In this document: positions 1-64,000 of the stretch, one piece after another
How the letters are laid out: the number at the start of each line of letters is the position of its first letter
Position numbering within the stretch: the first letter of the stretch is position 1
Source of the DNA: Flexistipes sinusarabici DSM 4947
GTDB taxonomy: Bacteria > Chrysiogenota > Deferribacteres > Deferribacterales > Flexistipitaceae
Direction of reading: 5' to 3'
DNA: 64,000 bases
Assembly: GCF_000218625.1 (NCBI RefSeq)
Contig: NC_015672.1
Coordinates: 1,773,451-1,837,450, forward strand
The notes under the pieces: generated by a model
The model's input: the letters and a program-made list of their open reading frames with translations, nothing else
Told to the model about the DNA's origin: nothing
Database searches by the model: none
Program-made: the position numbers and the translations under genes

Positions 1-637
1 AAGTATCCCCATCCTGGCTTTTTCTATAAACATAATTACCCATTATCACTTTTTTACTGGTTTTCTTTACTTCAACATTTTTATCAATAAATACGGAAAA
101 TTTGTTCAGTCCGTCGCTAAATATCAAATGTTTTGTATTTTTATCAATCCTCTTGCAACCGTAAAGCTCAAACCCTCTGAAATTAAGTGATCTATCACAA
201 CCCGCTCCTTTATGCAAAACAGCCGGAGGCCCGGATTCTACGTGGGGCAACTCATCAACATAACCATAAGAAAGCATCAGTTTATTATTCAAATTATAAA
301 CCTCTTTTCTGACAACAATGTTGTCATCCGTTACCCAGATTACATGTTTAAACCGATCAGAAAAAGTGGGTGTAAGTTCATAAAGAAGTAGTTTTTTATG
401 AAAAAGTGATACCCCGCGTTTTATACTGACCTGATAATAATTTTTATCCACTGAGGAAATATCAAAATAGTTTTCCCTGATTTTCTGGATAATAAAGTGG
501 GTATGGATTTCAGTATTTTTAAGGCTCTTGAGGATAAAGGATGAGTATGACGAGTTGTCAACGGCAATCTTGAAAAAAAAAACTGCATAGGCAGAAGAAC
601 AAACAAAAAGTAAAAACGATAAAACAAAATATTTCAT
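1..637 (-). CDS. RseB/MucB-like sigma-E regulatory protein, C-terminus off the window
   Basis: Periplasmic sensor or anchor protein of an ECF sigma-factor circuit. The frame stays open from ATG at 637 to the window edge, giving 212 codons. The N-terminus is a signal peptide (MKYFVLSFLLFVCSSAYA). The rest has the beta-rich pattern of MucB/RseB proteins, including LSYGYVDELP and FSDGLNKFSVFID. In proteobacteria RseB binds the anti-sigma factor and shields it from proteolysis. The start overlaps the stop of the anti-sigma gene as ATGA, so the two are probably translationally coupled. Family assignment rests on motif memory and position behind the sigma and anti-sigma genes. Confidence 0.75.
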   Translation of the reverse strand, partial: MKYFVLSFLLFVCSSAYAVFFFKIAVDNSSYSSFILKSLKNTEIHTHFIIQKIRENYFDISSVDKNYYQVSIKRGVSLFHKKLLLYELTPTFSDRFKHVIWVTDDNIVVRKEVYNLNNKLMLSYGYVDELPHVESGPPAVLHKGAGCDRSLNFRGFELYGCKRIDKNTKHLIFSDGLNKFSVFIDKNVEVKKTSKKVIMGNYVYRKSQDGDT

Positions 638-1089
638 TTGTGAAAATTTACTGAGGTAAGTTCAAATGATCTCTGTTGCTCGGGAGAGGATTTATCCATA
701 TGCTCATACACAAACTTTTCCAGGTTGTCAGAGTTATCATTTTTTGCAAAATAATCTGTCCTGGAAAGAGCAGAAAGGGTTACTATAGATGAAAAAACTA
801 TTACGACTGCTGCACCGGCCACCACCCTGGATCTTTGAACTGCTTTAAATGCACTTTTCTTTTTATTATTTTTGTTTTCTATTTTAGCCATTATACTGCA
901 GGAAAAGTCCACATTATACGTACCACTGTAACTGTCTTTTATATAGGATTTAAGCATCGATTCATTTTTAAGGGCAGTTTTACATGAAGGGCATGTGCCG
1001 ATATGCTCAAACAGCTCATTTTCATGCACACTGCTCAATTCATCATCGACATAAAGTGATATAAGTTTACGATACTTTTGACATTTCAT
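634..1089 (-). CDS. Anti-sigma factor with zinc-finger (ZAS/zf-HC2) domain and one TM segment
   Basis: Membrane anti-sigma factor, 151 aa. The cytoplasmic N-terminus carries the ZAS signature H-x3-C-x2-C (HIGTCPSC, about residues 32-39) that binds zinc and holds the sigma factor. One hydrophobic segment follows (VVAGAAVVIVFSSIVTLSAL, about residues 90-110), then a short periplasmic tail. The chosen ATG at 1089 has AAGGG 7 nt upstream; a TTG at 1095 lacks that spacing. The gene overlaps the 3' end of the sigma gene by 23 nt and ends in an ATGA overlap with the RseB-like gene. It probably inhibits the sigma factor encoded immediately upstream. Confidence 0.85.
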   Translation of the reverse strand: MKCQKYRKLISLYVDDELSSVHENELFEHIGTCPSCKTALKNESMLKSYIKDSYSGTYNVDFSCSIMAKIENKNNKKKSAFKAVQRSRVVAGAAVVIVFSSIVTLSALSRTDYFAKNDNSDNLEKFVYEHMDKSSPEQQRSFELTSVNFHK

Positions 1090-1657
1090 TAACAAACCCT
1101 TGTTTTATAAGTCTCTGTTTAATATACTGTCTTGCATTGAAAAGTCTTGATCTCACGGTTCCCACAGGAATTTCCAGTATTTCAGCTATTTCCTCATAGC
1201 TCATATCCTCTACTTCCCTGAGAATGATAACAACCCTTAATTTTGCAGGCAGTGCATCCACAAAATTTCTGACATACTTCTTCAGCTCATCATTCAGCAA
1301 ATCCTCTTCAGGCGTTGCTCCGTCGGTTATTCTGTCAAAAAAATCATCGCCTTTGTCTTCATCATCACTGTTTTTGGAAAAAACATCCACCATACGTTTA
1401 TTTTTTTCAAAAGTAAGAAACGCACAGTTAATAGCAATCCTTTTCAACCACGGGTAAAATTGGTTTTTATTTCTTAATGTGTCGAGTTTTTCAAAAGATT
1501 TCATAAATGCTTCCTGCACAATATCCTGAGCAAGATCCGCATCCTTAACAATGTTTATTACTGTAGCGTACAGCTTCCGCTGGTACTTTATAATCATCAT
1601 TTCAAAAGAATTGGTATCACCAGCTAAAACCTTGTCTATCATCTGAGAATCATTCAT
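1067..1657 (-). CDS. rpoE: ECF sigma factor, RpoE-like
   Basis: Extracytoplasmic-function sigma-70 factor, 196 aa, which directs RNA polymerase to envelope-stress promoters. Region 2 is at about residues 20-90 (YQRKLYATVINIVKDADLAQDIVQEAF) and region 4 at about 135-185 (LPAKLRVVIILREVEDMSYEEIAEIL), ending in the HTH with VGTVRSRL. The start is ATG at 1657 because GGAGG lies 5 nt upstream; the longer TTG reading would run through this SD. It is first in an operon with its anti-sigma and RseB-like genes. A GAACTT-N16-TCAAA promoter just upstream suggests autoregulation. Confidence 0.92.
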   Translation of the reverse strand: MNDSQMIDKVLAGDTNSFEMMIIKYQRKLYATVINIVKDADLAQDIVQEAFMKSFEKLDTLRNKNQFYPWLKRIAINCAFLTFEKNKRMVDVFSKNSDDEDKGDDFFDRITDGATPEEDLLNDELKKYVRNFVDALPAKLRVVIILREVEDMSYEEIAEILEIPVGTVRSRLFNARQYIKQRLIKQGFVNEMSKVS

Positions 1658-1678
1658 TATTTCCTCCGGCCACAATGC

Positions 1679-1705
1679 TTTGACAGTTCTATTTTAGTTA
1701 AGTTC
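1679..1705 (-). promoter_or_regulatory. Sigma-E-type promoter of the ECF operon
   Basis: On the minus strand GAACTT (1705-1700) is followed by exactly 16 nt and TCAAA (1683-1679). This matches the -35/-10 layout known for RpoE/AlgU-type promoters. The predicted start falls near 1673, leaving a short leader that contains the GGAGG of the sigma gene. The IS4 element ends about 26 bp upstream of the -35, so the promoter is intact. Confidence 0.6.
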
Positions 1706-1757
1706 ATATATATTTTGCAATAGTAAATATTCTAGCGTCACCCCATTTTTCGCAGAC

Positions 1758-3077
1758 TTATGCCACGAGTAAACTTTTTTTCCTTCTGACAACAGGAATA
1801 CCATCTATAATTTCTCTTTCCCTATGTTTTTCTAAATAATACGGTATCTTCATATAATACACTATATCTGATTTATATTTTTTATCTCTAAATCTAAAAA
1901 GCCTCTTATTATAAGACAATAACATATTCCTGATACCGTCTGATATCCTGTAATGCATAAATGTGCACACTGTCCTATTCTTTGTGTTATATTTCTCACG
2001 TCTCGACATTCTCTCAAGTTCCACCGCTAACAATCTGTCTGATTCTATCCGGGATAATAAATTCCAGCAAAAAGAAGCTATACCAAGCATTGTCTTTATA
2101 GAATCAAATTTCCTCACAAGACATCTCTCTATGCCCAACTGCTGCTTCATAAATCTGAAACTCTCTTCTACCTTCCATCTTTTGAAATAACTCTTCACCC
2201 GGAAAAAGGCTTCCTTGCTCTTTCTTATATGACCCTCGCAAAGAAGATAGACATAATTATCCTTTTCTGCCCCCTTAGCACTTATTACCGTCATAGGACG
2301 CCCCTTATAATAACATTTCGCATAACCATAAGAAAAACTATTCTTTTTGTAACGTTTGTTTATGACAGATTTGCACAACTTGGAAACCAGTACGTTCTTG
2401 CCTCTGTGAGTTACATGACGGTTACCAACGCTTCTTATTATAAAACTCAGACCCTTTTTATAAAGATATTCCAGTATAACTCCAGCATCATAGCCCCTGT
2501 CCATTACAAAAATACCCTTATCTTTGAATTTTTTCTCTATTGTATCCAATAATTTTATTGTCTCATTGTTGGCACTCTTGAAATCAGGGGAAATGCTACT
2601 GTGAATATCAAGATAAAGCGGTAACACTCTTTTGCTGGAAAGACTGTAACAAACTGCATGATTCAGAAAATAACCATTATTTATCCGTTTCTTTTTGCTG
2701 CTGCCGTCACGAACCTTCGATATGAGTTCAAATGACTTGCCATAATCATGAACCAGATCTCCCTCATCCACTGATATTAGTACTCTCTCATCTTTTATCG
2801 TTTCTTCATAACTGCTGTGAATATTATATAAATTTGAAATTTTAAGCAGGGACGAATAGTTCTCTGTATTCCTTTGCAGCCTTTTTAGCGTATGTTTTAC
2901 TTTGGTCTTTTCACTCAGATAGCCCGATATGGATGTAAGATTTAAGCTGCCTGTTGAAAAACATCCCGGAATCATTTCCAGTAAATATTTTTGCTGAGGC
3001 TTTGAAATATGTTCGTTGAGATCGTGCACAATTTTTCTAATTTTTCCCTTCACATTTTCCACGGTTTCACTTATCAT
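1758..3077 (-). CDS. IS4-family transposase (DDE)
   Basis: 439-aa DDE transposase. The catalytic D residues are in ISVDEGDLVHDYG and FVMDRGYDAG. The IS4 signature Y-(2)-R-(3)-E-(6)-K is exact in YFKRWKVEESFRFMK. The start is ATG at 3077 because TGGAGGAATTTT precedes it; upstream codons in the longer frame lie inside the promoter and hairpin region. It resembles the interrupted transposase of IS-B in layout and motifs. A promoter and an SD-sequestering inverted repeat lie directly upstream. Confidence 0.92.
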   Translation of the reverse strand: MISETVENVKGKIRKIVHDLNEHISKPQQKYLLEMIPGCFSTGSLNLTSISGYLSEKTKVKHTLKRLQRNTENYSSLLKISNLYNIHSSYEETIKDERVLISVDEGDLVHDYGKSFELISKVRDGSSKKKRINNGYFLNHAVCYSLSSKRVLPLYLDIHSSISPDFKSANNETIKLLDTIEKKFKDKGIFVMDRGYDAGVILEYLYKKGLSFIIRSVGNRHVTHRGKNVLVSKLCKSVINKRYKKNSFSYGYAKCYYKGRPMTVISAKGAEKDNYVYLLCEGHIRKSKEAFFRVKSYFKRWKVEESFRFMKQQLGIERCLVRKFDSIKTMLGIASFCWNLLSRIESDRLLAVELERMSRREKYNTKNRTVCTFMHYRISDGIRNMLLSYNKRLFRFRDKKYKSDIVYYMKIPYYLEKHREREIIDGIPVVRRKKSLLVA

Positions 3078-3083
3078 AAAATT

Positions 3084-3152
3084 CCTCCAGGTCGTTGTAT
3101 TTGTTGCTTTTTTCTCGAAAATAACTATACACGATCCTGGAGGACTTCTCAA
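3084..3152 (-). promoter_or_regulatory. Transposase promoter with SD-sequestering inverted repeat (IS-A)
   Basis: Minus strand: TTGAGA (3152-3147), 17-nt spacer, TATAGT (3129-3124). The arm CCTCCAGG (3084-3091, containing the transposase SD) is complementary to CCTGGAGG (3136-3143), and pairing extends to TCGT/ACGA with one bulge. The upstream arm lies between -35 and -10, so transcripts from this promoter lack it. Transcripts entering from outside contain both arms and would hide the SD, as known for IS10 and IS50. Confidence 0.7.
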
Positions 3153-3210
3153 CTCTAAATACATGTCATACAATATCTTTTATAATAAAATGGGGTGACG
3201 CCAGTAAATA

Positions 3211-3450
3211 TTATTCCTCTTTTTTCAACTCATTTAATTGATTTTTCAACTCATTCAGTATTCTCCTCAACTCGGCTTCATGCCCTTTTTCCTGAGCAGC
3301 AAGATTTTCAAAAAGCTCTTTTGCCGCTTCATCTGTAGCTTTCTCAGCAGCCGACTTGTAAAACCTCATAGCCTCAATTTCCTTGGGTATACGGAACAAT
3401 ACAACCTCTATCATTTCTTCCAGAGATTTCTTTTTCTGTTTCTTATCCAT
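3211..3450 (-). CDS. Short ferritin-like / rubrerythrin-type two-helix protein
   Basis: 79-aa, charged, all-helical protein. E at 'PKEIEAMRFY' and the E-x2-H pair in 'LAAQEKGHEAEL' are the di-iron ligand pattern of one half of a ferritin-like four-helix bundle. A full bundle would need dimerisation, as in encapsulated ferritins; rubrerythrins carry both halves in one chain. The last third is a lysine/glutamate-rich helix. The upstream SD is GGGGGAAACAA. No encapsulin gene is visible nearby. The exact role (iron storage or peroxide reduction) cannot be told from sequence. Confidence 0.65.
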   Translation of the reverse strand: MDKKQKKKSLEEMIEVVLFRIPKEIEAMRFYKSAAEKATDEAAKELFENLAAQEKGHEAELRRILNELKNQLNELKKEE

Positions 3451-3486
3451 TTGTTTCCCCCGAATTTTTGCTTAATAAAACTGTTT

Positions 3487-3891
3487 TTAACTGGGCCATG
3501 TTATCTTACCCCCGTTATAAGCTACAAAAGAAAGTGTAGGTATGCATAAAAAGTAACCACCGATGTATATAACTTTTACTATATAGTTCATTAAATACGG
3601 AGGCAGATAATATGACCTGATGATAACCAGTGTTAAGGATATCACGATTAAAATTGATGAAAAGACAATTTTATTTTTGAAAACATTTGTCATTGTCATT
3701 TCATAGTTCAGCCACCAGCTGATAAACCCTGTAACAACAGCTGGAAAAATAGAAACAGTCCCAACAATTAAAGCATAGTAAGATGCATTTTCAAAGTTTA
3801 CGTTACCGGTAAAAAGGTACAAAAGGAGCATAAAAGCACCGAAATATAATATACCCATAGGAAAATGAATAAATATTGGGTGAGGATGCAA
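3487..3891 (-). pseudogene. DUF2231-like membrane domain, separated by frameshift from the upstream cytochrome b5 domain
   Basis: Membrane domain of about 134 aa with four hydrophobic segments, opening with LHPHPIFIHFPMGILYFGA, the typical start of DUF2231 domains. The only possible start near it is TTG at 3891 with no SD. The same frame is open a little further upstream (AKYRRLYSKLHPHP), which looks like the natural linker from a cytochrome b5 domain. The simplest reading is one original gene (3487-4169) with a one-base shift near 3900-3930. It could still be expressed by frameshifting, or the shift could be a sequencing error. Confidence 0.6.
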
Positions 3892-4169
3892 TTTGCTGTA
3901 AAGTCTTCTATATTTAGCTTCTTATCTTCCTTTTGTTTGTCCTCTTCAAGATTCCCTACAAACCTGATGTTATCCCTTTCCAGTAAATTTTCCCCATGTG
4001 GGGCCATGGAAATAAAATCGGTCATATCCTCCCCGGCTTTGTGCCTGTTCATATGAATGCCGTCTTTCCATAATTTACTTTCGGTTACATCGTAGATTTT
4101 ATTGTCAAATATAATATAAGCAGGTTTACCGTTTTTGCCGTTATACTCCTTAACCTCACTGCGCTTCAC
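3798..4169 (-). CDS. Cytochrome b5-like heme-binding domain protein
   Basis: The first about 85 residues form a bacterial cytochrome b5-like domain: KPAYIIFDNKIYDVTESKLW, then GIHMNRHKAGEDMT with a probable heme-ligand His and a second His in APHGENLL. After about residue 90 the frame reads into what looks like non-native sequence, because the membrane domain continues in another frame (3487-3891). The start is GTG at 4169 with GGGAGGG upstream. Intact homologues carry both domains in one chain and probably act as membrane-tethered electron carriers. The last about 35 residues here are likely a frameshift artefact. Confidence 0.65.
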   Translation of the reverse strand: MKRSEVKEYNGKNGKPAYIIFDNKIYDVTESKLWKDGIHMNRHKAGEDMTDFISMAPHGENLLERDNIRFVGNLEEDKQKEDKKLNIEDFTANCILTQYLFIFLWVYYISVLLCSFCTFLPVT

Positions 4170-4360
4170 TGTAACCCTCCCGGCGGTAGTAAAAAATCAT
4201 TTTATCATAACAGAAACCGAAGCAAACTAAAATAGTTTTTTATATTCGATCTGTATGATAAATATTTGCACGAATAACTTAATGCTTTCTTTTTAATTTA
4301 ATTATCAGATGGTTCACAATAAGAAACAATCAAAGGGATAAAGCAAACAAGATACTTAGC

Positions 4361-4380
4361 CTTGCAATTCAAATTGCAAG
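4361..4380. promoter_or_regulatory. 20-bp perfect palindrome, candidate operator of the XRE-cupin gene
   Basis: CTTGCAATT-CA-AATTGCAAG, 9-bp arms with a 2-bp centre, ends 10 bp upstream of the -35 of the regulator gene at 4426. Perfect dyads at this place are typical binding sites for dimeric HTH regulators, so autoregulation is likely. No T-run follows, so it is not a terminator. Confidence 0.5.
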
Positions 4381-4390
4381 TCCTTTTAGC

Positions 4391-4419
4391 TTGACATTTG
4401 TTTATTTGTTTAATAAATT
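4391..4419 (+). promoter_or_regulatory. Sigma-70 promoter of the XRE-cupin gene, probably giving a leaderless mRNA
   Basis: TTGACA (4391-4396), 17-nt spacer, TAAATT (4414-4419), then GAACCC and the ATG at 4426. The start site would be at the A of ATG, and no SD precedes the gene. The -10 matches consensus only 4 of 6. Confidence 0.55.
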
Positions 4420-4425
4420 GAACCC

Positions 4426-4971
4426 ATGACAATCGGCAAAAAAATACTCGACCTGAGACAAAGTAAAAAACTGACATTAAGGCAGCTAAGCAAACTGTCC
4501 GGCTGTTCACTGGGGTTTCTCTCTCAAATTGAACGTGACCTCGTATCACCGACAATTGCTTCACTGAAGAAAATTGCAGACGCTTTGGAAGTCAACATGA
4601 TGTACTTCTTTGATGACCCCCACTCCAATCAGAAAGTTGTCGTAAGAAGGAATGAGCGCAACAAGATGGTTAACCCCAAATCAAAAGTTACTTATGAGCT
4701 GCTGCGCCCGCAATTCTCTGAAACAGAGCTGGAAGCACTGTATATGTATCTAAAACCGGGTGCTTTCAGCGGAAAGGAAAGTCATTCGCATAATGGCGAA
4801 GAGTTTGTGATTGTGCTGAAAGGGCAGATGGAGGTTTCTGTTGAAAACGAAACCTTTCTTTTGGATGAAGGGGATTCGGCCTTGTATAAATCCAATCACC
4901 CTCACAGCTGGAAAAATCCTTCTGATGATGTCACGGAAGTTCTCTGGATAAATCACCCCCCCACATTTTAA
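4426..4971 (+). CDS. XRE-family transcriptional regulator with C-terminal cupin domain
   Basis: 181 aa. The N-terminal lambda-repressor-type HTH (residues 1-60) includes LTLRQLSKLSGCSLGFLSQIER, split here as the two helices of HTH_3. The C-terminal cupin_2 domain (about 105-175) includes SHSHNGEEFVIVLKGQMEV and SNHPHSWKNPSD. Proteins of this build (PuuR/SutR type) sense a small ligand through the cupin and repress local genes. The gene stands alone between divergent transcription units, with a perfect palindrome and a promoter directly upstream. Its target is unknown; its own promoter is the best candidate. Confidence 0.88.
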   Translation: MTIGKKILDLRQSKKLTLRQLSKLSGCSLGFLSQIERDLVSPTIASLKKIADALEVNMMYFFDDPHSNQKVVVRRNERNKMVNPKSKVTYELLRPQFSETELEALYMYLKPGAFSGKESHSHNGEEFVIVLKGQMEVSVENETFLLDEGDSALYKSNHPHSWKNPSDDVTEVLWINHPPTF

Positions 4972-5171
4972 AAGTGTTTATTACGATAAATTTGTTGTCT
5001 CCATACAAACTCAAAAAATCAAGCAATCATTCTTTAGATATAATAAGAATTGCCAACTATACAGATTTTTGAAAATTAATTATTCAAGTTTGCTTAACAA
5101 AAGAGCTTAATAAAATAGAAGTTGACTGCAAATTGTTTTTATAATAAAAATAATAAGCTAAGGAGGTGTCT

Positions 5172-5333
5172 ATGAAATACATATGCACAATATGTGGTTA
5201 TATTTACGATCCCGCTGAAGGAGATCCTGACAGCGGCGTGGAGCCTGGCACAAAATGGGAAGATGTACCTGAAGATTGGGTATGCCCTGAATGCGGAGCT
5301 CCGAAAAGCAGTTTCGAACCTTATGAAGACTAA
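5172..5333 (+). CDS. Rubredoxin
   Basis: 53-aa electron carrier with one Fe(Cys)4 centre. The two ligand pairs are CTICG near residue 5 and CPECG near residue 38, with the usual [19 protein letters not shown] core. The SD is AAGGAGGTG. The gene directly precedes a flavodiiron protein, which rubredoxin commonly reduces, so it is its likely redox partner. A strong hairpin terminator separates the two, which would give more rubredoxin than flavodiiron transcript. Confidence 0.95.
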
Positions 5334-5350
5334 GTACTAAGTTAAGATAA

Positions 5351-5373
5351 GCCACCAGAAGGTGGCTTTTTTT
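5351..5373 (+). terminator. Intrinsic terminator between rubredoxin and flavodiiron genes
   Basis: GCCACC-AGAA-GGTGGC followed by seven T. It lies 17 nt after the rubredoxin stop and just before the SD of the next gene, so expression of the flavodiiron gene would depend on read-through. Confidence 0.85.
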
Positions 5374-5386
5374 ATAGGAGGAAAAA

Positions 5387-6589
5387 ATGAAAGCGGTAAA
5401 GATAAAAGACAATATACATTGGGTCGGAGTATACGATCCCGACCTGGAAGTTTTTGACATTGTAATACCAACAAAACACGGCACAACCTACAACAGTTAT
5501 CTTATTGAAGGTTCAAAAAGCAAGGCTTTGGTGGAAGCCAATAAATTTGTTTTCACAGAAGATTATCTCAACACAATAAGAGAGATTACCCCCATTGAAG
5601 AGATAGACTATATAATACTCAACCATAATGAACCGGATCATTCGGGAGCCTTACCTGAGCTTCTGAAAATAAACCCCGACATGCAGGTTATTTACTCAAA
5701 GACTGCAAAAACTTTTGTCGAAAATATTGTAAATACTGAATTTGACGGACACTCGGTAACAGACGGAGATTCAATAGATCTTGGCGGCAAGACTTTAAAA
5801 TTTTTCCATACTCCCTTCCTGCACTGGCCTGACACGATGTTTACATATTTAGAGGAAGACAATATCCTTTTCCCTTGTGATTTTTTAGGTGCACACTACT
5901 GTCCTGATAATATATTTAACGATCAGCTAAAAAATAAAGAGGAAGCGAAGGGAGCTTTTGAATTTTATTACAATTCAATTATGCGCCCCTATAAAGAACA
6001 CATTTTAAGGGCATTGAAAAAGATAGAACCGTTAAAAATTGACATTGTCTGTCCTTCACACGGTCCAATTTTAAGGGAAAATATCGATTACTATCTGAAT
6101 TTTTACAAAGAGAAAGCCGAAAGATATTACAGAAATAATCCGGAAAAACAGATCACCATAGTATATGCTTCCGCTTACGGGAACACAAAGCTCATGGCTG
6201 ATAAAATAAAAGCCGGGGTAGAAGAATCAGGAGTAAAAGTTAAAATGTTCGATGCGGCCGGTGATGATATAAATAAAATTATTGATGAAATTGAGATCTC
6301 GCACGGGATGCTTGTGGGCACTGCAACGATAAACGCCAAAGCCCCGAAACCTATCTTTAATCTGTTTGCCCAATTGGTTGCACTTAATGTTTCAGGCAGA
6401 AATGCAGGTGCTTTCGGCTCATTCGGCTGGAGCGGAGAAGGCGTGAAAATGAGTGAAGATATTTTAAAAACAATGCGAATGAAACTGCCTCAGCCTTCAC
6501 TGAAATTTAAAATGACACCGAGCAAAGATGAGCTTCAGGAAGCATATAACTGGGGCAATAGCTTCGGGCTCTCTGTGATGGAAGGATAA
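5387..6589 (+). CDS. Flavodiiron protein (A-type flavoprotein, O2/NO reductase)
   Basis: 400 aa, cytoplasmic. The metallo-beta-lactamase-like domain (residues 1-250) carries the di-iron ligands: H-x-E-x-D-H in NHNEPDHSGALP, H in FLHWPDTM, D in FPCDFLGAH and H in PSHGPILR. The flavodoxin domain (about 255-398) starts TIVYASAYGNTKLMADKI and binds FMN. Such proteins reduce O2 to water or NO to N2O with electrons from rubredoxin, which is encoded just upstream. The SD GGAGGAAAAA sets the start. No extra rubredoxin or NADH-oxidoreductase domain is fused. Confidence 0.95.
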   Translation: MKAVKIKDNIHWVGVYDPDLEVFDIVIPTKHGTTYNSYLIEGSKSKALVEANKFVFTEDYLNTIREITPIEEIDYIILNHNEPDHSGALPELLKINPDMQVIYSKTAKTFVENIVNTEFDGHSVTDGDSIDLGGKTLKFFHTPFLHWPDTMFTYLEEDNILFPCDFLGAHYCPDNIFNDQLKNKEEAKGAFEFYYNSIMRPYKEHILRALKKIEPLKIDIVCPSHGPILRENIDYYLNFYKEKAERYYRNNPEKQITIVYASAYGNTKLMADKIKAGVEESGVKVKMFDAAGDDINKIIDEIEISHGMLVGTATINAKAPKPIFNLFAQLVALNVSGRNAGAFGSFGWSGEGVKMSEDILKTMRMKLPQPSLKFKMTPSKDELQEAYNWGNSFGLSVMEG

Positions 6590-6624
6590 ACTGAGCAATG
6601 GGGGTTACCCCCCTTCTCACCTTT

Positions 6625-7275
6625 CTAAAAAATTTTATAGATATCATCCTCATCGCCTGCCACATAAAGTTCGTCATCTTCCTGAAATTTTATATTCGGA
6701 TCGGTAATTAATTTTATTGGATTGTCTTTGCGTTTGAGAAGGATAACATTTACATTATACTTTTCACGCAGTTTTAAATCTTTAAGCGTTTTTCCGGCAA
6801 ATTTTTTCCCCAGTTTTACATTTACAAGTTTTACCTCGCTGTCTACATCTATTATATTTAAGATATCCGGTCTGCTTATTCTGTGTGCCAGCCTTTCAGC
6901 CATTTCTCTTTCCGCTAGCACAACTTCATCAGCACCGATTTTCAGAAGGATTTCTTCATGTATTTTTCTGTTAGCTTTGGCTATTATTTTTTCAACCCCA
7001 AGCTTTTTAAGATTGGTGACGCATAAAATCAGCTGTTCAAGATTGTCACTCATCCCCACAATAACTGTTTTAAAATCTTGTATTTTTAATTCCTCTAATG
7101 CTTCATAATCCGAAGCGTCGGCAACAACAGCTTCCGTAACCTTCTCTTTTATCTGCTCAACAAGTTTGCGGTTTCTGTCCACAGCCAGAATGTTATTTCC
7201 AAGTTCAAAAAGCTCAATTGCAAGCCTGTAACCGAAAATCCCCAAACCTATTACTGCATAATTTTTTCCATTCAT
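6625..7275 (-). CDS. Potassium-channel regulatory subunit (KtrA/TrkA type, RCK)
   Basis: 216 aa. The N-terminal RCK Rossmann domain (residues 1-125) has the nucleotide motif GLGIFG and acidic D at 'ILAVDRNRK'. The C-terminal TrkA_C domain (about 135-216) follows. It gates the TrkH/KtrB-type pore encoded immediately upstream (3-nt gap). The single RCK unit is the KtrA form; proteobacterial TrkA has two. Its 3' end converges on the flavodiiron gene. Confidence 0.9.
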   Translation of the reverse strand: MNGKNYAVIGLGIFGYRLAIELFELGNNILAVDRNRKLVEQIKEKVTEAVVADASDYEALEELKIQDFKTVIVGMSDNLEQLILCVTNLKKLGVEKIIAKANRKIHEEILLKIGADEVVLAEREMAERLAHRISRPDILNIIDVDSEVKLVNVKLGKKFAGKTLKDLKLREKYNVNVILLKRKDNPIKLITDPNIKFQEDDELYVAGDEDDIYKIF

Positions 7276-7278
7276 ATA

Positions 7279-8565
7279 TCACCCCAGTATTATTTTTTCT
7301 TCCGGGTAAGACAGTTTCGAAGTTTTTTCTTTCAGTAAAAGCATAGTTATCAATGTGGCAGGTCCGATTCTGCCCAGAAACATACAGGCTGTTATTATCA
7401 ATTTGCCGAAAATACCTAATTTGGCTGTGATACCTAAACTGAGTCCAACCGTTCCCAATGCGGACGTAACCTCAAAAAGTGTATCCATAAAGGTGAAGTC
7501 CCCGAAATAAAGCAACAAAAGCGTCGCTATTACAAGAAAAAATATGTACATGGATATAAGTGCATATGCTTTAAGTATATTAATCAAAGCTATATTTCTG
7601 TTGAATATCACAATTCTTTTGTTGCCCCTCAGTATGCTATACATTGAAACCACAGCTATATAAAAAGCTGTAGTTTTTATACCGCCGCCAGTAGATCCCG
7701 GAGATGCTCCTATAATCATTAAAACTATCATCAAAAACTTTGTTACTATATGAAGCCCGCCTATTTCAACTGTATTAAAACCTGCAGTTCTTGTTGTAAT
7801 GGATTGAAAGAAACTGTCGAGGATACTCATCGTGCCTTTTTCGAGCATAAAAATCAGTAAAGTCCCTGCGATAATCAAAGCAAATGTGGTGTAAACAACA
7901 ATCTTGGTGTGTACTTTTATTCTTTCATTGGAAACAAATGTCATGAAAATATTATAAATCACATAAAAACCTAAGCCGCCAAATACAATCAGAAACATTG
8001 TTGTTACTTTAACAATGCTGTTACTGCCGATAAGACTGCTGTCAAATGTGGAAAAACCTGCATTACAAAACGCCGAAACAGCATGAAACAACCCGTAATA
8101 AGCTGCATCTTTCAAGGCAAAGCCGTCCAGAAAAAAACCGTAACTCAGAGCCAAAAATCCCACAAACTCCATGACAAATGTATATATAACAACAATTACA
8201 AGTACCTTTTCAGCTTCCTGTATGTTTAAACTGTCACTTATTTTTGCAACCATAAATTTTCTGGAAAAATCAAGCTCACCCCGCAAAAAAAGGAGCAGAG
8301 ATGAAGTCAATGTCATAATACCTATAGCCCCCACCTGCATCATAAGCATAATAAAAAACTGTCCCCAGAAATTAAAACCCGATGTATCCACCACAATAAG
8401 GCCTGTAACACAGACAGCTGAGGTGGCAGTGAACAGCGCATCGATATAAGAGAGACCTTCGGTATGCTTTACAAAAGGCATTTTTAAAAGAAATGTACCC
8501 GCTATGATAAAAAGCGCAAATGTAATAAAAAGGTACATCCAGGGATTTATCTTAAATTTGAACAT
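7279..8565 (-). CDS. TrkH/KtrB-family potassium uptake pore subunit
   Basis: 428-aa multi-pass inner-membrane protein with the four M1-P-M2 repeats of the Trk/Ktr superfamily. Selectivity-filter-like segments include TATSAVCVTGLIV, AVSAFCNAGFS, TTRTAGFNTV and ALGTVGLSLG, each with the conserved glycine. The start is taken as ATG at 8565; a TTG at 8571 is also in frame. No clear SD is present, and an intrinsic terminator hairpin of the preceding rubredoxin-like gene ends about 10 nt upstream. It forms a K+ transporter with the adjacent RCK subunit. Confidence 0.92.
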   Translation of the reverse strand: MFKFKINPWMYLFITFALFIIAGTFLLKMPFVKHTEGLSYIDALFTATSAVCVTGLIVVDTSGFNFWGQFFIMLMMQVGAIGIMTLTSSLLLFLRGELDFSRKFMVAKISDSLNIQEAEKVLVIVVIYTFVMEFVGFLALSYGFFLDGFALKDAAYYGLFHAVSAFCNAGFSTFDSSLIGSNSIVKVTTMFLIVFGGLGFYVIYNIFMTFVSNERIKVHTKIVVYTTFALIIAGTLLIFMLEKGTMSILDSFFQSITTRTAGFNTVEIGGLHIVTKFLMIVLMIIGASPGSTGGGIKTTAFYIAVVSMYSILRGNKRIVIFNRNIALINILKAYALISMYIFFLVIATLLLLYFGDFTFMDTLFEVTSALGTVGLSLGITAKLGIFGKLIITACMFLGRIGPATLITMLLLKEKTSKLSYPEEKIILG

Positions 8566-8572
8566 AATCAAA

Positions 8573-8603
8573 TAAAAAAGAGAGACTTAAAAAGTCTCTC
8601 TTT
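8573..8603 (-). terminator. Intrinsic terminator after the rubredoxin-like gene
   Basis: AAAGAGAGACTT (8577-8588) and AAGTCTCTCTTT (8592-8603) pair around a 3-nt loop. On the minus strand the stem runs into TTTTTT. It lies directly upstream of the potassium pore gene. Confidence 0.8.
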
Positions 8604-8609
8604 AAAAAG

Positions 8610-8720
8610 TTATTTCACTTCTTCAAATTTTTCTTTAGACGCGTTACATACAGGACACTTTTCAGGCGGCTCTTCACCTTCATAGATATAGCCGCATACT
8701 GAGCATTTCCATTTATTCAT
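8610..8720 (-). CDS. Rubredoxin-like small protein (rubrerythrin C-terminal type)
   Basis: 36-aa protein beginning [15 protein letters not shown], with a second pair CPVCNAS. It resembles the C-terminal rubredoxin domain of rubrerythrin, expressed alone and lacking the long loop of true rubredoxins. The four cysteines should bind one iron. The SD GGAGAGA precedes ATG at 8720. It follows nfu by 9 nt, so it is likely the last gene of the iscS-like/iscU/nfu transcript, before a terminator. Confidence 0.85.
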
Positions 8721-8729
8721 ATTCTCTCC

Positions 8730-8951
8730 TTATAGAGCAACGACTTCCTTCACCTCAGGAATAGCTTCTTTAAGCCGCATTTCTATTCCGTGTTTCAAAG
8801 TCATAGTGCTGAAAGGACAGCTGCCACAGGCTCCTGTCAATTGCACTTTTACCACACCGTCATCACTGACGTCAATAAGCTCAACATCGCCACCGTCTGC
8901 CTGAAGAGACGGTCTCACCTTTTGGAGCACTTCTTCAACTCTTTCTTTCAT
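8730..8951 (-). CDS. NFU-domain Fe-S carrier protein
   Basis: 73 aa, a stand-alone NifU C-terminal (NFU) domain. Motifs are [15 protein letters not shown] and the cluster-binding C-x2-C in [14 protein letters not shown]. Two monomers would hold a [4Fe-4S] cluster and deliver it to target proteins. It sits 6 nt after iscU in an Fe-S assembly operon. Length and motifs are normal for this family. Confidence 0.93.
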
Positions 8952-8957
8952 AATATC

Positions 8958-9407
8958 TTAAACCTCCTGATTTGTCTCTTTATTTTTAATTTTTTCTTTT
9001 ATTTCGTCAACAATTTTCGGATCTTTACCCACTCTCTCATAATAATCTTTAAGAGCAGCTTCAATAGCTTCCTCAGCCATAACAGAACAATGGATTTTTG
9101 CCGGTGGCAGCCCTTCAAGGGCTTCAACTATAGCGTTATTGGTAAGCTCAAGAATTTCTTCCACTGTTTTCCCTTTCAAGAGCTCCGTTGCCATAGAACT
9201 CGAAGCAATCGCTGCACCACAGCCGAATGTTTTAAATTTCACATCCTCAACAACTCCATCGTCATTGATTTTGAGAAAAAGTTTCATAACATCCCCGCAA
9301 GCAGGGTTACCTACTTCACCCACTCCGCTGGCGTCCTCGATTTCACCCATATTTCTGGGATTCATAAAGTGTTCCATTACTTTTTCACTGTATGGTCCTT
9401 TTGCCAT
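8958..9407 (-). CDS. iscU: IscU/NifU-type Fe-S cluster scaffold
   Basis: 149 aa. The three scaffold cysteines are present (NPACGD near 37, TFGCGAAIASSSM near 63, KIHCSVMAEEAI near 106), with the Asp after the first. They assemble [2Fe-2S] and [4Fe-4S] clusters from iron and desulfurase-supplied sulfur. The C-terminal tail after residue 125 is lysine-rich and longer than in E. coli IscU. SD AGGAGGAAATT. It lies between the desulfurase-like gene and nfu. The upstream desulfurase-like protein lacks key residues, so the sulfur donor for this scaffold is uncertain. Confidence 0.93.
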   Translation of the reverse strand: MAKGPYSEKVMEHFMNPRNMGEIEDASGVGEVGNPACGDVMKLFLKINDDGVVEDVKFKTFGCGAAIASSSMATELLKGKTVEEILELTNNAIVEALEGLPPAKIHCSVMAEEAIEAALKDYYERVGKDPKIVDEIKEKIKNKETNQEV

Positions 9408-9419
9408 AATTTCCTCCTG

Positions 9420-10601
9420 CTATTTGTTATAATATGGTGACATTTCACAGAGTTTATTAACAATCTCCGGTGTTATCTCCAGAACTCTGTCCACCTCATC
9501 CTCAGTATTGTACTTTGACATGGAAAATGTAAGTGAACCGGCACAAATGTCATTGGGAACACCTACTGCCGTCAGTACATGAGAGGCTTCCAGCTCATCC
9601 TCGTCTTCAGCCTGGATATTTGAAGAACATGCAGACCCGCTTGCCCCGTATACATCTTTCAGCGAATACCATAAAAGCAGCGATTCACCTTCAATATACT
9701 CAATCCAGAAACTGACATGTCCGGCCAATCTGTCATTCCTGTCTCCAGTAAAGTGTATGAAGTCAAACATTTCGTCAAGGCCATTCCACAACTTTTCCTG
9801 CAATTTTTTCATTCTGGGCACATACTCACCCATTTCTTTCTTTGCAATGCGCGCCGCTTCACCCAAACCGACAATGGCCGGCACATTCTCGGAACCGCTT
9901 CGGAAACCTTTTTCCTGAAATCCGCCGTCAAAAAGAGGGTTTAATTTTACCCCATTTTTAACAAAAAGTGCTGCCGAACCCTTAGGGCCGTAAAAATTCT
10001 GGCCTGCAAGACTCAGCAGATCACACCCAAACTCGTATACATCAACCTCAGTATGACCTACTCCCGCAACGGCGTCCGTATGAAAAAGAACTTCATTTTT
10101 CCTGCAGATTTCACCCACTTTTTTCAAATCCTGTACAGTTCCGATCTCAGGGTTGGTATGCATAACCGAAACAAGTGCAGTTTCAGGAGTCACTGCTTTT
10201 TCAAGAGCATTCATGTCCACTTTGCCATTTTCATCAACTCTGATTTTTGTAATTTTATAGCCCTCGTTCATTAACTTCATGCATACATTCTGAACGGAAA
10301 AATGTTCTATTTCACTTATAACTATATGATCTTTCCCTTTTGTTTTCTCTGTATCCAAAACACCTTTTAAAGCAAGATTGTTAGACTCAGTACCACAGGA
10401 TGTAAAAATAATTTCATCATTCTCAGCACCTATGAGATCAGCCACATAACCTCTTGCTTCATCAACTGCCTCAAATGCTTCCCTGCCCAGAGGGTAAAAA
10501 TGTGCACTGGGATTTCCGTATTTTTCCGTATAAAAAGGAATCATTTTATCAACAACTCGTTTATCAGGTTTGGTTCCGGCAACATTATCCATATAAACCA
10601 T
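9420..10601 (-). CDS. NifS/IscS-family class V aminotransferase-fold protein lacking the PLP lysine
   Basis: 393 aa with clear cysteine-desulfurase architecture: YMDNVAGTKP at the N-terminus, EIEHFSVQNV, HTNPEIGTVQ, HTDAVAGVG, and the cysteine loop GASGSACSSN. The usual S-x2-H-K-x2-GPKG motif reads SLAGQNFYGPKG, so the PLP Schiff-base lysine is Asn and the preceding His is Gln. DAVQ is DAVA, and NNE is NPE. The codons were checked on the minus strand (GGC CAG AAT TTT). The start is ATG at 10601 with AAGGAGAACGATCT upstream. The protein may be inactive or have another role, although it sits directly before iscU. Confidence 0.8.
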   Translation of the reverse strand: MVYMDNVAGTKPDKRVVDKMIPFYTEKYGNPSAHFYPLGREAFEAVDEARGYVADLIGAENDEIIFTSCGTESNNLALKGVLDTEKTKGKDHIVISEIEHFSVQNVCMKLMNEGYKITKIRVDENGKVDMNALEKAVTPETALVSVMHTNPEIGTVQDLKKVGEICRKNEVLFHTDAVAGVGHTEVDVYEFGCDLLSLAGQNFYGPKGSAALFVKNGVKLNPLFDGGFQEKGFRSGSENVPAIVGLGEAARIAKKEMGEYVPRMKKLQEKLWNGLDEMFDFIHFTGDRNDRLAGHVSFWIEYIEGESLLLWYSLKDVYGASGSACSSNIQAEDEDELEASHVLTAVGVPNDICAGSLTFSMSKYNTEDEVDRVLEITPEIVNKLCEMSPYYNK

Positions 10602-10618
10602 AGATCGTTCTCCTTGCA

Positions 10619-11401
10619 TCAAAGTTTTTTTAGCTCATCTAATATCTGCTTTGTAAAAATATGCAGATAATCACCATAAACGGTTACCATACCGTTATTC
10701 TCTTTTCTGAAAACCAACCCTTCATTGGCTATAATATCTGTCAGGTTACCCGTTTTCCCGTACAAATCCTCGCCTGCAACATCTTCTGTATTACCACAAA
10801 TGTCCAATATAAGTCCTGTTGAAACAGGTAGCAACCTAAAAATAAAATTTTTTCTTACTTCATCCTTTATGTTTGTCAAATATTTATCAAAAAGAGGGGT
10901 GCCTTCTGTTGCAACATTGAACCCCAGATTAAAATCAATAACCTTACTGTTATAATCTGAGAAAGCCAAAAGGTGCCTTGTCTGGTTTATCAAATCATCA
11001 ACACCGTCTTTGCCGAAAATAGCAGCAGGCAGACTGCATACGCCCTTAATTTCATCAATATCATCACACACAGAGTTAAGAATATATTCCACCGGATTTA
11101 GAACTTTACAGATATCAGCGTCCTCAGAATAGTATCCTGCTGCATCAATAACGCTGCCGTCAAAATCACCGGCATTGCCGGCCAGACTGTCACCGCCTGG
11201 CAGAACCAGGAGAACATCCTCATCGCCAAACTTATTTAATTCATCTATTTGAGCTGAAGGAACTTCAGACTGCAATACAGGCACTTTCTCTTCATCGGCA
11301 TAAACATTAATGCTAACCTCCGGCATCTGTCCCTCTATTCCAATAATTACTTCATTTAACATCAAAGATTCCCCTGCAAAAATGCCCACTTCCATACGCA
11401 T
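10619..11401 (-). CDS. Aspartate-semialdehyde dehydrogenase-like (USG-1-like) protein, catalytic Cys apparently absent
   Basis: 260 aa, recognised only weakly. The pattern 'DEDVLLVLPGGDSLAG...VIDAAGYYSEDADICKVLNP' matches the Asd N-terminal fold where the phosphate and aspartate pocket lies. 'VCSLPAAIFGKDGVDDLINQTRHLL' and 'FNLGFNVA' resemble the Asd dimerisation domain. The GxTGxxG nucleotide motif and the catalytic N-C-S/T of real Asd are not visible. The SD AGGTG sets ATG at 11401. It ends 17 nt before the desulfurase-like start, so both are in one operon. Function unknown. Confidence 0.45.
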   Translation of the reverse strand: MRMEVGIFAGESLMLNEVIIGIEGQMPEVSINVYADEEKVPVLQSEVPSAQIDELNKFGDEDVLLVLPGGDSLAGNAGDFDGSVIDAAGYYSEDADICKVLNPVEYILNSVCDDIDEIKGVCSLPAAIFGKDGVDDLINQTRHLLAFSDYNSKVIDFNLGFNVATEGTPLFDKYLTNIKDEVRKNFIFRLLPVSTGLILDICGNTEDVAGEDLYGKTGNLTDIIANEGLVFRKENNGMVTVYGDYLHIFTKQILDELKKL

Positions 11402-11471
11402 AATAACACCTTTTTTGTCTTTTTAAAGAAGATACACATGATTTAATAAAATGCAATAGGTATTCTGAAAA

Positions 11472-12404
11472 TTAATTTTCTATTTTTGAATATTTTAACG
11501 TGCCGTTATCCATGGTAAATCTGAGATTCTTTACCGGTTCACGCCACCCTCCGAGATTTCTGTAAATATCACCGTTGTGCGAAATGGTAATAGCTGCGGC
11601 GTTTCCAATATCTATAATAAAAAAATCACTGAAGCTTATGGTTTTGATCAAACCACCCTCAGCTATAAAATCCAGCTGTTTTTCATTATCTATATTCACA
11701 TGAACCCAGCAGGTATCTGAAAAATCCAGTGATACATCATATTTCTTTTCAACAACTTTTTTCTCTTTATTTAATTCCTGCGTTATCTCATAAGGAGTAA
11801 TTTCATTATCCTTAGCTTTCCCGTCACTTTCTGTTGCATTTTCCAAACCTGATGACTTTTTATCTGTTTTCAGGGCTTGCTCCTTGCCGCCCTCAGTTTT
11901 TTCTTGAGAAATGTTGTCTTCCGGAAGGGCTTTATTTTTCTTCAATTCAGTTTCATTTCCTGAAGTCGTGTTACCAGTGGTAAGTTCCCCTTTGCTCTCA
12001 ATCTGCTTTACTTCCTTATCCAGAGTACCGGAAGGCACAAAAACATAAGCAAGAATCCCTCCAATAATAAGCAGGAGAAAAACAGCGGCAAATACTGGGA
12101 ATTTTCTTTTTGAATCAGCAGAAGAATAATCCACTTCCGATTCCTGAGCCTCCTGAACCTGAAAATCTTCCTTTTTGCATTCCGATTCAAAAAGACTTTT
12201 AACATCATCATATGTATATCCGAGATATTCCGCATACTTCTTCACAAAACCGTAGCAATGCACATATGAAGGGAGACTGTCAAAATCCCCGCTTTCAATA
12301 GCTTCAATTGCCGCCTTGCTTATCAGCGTTGCTTTTGATACATCCTTTATACTCTTACCCTGTTCTTTTCTTTTTTCACTGAGAAAATGACCTAAATCAC
12401 TCAT
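11472..12404 (-). CDS. RodZ-like membrane protein with N-terminal HTH and DUF4115
   Basis: 310 aa. The N-terminal HTH_25 domain (about 1-70) begins LGHFLSEKRKEQGKSIKDVS, followed by a charged linker and one TM helix (about 105-125, PVFAAVFLLLIIGGILAYVF). A low-complexity periplasmic linker rich in K, E and T follows, then a C-terminal beta domain with SDTCWVHVNIDN (DUF4115). RodZ anchors MreB in cell-shape control. No mreB is nearby. The gene overlaps the PilF-like lipoprotein gene by 8 nt, as often seen for this pair. Confidence 0.85.
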   Translation of the reverse strand: MSDLGHFLSEKRKEQGKSIKDVSKATLISKAAIEAIESGDFDSLPSYVHCYGFVKKYAEYLGYTYDDVKSLFESECKKEDFQVQEAQESEVDYSSADSKRKFPVFAAVFLLLIIGGILAYVFVPSGTLDKEVKQIESKGELTTGNTTSGNETELKKNKALPEDNISQEKTEGGKEQALKTDKKSSGLENATESDGKAKDNEITPYEITQELNKEKKVVEKKYDVSLDFSDTCWVHVNIDNEKQLDFIAEGGLIKTISFSDFFIIDIGNAAAITISHNGDIYRNLGGWREPVKNLRFTMDNGTLKYSKIEN

Positions 12405-13143
12405 AATAAAGCCCCATTTTTTTCAGATAAGAAGCAGCTGTTTTTGCTTCCTCACTGTCAGGCTGCAGTTCTATAATTTCTTCCATAACTTTTGCAGACT
12501 GCTCATATTTGTTCTGATTGTAATAATACTTGCCCAATTCAAGCTTTGCAGGGAGAAAAACAGGGTTCCTCTTTAACGCCTTTTTCAAAATATCTATCGC
12601 CTTATCATGTTCTTCCCAGCTCTTGTAAATTCTGTACATATACATATATGGAGATATGAACCGGGGGTTGATTTCCACTGCCCTCTTAAAATACTCCAGC
12701 GCCCTGTCGTAACGCCCTTTCCCGTAAAGGGAATAGCCCATGTTGTAATAAATCATGCCATGATTTGGATATCCGGGATCTTCGAGCACAATTTTCCATT
12801 GTTTTACAGCCTTTTCAACATTTCCAAGAGAAGCCAGTGTGGAAGCATATGCATTATGGTAGTCGGAATTAGAAGGATCCAGTTCAATAGCCCTCTCTAA
12901 ATATTTCTGTGCTTTCAGCAACTTGTTATGTTTCAGGTAAAAAGTGGCAATTGCATAGTGTGTTTTGGCATCGTTTGGTTTATATTTCAGTGCCTTTTCA
13001 AACTCTCTGATTGCCATATAATCCTTATCTGTATTCAGATAAGCAAGCCCCATTTTATAATGCGACTGAAAAGCATTATCATTTTTTGCCGCACAGCCCA
13101 GTATAACGAAAATCAATAATAAACTAAGCGCTATTCTTTTCAT
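12397..13143 (-). CDS. TPR lipoprotein, PilF/PilW-like
   Basis: 248 aa. The N-terminal lipoprotein signal MKRIALSLLLIFVILGCAAK has a lipobox ending at Cys 17. At least five tetratricopeptide repeats follow (for example AIREFEKALKYKPNDAKTHY, GRYDRALEYFKRAVEINPRF). Such proteins support PilQ secretin assembly or act as general outer-membrane scaffolds. It overlaps coaX by 20 nt and the RodZ-like gene by 8 nt, so it is translated from a dense operon. A pilus role is inferred from family only; no other pilus gene is present. Confidence 0.8.
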   Translation of the reverse strand: MKRIALSLLLIFVILGCAAKNDNAFQSHYKMGLAYLNTDKDYMAIREFEKALKYKPNDAKTHYAIATFYLKHNKLLKAQKYLERAIELDPSNSDYHNAYASTLASLGNVEKAVKQWKIVLEDPGYPNHGMIYYNMGYSLYGKGRYDRALEYFKRAVEINPRFISPYMYMYRIYKSWEEHDKAIDILKKALKRNPVFLPAKLELGKYYYNQNKYEQSAKVMEEIIELQPDSEEAKTAASYLKKMGLYYE

Positions 13144-13900
13144 AAATCAACCTCAGCCCGTATAGTGTAAGATTGGGTTCATATTCTTGTATATATTTTG
13201 ATTCACCAATATAAATACTTCCTAAGCCTCCCGTAGCCACAGCCTTTACCGAACTGCCTTCAAACTGTTCTTCAATAATTTTTTCTATTATGCCGTCTAT
13301 CATTGAGAGGTAACCGAAATACACTCCGGATTTCATTGATGAAGTTGTGCTGTTTCCCACAACTTTCCGGCATTTTTCTATTTCAATCTCCGGCAACTTC
13401 GCCGTTTTTGAGTGCAATGCATTTACAGAGAGTTTTATACCGGGGCTGATAACCCCTCCGATATATTCACCCTTTCTGTTCACAACATCAAAAGTCGTGG
13501 CCGTTCCAAAATCAACAACGATACAAGGCGCCTTATAATATTTAATAGCAGCAGCCGCATTCACAATTCTGTCAGCACCAATTTCCTTGGGGTTTTCAAA
13601 TTTAACAGGCACCCCCGTTTTTATACCAGGGCCAATAACTACGGGCTCAATATCAAAATATTTGCGGGCAAGTTTTGTAAAAGTGTAAACAAGCGGCGGT
13701 ACAACACTGGAAATAACCATTCCGCTCAGCTGGTCAAAGTCTATTCCCCTGTTTTTAAGAAGAAGCATAATAGTGGCAGCATACTCATCGGTTGTTCTCA
13801 TGGAATCGGTTGTTAACCTGCAATTTCCTGCAAGATTGCCCTGCTTATCAAAAATCCCGAATACTATGTTGGTGTTGCCAATATCAACGGCAAAAATCAT
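13124..13900 (-). CDS. coaX: Type III pantothenate kinase
   Basis: 258 aa. CoaX phosphorylates pantothenate with ATP, the first step of CoA synthesis. The ASKHA-fold signature is MIFAVDIGNTNIVFGIF with D5 and N9-T. Further motifs are GADRIVNAAAA, CIVVDFGTATTFD and GGVISPGIKLS, and VATGGLGSIY near the C-terminus. Length is typical. It overlaps birA by 17 nt; birA-coaX pairs are common in many bacteria. Confidence 0.95.
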   Translation of the reverse strand: MIFAVDIGNTNIVFGIFDKQGNLAGNCRLTTDSMRTTDEYAATIMLLLKNRGIDFDQLSGMVISSVVPPLVYTFTKLARKYFDIEPVVIGPGIKTGVPVKFENPKEIGADRIVNAAAAIKYYKAPCIVVDFGTATTFDVVNRKGEYIGGVISPGIKLSVNALHSKTAKLPEIEIEKCRKVVGNSTTSSMKSGVYFGYLSMIDGIIEKIIEEQFEGSSVKAVATGGLGSIYIGESKYIQEYEPNLTLYGLRLIYEKNSA

Positions 13901-14645
13901 AGCCTATGTCACCAGAGTAAATTTTTGTCAGTTTACCTGATTTTTCTGCAACAATCAAGGCACCATTTGAATCGATACCTTTTTCAAGAACTTCCTTCTT
14001 TTTATTATCGATATGAATATTGACAGGTAAGTTCAGATGAGCTGAATAATCGTACCATAATTTTTCAATATTTATTTCATCATTCATAAACCTGCTGAAA
14101 TAATCCTCGAATGTGTTCATGAATAAAGCCATAATTTTTTCCGGCTCGGCATCCTTTCCTGTTTCGTCTTTTATTGAGGAAGCCGTAGGGATAATCTTAC
14201 TAACCTTTTCTGCATTTACATTAACCCCGATGCCCAGAACAATTTTTGAAAGTTTATTCCCGTTAAATTTCGTATCAATTAAAATTCCGGCAATCTTTTT
14301 ACCCGCATATACAATATCATTCGGCCATTTTAAGTAGCACTTAAAATAAGTTCTTAAAACATCGCACATGGCAAAACCGGCTAAAATATTGAGTGGAAGT
14401 ATACGGTCACCTTCGATTCTCGGCAGAATTAAGGTAAAATATAAGTTTTCCCCTTCAAAATCAGTCCATTTACGCCCGCTTCTGCCCCTGCCTGATGTTT
14501 GCCTTGATGTTGTTATTACAGAAAATACAGGGCACTTATGTTCAAGTGCATAGGTATTGGTGGACTGCAGCGAATCAAACACCTGCAGATTTCTGCCGAA
14601 ATTTTTCGTTTTCAGAAATAAATTGTACTTATCTCTGTCAAACAT
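13884..14645 (-). CDS. birA: Biotin-[acetyl-CoA-carboxylase] ligase, without HTH domain
   Basis: 253 aa. It makes biotinyl-AMP and transfers biotin to carrier proteins. The glycine-rich motif TSGRGRSGRKW (about residue 70) and KWPNDIVYAGKKIAGILID are the catalytic BPL signatures. A short SH3-like C-terminal domain follows. No N-terminal winged helix is present, so it is the monofunctional type and not a bio-operon repressor. The start ATG at 14645 overlaps the end of the receiver-protein gene by 8 nt; the in-frame TTG at 14660 has no better SD. Confidence 0.93.
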   Translation of the reverse strand: MFDRDKYNLFLKTKNFGRNLQVFDSLQSTNTYALEHKCPVFSVITTSRQTSGRGRSGRKWTDFEGENLYFTLILPRIEGDRILPLNILAGFAMCDVLRTYFKCYLKWPNDIVYAGKKIAGILIDTKFNGNKLSKIVLGIGVNVNAEKVSKIIPTASSIKDETGKDAEPEKIMALFMNTFEDYFSRFMNDEINIEKLWYDYSAHLNLPVNIHIDNKKKEVLEKGIDSNGALIVAEKSGKLTKIYSGDIGYDFCR

Positions 14646-14985
14646 TGAGTGTTGTTTCAACTAATTTCAAAAGATTTCCGGTATCGGGAGATTTGGTAAG
14701 CATTTCAACACTTTCATAATCACCAACATTGAAATCACCGGGATTTGCGGTATATATGATAATAGGTACTTTGCTCGTTTTTCTGATTCTCTCCAGGAAT
14801 TGCACACCGTCAAGCTTAGGCATGCGCAAATCCAGTATAACGAGATCAACATCCTCTTCGCTAAAACTTATCAGAGCTTCTTCACCGTTTACGGCTGTAA
14901 TTACATTGTAATTCAGATCACAGAATTCATCCCGCATCAGCAGTCTTATATTGTCGTCATCGTCAACAATCAGTAGAGTTTTCAA
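14638..14985 (-). CDS. Single-domain response regulator (CheY-like receiver)
   Basis: 115 aa, one receiver domain and no output domain. The acidic pocket is DDDD at 8-11, the phosphoacceptor Asp lies in VILDLRMPKLDG (about 52), the switch Thr in IIYTANP (about 79) and the Lys in LTKSP (about 98). The start is TTG at 14985, set by AGGAGG 6 nt upstream. It overlaps birA. No cognate kinase lies in the window, so its pathway is unknown. Confidence 0.9.
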   Translation of the reverse strand: MKTLLIVDDDDNIRLLMRDEFCDLNYNVITAVNGEEALISFSEEDVDLVILDLRMPKLDGVQFLERIRKTSKVPIIIYTANPGDFNVGDYESVEMLTKSPDTGNLLKLVETTLNV

Positions 14986-15262
14986 CTTCTTCCTCCTGCA
15001 AAGCAGAATATATTTCTTTTTTCACAAAAAATGCAACCAATTTTTTTTAGCCAACTTCCCTTTTTCTGCCTTGACCTGTAAAATCCGCAATGTTTTATTC
15101 CAGGATACAGCTCTTTTATACGGTCTGTTTTGTGCAGTCAAGGAATCATAATATATCAATGAATCTTTCCACCATAATTAAAATTCATTTGCAATACATT
15201 TTACTTGCATATAAAATTATAACATAATTCCTTAAAAAGGGAAAAAAATATAGGAGGTTATT

Positions 15263-15382
15263 ATGGCTACTGAAGTGGAAGAAGTTTATTACTGTGAAAT
15301 ATGTGGCAACAAAGTTGAAGTATTGGAGAATAGAGCCGGTGACCTTGTTTGTTGCGGAGAAGAAATGGTGTTAGTGGATTAA
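15263..15382 (+). CDS. Desulforedoxin-like protein (desulfoferrodoxin N-terminal domain alone)
   Basis: 39 aa: [27 protein letters not shown]. The spacing C-x2-C ... C-C is that of the Fe(Cys)4 centre of desulforedoxin and of the first domain of desulfoferrodoxin. The superoxide-reductase domain is absent, so it is an electron carrier or a stand-alone redox protein, not a superoxide reductase. The SD is AGGAGG. It forms its own transcription unit ending in a hairpin terminator. Confidence 0.9.
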
Positions 15383-15396
15383 TCCATGCATAATCG

Positions 15397-15430
15397 GCGG
15401 CACAGTTTCTTAAAGTGCCGCTGCTTTTTC
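15397..15430 (+). terminator. Intrinsic terminator after the desulforedoxin-like gene
   Basis: GCGGCAC (15397-15403) pairs with GTGCCGC (15415-15421) over an 11-nt loop, followed by TGCTTTTTC. It lies 15 nt after the stop codon. Confidence 0.8.
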
Positions 15431-15531
15431 TATCATATCAATACTTTTACAACATAATACAAACATATCTTGAATTTTGAGCTAAATTTTCTTATAAGCA
15501 TACATTCAGTTCATATCAACGGAGGAAAAAA

Positions 15532-16275
15532 TTGGCAGGACACAGTAAATGGGCAAACATAAAACACCGTAAAGCGGCTCAGGATGCAAAAAAAGGGAAG
15601 GTTTTCACAAAAGTCGCTAAAGAGATAACCGTGGCAGCTAAGCTTGGCGGCGGTGATCCTGAAATGAACCCGCGTCTGAGAATGGCACTGGACAAGGCAA
15701 AAGCTGTTAATTTACCTAAAGATAATGTGGACAGAGCTATAAAAAAAGGAACCGGAGAAGGTAACGAAGCAAACTTTGAAGACGTTATGTATGAAGGCTA
15801 CGGTCCGGAAGGTGTGGCTATACTTGTCCAGGCACTTACGGACAATAAAAACAGAACCGTTTCTGAAGTACGCAGCACAATGGCTAAGAAAAACGGAAAT
15901 ATGGGTGAAGCAGGATGTGTTTCCTGGATTTTTGAGAAGAAAGGTGTGATAAGCATCCCCCTTAACAACGTCGGAGAGGACCAGATAATGTCATTGGCTA
16001 TTGATGCAGGTGCCGAAGATGTGGAAACGGGTGATGACTCATACGAAATAATTTGTGACCCCGCAGACTACGAAGAGGTAAAAAAGACAATTGAGTCGGA
16101 AAGCATTTCATACGAATATGCCGAAGTAACCATGAGACCGAAAACAACTATAGAAGTAAAAGGGAATAATGCCAAAAAAGTTATTAACCTTATTGAAGCA
16201 CTGGAAGACTTGGATGACGTTCAGGAAGTTTATGCAAATTTTGACATAGATGACAGTGAATTAGAGGACGAATAA
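15532..16275 (+). CDS. yebC: YebC/PmpR-family protein
   Basis: 247 aa, three-domain YebC fold: MAGHSKWANIKHRKAAQDAK at the N-terminus, YEGYGPEGVAILVQALTDN in the middle and MRPKTTIEV near the C-terminus. Members act as transcriptional regulators, and some help ribosomes pass polyproline stretches. The start codon is TTG, set by GGAGGAAAAA. It begins a three-gene operon with ruvC (2-nt gap) and ruvA, an arrangement seen across many bacteria. Confidence 0.96.
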   Translation: MAGHSKWANIKHRKAAQDAKKGKVFTKVAKEITVAAKLGGGDPEMNPRLRMALDKAKAVNLPKDNVDRAIKKGTGEGNEANFEDVMYEGYGPEGVAILVQALTDNKNRTVSEVRSTMAKKNGNMGEAGCVSWIFEKKGVISIPLNNVGEDQIMSLAIDAGAEDVETGDDSYEIICDPADYEEVKKTIESESISYEYAEVTMRPKTTIEVKGNNAKKVINLIEALEDLDDVQEVYANFDIDDSELEDE

Positions 16276-16277
16276 CG

Positions 16278-16769
16278 TTGATTATCTTCGGAATAGATCC
16301 CGGCCTCAACAATACTGGCGTAGGTATTCTGGACGTCTATGAGAAAAAAATATCTTATAATACACACTGTGTTATAAAGACCAATGCCAAAAATTCTCTG
16401 CCCGAGCGCCTTAAAACAATTTGCTCTTCACTGCAGAACCTTTACACTGAATATAAACCTGAGTATGCTGCTGTGGAAGATATTTTCTATTCGGTAAATG
16501 TAAAAAGTGCAATTCTATTGGGACAGACACGAGGAGCCATAATTGCCACCTTGTTGGGATGCAACGTTGAAATGTTTGAATTCACCGCATTGCAGATAAA
16601 AAAATCTGTTGTGGGATACGGCAAAGCCGATAAACATCAGGTAAAAAAACTAGTGGAACTTCACTTGGGGAAAACATTTGATAAAAAGATCCCCCTTGAT
16701 GCAACTGATGCCCTGGCCTGCGGGATTTGCCTCGGACTGAGTTTAACAGGAAAATACAATGTTTTATAG
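16278..16769 (+). CDS. ruvC: Holliday-junction endonuclease RuvC
   Basis: 163 aa. Homodimeric resolvase that nicks four-way junctions during recombination repair. The metal-binding acidic residues are D in FGIDPGLNNTG, E in AAVEDIFYSVN, and the D pair in PLDATDALACGIC. The start is TTG. It overlaps ruvA by 11 nt. Normal length. Confidence 0.97.
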   Translation: MIIFGIDPGLNNTGVGILDVYEKKISYNTHCVIKTNAKNSLPERLKTICSSLQNLYTEYKPEYAAVEDIFYSVNVKSAILLGQTRGAIIATLLGCNVEMFEFTALQIKKSVVGYGKADKHQVKKLVELHLGKTFDKKIPLDATDALACGICLGLSLTGKYNVL

Positions 16770-17331
16770 TATTTCCGGCACCTTAGTACATAAAGAACCC
16801 GGTAAGGTTGTATTGGAAACCGGCGGCATTGCTTATGAAATTCTGATTGCACTGAACACTTTTTCCGCTCTTCCTGAATCCGGATTCTCTGTAAAGCTTT
16901 ATACCCATCTTATTATCAGAGAAGACGGTATGTATTTATACGGTTTTCTGGATGAGCAGGAGAAACGTATTTTTTTGCTGTTGAACACAGTATCCAAAGT
17001 GGGTCCCAAGCTTTCGCTGGCTGTGTTATCCGGGATATCAACACAAAAACTTAAAGATGCCATTTTGAGCAATGATTATCCACTCATTGCCACAATTCCG
17101 GGGATAGGCAAGAAGACTGCCGAAAGAATTGTACTGGAGTTAAGGGATAAGTTTGATGAGGTATTTGAACCGGTGGAGCAGAGATCTTCTGCAGCCGAGG
17201 ATGTTTTGAGTGCTCTGGCAAATCTCGGATACAAGGGACAGGACTGTAAAAATATTGTGACAAAACTTTCAGGCGATTACGACGATTTTGAAACCCTTCT
17301 TAAAGAATCACTGAAAAAACTTTCCAAATAA
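16759..17331 (+). CDS. ruvA: Holliday-junction DNA helicase subunit RuvA
   Basis: 190 aa. The tetramer binds four-way junctions and loads the RuvB motor. Domain I is an OB fold (residues 1-63, MFYSISGTLVHKEPGKVVLE), domain II holds two helix-hairpin-helix motifs (LLNTVSKVGPKLSL, IATIPGIGKKTAERIVLELRD), and domain III (about 140-190) contacts RuvB. ruvB is not next to it, as it is in many genomes. A CA/CT-rich stretch follows the stop, then the convergent glycosyltransferase gene. Confidence 0.97.
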   Translation: MFYSISGTLVHKEPGKVVLETGGIAYEILIALNTFSALPESGFSVKLYTHLIIREDGMYLYGFLDEQEKRIFLLLNTVSKVGPKLSLAVLSGISTQKLKDAILSNDYPLIATIPGIGKKTAERIVLELRDKFDEVFEPVEQRSSAAEDVLSALANLGYKGQDCKNIVTKLSGDYDDFETLLKESLKKLSK

Positions 17332-17339
17332 ACACAAGC

Positions 17340-17398
17340 CGGCAGGCTCTCTCACACTCACACACACTCACTCTCACATTCACGTGCGCTCTCACAGT
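17340..17398. repeat. Low-complexity CA/CT-rich tract
   Basis: About 55 bp of imperfect CTCACA/CACTCA units between the convergent ends of ruvA and the glycosyltransferase gene. One strand is nearly pyrimidine-plus-A. No hairpin is evident. It may vary in length between strains. Confidence 0.6.
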
Positions 17399-18459
17399 CA
17401 AACATTATTGTTAACAGCTTTCATATAATCTTCGTAAAATTTTTTTTCACTAAATAAAAATGTTTTGTCAGAATGATGCATAATTTTATCCGCCAGCCCA
17501 TCAATATCGTTTTTGGAATATATATTTTCTTCAGGAATTATTTCAGGTAAAACCCCGACATCTGAAGCAACAACAGGGATACCTTCGGCCATAATTTCAA
17601 AAGCCACACGGCAAACGGCTTCTGAACCGGTGGAAGCAACCACCCCGAGATCCAATGCACTCAGACAGTCAGCAATGTCATCTCTGTAGCCTGTTATTAC
17701 AGATATTTCTTCGATTCCGTTTTCCTTTAAAAGGTTCTTTATATCCTCATTTGACAGGTTAGTTTCATAACCAATCAAAACAAGACGTATATTCTCCATC
17801 CCCTTAGCATAATAAAGCTTGCCTACAGCCTTTATCAGATTCTCATGACCCTTAACATAATCAAACCTGCCCACAATCCCCACAACATAATCTTTTTCTC
17901 CGAAACCCATTTCTTCTCTTACCTTCGCTCTTCCTTTTTCACTATAAATAAATTTTTTATCATCAACCCCTCCGTAGACAACACTGATTTTTGACGGGCT
18001 GACTCCAAGATTTTCCACATATTTATTTTTTATAATCTCCGCAGATGTAATAATTCTGTCGCAAACAGAGTGAATAAAATAATTAAAAAATCCCTTTTTG
18101 GGCTCACGGATATCGCCCCGTGTACGAATAAGTTTAAAAGATTTTTTATTGAGAACTTTTTTAAAGGCAAAATACCAGAAAAACTCACCGCGGTGACAGT
18201 TCACAACGTCGGGATTAAAACGTTTTAAAAGTTTATTCACTTTAAGAATATTGAGAAAAACTTTTACCGGATTATTAGTGTTCAGATCAAATTCAGCTGT
18301 TTCAAGATGATACTGCCCGGCTTTATCCATCGGGGGTGTGCCTGGTAAGCCGAGAACAATAACGTCATGTCCATAATCTTTCAAAATTTTTGAAAGATTT
18401 ACGGCGTACCAGGCAGTAGCATTGTACCATCTGACATTTACAACATGTAAAAATCTCAT
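17398..18459 (-). CDS. GT4-type glycosyltransferase
   Basis: 353 aa, GT-B fold. N-terminal acceptor domain: MRFLHVVNVRWYNATAWYAV. C-terminal nucleotide-sugar domain: VGIVGRFDYVKGHENLIKAV (glycosyl transferases group 1) and the E-x7-E-like motif in GSEAVCRVAFEIMAEGIPVVA. It probably transfers a sugar in lipopolysaccharide or another surface glycan; the substrate cannot be predicted. It starts 8 nt after ftsZ on the same strand, so it appears to be the distal gene of the division cluster. Confidence 0.85.
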   Translation of the reverse strand: MRFLHVVNVRWYNATAWYAVNLSKILKDYGHDVIVLGLPGTPPMDKAGQYHLETAEFDLNTNNPVKVFLNILKVNKLLKRFNPDVVNCHRGEFFWYFAFKKVLNKKSFKLIRTRGDIREPKKGFFNYFIHSVCDRIITSAEIIKNKYVENLGVSPSKISVVYGGVDDKKFIYSEKGRAKVREEMGFGEKDYVVGIVGRFDYVKGHENLIKAVGKLYYAKGMENIRLVLIGYETNLSNEDIKNLLKENGIEEISVITGYRDDIADCLSALDLGVVASTGSEAVCRVAFEIMAEGIPVVASDVGVLPEIIPEENIYSKNDIDGLADKIMHHSDKTFLFSEKKFYEDYMKAVNNNV

Positions 18460-18467
18460 TCTGCTGC

Positions 18468-19601
18468 TTAATCAGCCTGTTTCCTCAGATAAGTGGGAAT
18501 TTCAAATTCCTCCTCATCAAAATCGTCCAGCGTCTTTAGCCCTCTGTCCATTTTCTTAATATTATTAACTTTTTTTATAATAGATGAACTCTCAGGCGTG
18601 GATTTTTTCACATATTCATCCAGATTAACAGTTTTTGTATTTTCCTTAACCTTGCCTATACCGGTTGCAACAATAGTAACTTTGATTTTACCTTCCATAT
18701 TCTCATCAATAACCACACCTTTGTAAATTGCAGCATCTTCACCGGCATTTTCATAGATAAGCTGAGCTATATTCTGGATTTCAAACATGGTCAAATCGCT
18801 TCCACCCGTAATATTAATCAGAATGCCCTGGGAACCTCTTATATCGGCATCTGCAAGCAGAGGACTCATCAGTGCACGTTTGGCAGCTTCTTCATCCCTG
18901 CTCTCTCCTGATGCTTCACCTATGCCCATAAGTGCCATTCCCCGGGAGCTCATAATCGCTTTAACATCGGCAAAATCCACATTGATATATCCGTCGCTGT
19001 TAATTGTATCCGAGATACCCTGCACACCCTGTCTTAGTACATCATCGGCAATTCTGAAAGCTTCCTGAAACGAAGTGGTTTTGTCGATAATATCTAAAAG
19101 CCTGTCATTGGGAACCACGATAAATGTATCCACGTGTTCCTTCAGGAACTTCATCCCCTGGTCTGCAAATTCATTTCTCCGTTTTCCTTCCCAGTAAAAC
19201 GGCTTAGAAACAACCGCCACTGTTAGCGCTCCCAGGTCTTTTGCAATACTTGCAATGACAGGAGCTGAGCCGGTGCCTGTACCACCGCCCATTCCGGCAG
19301 TAATAAAGACAAGATCTGAGCCCCTGAGTGCATCTTCAATAGCTTCGGCATCCTCAACTGCAGCCTTTCTTCCCACTTCGGGGTTTCCGCCGGCTCCCAG
19401 TCCTTTGGTCAGCTGTGTTCCCAGCTGAATTTTAAGCGGTGCCCTGTTTTTAGACAAAGCCTGAGCATCGGTATTGGCAGAAATAAAATCCACACCATCA
19501 ATACCGGCCTTAATCATGTTGGTGATGGCATTCCCGCCGGCTCCACCAACGCCGATTACCTTAATAACTGCACCTTGTGCAATTTCCTGAAATTCAAACA
19601 T
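18468..19601 (-). CDS. ftsZ: Cell division protein FtsZ
   Basis: 377-aa tubulin-like GTPase that forms the Z ring. Motifs include [16 protein letters not shown], the tubulin signature [13 protein letters not shown] (about residues 105-118), and the T7 loop with [11 protein letters not shown]. The conserved C-terminal peptide that binds FtsA is present ([16 protein letters not shown]). The start is ATG at 19601 with GGGGGTG upstream; GTG at 19610 is within that SD. It lies 20 nt after ftsA. Confidence 0.98.
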
Positions 19602-19621
19602 AATATTCACCCCCGTAAAGT

Positions 19622-20854
19622 TTAGAAAAACTCTCCAAACCAGCTTTTCATTCTATCCAAAACTTTTCTGAATACTTTCTCATCGCTTCCTCTGGAAATT
19701 TTCACCTGTTGGTGCCCCTTTTTGGCAGCATGCAGAGTAAGACCAACACCTGTTGCATAAACAGGATTTTCCACAATATCAGTCAAACCACCGATGCCCT
19801 GAGGTCTGCCAACTCTGACCGGTACCTCAAAAATAGAAGAGGCCAGATATTCAATTCCCTCAAGATTTGAAATACCGCCGGTTACCACAATCCCGGCACC
19901 CAGTATTTCAAGAAGCTGCTTTTTCTGTAGTTCTCCCAGAAACATCTGGAAAATTTCCTCACTTCTCGCCTGCAGAATTTGGGTCAGTACAGGTCTTGAA
20001 ATTTTTCTGGGAGGTCTTCCGCCCACTGAAGGCACATTTATGACTTCATCTTCGGAAACAAAGTCCATCCAGACACAACCGTGTTCCTTTTTAACCTTCT
20101 CTGCTTCAGATTCCGGTGTATTCAATCCAATAGATAAGTCCCTGGTAAAATTATTCCCACCAATGGAAAGAACAGCTGTATGGTAAACCGCATTCCGTTT
20201 ATAAACAGCCATATCGGTCGTGCCGCCTCCTCCATCGATAAGACATACACCGATCTCTTTTTCATCTTCCGACAACACGGCTTCGCTGGAAGCAAGCTGC
20301 TCAAGAACAATATCATCCACTGAAATTCCAGCCCTTTCGCAACTTTTTAGAATATTCTGGGCACTACTCACCGCTCCGGTAACAATATGAACATCCACTT
20401 CAAGTCTTACCCCGTTCATTCCTATGGGATCTTTTATCTCCGTCTGTCCGTCCAGAATAAACTGCTGAGGAATAACATGAAGGACTTCACTGCCGATAGG
20501 CACATCAACTGCCGAAGCAGATTCAATGGCTCTTTCCACATCTTTCCTGCTCACTTCTCTGTTTTTTACGGCAATTATACCTCTTGAATTAAAACTTTTA
20601 ACATGTCCCCCTGCAATACCTGCACAAACGTTCTTTACCTGAACACCGGCCATTCTTTCGGCTTCTCTTAAAGCCTCAATTATAGCTTTAACAGTACCAT
20701 CAATATTAATCACCACTCCCTTTCTTAAACCGGAGCTCGGTACACACCCAAGGCCGATTATATCCAAACTGTCATCATTATTTTTTCGGCCGATTACTGC
20801 ACAGATTTTAGTGGTCCCTATATCTAAACCTGCATAAATATTATCCTGTTTCAT
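19622..20854 (-). CDS. ftsA: Cell division protein FtsA
   Basis: 410-aa actin-like membrane tether for FtsZ. ATPase-fold motifs include [17 protein letters not shown] (phosphate 1), [18 protein letters not shown] (phosphate 2) and [13 protein letters not shown] (adenosine). The SHS2 insertion (1C domain) is at about 85-165. The C-terminal amphipathic membrane helix is visible in [14 protein letters not shown]. It overlaps ftsQ by 14 nt. Confidence 0.97.
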
Positions 20855-21524
20855 TCAGCACCCCTTTTACATAAATTTTCTCAGGCACTCTCAAATCAAG
20901 ATATTCAAGGGATGAATATCTCTTTGTCAAAAAGTCCTTTAGCCGGTATGCTTTTAAAAAAGCATCAGGACTGTATGAGCCTTTTATTTCATAACTGTCT
21001 TTGTATATCGTGAAATAGGATTCTTTTAAAACAATCTTTCTATAATTATTCAGCGAGCCCTTTTTGTAGATTTCAGCAAAATTTTCTAAATAGGATGAGC
21101 CAACGGTATCTTTCATAAACACACTTATATCATTCTCACTGCAGCTTACCTGGATTTTTTTGGAGTTATACGTATAAACAAAACAGCCGTTTCTATTTTT
21201 GTATGTAAACAACCCCTTATTTTCATAAACAATTATTTTTACCGTAGAAGGCCAGATACGTTTTATTTCCACTCTTTCAATCCATTTGTCTTGGGTTATT
21301 TTTTCAGCCCTGACATCAAACTTGAAAAGGTTCTCACCCAGGTGTTTTTCATACATTTTTTTAAGTCTTTCTCCGTTTCCATTGATTACACCGGAGATTT
21401 CTATATTTTTCACATCAAAGTAATCGGAGCTGAAAATCATTTCTTTTACATTAGGATAAGCCCAAAAAGCGATAAGCAATAACATTGCAATCATAAAAAC
21501 AGCTTTCAGATAAAATTTAATCAT
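20841..21524 (-). CDS. ftsQ: Cell division protein FtsQ (POTRA domain)
   Basis: 227-aa bitopic divisome protein. The TM helix lies near the N-terminus (FYLKAVFMIAMLLLIAFWAY), followed by the POTRA domain (FDVKNIEISGVINGNGERL) and the FtsQ/DivIB domain (IERVEIKRIWPSTVKIIVYE). It links FtsL to the ring. The start ATG at 21524 overlaps the ddl stop by 8 nt (ATGATTAA). The earlier in-frame codon at 21569 would lie well inside ddl. Confidence 0.93.
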   Translation of the reverse strand: MIKFYLKAVFMIAMLLLIAFWAYPNVKEMIFSSDYFDVKNIEISGVINGNGERLKKMYEKHLGENLFKFDVRAEKITQDKWIERVEIKRIWPSTVKIIVYENKGLFTYKNRNGCFVYTYNSKKIQVSCSENDISVFMKDTVGSSYLENFAEIYKKGSLNNYRKIVLKESYFTIYKDSYEIKGSYSPDAFLKAYRLKDFLTKRYSSLEYLDLRVPEKIYVKGVLNETG

Positions 21525-22422
21525 GAGATTCTCCACTCGTGTATAGTATTTCCTCCACAAGTTGTTCAAAATTTATTCCAGCTTCGGCTGCTGCCTGCGG
21601 CAAAAGGCTCGTCTCTGTCATCCCCGGCAATGTGTTTATTTCAAGTATATACGGTGTGTTTTCCTTATAGATAAAATCCACTCTGCCGTATCCTGTGCAC
21701 CCTGCGGCATTAAATGCCTTGAGTGCCGTATCTTTAATTTCAGCCATTTCCTTCTCTGTGCACCCTGTATCAAAAAGGTATTCGGTTTTTCCTTTGGTGT
21801 ATTTGGACTCATAATCGTAAAAACCGCTCTCCGGTTTTATCCAGATCGGCGGCAGTGCCTTGTCACCTAAAATACCCACTGTAATCTCTTTTCCGTCTAA
21901 AAATTTTTCCACAACTATTTTGCCATCATACTGGCCGGCAATCTTCAGAGCTCTTTTATACTCAGCTTCCTGTTTTACAATGGATATACCTATTGTAGAC
22001 CCCTCTCTGGCCGGCTTCACCACACACGGCAGAAAAGGAGGCTTTTGGTTATCTTTTGATGCAATTACAAATTCGGCTGTCGGAAGACCGGCTCCTCTTA
22101 AAATATATTTTGAGTAAGCTTTATCAAAGGCAAGGCAGCTTGCGGCGACCCCTGAGCCGGTATACGGTATTTTCAGAGATTCCAGAACAGCCTGAATTTT
22201 TCCATCCTCTCCAAATTTACCGTGTAAGCCGTTAACACAAATATCGGGTTTTATTTCCAGCAATTCTTTAAAAAAATTACCCCCTATATCCATAAAAATA
22301 ATATTTTTATACCCGTTCTTTTTTAATGAATTGCCCATAGCTGTACCGGTGGTCAGTGAAACTTCTCTTTCACTTGAAAATCCGCCGTAAAGAACAACTA
22401 TTCTCATGTTCTTATTAATCAT
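21517..22422 (-). CDS. ddl: D-alanine--D-alanine ligase
   Basis: 301-aa ATP-grasp enzyme that makes D-Ala-D-Ala for the peptidoglycan stem. Motifs include VLYGGFSSEREVSLTTG, VVKPAREGSTIGISIV, GYGRVDFIY and the C-terminal EINTLPGMTETSLLPQAA loop. The start at 22422 overlaps the murC stop as ATGA; an ATG at 22407 is a possible alternative. murB, often between murC and ddl, is missing here. Confidence 0.97.
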   Translation of the reverse strand: MINKNMRIVVLYGGFSSEREVSLTTGTAMGNSLKKNGYKNIIFMDIGGNFFKELLEIKPDICVNGLHGKFGEDGKIQAVLESLKIPYTGSGVAASCLAFDKAYSKYILRGAGLPTAEFVIASKDNQKPPFLPCVVKPAREGSTIGISIVKQEAEYKRALKIAGQYDGKIVVEKFLDGKEITVGILGDKALPPIWIKPESGFYDYESKYTKGKTEYLFDTGCTEKEMAEIKDTALKAFNAAGCTGYGRVDFIYKENTPYILEINTLPGMTETSLLPQAAAEAGINFEQLVEEILYTSGESHD

Positions 22423-23795
22423 TTATCCTCCAAAGCCTTTGCAAGTTCGGATGAAAAATTTGTAATATCACCAGCTCCGAGTGTTAAAAAAACCGTCTTC
22501 CGGTTTTTATAATTATCAATGTATTGTAAGAAATCCGAAAGCTTTTCTATATAAAGTACATCTTTAAACCCGTGCTTTTTTATTTCTGCAACCAGCCTCT
22601 CTGAGTTAACATTCTCAATGGGATCTTCGCTGGCAGCATATATATCAGTGACATAAAGCTCATCTGCATCAAAAAAACATTTGGCAAAATCTGTCATTAA
22701 GGCCGATGTTCTGGAATATCTGTGGGGCTGGAAAACAGCTACCACCCTGTAATTGGGGAAAGCTTCTCTCACTGCCCTAAGGGTTGTGGAAATTTCCGTG
22801 GGATGATGACCGTAATCATCAATAACTTTAACATTATCACTGTCAAGTCTCAGAGTCAGTCTCCTCTGAACTCCCTGAAAATTTTCCAGCCCTTTCTTTA
22901 TTCTGTCAAATGGTATTTCCAGCTCAAATCCTACTGCTATTGAAGCCAAAGCATTGAGAACATTATGTTCACCGGGCAGTGCAAGTTTAACCCTTCCAAT
23001 TTTCTCACCGTGCAGTAAAACCTCAAAGGATACGGAAAAACCTGTACGCTTGATATCATAACAGCTCACATCCGCTTTTGCGCTTAAACCGTAAGTTGTA
23101 AATCTTTTTTCAATATAAGGAATGATATCCGTTACATTCAAATCATCTATACAGATAATATTTACCCCGTAAAAAGGAACTTTGTTGGCAAAACGGATAA
23201 AAGCATTTTTCAAATCGTCCATATCTTCATAGGCGTCCAGATGCTCAAGATCTATATTTGTAATCACAGAAACAGTGGGATAAAGCATTAGAAAAGATCT
23301 GTCACTCTCATCGGCTTCGGAAACCATAAATTCGCTCTTTCCCACCAACGCATTGTTGTAATCCCTGTTAAGACGGCCACCTATCACTACAGTGGGGTCA
23401 AAATCCGCATAATACAGGATTTCACCAATCATGGAAGTAGTAGTTGTTTTACCGTGGCTGCCGGCAACTACTATTGAATATTTCATACGCATAAGTTCCG
23501 CAAGCATCTCCGCCCTCTTAATAACAGGGATATAGTTATCCTTTGCCCGGACAAGCTCAGGATTGTCTAATCTAACGGCTGATGAATATACAACCAGATC
23601 TGCTCCGCCGACATTGTCTGCACTGTGTCCCTGTATAACCTCTATCCCGAGATTAGAGAGCCTTTCAACTGTGGAGTTTCTGGCGGTATCAGAGCCTGTC
23701 ACAATAAAGCCGAGATTGTGAAGTACTTCTGCTATCCCGCTCATACCTATTCCGCCTATACCAACAAAATGTATTTTCTTAATTTTGCCAAACAT
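22419..23795 (-). CDS. murC: UDP-N-acetylmuramate--L-alanine ligase
   Basis: 458 aa. Adds L-Ala to UDP-MurNAc. Three Mur-ligase domains: N-terminal Rossmann (HFVGIGGIGMSGIAEVL), central ATPase with P-loop AGSHGKTTTTSMIG, and C-terminal domain with DDYGHHPTEI and FQPHRYSRT. Its start overlaps the murG stop by 1 nt (TAATG). Confidence 0.98.
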   Translation of the reverse strand: MFGKIKKIHFVGIGGIGMSGIAEVLHNLGFIVTGSDTARNSTVERLSNLGIEVIQGHSADNVGGADLVVYSSAVRLDNPELVRAKDNYIPVIKRAEMLAELMRMKYSIVVAGSHGKTTTTSMIGEILYYADFDPTVVIGGRLNRDYNNALVGKSEFMVSEADESDRSFLMLYPTVSVITNIDLEHLDAYEDMDDLKNAFIRFANKVPFYGVNIICIDDLNVTDIIPYIEKRFTTYGLSAKADVSCYDIKRTGFSVSFEVLLHGEKIGRVKLALPGEHNVLNALASIAVGFELEIPFDRIKKGLENFQGVQRRLTLRLDSDNVKVIDDYGHHPTEISTTLRAVREAFPNYRVVAVFQPHRYSRTSALMTDFAKCFFDADELYVTDIYAASEDPIENVNSERLVAEIKKHGFKDVLYIEKLSDFLQYIDNYKNRKTVFLTLGAGDITNFSSELAKALEDK

Positions 23796-24838
23796 TACAC
23801 AAACCCCATTTCCGATAATATAATCTCAGAAGCATTAAACCTTTTCACAGATGCCAGTTTCCTTGAAAAGCCGTTATAGTTTTTAAACAAAGACATTATT
23901 TTTTTACAAAAATTTTCAGGAGTTGCTTCATCTTCTGTCAATACATAACCGTACCCATGCTCCTCAAAGAATTTAGCATTAAAATACTGATGATTATCAG
24001 CTGCCAACTTGAGCGGTATAAAAACAGCAGGTCGTTTTGCATACATAATTTCATAAACAGAGCCGGATCCCGCTCTGGAAACCACTGCATCACTCCATTT
24101 TAAAGCGTCCTGAATATCATTAACATAATCCGTTATTTCCAGATTCTCACCTTCGCATACGCCGTATTTTGACTTATATCCTTCAACGGTCTCATTATAA
24201 AGCATTGAACCTGTCTGATGTTTAATCTCAATACCTTCTTTTTTCAGCCGTTCAAAAGATTCAATCATCAGCCTGTTGATAAAACGGCTCCCCTGGCTTC
24301 CGCCGAGCACCAAAAGATGCCTGGAGTGCTCATATTTGGGCTCAATTTCAGCAATTCCTTCACGCACAGGATTCCCCGTTAAAACTGCTTCCGGTATTTC
24401 CATATTTTTAATTTCAAAACTTACAAATACCTTCTTTGCAAATTTCACAAAGAATCTGTTGGCAAAACCCATAACGGAATTCTGCTCATGGACATAAATT
24501 TCGCATCTCTTTAACAGGGCAGCCAGGCCTGCTGCAGCTGAGGCAAAACCGCCCAGGAGAAGCACTTTGTCACTGCGTTTTATAATCTTCATATTTTTCA
24601 AAACCTGAACTGACAGCTTTGAAAAACTTTTTATTTTGTATAAAAACCCTTTTCCCTTTACCGGTGTAACATGCTGAACGATAAAAGGATAATGCAGGGG
24701 TGAAAGAATTTTACTATCAACAGTCCTGTCAGAAACCATAAAGATAATATCAACTTTCTTTCTCTCCAGTTTTTCTGCTATAGCGATACCGGGATAAAGA
24801 TGTCCTCCGGTTCCGCCTCCGGCCAGCACTACCCTCAT
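23795..24838 (-). CDS. murG: UDP-GlcNAc:lipid I N-acetylglucosaminyltransferase MurG
   Basis: 347-aa peripheral membrane GT-B enzyme that converts lipid I to lipid II. The N-terminal glycine loop is AGGGTGGHLYPGIAIAEKL, the second G loop VLGGSQGSRFIN, and the donor-binding region VVSRAGSGSVYEIM. ATGA overlap with ftsW. Normal length. Confidence 0.97.
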   Translation of the reverse strand: MRVVLAGGGTGGHLYPGIAIAEKLERKKVDIIFMVSDRTVDSKILSPLHYPFIVQHVTPVKGKGFLYKIKSFSKLSVQVLKNMKIIKRSDKVLLLGGFASAAAGLAALLKRCEIYVHEQNSVMGFANRFFVKFAKKVFVSFEIKNMEIPEAVLTGNPVREGIAEIEPKYEHSRHLLVLGGSQGSRFINRLMIESFERLKKEGIEIKHQTGSMLYNETVEGYKSKYGVCEGENLEITDYVNDIQDALKWSDAVVSRAGSGSVYEIMYAKRPAVFIPLKLAADNHQYFNAKFFEEHGYGYVLTEDEATPENFCKKIMSLFKNYNGFSRKLASVKRFNASEIILSEMGFV

Positions 24839-25914
24839 CGCTCCTCCGCGCTTCTAAAAATGATGCCGAGTAAAAAAAGCTGGAAAACCATTGCCGAACC
24901 CCCATAACTCACAAAAGGCAGCGGGATTCCTTTTGTCGGGGTCAGTCCCAAAACAACACAGAAATGTATAACAGCTTGGTAAAAAAGGACAAAACACAGA
25001 CCCATAGTCAAATACCTTTTATATCTGTCCACATGGGAAGCCGCAATCCGCAGGCCGCATACAAACAATACCAAAATCAGTACCACCACTGCGGCTGCTC
25101 CAATAAAACCGAATTCTTCAGCAATAATTGCATAAATAAAATCCGTGTGGGCTTCAGGCAAAAAATAGAGTTTCTGTGAGCTGTTCCCCAATCCTTTTCC
25201 AAAAATGCCTCCGCTCCCCACGGCTATAAGGGACTGAATCAGTTGGTATCCTGTTGTATCGCTGTATTTCCACGGATCAATAAAGCTCAGGATGCGCTCT
25301 TTTCTGTACCCCATCATAACCAGTGAACCGAGTAAAGGAAGAATAAAAGCAATACCTGCAACCAAATGTTTCATATTCATCCCGCCTATAAAAAGAAGGG
25401 TACCCGATACAGCTATCAATAAAAAAGCAGTACCGAAATCGGGCTCAATCAGTACCAGTGATGCCAAAAAACCCAGCATCAGGCTGGCGGGCAGAAATCC
25501 TTTAACAAAAACTTTTATTTTCTGATCTTTTTTATCTAGATAATGTGCAAGATAAACAACTACTGTAAATTTAGCCAGTTCCGATGGCTGGAGACTGAGA
25601 AAAGGCAGGTTTATCCAACGGTGCGCACCGTTTATTGCCGGAAAAGCGAAAACAGATATAAGAAGTACAACCGTGAGAAAGTATATTAAAACAACCAGTT
25701 TTCTGTATACATAGAGTGGTGTTGAGTAACTGACATACATACAGCAAAGACCCACAACCATAGCTATAATCTGTTTATAAAAGAAAAACGATTCAGGTTG
25801 GCCAATACGCACAGCCTGAAGTGAGCCCGCCGAAAAGATAAATGTCAGTCCTATTACAAGGAGTATCCCAACAGAAACAAACATATAAAAGCGTTCATCC
25901 TTGTATTCAAACAT
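24835..25914 (-). CDS. ftsW: SEDS peptidoglycan polymerase FtsW
   Basis: 359 aa, about ten TM segments. SEDS-family motifs: GAHRWINLPFLSLQPSELAK with the conserved region around the catalytic extracellular loop, EPDFGTAFLLI, and GLTPTKGIPLPFVSYGGSA. It polymerises septal glycan strands with its partner PBP, encoded by ftsI upstream. It overlaps murD by 8 nt (ATGTTTGA). Confidence 0.96.
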   Translation of the reverse strand: MFEYKDERFYMFVSVGILLVIGLTFIFSAGSLQAVRIGQPESFFFYKQIIAMVVGLCCMYVSYSTPLYVYRKLVVLIYFLTVVLLISVFAFPAINGAHRWINLPFLSLQPSELAKFTVVVYLAHYLDKKDQKIKVFVKGFLPASLMLGFLASLVLIEPDFGTAFLLIAVSGTLLFIGGMNMKHLVAGIAFILPLLGSLVMMGYRKERILSFIDPWKYSDTTGYQLIQSLIAVGSGGIFGKGLGNSSQKLYFLPEAHTDFIYAIIAEEFGFIGAAAVVVLILVLFVCGLRIAASHVDRYKRYLTMGLCFVLFYQAVIHFCVVLGLTPTKGIPLPFVSYGGSAMVFQLFLLGIIFRSAEER

Positions 25915-27175
25915 TTAGTCCGCACCTCTTAAGTTTTTCATTTACCCTGTTTTTAAAATACTTCCCCCGCTCCTCAAAATTGTGAAAACTGTCGAAACTG
26001 GAGCAGCCGGGAGATAATAAAACTGTATCTCCTGACTTTGCAGATAACAGAGCAATATCAACCGCTTCATCAATGCTGGTACAAACCAGCGTTTCCACAT
26101 CAAAATACCCTTCCAGCTGGCGGTTAAGAGAATCGGCAGCCTCTCCAAACAAAACGAGTTTCTTTACCACTTTGTTAATCGGTTTTGCTGTCTCAGAGTA
26201 GTCGGCATTTTTAATTCGGCCTCCCATAAGAAGAATTACATTTCCGCTAAGCGCATTTAAAGCTGTAATGGTTGATTCAGGATTTGTGCTTTTCGAGTCA
26301 TTTATATACTGTACCCCTTTTGACTCCGCAAATTTTTCACATCTATGTTCCAGGGACTGCAGTGAAGATACAATCGCGGAAACATCCCCTTGTAAACCAT
26401 ATACTTCATCTGCCAGACACATAGCAAAAGCCAGATTAAGCAGATTATGCCAGCCGCTTAGTGGATACGAACGGGTGTCAGCATAAAATCTGCCAAAATC
26501 CAGAATATCATTCTTAATAACGGGAAACTTTTTCATTTCCGGATCTATAAAATTTACACTCTTTGAAATGTTAAAATTCTCAAAAACAGGTGAGTCGAGG
26601 AGATAGGATCTTTTTGCTTTTACAAATTTAAGAGCTGCCAGCTTTGATGCTGCATAATTCTTTATATCCCTGTATCTGTCCAAATGATCGGGTGTAACAT
26701 TGCATATACAAAAAGCATCCATTCTGAAGTTTTTCAGCAGGTCAATCTGGTAGCTGCTGAGTTCCACCACATAAATATCATAATCACCTTCTATAGCAAC
26801 TTTACTGAACGTTCTGCCTATATTACCGCAGTAAACAGCATCAGCACCCATCTGCTGCAAAATCTGCCAGGTAAGATAGGTGATTGTAGACTTACCATTT
26901 GTTCCCGTTACCCCTACTATTTTTGCTTCAGAGGGCAGGTTTTCATATGCAATTTCCACTTCGCTGGTAACTTTATTTGCAGGAATATTAACCTTGTCCG
27001 GGGCAATTCCGGGGCTCACAATTACTTTATCATATTTATCAAAATTACAAGAGGATACAGAAGGATACGATTTAATAGTATCGTCATAAATATCAACTTG
27101 ACTAATATCTCTGCTCTTCAATAATTTTTCAGCGCCACGGCCGCTGACTCCGTAACCCAGTAAAGCGTATTTCAC
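25907..27175 (-). CDS. murD: UDP-N-acetylmuramoyl-L-alanine--D-glutamate ligase
   Basis: 422 aa. Adds D-Glu. The P-loop is GVTGTNGKSTITYL (about residue 95), with NVTPDHLDRY and INDSKSTNPESTI downstream, as in the family. The N-terminal domain begins YALLGYGVSGRGAEKLL. It lies 4 nt after mraY. Confidence 0.97.
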   Translation of the reverse strand: MKYALLGYGVSGRGAEKLLKSRDISQVDIYDDTIKSYPSVSSCNFDKYDKVIVSPGIAPDKVNIPANKVTSEVEIAYENLPSEAKIVGVTGTNGKSTITYLTWQILQQMGADAVYCGNIGRTFSKVAIEGDYDIYVVELSSYQIDLLKNFRMDAFCICNVTPDHLDRYRDIKNYAASKLAALKFVKAKRSYLLDSPVFENFNISKSVNFIDPEMKKFPVIKNDILDFGRFYADTRSYPLSGWHNLLNLAFAMCLADEVYGLQGDVSAIVSSLQSLEHRCEKFAESKGVQYINDSKSTNPESTITALNALSGNVILLMGGRIKNADYSETAKPINKVVKKLVLFGEAADSLNRQLEGYFDVETLVCTSIDEAVDIALLSAKSGDTVLLSPGCSSFDSFHNFEERGKYFKNRVNEKLKRCGLNV

Positions 27176-27179
27176 ATTA

Positions 27180-28265
27180 TCACCTTAATTTAAGTGTACT
27201 TATTGCAATCATCGCCAGCATAAATGCCAAAATCCAGAAACGAACTATTATTTTCGGTTCTTCCCAACCTTTAAGTTCAAAATGATGATGAATGGGCGCC
27301 ATCCGGAAAAGGCGTCTGCCTTTTGTAGCTTTAAAAAAGCCCACCTGCATAATCACCGAAACCGTTTCGATAACAAAAACACCGCCGACAATTGCCAGCA
27401 CAATTTCATGTTTTGTTATCACGGCAACGGTAGCCAAAGCCGAGCCTATCGACAGACTCCCGACATCTCCCATAAAAACCGTCGCCGGAAACGTGTTGTA
27501 CCAAAGGAATCCAAGCCCTGCACCCAGCATCGCTCCGCAGAATACCGCCAGTTCCCCGGAACCTTCAACGTAGATAATCTGAAGATAATCGGCAAATTGA
27601 ACGTGACCGGTAACATATGAAAAGAGAATAAAAGTACCGAAAGCAATTACAGAGGGCATTGTTGCAAGACCGTCAAGTCCGTCTGTCAGATTGACGGCAT
27701 TGGAAGTACCCACAATTACAAAGAGTGCAAATAAAATATAGAAAAAAGACAGGTCGAACACCATATTTTTAAAGAAAGGAAGAGCCAGTTTGGTGGCTGC
27801 ACCGCTTTCATCGACAATGATTATACACACCACCGCAAAAGCAGCAATAACAAGCTGCAGAGAAAATTTAACCATTGGCTTCATCCCTTCAGGATCTTTC
27901 TTGACAGTTTTTATATAATCGTCTGCAAATCCAAGCACTCCTGTGGCAATAAAAACAAAAAGCACTATCCATATGTATAAATTTGTCAAATCTGCCCATA
28001 ACAAAGTGGAAAACAAAGCGGTCAGAATTATCATAATACCGCCCATTGTAGGGGTACCCTCTTTTTCTTTATGCCGTGCGGGCTCATATCCTTTTGCCTT
28101 CTGGGAAAGCTGCATCTCTTTTAAAGTATTTATCAGATATCCGCCGACGAAAAGACTTATAAGGAGCGACGTAATGATTGCATAAGCAGTACGGAAAGTT
28201 ATGTACTTGAAAACATTAAACAGTATAAAATGTTCGCTTAGCGGATAAAGCAGATTATACAGCAC
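27180..28265 (-). CDS. mraY: Phospho-N-acetylmuramoyl-pentapeptide transferase MraY
   Basis: 361-aa, ten-TM enzyme that makes lipid I from undecaprenyl phosphate. Signatures: GTPTMGGIMIILTALFSTLL, GFADDYIKTVKKD, NAVNLTDGLDGLA with the catalytic aspartates, and the RMAPIHHHFELKGW loop. The start is GTG overlapping the end of murF by 11 nt. Confidence 0.98.
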   Translation of the reverse strand: MLYNLLYPLSEHFILFNVFKYITFRTAYAIITSLLISLFVGGYLINTLKEMQLSQKAKGYEPARHKEKEGTPTMGGIMIILTALFSTLLWADLTNLYIWIVLFVFIATGVLGFADDYIKTVKKDPEGMKPMVKFSLQLVIAAFAVVCIIIVDESGAATKLALPFFKNMVFDLSFFYILFALFVIVGTSNAVNLTDGLDGLATMPSVIAFGTFILFSYVTGHVQFADYLQIIYVEGSGELAVFCGAMLGAGLGFLWYNTFPATVFMGDVGSLSIGSALATVAVITKHEIVLAIVGGVFVIETVSVIMQVGFFKATKGRRLFRMAPIHHHFELKGWEEPKIIVRFWILAFMLAMIAISTLKLR

Positions 28266-29649
28266 TTTTATTTTTCTCCTTTAAAAATTCAACAATGTCT
28301 TCGAATTTTTGCGATCTGCTTGCTTTGACAAGAAAAATCCCCTCATCCTGCTTTGACAGATAGTTTTTCAGCTCGTTTTTATTTTTAAAAATGTGCACAT
28401 TCACACTCTCATTAAAAGCAGTATAGCTTTCACCAGTAAAAAGAAATATGATATCTCTTTGTGAGCGTGCCACAGAGAAAAGCTCATTACAAAAATGATT
28501 GGCGAATTTACCTATTTCAGCCATTTCACCAATTACCGCATATTTTTTATCTCTTTGTATCTTATGGATATCTTCTATTGCAGCCAGTATTGAATCAAAA
28601 CTCGCATTATACGAATCATCAATGACAGAAATCCTTCCATCTTTGTTAATAAATGTTCCTCGGCCTTCCAACGGTCTAAAACCTGCTATGGCATCAAAAA
28701 TATCATTATAAGGTATATCCAGTTTGGTGCCAACAGCTACAGGAATAAGAGAGTTCATTGCAAAATGCTCGTATACATGGTTGATTCTGAATTCATATTT
28801 TTTATCTCCAAGTCCCACAACATAGTCAATATGGTTGTTACGCCTGATTTCCTCCATCCTTATTTCACTGTCACCATCATCTCCGAAATAATGTATATTA
28901 AGCTTTGCTGTTGAATTGCCATCCACCTCAAAATCATTCATATATTTTTTACAGCTTTTATGAAGCCAAACCTCTCCATTTAACCCGCCTTCTTTGTCTG
29001 ACGGTGGAAGGGAATTAAGAATACTGAGTTTTTCACGGGCAAGAGCGTTTATATCCTTAAACATCCCTATATGAGACATTCCGATATTAGTCACTACAGC
29101 AGCATGGGGTTTTATATACTCACTCAAAAGTTTCAGTTCACCGTAACTGTTAGTTCCCAGCTCAAATATTGCGTACTCCGAATCCAAATCGATATTGGAC
29201 GCAGAATACGCAACACCGAGTTTATTGTTAAAATTTTTAAAAGATTCATAAACCGGATATTTCTTCCCTATAACGGAAGCCAGCATAGATTTGGTGCTGG
29301 TTTTGCCTGCACTGCCCGTAACCACAATTTTTACCCCTTCATAATTTGCAATCATATATTTTCCGAAATTCTCCAGAGCTTTTTGAGAATCCTTCACAAG
29401 AATCTTGTTGGGATAATTAAGTTCATAGAAGGCTTCCTTATTATCCATAACCACAAAAATCGCACCTTTTTCAATGGCCTCTTTTGCAAAATCATTGCCG
29501 TCAACATGCTCACCCTCAAGGGCAAAAAATATGTCCGAATACTCCACTCGTCTGCTGTCAATTTCCACTCTTCTGAAAAACACTTTTACTGTGGAAAGGT
29601 GGCAGTCAATAATATCAACAAAGATATCCAAAGGCTCACAAACCGGCAC
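28255..29649 (-). CDS. murF: UDP-MurNAc-tripeptide--D-Ala-D-Ala ligase
   Basis: 464 aa. Adds D-Ala-D-Ala made by Ddl. The P-loop is VTGSAGKTSTKSMLA (about residue 110), with TNIGMSHIGMFKD and DDSYNASFDSI. The GTG start at 29649 overlaps the murE end by 14 nt. The first about 25 residues are not typical and a later start is possible. Confidence 0.95.
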   Translation of the reverse strand: MPVCEPLDIFVDIIDCHLSTVKVFFRRVEIDSRRVEYSDIFFALEGEHVDGNDFAKEAIEKGAIFVVMDNKEAFYELNYPNKILVKDSQKALENFGKYMIANYEGVKIVVTGSAGKTSTKSMLASVIGKKYPVYESFKNFNNKLGVAYSASNIDLDSEYAIFELGTNSYGELKLLSEYIKPHAAVVTNIGMSHIGMFKDINALAREKLSILNSLPPSDKEGGLNGEVWLHKSCKKYMNDFEVDGNSTAKLNIHYFGDDGDSEIRMEEIRRNNHIDYVVGLGDKKYEFRINHVYEHFAMNSLIPVAVGTKLDIPYNDIFDAIAGFRPLEGRGTFINKDGRISVIDDSYNASFDSILAAIEDIHKIQRDKKYAVIGEMAEIGKFANHFCNELFSVARSQRDIIFLFTGESYTAFNESVNVHIFKNKNELKNYLSKQDEGIFLVKASRSQKFEDIVEFLKEKNKSAV

Positions 29650-31087
29650 TTTCTTCCTCCAGAAGTTTCTTTATCTCTTGCCTGTCATCAAAGTGAATCG
29701 TTTTATCTTTTAATATCTGATAATCCTCGTGCCCCTTACCGGCCACAAGAATGATATCTTCTTCTTCAGAAATTTCATAAGCATGTATGATGGCCTCCCT
29801 TCTGTCAGGGATAACATCATAAGATGTGTTCCCGGCAAAACCGGTCTCAATGTTCCTGATAATAGACGCAGGATCCTCCGTTCTCGGATTATCATTTGTA
29901 ACGACAATTTTATCCGAGTACGCCTCGGCTGCTTTTGCCATTCGGGGTCTTTTGGTTTTGTCCCTGTCTCCGCCGCAGCCAAAAACTGTAATGAGTCGTT
30001 TTTTCTTTAACCCGGAAAGGGATTGCAGCACATTTTTCAATGCATCATCCGTATGAGCATAATCCACAAAAAAATATCTGTTGTTTACCACGATCTTTTC
30101 CAGTCTGCCGGGTATATTTTTAAGATTCTTTATCCCTTCATAAATGACTGTCTCCGGAACACCAAGGATGTTTGAAGCTGCTGCTGCTGCCAAAATATTA
30201 TATATATTATGTCTGCCCACCATATTGGACTGAAGCTTCAATTCTTTGCCGCATGCAGCCGCGAATGATACACCGTCCAGGCTGTTTTGAATGTTAAACG
30301 CCTTAAAGTCAGCACTGTTTTCAACAGCATATAAATAAGAAGGAATTACGGACATTCCGAGAAGCTTCTCACCGTAAAAATCATCCGCGTTTATCAAAGC
30401 TTTATAAGAATAATCAGAGTCAAACAGCTTCTGTTTGGCTTTAAAGTATTTTTCCATATTCTCATGGTAATCCAAATGATCACCCGTCAGATTTGTAAAT
30501 ATCGAGAGATCAAAGCAGGTACCGTACAGCCTCTCCTGCTCAAGTGCATGGGAAGAAGCCTCAATACATACTATTTCTGCTCCCTGTTCGATTCCTTCAC
30601 TCATCATTCTGTAATATTCATAAGAAGAAGGGGTTGTTGTTTTTGCCTGATAAACCCTGTCGACAACTTTATATTCTGTCGTCCCTATTCTGACTACCTT
30701 CATTCCGTTTATTGAAAAGATACTGTCCAGCAAATAATTTATTGTGGTTTTACCGTTAGTGCCGGTTACCGCAATCTTCAGGATGCTGTCATCCCTTATC
30801 CCAAAAAAATTTTTAGACATCATTGCCAATGCTTTTCTTCCTGAATCAACAACAATGTGGGGCACACCATCAACAGGTTTTTCGGTAACAAAAGCCGCAA
30901 TTTTACCGGTCTCAGCAATATCGTCAATATACTCATGACTGTCAGTACCCGCACCTTTGTAGGCAACAAAAACAGAGTTCTTTTTCAGAAAACGACTGTC
31001 AAAAGATATATCCCCCACTTCTGTATTGAAGAGATCGGTTTCTCCTGACAAAACATTAACTCCCTTAAGAAGATTTTTTAGTTTCAC
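29636..31087 (-). CDS. murE: UDP-MurNAc-L-Ala-D-Glu--meso-diaminopimelate ligase
   Basis: 483 aa. P-loop VTGTNGKTTINYLLD, substrate region TTPSSYEYYRMMSEG, and the residue-3 selectivity motif DNPRTEDP. The DNPR box indicates meso-DAP and not lysine, consistent with a Gram-negative wall. The start is GTG at 31087, overlapping ftsI by 23 nt. Confidence 0.97.
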   Translation of the reverse strand: MKLKNLLKGVNVLSGETDLFNTEVGDISFDSRFLKKNSVFVAYKGAGTDSHEYIDDIAETGKIAAFVTEKPVDGVPHIVVDSGRKALAMMSKNFFGIRDDSILKIAVTGTNGKTTINYLLDSIFSINGMKVVRIGTTEYKVVDRVYQAKTTTPSSYEYYRMMSEGIEQGAEIVCIEASSHALEQERLYGTCFDLSIFTNLTGDHLDYHENMEKYFKAKQKLFDSDYSYKALINADDFYGEKLLGMSVIPSYLYAVENSADFKAFNIQNSLDGVSFAAACGKELKLQSNMVGRHNIYNILAAAAASNILGVPETVIYEGIKNLKNIPGRLEKIVVNNRYFFVDYAHTDDALKNVLQSLSGLKKKRLITVFGCGGDRDKTKRPRMAKAAEAYSDKIVVTNDNPRTEDPASIIRNIETGFAGNTSYDVIPDRREAIIHAYEISEEEDIILVAGKGHEDYQILKDKTIHFDDRQEIKKLLEEESAGL

Positions 31088-32762
31088 TGTCTACCCTTAA
31101 TCGTTGTATTTTGTAACCTTTCTGCAACATTATCTGCTCAGCAATTGACTCAAATGTATAAGCTGCGGTAGAGCCCCCGTAAATAGAAACACTCGGGGAA
31201 TCATAAATCACAATCATTGCAATTTCAGGAGATGAAACGGGAAAAAACCCGACAAAACTTGCCACGTAATTTTTATATGAATATCTGCCTTGATCAATCA
31301 GAAATTTCTGCGCAGTACCCGTTTTGCCTCCGATATCAATATATTCACTTGATGCATTCACGCCTGTTCCATTGTCCACAACCCTTTTAAGAAGCATTTG
31401 CAAAGTTTTGGCAGTATTTTCACTAAGCAGCCTTTTGGAGCTAACATCAGGTTTGAATATTTCCTCTTCATTTACAGCCTTTTTTATGAGGTGCGGAGAA
31501 ACCAGAACTCCGTCATTGGCTACAGCTGCATAATACTGAAGAATCTGCAAAGGTGTGACATAAATCTCCTGACCTATAGAAATTGAGGGCTTTGACAATC
31601 CTGACCATTCATCATAGTTCCTTAACAGCCCTTTTTCTTCGGAAATCCCCAAAACGCCGGAGCTTTGTCCAAAACCCATCTTTACCAGAAAGTCATGGAA
31701 TTTCTTCCCGTTTGCTTCACTTGTTAGCTTAACTGTGCCGATATTATTGGAATTTACAATTACCTCCGAAGCTTTCAGTTTGTCATAAGCGTGCACATCG
31801 TTGTATGTATGTCCATAAACTGTGTATCTGCCGTTTTCACAGTCCACCTGTTTGTTAAGATTTAAGTTTTCATGCTCAAGAAGAAAGCCGAACGTTATAG
31901 CTTTAAAAATCGATCCCGGCTCAAAAAGATAATTTGTGAGCATACTTTTCCAGGTTGATTTGGAATATTCTTCGAAATTATCCGGATTATAAGATGGATA
32001 GGAAACACTGAAAATTATTTCTCCTGTATTCACATTAATACCGGCTGCCATCCCTTTCTCGGCACCAAAGCGGTTCATATCTTTTTTAAGAATAATGCCC
32101 GCTGTCTCCTGAATTTCTGAATTTATAGTAAGATAGACCCCCTTTGAACTTTCTGAAATATATTCTTTATCTTTCAGAAGTATAGGTCTGTTACGGCTGT
32201 CCCTTAGATATATCACATTTCTTTTTTCTCCTTTCAACCTACCATCCAGAGCGTATTCAACACCCTGAAGCCCCTGATTATCCACCCCTGTAAACCCTAC
32301 GATTTTTGCCACATCTTCACCTTTGGGATAATATCTGTTTTCCTGCAGGATATAGTGTATATAGGGATACCTTTCTGATATTTTTCTTGCTTTAACCACC
32401 TCAACATTTCTGGTAAGCCAGATAAAACCCTCTCTTTTTCTCAAATAATTGTAATTTCTGCTGTTAATAGCCAGATTATAATCTCTTAAAATAAGCTTTA
32501 TTCTGTAGGGGTCTTGAATATCCCTTCCATAAACATAAAGGGATGCACTTTTTTTATTTTCTGCCAGAACAACCCCTTTCCTGTCATAAATCACCCCTCT
32601 GTTTTTATGAAGCTGCACCTTTCTTAAAGACTGATTTTTCGCATATTCCAAGTAATCATCATGCTTATAAATCTGCAAATATGCCAACCGGACAAAAATC
32701 GACAGAATTACTATACTTAACAAGATTAAAACAAAGGAAAGCTTGAACCTTTCATTCCACAT
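31065..32762 (-). CDS. ftsI: Septal peptidoglycan transpeptidase FtsI (class B PBP)
   Basis: 565 aa. An N-terminal TM anchor (FVLILLSIVILSIFVRLAYL) precedes the PBP dimerisation domain and the transpeptidase domain. Active-site motifs: S-x2-K in EPGSIFKAITF, S-x-N in VNSNNIGTVKL, K-T-G in GGKTGTAQKF. No PASTA domains are present. It works with FtsW. It overlaps ftsL by 11 nt. Confidence 0.96.
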   Translation of the reverse strand: MWNERFKLSFVLILLSIVILSIFVRLAYLQIYKHDDYLEYAKNQSLRKVQLHKNRGVIYDRKGVVLAENKKSASLYVYGRDIQDPYRIKLILRDYNLAINSRNYNYLRKREGFIWLTRNVEVVKARKISERYPYIHYILQENRYYPKGEDVAKIVGFTGVDNQGLQGVEYALDGRLKGEKRNVIYLRDSRNRPILLKDKEYISESSKGVYLTINSEIQETAGIILKKDMNRFGAEKGMAAGINVNTGEIIFSVSYPSYNPDNFEEYSKSTWKSMLTNYLFEPGSIFKAITFGFLLEHENLNLNKQVDCENGRYTVYGHTYNDVHAYDKLKASEVIVNSNNIGTVKLTSEANGKKFHDFLVKMGFGQSSGVLGISEEKGLLRNYDEWSGLSKPSISIGQEIYVTPLQILQYYAAVANDGVLVSPHLIKKAVNEEEIFKPDVSSKRLLSENTAKTLQMLLKRVVDNGTGVNASSEYIDIGGKTGTAQKFLIDQGRYSYKNYVASFVGFFPVSSPEIAMIVIYDSPSVSIYGGSTAAYTFESIAEQIMLQKGYKIQRLRVDSETKKSS

Positions 32763-33048
32763 AATATACCTTCGTGTTTTCCGGGAATTTCATTCCCATA
32801 GCTTTTCCCTTTTGGTACAACCTATCTTTGTCGGCCAAAGCATTATAAGTTTCCTGCAGTGACTGCAAATTTATCTCTTTACTTTCTATTTTTGCAGACA
32901 AGCGGGAAATATCGTATCCGACATTAATATACTTTTGCTTAATGACAATTATAGTAAAAACAATAACCACTATTACAAGAATTTTGAGCATCAAGCTGAG
33001 TACAATATTTGTTGAGCCGGCTTTAATAGCTGCTTCGTTGTGCTTCAT
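32752..33048 (-). CDS. ftsL: FtsL-like divisome protein
   Basis: 98 aa. One TM helix (about 15-38, IVLSLMLKILVIVVIVFTIIV) is followed by a periplasmic coiled coil (RLSAKIESKEINLQSLQETY). Sequence is poorly conserved in this family; the call rests on this topology and the rsmH-ftsL-ftsI position. It overlaps rsmH by 4 nt. Confidence 0.8.
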   Translation of the reverse strand: MKHNEAAIKAGSTNIVLSLMLKILVIVVIVFTIIVIKQKYINVGYDISRLSAKIESKEINLQSLQETYNALADKDRLYQKGKAMGMKFPENTKVYYVE

Positions 33049-33971
33049 ATCACTTTCTCCGCAACTCTCATTTTTGCACTCCTGCTGAGGGGATTTCGTT
33101 TGATTTCACTTTCCTTTGGTGTGATCGGCTTTTTGGTGATAAGCCTAAACGTCTTTTTCTTATCACATCTGCATTCAGGAAATTCCGGAGGACAAATACA
33201 GTCTTTTGCATAAAAATTAAGCATATCCTTAACAAGCCTGTCTTCCAATGAATGAAACGATATGAAAACAACACGACCGCCCTTTTCCACAATTTTCTCA
33301 ATTTTATTAAGCAGTGATTCTATCGCCTCCAGCTCCTTATTGATAAATATCCTTATCGCCTGAAAACTTTTTGTGGCTGGATTTTGTCCATGTTTATGAA
33401 ACTTTTTCGGAATCGCTTCTGAGATTACCGAGGCCAGTTCCGATGTTGACTCTATCTTTTTCAATACTCTCTTTTTTACTATTGAATCGGCAATCCTTCC
33501 GGCAAAAGGTTCTTCACCATATTTCTTCAAGATATTAATAAGTGTTTCTTTAGGATAATTATTAACAACTTCATAAGCTGTAATTTCATCACTGCTGTCC
33601 ATGCGCATATCAAGAAACCCGCTTTTTCTGAATGAAAATCCTCGTTTTTCATCCATTAACTGATAATTTGACAGACCAAAATCTGCATAAAGACCTGTTA
33701 TTCTGGCAATTTTAAGTTCTTTTAACACAGAATCCACATCGGCGAAATTAGACTGGACAACATTAACATTATTATAACCATCAAAAATTTCTTTAAGCCT
33801 TTTTACTGCATCTTCGTCTCTGTCCAGAATAATCAGCCTCCCATCGGAAGACAGTTTTTTATAAACTCTCAGGGCATGACCGCCGCCGCCGCCGGTACAA
33901 TCCACATATATTCCATGAGGATTTATTGCCAGATTTTCAATTAGCTCCTCTGTCAAAACAGGTTTGTGCAT
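33045..33971 (-). CDS. rsmH: 16S rRNA (cytosine1402-N4)-methyltransferase
   Basis: 308 aa. SAM-dependent methyltransferase: HKPVLTEELIENL at the start, SAM loop YVDCTGGGGGHALRVY, LYADFGLSNYQLMDEKRGFSF and FISFHSLEDRLVK. It modifies the ribosomal P-site region. Starts 11 nt after mraZ. Confidence 0.97.
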   Translation of the reverse strand: MHKPVLTEELIENLAINPHGIYVDCTGGGGGHALRVYKKLSSDGRLIILDRDEDAVKRLKEIFDGYNNVNVVQSNFADVDSVLKELKIARITGLYADFGLSNYQLMDEKRGFSFRKSGFLDMRMDSSDEITAYEVVNNYPKETLINILKKYGEEPFAGRIADSIVKKRVLKKIESTSELASVISEAIPKKFHKHGQNPATKSFQAIRIFINKELEAIESLLNKIEKIVEKGGRVVFISFHSLEDRLVKDMLNFYAKDCICPPEFPECRCDKKKTFRLITKKPITPKESEIKRNPLSRSAKMRVAEKVI

Positions 33972-33982
33972 AGTTCACCGGC

Positions 33983-34462
33983 CTATAGATTTAGTTCCGG
34001 AAATTCTTCACTTATCGAATCAAAAAGATTTTCTACATCAATATCCTCAAATTCAAGCTCCCATTTAGACTTAGGCCAGATTTCGATTTTATTCATATGA
34101 CCGACAATGACACATTCTGAATTCAAACCTGTTTTCTCCCTAAGCATATTAGGGATCAACACTCTCCCCTGTCTGTCAATGGAGCAGTCTTCCGCAGTTG
34201 AATACAGGTACCTGAGAAATTTTTTTCCCTGAGTATCTCTGGGTGGATTTTCTTCCCACATCTTTTCCAATTTTTGCCATTCATATATGGGAAATGCAGC
34301 TATATGACTGCCAAGTGTTATAAGTATTAATGATTCATCTCCGTATTTAGTCTTAAGGACATCCCTGAATTTCGATGGGATACTTACACGACCGGCGTCA
34401 TTAATTGTGTGGAAGCTTTTACCCTTAAAACTAGTTGGAGTTTTCATAACATTATATACCAT
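33983..34462 (-). CDS. mraZ: Transcriptional regulator MraZ
   Basis: 159 aa with two SpoVT/AbrB-like swapped-hairpin domains: NDAGRVSIPSKFRDVL (about 25-40) and IDRQGRVLIPNMLREKTGL (about 100-120). MraZ represses the dcw cluster from its own promoter in E. coli. The start is ATG at 34462 or 34447; neither has an SD. The promoter predicts a start site near 34476, so the leader would be very short. TGGTATAAAATG-like repeats overlap this start region and are possible binding sites. Confidence 0.93.
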   Translation of the reverse strand: MVYNVMKTPTSFKGKSFHTINDAGRVSIPSKFRDVLKTKYGDESLILITLGSHIAAFPIYEWQKLEKMWEENPPRDTQGKKFLRYLYSTAEDCSIDRQGRVLIPNMLREKTGLNSECVIVGHMNKIEIWPKSKWELEFEDIDVENLFDSISEEFPELNL

Positions 34463-34482
34463 TTTATGACATTTTATACCAA

Positions 34483-34512
34483 ATAATACATGATTATTCC
34501 AAACGGTGTCAA
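34483..34512 (-). promoter_or_regulatory. Promoter of the dcw cluster
   Basis: Minus strand TTGACA (34512-34507), 18-nt spacer, TATTAT (34488-34483). It is the only good promoter seen ahead of the 16-gene run down to 17398. The repeats TTGGTATAAAATG and ATGGTATATAATG lie just downstream, 20 bp apart, and may be MraZ sites. Confidence 0.65.
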
Positions 34513-34724
34513 GTTTTATTGAGCAAATAATTTGCAGACATTATTTGATAGCTGATAATTAACTTTATTATCAGCATATTAACTCTTCAGAAGTCTTCTT
34601 TAAAAAAATAAAATATGAACAAAAAAATTAAGATTAGAGATTTAACCAGTATTTCTGTGTTTATTAAGGCTGGATAGATGGCGTGATTGAAATGTCAAAT
34701 AAAATACTTAGAAGAATTTATGCA

Positions 34725-34756
34725 AACCGAGCACATAAAAATTTATGTGCTCGGTT
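34725..34756 (-). terminator. Perfect 15-bp hairpin after atpC
   Basis: AACCGAGCACATAAA and TTTATGTGCTCGGTT pair perfectly around AA, 4 nt after the atpC stop. The T-run is poor on the minus strand, so it may be a Rho-independent terminator of moderate strength or a 3'-end stabiliser. Confidence 0.6.
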
Positions 34757-34760
34757 ACTT

Positions 34761-35174
34761 TTATTTATATCTTTCAGCAACACTGACTCTGTTGAGCTCT
34801 CTCCTGAGTTCAATTTCCGCTTTAGTGAATTTATGTGATTCTTCCTGTCTTGCTGTTTCCAGTTCTTTCTCTTTTTCAACTTTCCTTCTGATCGCTTCTT
34901 CCAGGTCGATTTCTCTTCCAAGCTCCGCACCTTCGGCAAGAATGATCACTCTGTTATTATTAACTTCAAGAAAACCTCTGTCAATAGCAGCATACTCAGT
35001 AGTTTTGTCATGTTTATAAATCAGCTCGCCTATATTAAGAGCTGTTAAAAATGGGGTGTGATCTGGCAGTACGCCGAAATCACCTTCCACTCCTGGAGCC
35101 ACCACTTCGTCCACTTCAATGTCCAAAAGTTTTCTTTCAGGTGATACGAGTTCTAATTTAAGCTTTTCAGCCAT
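34761..35174 (-). CDS. atpC: ATP synthase F1 epsilon subunit
   Basis: 137 aa. N-terminal beta-sandwich (KLELVSPERKLLDIEVDEVVAPGVEGDFGVLPDHTPFL) split by the conserved PG-x-GDFGVLP turn, then a C-terminal two-helix domain that can inhibit ATP hydrolysis. It is the last gene of the operon, 2 nt after atpD, followed by a hairpin. Confidence 0.96.
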   Translation of the reverse strand: MAEKLKLELVSPERKLLDIEVDEVVAPGVEGDFGVLPDHTPFLTALNIGELIYKHDKTTEYAAIDRGFLEVNNNRVIILAEGAELGREIDLEEAIRRKVEKEKELETARQEESHKFTKAEIELRRELNRVSVAERYK

Positions 35175-35176
35175 GA

Positions 35177-36586
<1,410 letters not shown>

Positions 36587-36607
36587 TTACACTCCATTAT
36601 CATAGTA

Positions 36608-37471
36608 TTATTTTAAAGCTTCCGCTCCGTTAACAATATCAAGTATTTCGGTAGTTATTGCAGCCTGTCTGGCTTTATTATAATTAAGCGTAAGCTTTTT
36701 AATCATCTCTCCCGCATTACGTGTTGCATTATCCATTGCCGCCATTCTGGCACCATGTTCACCAGCAACTGATTCCAAAATACAGCTGTAAATGGTAAAA
36801 TTTATAAAACGGGGAATTATCTCTTTCACAAGCGTATTGGGATCAGGCTCATATAAATAATCCACAACAGATTCACCCGTTTCTTCCTCAGTTTCAAAAT
36901 CCAAAGGCAGAATCTTTTTTACCTTTGCGATTTGGGAAGCAACAGACTTGAATTCGTTGTATACAACATATAGCTCATCAATCTCATCATCATTAAAAAG
37001 TTTTACAGCAGAATCACCTATAGTGATTGCATCATCGTATGTAATCTTTCCGCCGAACGAGATATATTTTTCCTCAATTTCATAATCTCTTCTCTTCACA
37101 TATTCATAGCCGTTCTTACCGACACAAATAAGCTTGAAATCTTTGTCAGAATGCTCACGTCGAAATTGAGAAAACAATTTATTAACATTACTGTTAAATG
37201 CTCCGCACAAACCTCTGTCGGATGTGATAACAATCACACCTATATTCTTCACTTCTTCCTTGGGCTGCAATAATTTATGTATTTCCGGATTTACACGCTT
37301 GCTAATATTTTGAACAACCTCATAAATCTTATCGGCATAAGGCAGGGCTGCTTCCATTGCCTCCTGAGCTCTTCTCAGCTTAGCAGCCGAAACCATTTTC
37401 ATGGCATTGGTAATCTTCTGCGTATTTTTTACCGAGCCGATTTTTCTTTTAATATCCCTCATTCCAGACAT
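36608..37471 (-). CDS. atpG: ATP synthase F1 gamma subunit
   Basis: 287 aa. Long N- and C-terminal helices form the rotor shaft: MRDIKRKIGSVKNTQKITNAMKMV and MAAMDNATRNAGEMIKKLTL. The central Rossmann-like part includes ITSDRGLCGAFN. Positioned between atpA and atpD as usual. Confidence 0.97.
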   Translation of the reverse strand: MSGMRDIKRKIGSVKNTQKITNAMKMVSAAKLRRAQEAMEAALPYADKIYEVVQNISKRVNPEIHKLLQPKEEVKNIGVIVITSDRGLCGAFNSNVNKLFSQFRREHSDKDFKLICVGKNGYEYVKRRDYEIEEKYISFGGKITYDDAITIGDSAVKLFNDDEIDELYVVYNEFKSVASQIAKVKKILPLDFETEEETGESVVDYLYEPDPNTLVKEIIPRFINFTIYSCILESVAGEHGARMAAMDNATRNAGEMIKKLTLNYNKARQAAITTEILDIVNGAEALK

Positions 37472-37486
37472 ATATTAACCTCAACG

Positions 37487-39022
<1,536 letters not shown>

Positions 39023-39562
39023 CTAACCTGTCATTTCTTCTTTCAGTTTTTCAAGCTGCCCTTTAACACTGGCATCGTATTGGGTACTCTTAATTTTAGC
39101 CAGAAAACCACCAAGCAGCGACGGATCTTTTTCCACCTGCACGGAAACCTTTTTCCCTGTTATCTCATTGAGTTTACTAACCAATTCATCTTTAACCTTT
39201 TCATCCATATCAATTACTGACCTGACATCAGCTACAGCCTCGCCCCTGCTTTCTCTGTAAATATCTGAAAAGCTTTCAACTATATTTTCCAGTTCTTCAA
39301 GACGGTTTTTTTCCACCAAAAGCTTCGTAAAAGATAGTAAAAGATCAGATATAACACCTTTATCCTTCAGTTCTGAAAAAACCGCACTTTTACTTTCTTT
39401 AGGGATCAGAGGATTTTTTACCAGTTCTCTGAATTCAGCATTGGAATAATAAAAATCAATCAGATTTTGAAGCTCATCCAGAACTCTGCTGACACTGTTC
39501 TCCCCCGAAGCTATCTCAAACAAAGCACCGGCGTAACGTTTCGATATAACAGTACTTATCAA
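39023..39562 (-). CDS. atpH: ATP synthase F1 delta subunit
   Basis: 179 aa stalk protein joining F1 to the b subunits. N-terminal helical domain (VISKRYAGALFEIA); the C-terminal motif LLGGFLAKIKSTQYDASVKGQL is slightly diverged from the usual GG-x-IG-x4-D-S. The start is TTG overlapping the atpF stop as TTGA. Confidence 0.94.
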   Translation of the reverse strand: MISTVISKRYAGALFEIASGENSVSRVLDELQNLIDFYYSNAEFRELVKNPLIPKESKSAVFSELKDKGVISDLLLSFTKLLVEKNRLEELENIVESFSDIYRESRGEAVADVRSVIDMDEKVKDELVSKLNEITGKKVSVQVEKDPSLLGGFLAKIKSTQYDASVKGQLEKLKEEMTG

Positions 39563-40119
39563 TTTGTCACTCCTATTTTAGCAATATAATTTTTAACCAG
39601 TCTTTTTTGCATATCATCGGTAAGACGTTTTTCAATCTTTTGCTCGGCCAGTTCAAAAGCAAGTTTTGCAGCTTCTTCTCTAAGCTCAGCCTTAGCTCTG
39701 TCAAGATCAGACTGTATCATATCTTCTGTCGACTTTTTTAATTTAGCAATGTTATTCTCTGCATCTTCCAAAATGTTCTTTCTTTCGGAATCTGCCTGCT
39801 TTTTGGCACGCTCTTTCATTGTCTGCAGCTCTTTTTCCATCTGCTGTAGCTTAAGTTTATAATTCGTAAGCTCAATTTCGGCATTTTCTTTTGCTTTTTC
39901 GGCATTTTCGATCGATTCTTCTATCTGCTTTGTTCGGTTATCCAAAAAGTTAATAAACGGATCTTTTAAAAGTTTGTAAAGAATCGCCACAAAAACAACG
40001 AACACAATAATTCTCCATACGAGCCCCATAAAATCAGGGCCGTGACTGCCGCCCCCTTCTGCTGCCATCAGCATTGAAGGTAAAAGCAATATATTAAATA
40101 AAAGAACCAATCTATTCAT
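39559..40119 (-). CDS. atpF: ATP synthase F0 b subunit
   Basis: 186 aa. It begins with a signal-like segment (MNRLVLLFNILLLPSMLMAAEGG), then one TM helix (WRIIVFVVFVAILYKLL) and a long coiled coil rich in K, E and A. The start ATG at 40119 has AAGGAGGGG upstream; the longer frame from 40149 would run into the b' gene. The N-terminal extra segment may be cleaved. Confidence 0.93.
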   Translation of the reverse strand: MNRLVLLFNILLLPSMLMAAEGGGSHGPDFMGLVWRIIVFVVFVAILYKLLKDPFINFLDNRTKQIEESIENAEKAKENAEIELTNYKLKLQQMEKELQTMKERAKKQADSERKNILEDAENNIAKLKKSTEDMIQSDLDRAKAELREEAAKLAFELAEQKIEKRLTDDMQKRLVKNYIAKIGVTN

Positions 40120-40132
40120 TTCAGACCCCTCC

Positions 40133-40558
40133 TTACGCCACTTTACCAATAATTTTGTCCACTATTTCCTCAGCCATATTCTCTGCATCAGACCTCAACG
40201 ATGCCTTTGCTTCCTCTTTCTGTTTGTCAAGCTCTTTCCTTGCATTCTCGAGCTTCTCATCCATTTCTGTTTTAACCTTGGCGTACATTTTTTCTGCTTC
40301 CTGAACAGCTTCGTCTTTAACCTGCTTATGGTAATCTGCTGCTTCCTGCTTCACCTGCTCAAATTTTTCCTCATACTCATTTTTATGCTTTTCAACTTCT
40401 GATCTCAACTTTGCAGCCTCACTGTTAAGAGACTCTATTTTCTCATCACGCTTTTCCACTGTATTGAGAACAGGGTTAATTATCATCTTTTTGCCAATGA
40501 ATAAAATAATAAGAAAGTTCACAATCTGAATCAATAAAGTACTATCAATACTAATCAT
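40133..40558 (-). CDS. atpF': ATP synthase F0 b' subunit
   Basis: 141 aa. TM helix near the N-terminus (LLIQIVNFLIILFIGKKMI), then a coiled-coil dimerisation region to the C-terminus. A second, different b-type gene means the peripheral stalk is a b/b' heterodimer. It heads the operon. The F0 a and c genes are not upstream. Confidence 0.9.
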   Translation of the reverse strand: MISIDSTLLIQIVNFLIILFIGKKMIINPVLNTVEKRDEKIESLNSEAAKLRSEVEKHKNEYEEKFEQVKQEAADYHKQVKDEAVQEAEKMYAKVKTEMDEKLENARKELDKQKEEAKASLRSDAENMAEEIVDKIIGKVA

Positions 40559-40773
40559 TCACCGCACCTCATAAACCGCATTATTGTATACTGTACACAG
40601 AGCTCGTAAAAGTTAGCAAATATAATTTTTTTTGTCAACTCATTTTATGTGTAAAAAAGTTTTCTGCACTGAGGATTATTAAGCTGTTAGAAAACCCAAG
40701 AAGCATCCTGGTAACACAATATTTTAAATCTATTAACATTAAAATTTGTTTATGTAAATAATATTTCTCTCTG
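40559..40773. other. Intergenic region before the ATP synthase operon
   Basis: Holds the promoter region for the atp operon on the minus strand. TTGACA is at 40638-40633 but no good -10 follows at 17 nt; TACAAT further downstream pairs with TTTACG at 16 nt as a weaker alternative. No gene is seen. Confidence 0.35.
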
Positions 40774-40993
40774 AAGTCACCCCATTTTTTATTGTGTACA
40801 CAAATTGATTGACTTCGTCTAGCACCAGTCTTTTAGACTGGTAAATATGTTGTCAAACATTCAATTTAGCTATTTACATAGCTGCCAATCGGTTTTCGAC
40901 CGATGCTAGCAGTGCAAATATTTTTCAATGTCATGTTAGCTAACTATATGTAAAACAATACTTTTATATAATTTTTTTTTGGGGGGATGCCAG
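40774..40993. mobile_element. 220-bp MITE with IS4-like ends
   Basis: Flanked by the perfect 12-bp direct repeat TATTTCTCTCTG (40762-40773 and 40994-41005). Ends are AAGTCACCCCATTTTTT on the left and, on the opposite strand, TGGCATCCCCCC on the right, resembling the GCGTCACCCCATTTT ends of IS-A. No coding capacity. Two hairpins inside: ACCAGTC-TTTTA-GACTGGT (40824-40842) and ATCGGT-TTTCG-ACCGAT (40888-40904), in inverted orientation and each next to CTAGC. Its right-hand about 53 bp recur at 47464-47516. Confidence 0.75.
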
Positions 40994-41122
40994 TATTTCT
41001 CTCTGCTGCTCTTTAATTTTTAATGTGCAATGGCAATAGCGGGATTTTACTGATAGAATAGCACAATATTAGGATGAAAAAGCAGGGAATTAGTGAAATG
41101 CTGGAGTAATATGTTGGACGCC

Positions 41123-41178
41123 ATCTCAATAACATCAACTACCTTTAACTACATCAAATACTTCTAACAACCTCTACT
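41123..41178. repeat. Degenerate 9-10 bp tandem repeat (CTACATCAA-type)
   Basis: Units such as TAACATCAA, CTACCTTTAA, CTACATCAA, ATACTTCTAA and CAACCTCTA follow one another. The complement resembles the TTGAGGTAG array at 51995-52076. No gene in this stretch. Confidence 0.45.
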
Positions 41179-41234
41179 TCACGCATTAATTATTAACTGT
41201 TTGAAGTCATGTACAAACTGTTTAAAAAAAAGAA

Positions 41235-41287
41235 TTGAAAAATTAGACTAATTACAATATAATAAAAATATACCGTACGTTCGGTAT
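41235..41287 (+). promoter_or_regulatory. Promoter and operator of the TetR gene
   Basis: TTGAAA (41235-41240), 17 nt, TATAAT (41258-41263). The 18-bp near-perfect palindrome ATACCGTACGTTCGGTAT (41270-41287) begins at the predicted start site. Its ACCG/CGGT arms are typical of TetR/AcrR operators, so the downstream TetR protein probably represses itself. Confidence 0.75.
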
Positions 41288-41328
41288 TTAATCCTTTAAA
41301 AATATTTTTATGTCTTTCGGAGAAAAAT

Positions 41329-41925
41329 GTGAGCACTAAAGGGAATAAAACAACAGATAAGATACTTGATTCAACTATAGAATTGATTTTTCAAAAAGGG
41401 ATAGAAGCAACAAGTATTTCTGATATCATAACCAAAATCGGCATGTCAAAAGGAAGTCTTTATTTTCATTTTCCGGACAAACAAACTCTGGTATCCAAAG
41501 CTTTGAGTAGGTATGAAAAGTCATTTTTTGAATTTATTAGCGCTTCTTTGCAAGGCAATTCTCCCGGTGAAAAATTGGAGAATTTCTTAGAATCGGTAAA
41601 AAGAATGCATAAATCAAAAAATTATTCAGGCGGGTGTATTTTTGGTAATACAGCTTTGGAAATGGCTGATAAAAATGATTCTTTATCCCAAAAGGTTAAA
41701 AATGTTTTTGACAGATGGATTTCAATGTTGAGCAGTATAATTAATGATGCTCAGAAAACCGGTGAAATAAGAAGTGATTTAAATTCTAAGATATTGGCTG
41801 GTTTTATCGTTTCATCTGTAGAAGGCGGAATAATGCTTTCCCGTCTGGAGAAGAAGGGAGAGCCCCTTTCTCAAACAATCTCTGCTTTAAAGATAATGAT
41901 TTGCTTAAAACAAAAAAGGCAATAA
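41329..41925 (+). CDS. TetR/AcrR-family transcriptional repressor
   Basis: 198 aa. The N-terminal HTH (about 8-55) includes ILDSTIELIFQKGIEATSIS and IGMSKGSLYFHFPDKQTLV. The C-terminal ligand-binding domain has SGGCIFGNTALEMADKND, resembling the TetR_C family of LfrR/YxaF-like regulators. Start GTG at 41329 with GGAG 7 nt upstream; the overlapping ATG is followed at once by a stop. A palindromic operator overlaps the start site. The usual neighbour (an efflux or redox gene) is absent; the next real gene is a P460 lipoprotein. Confidence 0.9.
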   Translation: MSTKGNKTTDKILDSTIELIFQKGIEATSISDIITKIGMSKGSLYFHFPDKQTLVSKALSRYEKSFFEFISASLQGNSPGEKLENFLESVKRMHKSKNYSGGCIFGNTALEMADKNDSLSQKVKNVFDRWISMLSSIINDAQKTGEIRSDLNSKILAGFIVSSVEGGIMLSRLEKKGEPLSQTISALKIMICLKQKRQ

Positions 41926-41934
41926 GGAGGTTTT

Positions 41935-41976
41935 ATGGTGTTTTACTTACTTATAAAAAACGCCGTGTGTAAATGA
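41935..41976 (+). CDS. 14-codon ORF with strong SD after the TetR gene
   Basis: MVFYLLIKNAVCK and stop, preceded by AAGGAGG placed 5 nt before ATG. It could be the 5' remnant of a gene once regulated by the TetR protein, or a leader peptide. No homology can be judged at this length. Confidence 0.25.
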   Translation: MVFYLLIKNAVCK

Positions 41977-42051
41977 GACCTGTAATTTGTTTGTAATCAG
42001 AACTAATGATAAGGTAAAATATATTATGAAACATCAAACAAGGAGGAAACA

Positions 42052-42525
42052 ATGAAAAAGACAGGAATTTTAATTACACTCTTGATAGCAGCAGTCTTTG
42101 TGGTGTCATGCGCAAAAACCGATATGCCGAAAACAGAACCGGCAAATGTATGGAATTATTTGCAGGATCAGAATTATACTGATTGGCAGTTATTTCCCGG
42201 AACAACTGAATTATACCCCGGTCAGTCACCTCACGGTGCCTTTCTTACATCTTATATTAACAAGAAAGCTGCAAAAAGTGTTAATAATGATGAATTTGCT
42301 TACGGCTCAATAATTGTAAAGGAAAACTACACTCCGTCAAAAAAACTTGCAGCTGTAACAGTCATGTATAAAGTAAAAGGATTTAACCCTGACGGAGGAG
42401 ACTGGTACTGGGCAAAATATTCTCCAAAAGGCGATGCGCAGGCTGTTGGTAAAGTAAAAGGATGTATACAGTGCCACTCGGCAGTAAAAGATAGCGACTG
42501 GTCATATCTGAAATCCGAAATGTAA
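42052..42525 (+). CDS. Cytochrome P460-domain lipoprotein with one heme c site
   Basis: 157 aa. Lipoprotein signal MKKTGILITLLIAAVFVVSC (Cys 20 predicted acylated). The body fits the cytochrome P460 fold: FPGTTELYPGQSPHGAFLTSYIN and VTVMYKVKGFNPDGGDWYWAKYSP, with the heme motif C-x2-C-H in GCIQCHSAVKD near the C-terminus. P460 family members oxidise hydroxylamine or bind NO; the function here is unproven. SD AAGGAGGAAAC. It stands downstream of the TetR gene on the same strand. Confidence 0.85.
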   Translation: MKKTGILITLLIAAVFVVSCAKTDMPKTEPANVWNYLQDQNYTDWQLFPGTTELYPGQSPHGAFLTSYINKKAAKSVNNDEFAYGSIIVKENYTPSKKLAAVTVMYKVKGFNPDGGDWYWAKYSPKGDAQAVGKVKGCIQCHSAVKDSDWSYLKSEM

Positions 42526-42672
42526 AACAGTTTTTAAAGGGCGGGAATTTAGTCTGTCCTTATTTTTTTATGGTTAATTATGCCACATCGAGAGCTTTGA
42601 ATAATATGTTTTTCTCAGTCTTATACCAAGTTGCGTTTGTTTGAGTAACATCTGAGGATTTACAACAACACA

Positions 42673-42751
42673 GGAAGCACGTCTTCAGGCGTGCCAAAGT
42701 AGTTTTGCAAAACTGTTATTGTGGTCATGGCGGGGCTGAAGCCCCACTTCC
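42673..42751. repeat. BIME-like pair of inverted REP hairpins
   Basis: Two 23-nt units in opposite orientation: 42673-42695 (GGAAG, stem GCACG/CGTGC, loop with CTTCAG) and 42729-42751 on the other strand (GGAAG, stem GTGGG/CCCGC, loop with CTTCAG). Head GGAAG, loop CTTCAG and tail GCC are shared; stem bases differ but still pair. Such pairs are typical of REP/BIME repeats moved by RAYT transposases. Confidence 0.65.
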
Positions 42752-43054
42752 AAAAGACAAGTATCTACTTCAAATTTTATTACTTTTTTGACTACAATTT
42801 AGTATTAGAGGTGTAAACTTAGCGCTTAAAACTTAGTACTTAATACTAATAAGTTTGTTACTTTCTTGACTGCAACTTGGTATAAATTATTCAAAGCCCT
42901 CATTTTAACTTTTATGAAGGAGATAAACAAATTCTTTAATGTACCTTTGTCCAATATGTATGTAATTTTCACCGAACACAAGGGAGAAGACTTTCACCTT
43001 TGCGAAAGACACCTGAAATCCAGGCAGGATGGGGAAGATCCATTAAAAGATTGG
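42752..43054. other. Intergenic stretch, no convincing gene
   Basis: AT-rich sequence with CTTAAAACTTAGTACTTA near 42825, a motif that recurs near 62228. A weak open frame around 42916-43080 (starting MKEINKFFNVPLSN) has no SD and no recognisable domain; it may be a gene remnant. Confidence 0.4.
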
Positions 43055-44326
43055 TCAGGCACTGAGTATACTTTCGGCAGGTTTGCCGATTGCATACCCC
43101 TGGGCATAGTCAACGCCCAGATCTTTCAGTTTGTTATAAATATCTGAATTCGTTACAAATTCTGCTATTGTTTCAGCATTAATGCTCTGTGCATAACTTA
43201 CAATCGATTTTACCGTTTTATAAGATTTGCTTGATTTAGGAAGGTTTTCAATAAGGCTGCCGTCGATTTTAATATAGTCAATATTTATCTCATGATGCCT
43301 GCTGAAATTGGAATAACCGACACCAAAATCATCAATAGCAATCTTAAATCCGATTTTTTTAAGATTAATAATTTTTGATCTCAGATTGTAAATTTCCTCA
43401 TTTTCCAGAATTTCCAACGTAACCCTTTCATGAGCGATATTATTGGTATCACATTGACTAAGCAGAAAATTCTCAAACCCCTCATCAGTTAGATCCTGAG
43501 CTGTTATATTAATTGAAAAACCGCTTTGAAGACTCCTGAAGATTTTACAACTTTCGGATATAACGATTCTTCCTATTGAAGCTAAAAGACCGAGCTGCTC
43601 TGCAGACGCCAGAAACATTGAAGGTGATATAACATCATTTTTCCCAACCATTCTTATAAGGCATTCATACTTAGGGATCTCTCCGGTTCTGATTTTCTTG
43701 ATTGCCTGATAATAAGGTTTCAAAATCATCTTACTTTTACCCTGCAGTACATTTTTTAGAATATTCGACCATAGAATGTTTCTCTCATAAAATTTTTCCA
43801 CTTCATCGTCAATCTGGCAATATGAGATTTTCTTCATATTTCGACTTTTTGCTTCCCTTAATGCTATATCCATTCTGTTAAAAAGGTTACTTCCAATATT
43901 GTCGCCATAAAAATTGTCGTTATGGGAAATCCCGCATACAAAAGACGGTGTTACACTTAAGCTGTTAATCCGAATAGGATTTTCACTTATAAAGTTTTCA
44001 AGCTTTTTTACAATCATCTCTGCAAAGTCGAGAAGGTTTTCCTTTAAAGATGTTTTATCCAGACAGGCTGCAAGAGCAAAAACATCACTGTGCAGTCTGT
44101 AGACTTCTGTATTATTGAAAACCAAAGAATTAGCAAATTCGGACAATTTTTTCCCAAAGCTTACCAGAAAATTATCCCCTTCTTCATTTCCATAGCAGCT
44201 GTTTATCTCCCCGAAATTTTTAATATCAATGCCCAATAAAACAATCTTTTTGCATTTTTGAACATTCAGCTTATTAATCAAACTGTTCCTGTTGGGAAGC
44301 CCTGTCAAATCATCCTTTAAAATCAT
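43055..44326 (-). CDS. Degenerate-GGDEF / EAL protein, probable c-di-GMP phosphodiesterase
   Basis: 423 aa. The GGDEF-fold domain (1-165, MILKDDLTGLPNRNSL) has lost the catalytic motif, reading RLHSDVFAL in place of GGDEF. The EAL domain (about 185-423) keeps YECLIRM, INITAQDL, TLEILENE, IAIDDFGVG, YIKIDGSLI, AEFV and YAQGYAIGKP, the metal and catalytic residues. It is therefore likely an active phosphodiesterase with a regulatory GGDEF-like domain. No sensor domain precedes it. Start ATG with AAGG upstream. IS-B lies 69 bp upstream and may have replaced its promoter. Confidence 0.85.
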   Translation of the reverse strand: MILKDDLTGLPNRNSLINKLNVQKCKKIVLLGIDIKNFGEINSCYGNEEGDNFLVSFGKKLSEFANSLVFNNTEVYRLHSDVFALAACLDKTSLKENLLDFAEMIVKKLENFISENPIRINSLSVTPSFVCGISHNDNFYGDNIGSNLFNRMDIALREAKSRNMKKISYCQIDDEVEKFYERNILWSNILKNVLQGKSKMILKPYYQAIKKIRTGEIPKYECLIRMVGKNDVISPSMFLASAEQLGLLASIGRIVISESCKIFRSLQSGFSINITAQDLTDEGFENFLLSQCDTNNIAHERVTLEILENEEIYNLRSKIINLKKIGFKIAIDDFGVGYSNFSRHHEINIDYIKIDGSLIENLPKSSKSYKTVKSIVSYAQSINAETIAEFVTNSDIYNKLKDLGVDYAQGYAIGKPAESILSA

Positions 44327-44414
44327 AACCTTATCTTTTGTGTATTTTAAAGGATGTTATATCAAACACAGCGCTGAAAATCAATGTACATTTATTGGCA
44401 CCCTCCCATTTTTT

Positions 44415-45648
44415 TCACAGTATCATACCAAGTGAACGTTTATTTAACAATTCATCAATTGTAGGAGCTAAATTAGGCGGCTTGGGTTTTCGAAATCTAA
44501 ATATTTCCTTAGCCATAATAAATGCTCTGCTAATACCATCTAAAAGGCTATAATATATAAATTTTGGTCGATCTTTCTTTTTGGATTTCTCCCTCTTAGA
44601 ATTTGCAATGACCTGCTCTTTTAATATTTCATCCTCCTGTACCATCAGCAATACGCTCCAGGCTAACATGGATGCTCCAAGCAGTGATTTTATCGCATTA
44701 AAGTTAGGGGTTAAACTCTTCTCTATTCCAAAGCCCTGCTTCTCAAATCTGTAACATTCTTCCACGCCCCAGCGGTGGTAATATCCTGTCACGCGTCTCT
44801 TAATCTCTCTGGATTTCTTTATGTGACCATTTGTAAGTAAAATATGAGGCTCTTTATTCTCCTCCCCCTTATTAACCATTACAGTCACAGGGTAAAGCTT
44901 ACCTTCAAGATTTATATAACACTTCTTATAGCCAAACCTAAAAGATTTCCCAATTTTGTAACGTCTGTTTATTTTCTTCACTAAATCAGGAATACTTACC
45001 GGTTTACCTCCTAAAACAAGGTGGCGCTTTTTTGTTAATCTGGTTACAAAATCAAGATCCTTGTTTAAAAAATAATTCAGCATAATACCGCCGTCATAAC
45101 CACGGTCTAATACCCACAAACCTTTGGGTCCAGCTGCTGATACAAAATTCTCTACCGCTTTCATACTTTCCGTGTTCATACTCTTAAAGCTCTGTTCTTC
45201 GCTGCTGTACATATCAAGATACATTGGAAATGTTATTCTCTCAGAAGGATTGTAACAACTTATTTGATTTAGATAATAACCGTTGCCGGTACTGCCTTTG
45301 CTCCCATCTCTTAAACGACAATGATTTTCAAAGTTATTGCCAAAATGATGACAAATGTCTCCCGCATCCAATGCTATTATTGTTTCTTCCCTTACTTTGT
45401 CTTTCCACTTGTTCATATTGTAATAATTCGACAATTCAAGAATCTCTGGGTGATCATGGACATTACGGCGTATCCTTTTTAAAGTGTCTTTTATGGCTAT
45501 ATCTTCCTTCAGGCTTCTTGCTATTTCTGTTAAGTTGCAGCTCTTTGAGGCTAATACTCCGGTTACTATTTCCAAAATATGTTTATGAAGGGGCTTTTTT
45601 ACACTTACATTATCCTCTGAAATTGATGATGCTACACTCACAATTTTT
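44415..45648 (-). pseudogene. IS-B transposase, interrupted after its first 12-13 codons
   Basis: DDE transposase of the IS4 family with LDAGDICHHFG, WVLDRGYDGG and the exact Y-(2)-R-(3)-E-(6)-K in YHRWGVEECYRFEK. The 5' end (MIGEIRKNVKRK, ATG at 47304) lies 1.6 kb away on the other side of the IS1380 insertion. Joining the two gives a continuous frame ...RKIVSVASSISEDN... The long remaining frame starts with an internal GTG and has no SD, so it is probably not made. Confidence 0.88.
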
Positions 45649-47267
45649 CTTTAAGATTGCATTAGGAGTTGCAAGCCACCTTTAAGATGTTGTAGATTAA
45701 GGTTTTAAGAAAACAAAAACCACAACCAAAAAGGTGACTTACAATGAGCAAACTAAACTACAAATTAGAAAGAAGCAATGATAAAATTACCCCATTTGGT
45801 GGAATATCTTTGTTAATCCCACTGTTAGATAAGATGGGCATCCGAGATTTCCTTGATAAAGAACTTGATCATCCAGGCTCTAACAGAGGCAAACCGCCAT
45901 CTTCTAAAATAATTCCTGTTATTCTATCGATGATATGCGGTGGCAGGAGTTTCAGTGATATCGACAAACTTTCTTTTGATAAGGTTTTAAGCTATATCAG
46001 CGGTATTGAAGATATCCCGGATAGTTCCAGCATCAGTAGGTATTTTTCAAAAACAGAAAGCATGTTGGATGAAGTAGCAGTTAATAAAACAATCAGCAAA
46101 CTGGGCAGTCTCAACTATAAAATAGTGAAAGATGCTTTAAAAAGAGAAAATTTATTTTCAGTTACTCTGGATCAGGACGCCACTTATGCAAAGGTGTATA
46201 AAAGGGATGCCAAGTATTGTTATAAGAAATTTAAAGCATACAGTTCTATGACGTGTTTTATAGGAGAGAGCGGTTATTGTATAGACGAGGAATTTCGGGA
46301 AGGCAATGTAAGTGCCCAGGTTGGCATACTTGAACAGCTTCAGAGAGTCCATAAATATCTTGAATCTTGTGGTATAGAAGTATCCAATGTTCGTAATGAT
46401 TCTGCCGGTTACCAATCTAAAGTATTGAATTACTGTTTTGATAACGATTTAACGTTTTTTATAGGAGGTGACCTTGATAGTTCAGTTCGTAAAGGAATAA
46501 ATCATATACCATCTGATTCATGGAAAAGATATAGAAATAGGTATGGAGATGAAAGCGATAATGAGGAAATAGCAGAGTTTATTCACTGTATGGAAAACAC
46601 TAAGGAGAGTTTCCGTATAATAGTTGTTCGTAAGAAAATTGAGTCAGACAACCCCACAGTTCCGGAGCTTCTTGGTGATAAATATGAATATCGTGTTATT
46701 GCAACTAATTCAAAACTGGATGCAGAAAAGGTGGTACATTTTTATAATTTGCGCGGTGTTTGTGAATACAATATAAAAGAAGCAAAGTATGGTTTTAATT
46801 TAAAAAGCTTTCCTTCGGGTAATCTTGCGGGTAACGGCTTATGGTTTAAGACAGGAATACTGGCATATAATCTGATTATGTACCTCAAACGAATCATAAT
46901 GGGAGGTGTCTATAAAAATAAAGAGATGGGTAGTATACGTTATCAGGTCATATCTATAGCGGGGAAACTTGTGTCCCACGGCGGTAATAAACTGAAGTTG
47001 TGCTGCAGTGTGGATATGTTCAAAAAAATGGAACAGTGGAGGACAGAATGTTTAACGTTGTGACCTTTTTTCTTTACTTATGTTAACTTTGTGGACAATT
47101 CAGGCAATAGGCAGTATTGCTGTGTCTAAAAACGGTGTAAATGGAGAAAATTTATGCTTTAGTAAAGTATGAATGAAGTAATATTTGGAAAATCTTTTCT
47201 TGTATTTTAAAAACAACAGGAAAAATATCAAAATCGGAGTTTGTTATTTTCTAATGCAAAATTAAAG
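45649..47267. mobile_element. IS1380-family element inside IS-B
   Basis: Inverted termini CTTTAAGATTGCATTAG (45649-45665) and CTTTAATTTTGCATTAG (complement of 47251-47267), 15 of 17 identical. TTTTT flanks both sides, consistent with a 4-5 bp target duplication. 1.62 kb, a normal size for the family. It has one intact transposase on the plus strand. Confidence 0.85.
45744..47063 (+). CDS. IS1380-family transposase
   Basis: 439 aa. IS1380 features: ITPFGGISLLIPLLDKMGIR at the N-terminus, SVTLDQDATYAKVYKRD with the first catalytic Asp, and YNLRGVCEYNIKEAKYGFN with the catalytic Glu region. SD AAGGTGAC. The gene is intact, so the element may still be active. Terminal sequences and target repeats agree with recent insertion. 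Confidence 0.92.
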   Translation: MSKLNYKLERSNDKITPFGGISLLIPLLDKMGIRDFLDKELDHPGSNRGKPPSSKIIPVILSMICGGRSFSDIDKLSFDKVLSYISGIEDIPDSSSISRYFSKTESMLDEVAVNKTISKLGSLNYKIVKDALKRENLFSVTLDQDATYAKVYKRDAKYCYKKFKAYSSMTCFIGESGYCIDEEFREGNVSAQVGILEQLQRVHKYLESCGIEVSNVRNDSAGYQSKVLNYCFDNDLTFFIGGDLDSSVRKGINHIPSDSWKRYRNRYGDESDNEEIAEFIHCMENTKESFRIIVVRKKIESDNPTVPELLGDKYEYRVIATNSKLDAEKVVHFYNLRGVCEYNIKEAKYGFNLKSFPSGNLAGNGLWFKTGILAYNLIMYLKRIIMGGVYKNKEMGSIRYQVISIAGKLVSHGGNKLKLCCSVDMFKKMEQWRTECLTL

Positions 47268-47309
47268 TTTTTCTCTTCACATTTTTCCTAATTTCACCTA
47301 TCATAAACT

Positions 47310-47378
47310 GCCTCCTTTTTCTTTTTTGTTAGTGCTTTATGGTAAATTCACTATACAGGAAAAAGGAGGCTTATTCAA
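47310..47378 (-). promoter_or_regulatory. IS-B transposase promoter with SD-sequestering inverted repeat
   Basis: Minus strand TTGAAT (47378-47373), 17 nt, TATAGT (47355-47350). GCCTCCTTTTTC (47310-47321, containing the SD) is perfectly complementary to GAAAAAGGAGGC (47359-47370), which lies between -35 and -10. Layout and spacing equal those of IS-A at 3084-3152 while the stem sequence differs. Confidence 0.7.
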
Positions 47379-47463
47379 TCACTTATCTTCATCTTTTACC
47401 TTTCTTTACAAATACTTATCAAATATCTTTTTGAGAAAATGGGAGGGTGCCAAACATTTAATC

Positions 47464-47516
47464 TGGCATCACCCCAAAAATTATATAAAAGTTTTGTTTT
47501 ACATATACTTAGTTAA
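47464..47516. repeat. Terminal fragment of the 220-bp MITE family
   Basis: TGGCATCACCCC and the following bases through ACATATACTTAGTTAAC match the complement of 40993-40941, with few differences. The match stops where the IS5-like element's terminus begins, so that element probably disrupted this MITE copy. Confidence 0.6.
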
Positions 47517-49055
47517 CCCTGAAAAAGGTATATTTTCTTAAAATTTGCCAATATTTTTGTTTATTAAATGTAAACTATACATATATTTTGGCATACTTTT
47601 TATCCAGAAACACTTCGTTTGCAAAATTTGCTAATTTTTTTGCAATATTATCCATAAATTTTTTGAGAAAAAATAAAAGAAAGGCCAGTATCAGCCTTAA
47701 ATTATGTCCACTTGCTGCCAAAATCGCATTAGCTTTATCTCCCTCTTTGCCTTTCAGATAATTTCTGTCCATCCGGTTATCTCGCTTAGTATGACCTATC
47801 GTCGCCTCAACACAACTTCGTCTTTTCAATAACCTCTTAAAATTAACTTTGAATTTCTTCATACTGCGTGGAACTACATGGACTTTTGCATCCCCTCTAT
47901 AATTGTGCTTCCTGTAACCCAAATCTACCAATATCGTATCTATTGTACCGTTACTACCCAAAAGGGTTTTTGCTTCACATAAATTCTCTTCTAATGTATG
48001 ACCGTCATAAGGATTGCCGTGAAATGATTTGCAACTCAGTATAAAATTCTTCTTCAATGTACCAACAAAACCTACTTTGTTACCAAACTCATACCTCTTA
48101 TGGCTCTTGCCCTTGCTAATGCACTCAACCTCTGGACTGTGAAGACTGTAAAGTTTGTTCTTGCTCTTTTTACTCCGATTCCACAAACTCTCGTAAAATA
48201 ACTTTAGCTGTTGAAACTCATCCGAATTCCTCAATTCCTCAGGTAAAACCCTTTCTATAGAACGATATAATTTGCCCATCTTTGTCTTCATCTTTTTTAC
48301 TGCCTTACCCGCTCTCTTGTACTGTTTCGCATGAACATAGCCACTATATTTCATCAATAGCTTCTTGCCGGAATATTCATGTGTCTCCTTTAACCTTATC
48401 TCATGCTTCTTTGAAAATTTCACAAGATATTTGATCATTGTATAAAAAAGTTTTATGTCCGTTGGAAACGTTATGTTCTTTTCCTGCACCGTCGTATCTG
48501 CAGCTACTTTCTTTACGTCATTCTTATTAAGATAACCACTACGAAAAGCAGTGTTAATTGTCTCCTCTAAAAACTTCAACAAATCTTCTTCTTTTAAACG
48601 ATTCCGAAATCTTGTCATGCTGGTTGGATTTATCGGCACCTTTGTCTGGAATACCTTTTCTCCAGTGAAGTACTGCCAGTAAGGGTTTTCTTTCCAGCCA
48701 TGCACCACGTCTTCATCACTCAAATTGTACGTGTATTTCAAATAATGAAACCCAACCATCATACGTATTGGAATTCCTGGGCGACCATCGTTACGGTGAT
48801 AAAGACTGCCAAATTCTTTCTCAAAATATTCCCAGTCTATTTTATCTGCTAATTGTATTAATGGATGTTTCATATCTATAATGTTAACAAGCAGTGGTTC
48901 TAAAAGCTCTTGTGTCGTCGAATCTTGCTTCTTAGGACGCATATAATCCCCCGGGTTTTTTGCTTATTCCTTTACTTTTCTGTGGGATTACTTTAGCATA
49001 TTTCCTTGGTTAACTCAAGTATTATCAAATAGTTATCTAGTTTCTCAGGGCTAAC
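47512..49055. mobile_element. IS5-superfamily element (IS1478/IS1182-like)
   Basis: Probable inverted termini GTTAACCCTGAAAAA (47512-47526) and GTTAGCCCTGAGAAA (complement of 49041-49055), 13 of 15. Encodes one full transposase. No clear target duplication was found, which may reflect deletion of flanking DNA. It is bounded by a MITE fragment on the left and an istA fragment on the right. Confidence 0.65.
47575..48942 (-). CDS. IS5-superfamily transposase (IS1478/IS1182-like, DUF772 N-terminus)
   Basis: 455 aa. The N-terminal DUF772-like region has HYLKYTYNLSDEDVVHGWKENPYWQYFTGE. DDE residues: D in KVAADTTVQEKN, D in TILVDLGYRKHNYRG and E in CVEATIGHTKRDNRM. SD-like GGGGG precedes ATG. The C-terminal tail after DUF4096-like core is rich in F and K. 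Intact and probably functional. Subgroup assignment is from memory. Confidence 0.88.
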   Translation of the reverse strand: MRPKKQDSTTQELLEPLLVNIIDMKHPLIQLADKIDWEYFEKEFGSLYHRNDGRPGIPIRMMVGFHYLKYTYNLSDEDVVHGWKENPYWQYFTGEKVFQTKVPINPTSMTRFRNRLKEEDLLKFLEETINTAFRSGYLNKNDVKKVAADTTVQEKNITFPTDIKLFYTMIKYLVKFSKKHEIRLKETHEYSGKKLLMKYSGYVHAKQYKRAGKAVKKMKTKMGKLYRSIERVLPEELRNSDEFQQLKLFYESLWNRSKKSKNKLYSLHSPEVECISKGKSHKRYEFGNKVGFVGTLKKNFILSCKSFHGNPYDGHTLEENLCEAKTLLGSNGTIDTILVDLGYRKHNYRGDAKVHVVPRSMKKFKVNFKRLLKRRSCVEATIGHTKRDNRMDRNYLKGKEGDKANAILAASGHNLRLILAFLLFFLKKFMDNIAKKLANFANEVFLDKKYAKIYV

Positions 49056-49154
49056 TACATAATCCACCGAATGGAGGAAGAAGGCTGTTTTAACAGTGTA
49101 GTGCTTTACGATGAAATAAGAGATATGGGCTACACAGGTAAGATGACGATTCTT
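49056..49154 (+). pseudogene. Fragment of an IS21-type istA gene
   Basis: The frame reads YIIHRMEEEGCFNSVVLYDE, then IRDMGYTGKMTIL, the segment of IstA between the N-terminal HTH and the catalytic core. It begins exactly at the outer edge of the neighbouring IS terminus and degenerates after 49154. It is not from the istA at 50311, which is complete and on the other strand. Confidence 0.6.
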
Positions 49155-49213
49155 AGCCCAACTTTGCCAAAAAAATGCATAAAGTGCTGGTGTGTAAAGA
49201 AGCGGATTTAAAA

Positions 49214-49570
49214 TTATTCACTACAGACTTTTTTATTTCGTAAAATTTTGCTTGAATACCCCAAGGCCTTATAAATTGACTTTTGGTGTTCTTCAGTCTT
49301 AGAAGTCACCCTCTGCATTATCCTTGCATTTTCCTCCGTATTCATCGAAACCGTCATCCGCATATGATTAGAAAGTTTTTTACGAACTGTACGCCAACTG
49401 TAATGTATACCCTCTGATTTCAACTTCCTCCTAAGATTATGAACCAAATGATACGCCAAAACACTTATAAAAAGATGACCCTCCACAGCTGATGTTTTTT
49501 GCAAGTAGAAATTCCCTATTTTTGCAAAAATTTTTTCCCTACCTCGGTGAGGAATTTTTTTTGTTAACAA
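49214..49570 (-). pseudogene. C-terminal fragment of an IS1634-like transposase
   Basis: 118 aa resembling only the end of IS1634/IS4-type transposases: TSAVEGHLFISVLAYHLVHN and YSWRTVRKKLSNHMRM, a region that follows the catalytic Glu. The upstream two thirds of the gene are missing. No SD is seen before the nominal start. Surrounded by other IS remnants. Confidence 0.7.
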
Positions 49571-49631
49571 GCGAATTTTTCACTCGCCAACTTTCCCCCT
49601 GAAATACCAGCAAATGACTGTAATGTGTACC

Positions 49632-49661
49632 ACATATTTACCAGCCTCTGGCTGGTGCTAG
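49632..49661 (-). repeat. REP-like hairpin forming the 3' end of istB
   Basis: On the minus strand CTAGC-ACCAGCC-AGA-GGCTGGT-AAATATGTGG. The MITE hairpin at 40819-40850 reads CTAGC-ACCAGTC-TTTTA-GACTGGT-AAATATGTTG: same head and tail, stem changed at one pair with compensation. It supplies the last codons (LAPARGW) and stop of istB. Confidence 0.6.
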
Positions 49662-50324
49662 ATGAACCAGCCTGTCAATCATAGCTGCGGTCATCTCCTG
49701 ATCGTAAAAAATATTCACCCATTTGCTGAATTCCAGATTAGTGGTGATAATCAGGCTCTTGGTTTCATAACACTCAGAAATCACCTGAAATAGCAGTTGT
49801 CCACCGACCATATCCAACGGCACATATCCCCACTCATCACATATTATCAAATCCAGCTTAGACAGCTTCCTGAACAACTTGTCCAATGCCCCCTGCTGTC
49901 TGGCTTCAAGAAGCTTGTTCACCAATCCGGCTGTTCTGTAAAAACCCACACGCATATCTTCCATGCAAGCCTTAATACCAATGGCTGTAGCAAGGTGGGA
50001 CTTGCCCGTCCCGGAATTCCCGTATAAAATTAGATTCTCCTTACGCCTGACAAATTCTGCAGATTCTATATCTGATATACTTAAGCCGGACGGAAGCTCT
50101 AAATCGTCATACACATAATCAGAAAAACTCTTCATGTTGTAAAAACCGGCACTCTTTATATTCCTCTGCCTGCGGTTATCAGCCCTATGTTGTATCTCCA
50201 GCTGGAACAATTGCAGTAAAAACTTATACCTGTCTTCTTCCTGTATCTTCTGCATATTATCCACTATATTCCTGCTCAGCTTCAGCTCCTTGCAGGCTTC
50301 TGCCACAGACTCAATTACTGACAT
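49638..50324 (-). CDS. istB: IS21-family ATP-binding protein IstB, C-terminus altered
   Basis: 228-aa AAA+ helper of IS21 transposition that selects targets and stimulates IstA. Walker A is ILYGNSGTGKSHLATAIG (about residue 105), Walker B LDLIICDEWGYVPLD. It ends MTAAMIDRLVHLAPARGW, whereas normal IstB continues about 20-25 residues after DRLVH. The start ATG at 50324 overlaps istA; the longer frame from 50375 has no reason to be used. Confidence 0.88.
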   Translation of the reverse strand: MSVIESVAEACKELKLSRNIVDNMQKIQEEDRYKFLLQLFQLEIQHRADNRRQRNIKSAGFYNMKSFSDYVYDDLELPSGLSISDIESAEFVRRKENLILYGNSGTGKSHLATAIGIKACMEDMRVGFYRTAGLVNKLLEARQQGALDKLFRKLSKLDLIICDEWGYVPLDMVGGQLLFQVISECYETKSLIITTNLEFSKWVNIFYDQEMTAAMIDRLVHLAPARGW

Positions 50325-51834
50325 GACCAACCTCGCTATTAAATAATCGGTCATATTTACTGAAATCAGAATCAACCTTTCTCAATTCAGGAACATCAGG
50401 TGACAGACTTACCGGCTTAAGCTCAGGCATCCTGCTGATTATACTCCTGTAAACAGAGGATATACTCTCAAAATCACTGGCATTGCATGACAATGCATTT
50501 TCCAGGGATTTTACTGCCACATCAAACCCCGACTCCTTAGTCATACTTGCAAGCATTTTTAGTGCTGAAGATTTTTCCCCCGGTGATACTTTATCAAGCC
50601 AACTCCTGATAGAACAGGGGAGCATTTTATAAATACCCGTATATTTCAGGGCACCAGGCTTCTTTGAGAGCTGACTGAGATATGGTAACCAATCCATAGA
50701 TTCCTGTCTCTCTTCTCCATAAAGCCTATTGTGAACAACCACCTCCTTCATATTTTTATCAAGCACTTTGATATTGTTATGGCTCTTTACTACTACAGCT
50801 CTACCACCTGCAAGGCGTGGAGAGGCTGAATAGGTGTGTTTACCGTCATTCAATGTAAATTTGCCGTAAGCATCAACTCTTACATGCTCATAACTCTCCG
50901 CCTCAAAAACTCTGGTAGGCAGCGGATTGAGTGCTTTCAAATCCTCTTCAAAAAGACTGGAGATAAATTCCCCTTTACGGTAATGCTCACGCTTCATATC
51001 TTTGTCACACCTTACCAGCAGCTCACGGTTGTACTCTTCCAAATCTGAAAACTCCGGAACGGGAACAAGAAGATTACGCCTTAAATAACCAACTTTATTC
51101 TCTACATTTCCCTTCTCATGACCGGAAGCCGGATTGCAGAATGCTGACTCGAATCCGTAATGTTCCCTGAATCTTATAAATGATTCTGTCAAATTACGGT
51201 CTTTGCCTTTTAAGATATCTTTAACTACAGGGGATAAATTGTCATACCAATGCCTATGGGGGACACCGCCCATATGTTCAAAAATATTTCTCAATCCCTG
51301 GGCAAGGCATTTAAAGTTCTCCCCCTTAAAAAGCTGCAGATAACCGCCATTGCTGTTGGGGAATGATACGCTCAGATAAGAGCCAAAAAACGGTACACCT
51401 TTTTCTACAAAGTCAGCCTTACCGAAGTCTATCTGGGCTTCACCCGCTTTATGCTCTAAAGGTAAGTACGACTGCTTAGGGTTGTAAATCTCCTGCTTCT
51501 TCTCTGATACATAACTCGCTACTGTCCGGTAGCTGCACTCAAAATCAGGATATTTTTCCCTCAATCTGTCAAATACCCTTTTGGCTGTATGCCTTTGTTT
51601 GCGCCTTATTCTTCTGTCATCTTCTAACCATCTGTCTATCTCAGGCTTATACGCATCAAGCTTCGATCCCCTGACTTCCGGTAACGGCAGCTTTACTTCT
51701 GTCCAGTTCTCTTTCTCAAGATACTTGTTTACTGTCTTGCGATCAAAGCCGGTTTCTCTGCATATTTCCGACACATTCTTGCCTTTGTTAAAGTACATAT
51801 TTCTGATATCTTCAATTTGTAACATACTTAACAT
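50311..51834 (-). CDS. istA: IS21-family transposase IstA
   Basis: 507 aa. N-terminal HTH (IRNMYFNKGKNVSEICRETG, then FDRKTVNKYL). The DDE core has D in KAGEAQIDFGKADF, D in PHRWYDNLS-like HRHWYDNLSPVV and E in NPASGHEKGNVENKVGYLRR. A C-terminal beta-barrel follows. Start at 51834 or the nearby ATG at 51825. A 10-bp inverted repeat (51850-51859/51869-51878) abuts its SD. Confidence 0.93.
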   Translation of the reverse strand: MLSMLQIEDIRNMYFNKGKNVSEICRETGFDRKTVNKYLEKENWTEVKLPLPEVRGSKLDAYKPEIDRWLEDDRRIRRKQRHTAKRVFDRLREKYPDFECSYRTVASYVSEKKQEIYNPKQSYLPLEHKAGEAQIDFGKADFVEKGVPFFGSYLSVSFPNSNGGYLQLFKGENFKCLAQGLRNIFEHMGGVPHRHWYDNLSPVVKDILKGKDRNLTESFIRFREHYGFESAFCNPASGHEKGNVENKVGYLRRNLLVPVPEFSDLEEYNRELLVRCDKDMKREHYRKGEFISSLFEEDLKALNPLPTRVFEAESYEHVRVDAYGKFTLNDGKHTYSASPRLAGGRAVVVKSHNNIKVLDKNMKEVVVHNRLYGEERQESMDWLPYLSQLSKKPGALKYTGIYKMLPCSIRSWLDKVSPGEKSSALKMLASMTKESGFDVAVKSLENALSCNASDFESISSVYRSIISRMPELKPVSLSPDVPELRKVDSDFSKYDRLFNSEVGHVSN

Positions 51835-51899
51835 CCTCTCTTTTTGCCTCCTGTAAGTTTTTTATAACAACTTACAGGGTTTAGCAGTTGTGAAAATTG

Positions 51900-51975
51900 T
51901 TGCAATTATTTCTTGCAAATTTCGGGAATTCCTGTTTGCAACTTTCGGGAATTCCTCTTGCAACTTTGTCCATTT
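51900..51975. repeat. Terminal direct repeats of the IS21 element
   Basis: TTGCAAATTTCGGGAATTCC at 51913, TTGCAACTTTCGGGAATTCC at 51936 and TTGCAACTTT at 51958 are spaced 23 and 22 bp, about two helical turns. A partial TTGCAATTA is at 51900. Multiple end repeats are the known IstA binding sites of IS21 elements. The outer end lies near 51975. Confidence 0.7.
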
Positions 51976-51994
51976 TTAGTATGCAACAAATAAT

Positions 51995-52076
51995 TTGAGG
52001 TATTTGAGGTAGTTGACGTAGTTGAGGTATCTGGATATTTACAGGTATTTAAAAGTAATTGGAGTAGTTGAGGTAC
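51995..52076. repeat. 9-bp tandem repeat TTGAGGTAG
   Basis: Nine units in register: TTGAGGTAT, TTGAGGTAG, TTGACGTAG, TTGAGGTAT, then four decayed units and TTGAGGTAC. It lies between the IS21 end and the tautomerase gene. The complement of 41123-41178 shows similar units. Confidence 0.7.
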
Positions 52077-52118
52077 AAACCGCCTGCTATATTTCTACCT
52101 CACCATCTCACTCTCTCA

Positions 52119-52307
52119 CTATTTTTTGTCAGTAAGCAGCTTCCCTCCGACACTGACATTGTCCTGCCTGTTTTCTTTCATTAAAATAATTATACTCTCT
52201 TCAGGCAGGGAATAAAATTCCGAAGCCGCCTCTGTGACTTTCTCCACGAAATCTCTTTTCTTGGATAAATCATCAGTTTTAGGCCCTTCTACAGTTATCA
52301 CCGGCAT
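52119..52307 (-). CDS. 4-oxalocrotonate tautomerase-family protein
   Basis: 62 aa, typical length. After Met removal the N-terminal Pro-1 (MPVITVEGPKTDDLSKKRDF) is the catalytic base of the tautomerase superfamily. The helix and strand pattern with VTEAASEFYSLPEESIIILM fits. SD AAGGAGG. Hexameric enzymes of this family isomerise enol-keto acids; the substrate is unknown, and no catabolic genes are nearby. Confidence 0.92.
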   Translation of the reverse strand: MPVITVEGPKTDDLSKKRDFVEKVTEAASEFYSLPEESIIILMKENRQDNVSVGGKLLTDKK

Positions 52308-52332
52308 AAATTACCTCCTTATCAGTATTAAT

Positions 52333-53244
52333 TTATTCTAAAGCAACAGCAAGTAAAAGTACAGACAAAGCATATTTGTTACTGGGATTATATCTTTTCA
52401 AAACTTCAAAATTATGAAAAACAGCCCAGTAAATATCCTTTCCCTCGTCTTTGAGTCGTATAAGCTTAGCTTTATGCCCTGATAATCCGAACGGAAAACT
52501 AACACCTTTCTCCTTTAAACTGGAAATACTCATCCACTCACCGGTCAGCTTTTCGCTGCCATAGACAACCGATACAGCGGTGGGATCGGAATAATGCCAG
52601 CCGTGTTGTTTGAGAAAATTTGCCACACTGCCTATTGCATCGGACATGGAATTTACCAAATCAACCTGACCGTCTTCATCAAAATCCACTGCATATTTTA
52701 AAACATTTGAAGGCATAAACTGAGGATACCCTATCGCACCTGCATATGATGACCGTATCTCTTTGGGATTAATATTATTCTTATAAGAATAGACCAGGAG
52801 ATTCCCCAGTTCGTATGTGAAATATTCTCTCCTTTCTTCAAAATTCATTGCAAGTGTATACAGTGAATCCAAAGCGTTAAACTTCGGTGTATATCTGCCG
52901 AAAAACGTTTCGACACCCAAAACGGCTGCAATAATTTCAGAGGGAACGTAGAATTCGTTTTCAGCTCTCTCCAGTTCCTCCCTGTATTTTCTGTAAAAAT
53001 CTCTCCCCATGGAAATTCTCTGTTCATTGACAAATATTTTTTTATAATCCCCCCATTCCTCAGCCTCAGCAGGTTTTGAAATCAAGTCTGTGACTTGGTC
53101 AACAATTTCTGCTTTTGATAAACTCTCTTTTACATAGCGCTTTGGTAGTTCGAACTTTTCAGCAATCTTATCACCGATAACCAAAGAATGTGAGGAAGAT
53201 AAGAAACATAAAGAAAAAAGTAGAGTAAACATTAATCTCAACAT
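52333..53244 (-). CDS. MltB-like lytic murein transglycosylase
   Basis: 303 aa. N-terminal signal peptide (MLRLMFTLLFSLCFLSSSHS, no lipobox Cys). SLT_2 domain with the catalytic Glu in AVLGVETFFGRYTP (about residue 115), then YAGAIGYPQFMPSNVLKYAVDFD. It cleaves peptidoglycan glycan strands in the periplasm, forming 1,6-anhydro ends. The start ATG at 53244 has no SD and lies 6 nt after a -10 box, so the mRNA may be leaderless. Confidence 0.9.
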   Translation of the reverse strand: MLRLMFTLLFSLCFLSSSHSLVIGDKIAEKFELPKRYVKESLSKAEIVDQVTDLISKPAEAEEWGDYKKIFVNEQRISMGRDFYRKYREELERAENEFYVPSEIIAAVLGVETFFGRYTPKFNALDSLYTLAMNFEERREYFTYELGNLLVYSYKNNINPKEIRSSYAGAIGYPQFMPSNVLKYAVDFDEDGQVDLVNSMSDAIGSVANFLKQHGWHYSDPTAVSVVYGSEKLTGEWMSISSLKEKGVSFPFGLSGHKAKLIRLKDEGKDIYWAVFHNFEVLKRYNPSNKYALSVLLLAVALE

Positions 53245-53250
53245 GGGATT

Positions 53251-53279
53251 AATATATTAATACTATCCCGAATCTTCAA
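53251..53279 (-). promoter_or_regulatory. Promoter of the mltB-like gene, leaderless type
   Basis: Minus strand TTGAAG (53279-53274), 17 nt, TATATT (53256-53251), then AATCCC and ATG at 53244. The transcription start should be at the ATG. Confidence 0.6.
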
Positions 53280-53396
53280 TGGAAGAAAAAAAATAATTTG
53301 TAATTATACCAGATCAGGCAATATACCCTTTAATTTAGCCCTATATTTTGTTAATATTACTTATAAGATACTCAATAAATTAAATAAGAGGTTGCC

Positions 53397-53915
53397 ATGA
53401 GTAATCAAGAGTACGATTTTCAATGGGAGCATTTGGGGGATATCCAGGACGGAAGGCCTAACCTGGGTGAAATGACAAGTGTGGCTACATACAGATTAAT
53501 GCAGTACACGCTGAGGGACGTACTGACTAAGGAATTGGGTTATGAAAAAGCTCTTGATATATTATCCAAAGCGGGGATGAAAGCCGGTGAAGAATTTTGC
53601 AGAAACATGCTTGATACAAGTCTGGAAATGAATGATTTTATTGAGCATTTAAAAGATGTGCTGATTGAATTGAAAATGGGCGTCTTGAGGGTTGAAAAAA
53701 TGGATATAGATTCGTTAAAGATGGTTTTTACAATGTCGGAAGATCTGGACTGTTCAGGTCTGCCCATTATAGGTGTGGAATTCTGTGATTACGATGAAGG
53801 CTTCATTGCGGGAATTCTTAAGGTATATACAGGCCATACGTTCAATGTTAAAGAAGTTGACTGCTGGGCTACAGGTGAACGGATATGCAGGTTCAAAATT
53901 GATTTGGCAGAATAA
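53397..53915 (+). CDS. V4R-domain protein
   Basis: 172 aa. C-terminal half matches the V4R (4-vinyl reductase) small-molecule-binding domain: VEFCDYDEGFIAGILKVYTGHTFNVKEVDCWATGERICRFKID with the closing Cys-rich loop (positions about 125-168). V4R proteins bind tetrapyrroles or hydrophobic ligands in sensors. No output domain is fused. The gene ends 2 nt before the diguanylate cyclase gene, so the pair probably formed a ligand-sensing c-di-GMP module. SD AAGAGG. Confidence 0.82.
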   Translation: MSNQEYDFQWEHLGDIQDGRPNLGEMTSVATYRLMQYTLRDVLTKELGYEKALDILSKAGMKAGEEFCRNMLDTSLEMNDFIEHLKDVLIELKMGVLRVEKMDIDSLKMVFTMSEDLDCSGLPIIGVEFCDYDEGFIAGILKVYTGHTFNVKEVDCWATGERICRFKIDLAE

Positions 53916-62306: not shown

Positions 62307-64000
62307 TTATCTCAACTCAGCAGAGTATTTTTCGGTCAGTCCTTCGATAATTTCTTCAAGAATCTTGTTTGTTTCCTCATCCGTAAGCGTCCTGTCCAGT
62401 GCGGAATAGAATATTCTGAACGTCAGACTGAGTTTATTCTCACCGATCTTATCCCCCTGATAAATATCGTATATCACAGCATCATAGACCAGAGGACCGA
62501 AATTTTTAATGTATTCAAGTAAGTCACCGGCATTTACAGTGTTATCCACCACAACCGATAAATCTTTATAAACAAACGGATAAACTGAAAATTTTTCATA
62601 ATGAAAATCACCTTTCACTTTTTCATTAATCAGTTTTTCAAGATATATTTCACATAGGTAAAGATCTTCCTGAATATCTTCCTCTTCGGCAATATTAGGA
62701 TGAAGCTGCCCTATAAAACCGTAACCTTTGCCTCCAACTTTTACTTCGGCAGATTTGCCGGGATGTAGAAAATCATACTTCTCATTTTTTTTATATTCAG
62801 CATTTATTTTAAAGGATTTTAAAAGGTTATCCAGTACCCCTTTCATATAATAGAACGTATCCACCCGGCTGCCTGTATTCCAAGACAAAGGGAAAAAAGA
62901 GGATGTGGCACAAAAAGCCAGCCCGGAAAGCTGCTCAGGAATAGATTCATTTCTGTTGATAAATGTCTTTGCGATTTCAAATAAGCGTATATTCTTAAAT
63001 CCCTGATTGATATTCTGTTTTGCTGCAGCAACTACACCGGGAAAAACATATGTTCTTAACGTATCCATATCTTCAGAGATGGGATTTAAAAGCTTTACAA
63101 AATTATCCTTTTTATCAAATCTACTCAAATAACGCTCACTCATAAACGAATAATTTATTACTTCATTGAAACCAAGTGTTTTAAGGCTGCTTTTTATATT
63201 TTTTGCTTTTTTGAGAAAAGATTCCGGAGGCACACTGTCGGCTGACAATCTGGGTACCGTAGCCTCAATATTGTTATAACCGTAAATTCTTGCCACCTCT
63301 TCCGCCAAATCCTGCCACCTTTCTATATCAATCCTGTAGGGGGGAACTTCTACCGTTAATTCTCCCTGCTTTGTTTTAACACCAAAGCCAAGCTCTTCCA
63401 GTATTTTCGCCATTTCTTTTTCGGAAATCTCTGTTCCAAGCAGTTTGTTTATTTTATCAACTTCAGCATTTACGGACAACGGAACATATTCTTTATAATC
63501 ATTGGAAAGAACGCCGTCAGCAACACTTCCGTCAGCATTTTCCTTAAGCAGCGATGCAGCATAATCCACCATTGAGAGTGTATTAACCCTGTCTATTCCC
63601 CGCTCGTATCTGTAAGATGAATCCGTCTGAAGGCCGAGTTTCCTTGCAGTCATTCTGATATTTTCCGGCTTAAAATAAGCACACTCCAGGAAAACATCTT
63701 TCGTATCATCATGAATCCCTGAATACTCCCCGCCCATTACACCGGCGATGCCTATAGGTTTCGATTCATCTGCAATCACCAGCATACTTTCATCAAGCAA
63801 GCGTTCTTTGCCGTCAAGCGTCATTATCTTCTCACCCGGCTTAGCCGTTCTAACTATAATCCCACCTTCAATTTCCCTCAGATCAAAAGTGTGTAAAGGC
63901 TGACCGTACTCAAACATGATGTAATTTGTAATATCGACAATATTGTTAATCGGCCTTACGCCAACAGCACGCAGTCTGTTCTGCATCCACAGTGGAGAGG
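62307..64000 (-). CDS. pheT: Phenylalanyl-tRNA synthetase beta subunit, N-terminus off the window
   Basis: At least 564 codons; the frame is open to the window edge ([19 protein letters not shown]). Visible parts: B3/B4 editing domain ([20 protein letters not shown]-like region near 63930, [10 protein letters not shown]), B5 domain ([20 protein letters not shown]), catalytic-like core ([21 protein letters not shown]) and the FDX-ACB domain at the C-terminus ([29 protein letters not shown]). It edits mischarged Tyr-tRNA and binds tRNA. The tRNA-binding EMAP-like N-terminus lies outside. Confidence 0.97.

Follow-up and report, generated by a model that had tools for sequence, protein, structure and literature searches.

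The gene at positions 9420 to 10601 of the analysed window encodes an IscS/NifS homologue without the Schiff-base lysine, and we consider it fairly likely that this protein is a non-catalytic IscS paralogue that serves as an assembly platform for IscU, its loop cysteine ligating the cluster or relaying persulfide, with the sulfur supplied from elsewhere. The window is a stretch of 64,000 nucleotides, positions 1773451-1837450 of the single 2,526,590-base contig of Flexistipes sinusarabici, a strict anaerobe whose strain MAS10T originates from Red Sea brine (PMC3236037). The relevant features are the following:

8730-8951, minus strand: nfu, 73 aa, a cluster carrier of the NifU C-terminal type (PF01106), present at 33 of 33 Deferribacterota loci
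8958-9407, minus strand: iscU, 149 aa, above the TIGR03419 cut-off, the sole NifU_N protein of the genome
9420-10601, minus strand: lysine-less IscS/NifS homologue, 393 aa, ORF intact, start ATG at 10601
10619-11401, minus strand: P260, 260 aa, overlapping the start of the lysine-less iscS, present in most Deferribacterota operons
11472-12404, minus strand: rodZ-like HTH/membrane protein, a conserved upstream operon member
12397-13143, minus strand: TPR lipoprotein-like gene of the upstream operon, as read from the sequence
13124-13900, minus strand: coaX (type III pantothenate kinase) of the upstream operon, as read from the sequence
13884-14660, minus strand: birA, the start of the conserved gene string, as read from the sequence

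The gene and its product

The ATG of the lysine-less iscS lies 8 nt downstream of the Shine-Dalgarno sequence AAGGAG. Translation from one of two further in-frame start codons, at 10619 and 10622, would lengthen the protein by 6-7 residues, and the stop codon of the upstream gene overlaps an in-frame ATG of the lysine-less iscS in the sequence TGATG. The product has the class-V aminotransferase fold (Pfam PF00266, E 9.5e-75), and its AlphaFold model, obtained with 49 relatives as input, reaches a pLDDT of 91.6, with residues 324-337 (the Cys loop and the insertion that follows it) as the only poorly defined part. The structures closest to the model are those of NFS1, E. coli IscS, and A. fulgidus IscS (TM 0.90-0.94), with matches to 1p3w, 3lvl, and 8rme. 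The protein scores below the NCBIfam equivalog cut-offs (TIGR03402, 439.6 vs. 530.75 bits; TIGR02006, 370.5 vs. 643.2), which is weak evidence, because the canonical paralogue is also under those cut-offs. The strong match of its fold to "cysteine desulfurase" models makes it an annotation trap.

Residue numbers in comparisons are those of E. coli IscS, and the PLP and substrate roles of the compared positions are presumed from what is established for that enzyme. The Schiff-base lysine motif reads SLAGQNFYGPKG. The replacements of lysine by asparagine and of histidine by glutamine, proposed in the initial annotation, were borne out: Asn202 (codon 9996-9998) occupies the position of Lys206, and His205 is replaced by Gln. 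The sequences DAVA (with A179) and NPE (with P151) and the Cys loop GASGSACSS (Cys325, codon 9627-9629) are also as first described, Gln183 being replaced by Ala and Asn155 by Pro. To these changes our comparison adds the loss of the substrate-binding Arg354, which is Thr in the window protein. A lysine at another position was looked for, and the residue has not moved; the sole nearby lysine, that of GPKG, gives way to Arg in 19 of the 28 orthologues.

The position of Lys206 is occupied by Asn in all 28 tabulated Deferribacterota orthologues, and the dN/dS of the gene is 0.057 in a comparison of two Flexistipes species, close to the value for canonical IscS. While the loss of catalytic residues is what an ordinary decaying duplicate or a sequencing error would bring about, this explanation, to which we give practically no weight, is refuted by the invariance of Asn, the low dN/dS, and the fixed synteny. 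The earlier view of the gene as intact, with a good ribosome-binding site and no decay, thus holds.

A wider residue table comprised 79 lysine-less and 37 active sequences (L156, which has the HK motif, was counted as active). Lys206 and Arg354 are lost in 79 of 79 lysine-less sequences, His205 in all except three, and Gln183 in all except two, while Cys328, His104, Asp180, Thr76, and Glu103 are kept in 79 of 79; the lysine, histidine, and glutamine are present in each of the 37 active sequences. This pattern leads us to infer that the lysine-less IscS has no desulfurase activity. The invariance of His104, Asp180, and Thr76 may reflect non-covalent binding of PLP or of another ligand, and the A. 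fulgidus IscS structure is depicted with PLP in a figure of PMC9769115. Nevertheless, a PLP enzyme with lysine-independent chemistry, or with non-covalently held PLP and slow desulfuration, seems to us improbable. The residue that replaces Lys206 is Asn in Deferribacterota, mostly Gln in Chloroflexota, Desulfobacterota, and Nitrospirota, Val, Ala, or Ser in Endomicrobia, and Met, Pro, or Leu in other subgroups, and this variation argues against its being a new catalytic base. The Arg for the substrate carboxylate and the O3' Gln have gone together with the lysine, and A. fulgidus IscS2 is reported to be devoid of desulfurase activity (PMC7585200).

The residues Glu309, Gly310, Glu311, Ser384, and Pro385, which belong to the IscU contacts of IscS listed in PMC2854127, are retained in the lysine-less IscS, which supports its predicted binding to IscU. 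The IscU of the window has all equivalents of Cys37, Asp39, Cys63, His105, and Cys106.

Two features distinguish the Cys loops of lysine-less proteins. In Deferribacterota, a 7-residue acidic insertion is located C-terminally to the loop. Outside this phylum (e.g., in L133), Arg or Lys occupies position 331 and Lys position 334, where active enzymes have Gly, Asp, or Glu and Glu or Asp, respectively; judged from the aligned loops, this charge change is diagnostic of lysine-less loci outside Deferribacterota.

Operon and Fe-S genes of Deferribacterota

The lysine-less iscS does not head its operon, as had been proposed initially, since birA, coaX, the TPR gene, the rodZ-like gene, and the P260 gene precede it on the same strand. 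The order birA-coaX-(TPR)-rodZ-like-P260-iscS*-iscU-nfu (iscS* being the lysine-less gene) is conserved across Deferribacterota, with P260 and the TPR gene absent from some members, and iscU and nfu lie downstream of the lysine-less iscS at 33 of 33 loci with enough sequence. Neither TusA nor DsrE2 genes were found as neighbours in the Deferribacterota operon.

No Pfam or NCBIfam profile matches P260 above cut-off. The structure predicted for it (pLDDT 80.5) is similar to aspartate-semialdehyde dehydrogenase (2hjs as the best match, TM 0.73, 13% identity), although P260 is about 75 residues shorter, with a predicted truncated fold, and there is no Cys among its invariant columns. Judging by the model, P260 is possibly a second pseudoenzyme adjoining the lysine-less IscS.

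The genome of F. sinusarabici encodes exactly one IscU, beside the lysine-less iscS, and no SufB/D was found in it. A search for a second, complete desulfurase, suggested at the outset, revealed a canonical IscS at a separate locus adjoining an Rrf2 regulator; a NifS-type gene adjoins thiI. Three TusA genes are present, none of them linked to the lysine-less iscS, and DsrE2 was not found in the genome; a TusA/DsrE2 relay in F. sinusarabici thus has no local support.

Almost all Deferribacterota that carry the lysine-less gene also have a canonical IscS. The G004 and G005 genomes, considered as candidates for the absence of an active desulfurase, were rejected as such after a second search, in which L216 and L217 proved to have the HK motif. 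Likewise, G029 and G034, where the lysine-less gene is missing, were rejected as cases of loss, since contig edges or gaps explain the absence. In genus g11, represented by two bins (G031 and G032, 78% and 88% complete), the P260-iscS-iscU-nfu segment is cleanly gone after rodZ, with unrelated genes in its place; elsewhere in the genome, these bins have a canonical IscR-NifS-IscU set. This swap, seen in a single genus, is what one would expect were the segment responsible for ISC-type assembly.

Lysine-less relatives in other phyla

A scan of 84,980 genomes, followed by motif tabulation and neighbourhood mapping, showed lysine-less relatives in Chloroflexota, Desulfobacterota, Nitrospirota, Elusimicrobiota, Omnitrophota, Aminicenantes, Actinomycetota, and Margulis-/Saganbacteria. 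The degenerate NQFYGP pattern was found in at least 12 of 400 genomes of one phylum, with zero control matches. The question raised by the initial annotation, whether the lysine-less gene stands beside iscU in other genomes too, was thereby answered positively: in addition to the Deferribacterota loci, iscU is downstream of it at 37 of 42 loci of other phyla. All cluster residues are kept in 53 of 53 partner IscUs, and SufB/D is absent from 11 of 20 genomes with the lysine-less IscS.

At these 42 loci, TusA is encoded at 27 and DsrE2 at 21, compared with none of 32 canonical iscS control loci for either gene; the linkage is an association and not a proof, because the lineages sampled for the control loci differ in part. 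In Endomicrobia (L105, L114, L117, L119, and L138), the iscS*-iscU pair is followed by genes of flavodiiron protein, rubredoxin, and/or rubrerythrin, which suggests an oxygen-protection context.

The co-occurrence of canonical IscS in Deferribacterota, G004 and G005 included, and the canonical iscS-iscU pairs that adjoin lysine-less ones in L107, L134, and L136 would be compatible with a regulatory or heterodimer subunit, which pairs with canonical IscS or competes for IscU to tune sulfur flux while its own cysteine stays idle; canonical IscS could then feed IscU directly. We regard this as unlikely. The loop cysteine is present in 79 of 79 sequences, in a loop that is strongly conserved over its whole length, beyond the need of a regulator, and a dedicated IscU usually adjoins the lysine-less iscS. 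Moreover, among metagenome bins, G054 and G070 contain the lysine-less protein with no other desulfurase found, and G053 contains in addition one distant class-V transaminase-like match only.

In the best phylogenetic tree, A. fulgidus IscS2 is placed outside the bacterial lysine-less group. AU tests rejected neither a bacterial-only lysine-less clade (p 0.435) nor a clade including A. fulgidus (p-AU 0.27). The placement in this tree of an active enzyme of known structure, 9wep (with HK), inside the bacterial lysine-less group hints that the lysine was lost more than once or was regained.

Comparison with known systems

Lysine-less IscS proteins have been described earlier in two archaea, Archaeoglobus fulgidus (IscS2) and Methanosarcina acetivorans (IscS1) (PMC7585200). 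Structures of the former (PDB 4EB5, 4EB7, 4HVK, and the D199K mutant 4R5F) include crystals with IscU, and its cysteine is reported to be a ligand to the IscU cluster (PMC7585200, PMC9769115). A. fulgidus IscS2 and the window protein share the IscS fold, a replaced Schiff-base lysine, and the retained Cys loop and IscU interface. The changes in the archaeal protein are Lys to Asp, Gln183 to Ala, His205 to Asn, and Arg354 to Leu, and in our residue table the window protein has similarly lost Lys, Gln183, and Arg354 and kept the cysteine. The pairing with IscU would also be common to both, predicted here from the gene linkage at all 33 loci and the conserved interface. In contrast to the window protein, A. 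fulgidus IscS2 has Asp and not Asn at the lysine position, keeps Asn155 and Ser203, and has no acidic Cys-loop insertion.

M. acetivorans IscS1, which we compared by its published description, is reported to be an IscS homologue without the catalytic lysine and with its own IscU1 (PMC7585200). However, that archaeon has three IscSU pairs, of which IscS1-IscU1 is one, while here the lysine-less protein accompanies the only IscU. E. coli IscS and human NFS1 are similar to the window protein in fold (TM 0.91-0.94, 38-40% identity), Cys loop, and IscU docking surface, but they are active and have Lys206, His205, Gln183, and Arg354, all four of which are missing from the window protein. The minimal Fe-S systems MIS and SMS resemble the present one in their two-component IscS-IscU layout with no full ISC operon. 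MIS is described with a working cysteine desulfurase, whereas the partner of IscU is predicted here to be dead; in SMS, sulfide can serve as the sulfur source (PMC12192291). In an E. coli iscS mutant, IscU can also be fed by sulfide (PMC13015791).

Proposed function and its significance

The function that we propose is that of an assembly platform. The lysine-less IscS would have lost PLP/cysteine chemistry and retained the fold of a dimer, the cysteine of the mobile loop, and the surface to which IscU docks, and with this surface it would bind the IscU of the same operon. By analogy with A. fulgidus IscS2, the loop cysteine may enter the IscU assembly site as a ligand for the nascent [2Fe-2S] cluster; alternatively, it may hand on persulfide obtained from another donor. 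Sulfur would be provided in Deferribacterota by the canonical IscS at its separate locus, perhaps with TusA as intermediary, or by sulfide, and in other phyla probably by sulfide or by the TusA/DsrE2 carriers encoded alongside. Nfu would then receive the finished cluster. Of the functions initially suggested, a persulfide relay or scaffold with IscU as a partner is well supported by conservation and synteny, but a new chemistry is disfavoured by the variable replacing residue and the loss of the Arg and the O3' Gln.

In the literature collection that was searched, we found no report of lysine-less IscS in bacteria. The bacterial clade, its association with TusA/DsrE2, the 7-residue acidic Cys-loop insertion of Deferribacterota, and the occurrence of a lysine-less IscS alongside the sole IscU in a genome that lacks SufB/D are new. 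In one bacterial phylum such a protein is almost universally fixed, and it is found again in many anaerobic phyla, frequently together with TusA/DsrE2. Because the only IscU adjoins a dead IscS and the relatives span so many anaerobic phyla, these cells probably build Fe-S clusters from sulfur delivered otherwise. We put forward more tentatively, as a doubtful generalization, that this is a widespread bacterial ISC variant in which IscU sits on a dead platform and is fed by TusA/DsrE2 persulfide or sulfide, independently of its own cysteine desulfurase, possibly with no active desulfurase in the cell in the case of G053, G054, and G070. With the lysine-less proteins it can be tested whether what IscU essentially needs from IscS is chemistry (the making of persulfide) or architecture (ligand and platform), and whether anaerobes make Fe-S clusters from sulfide or carrier persulfide.
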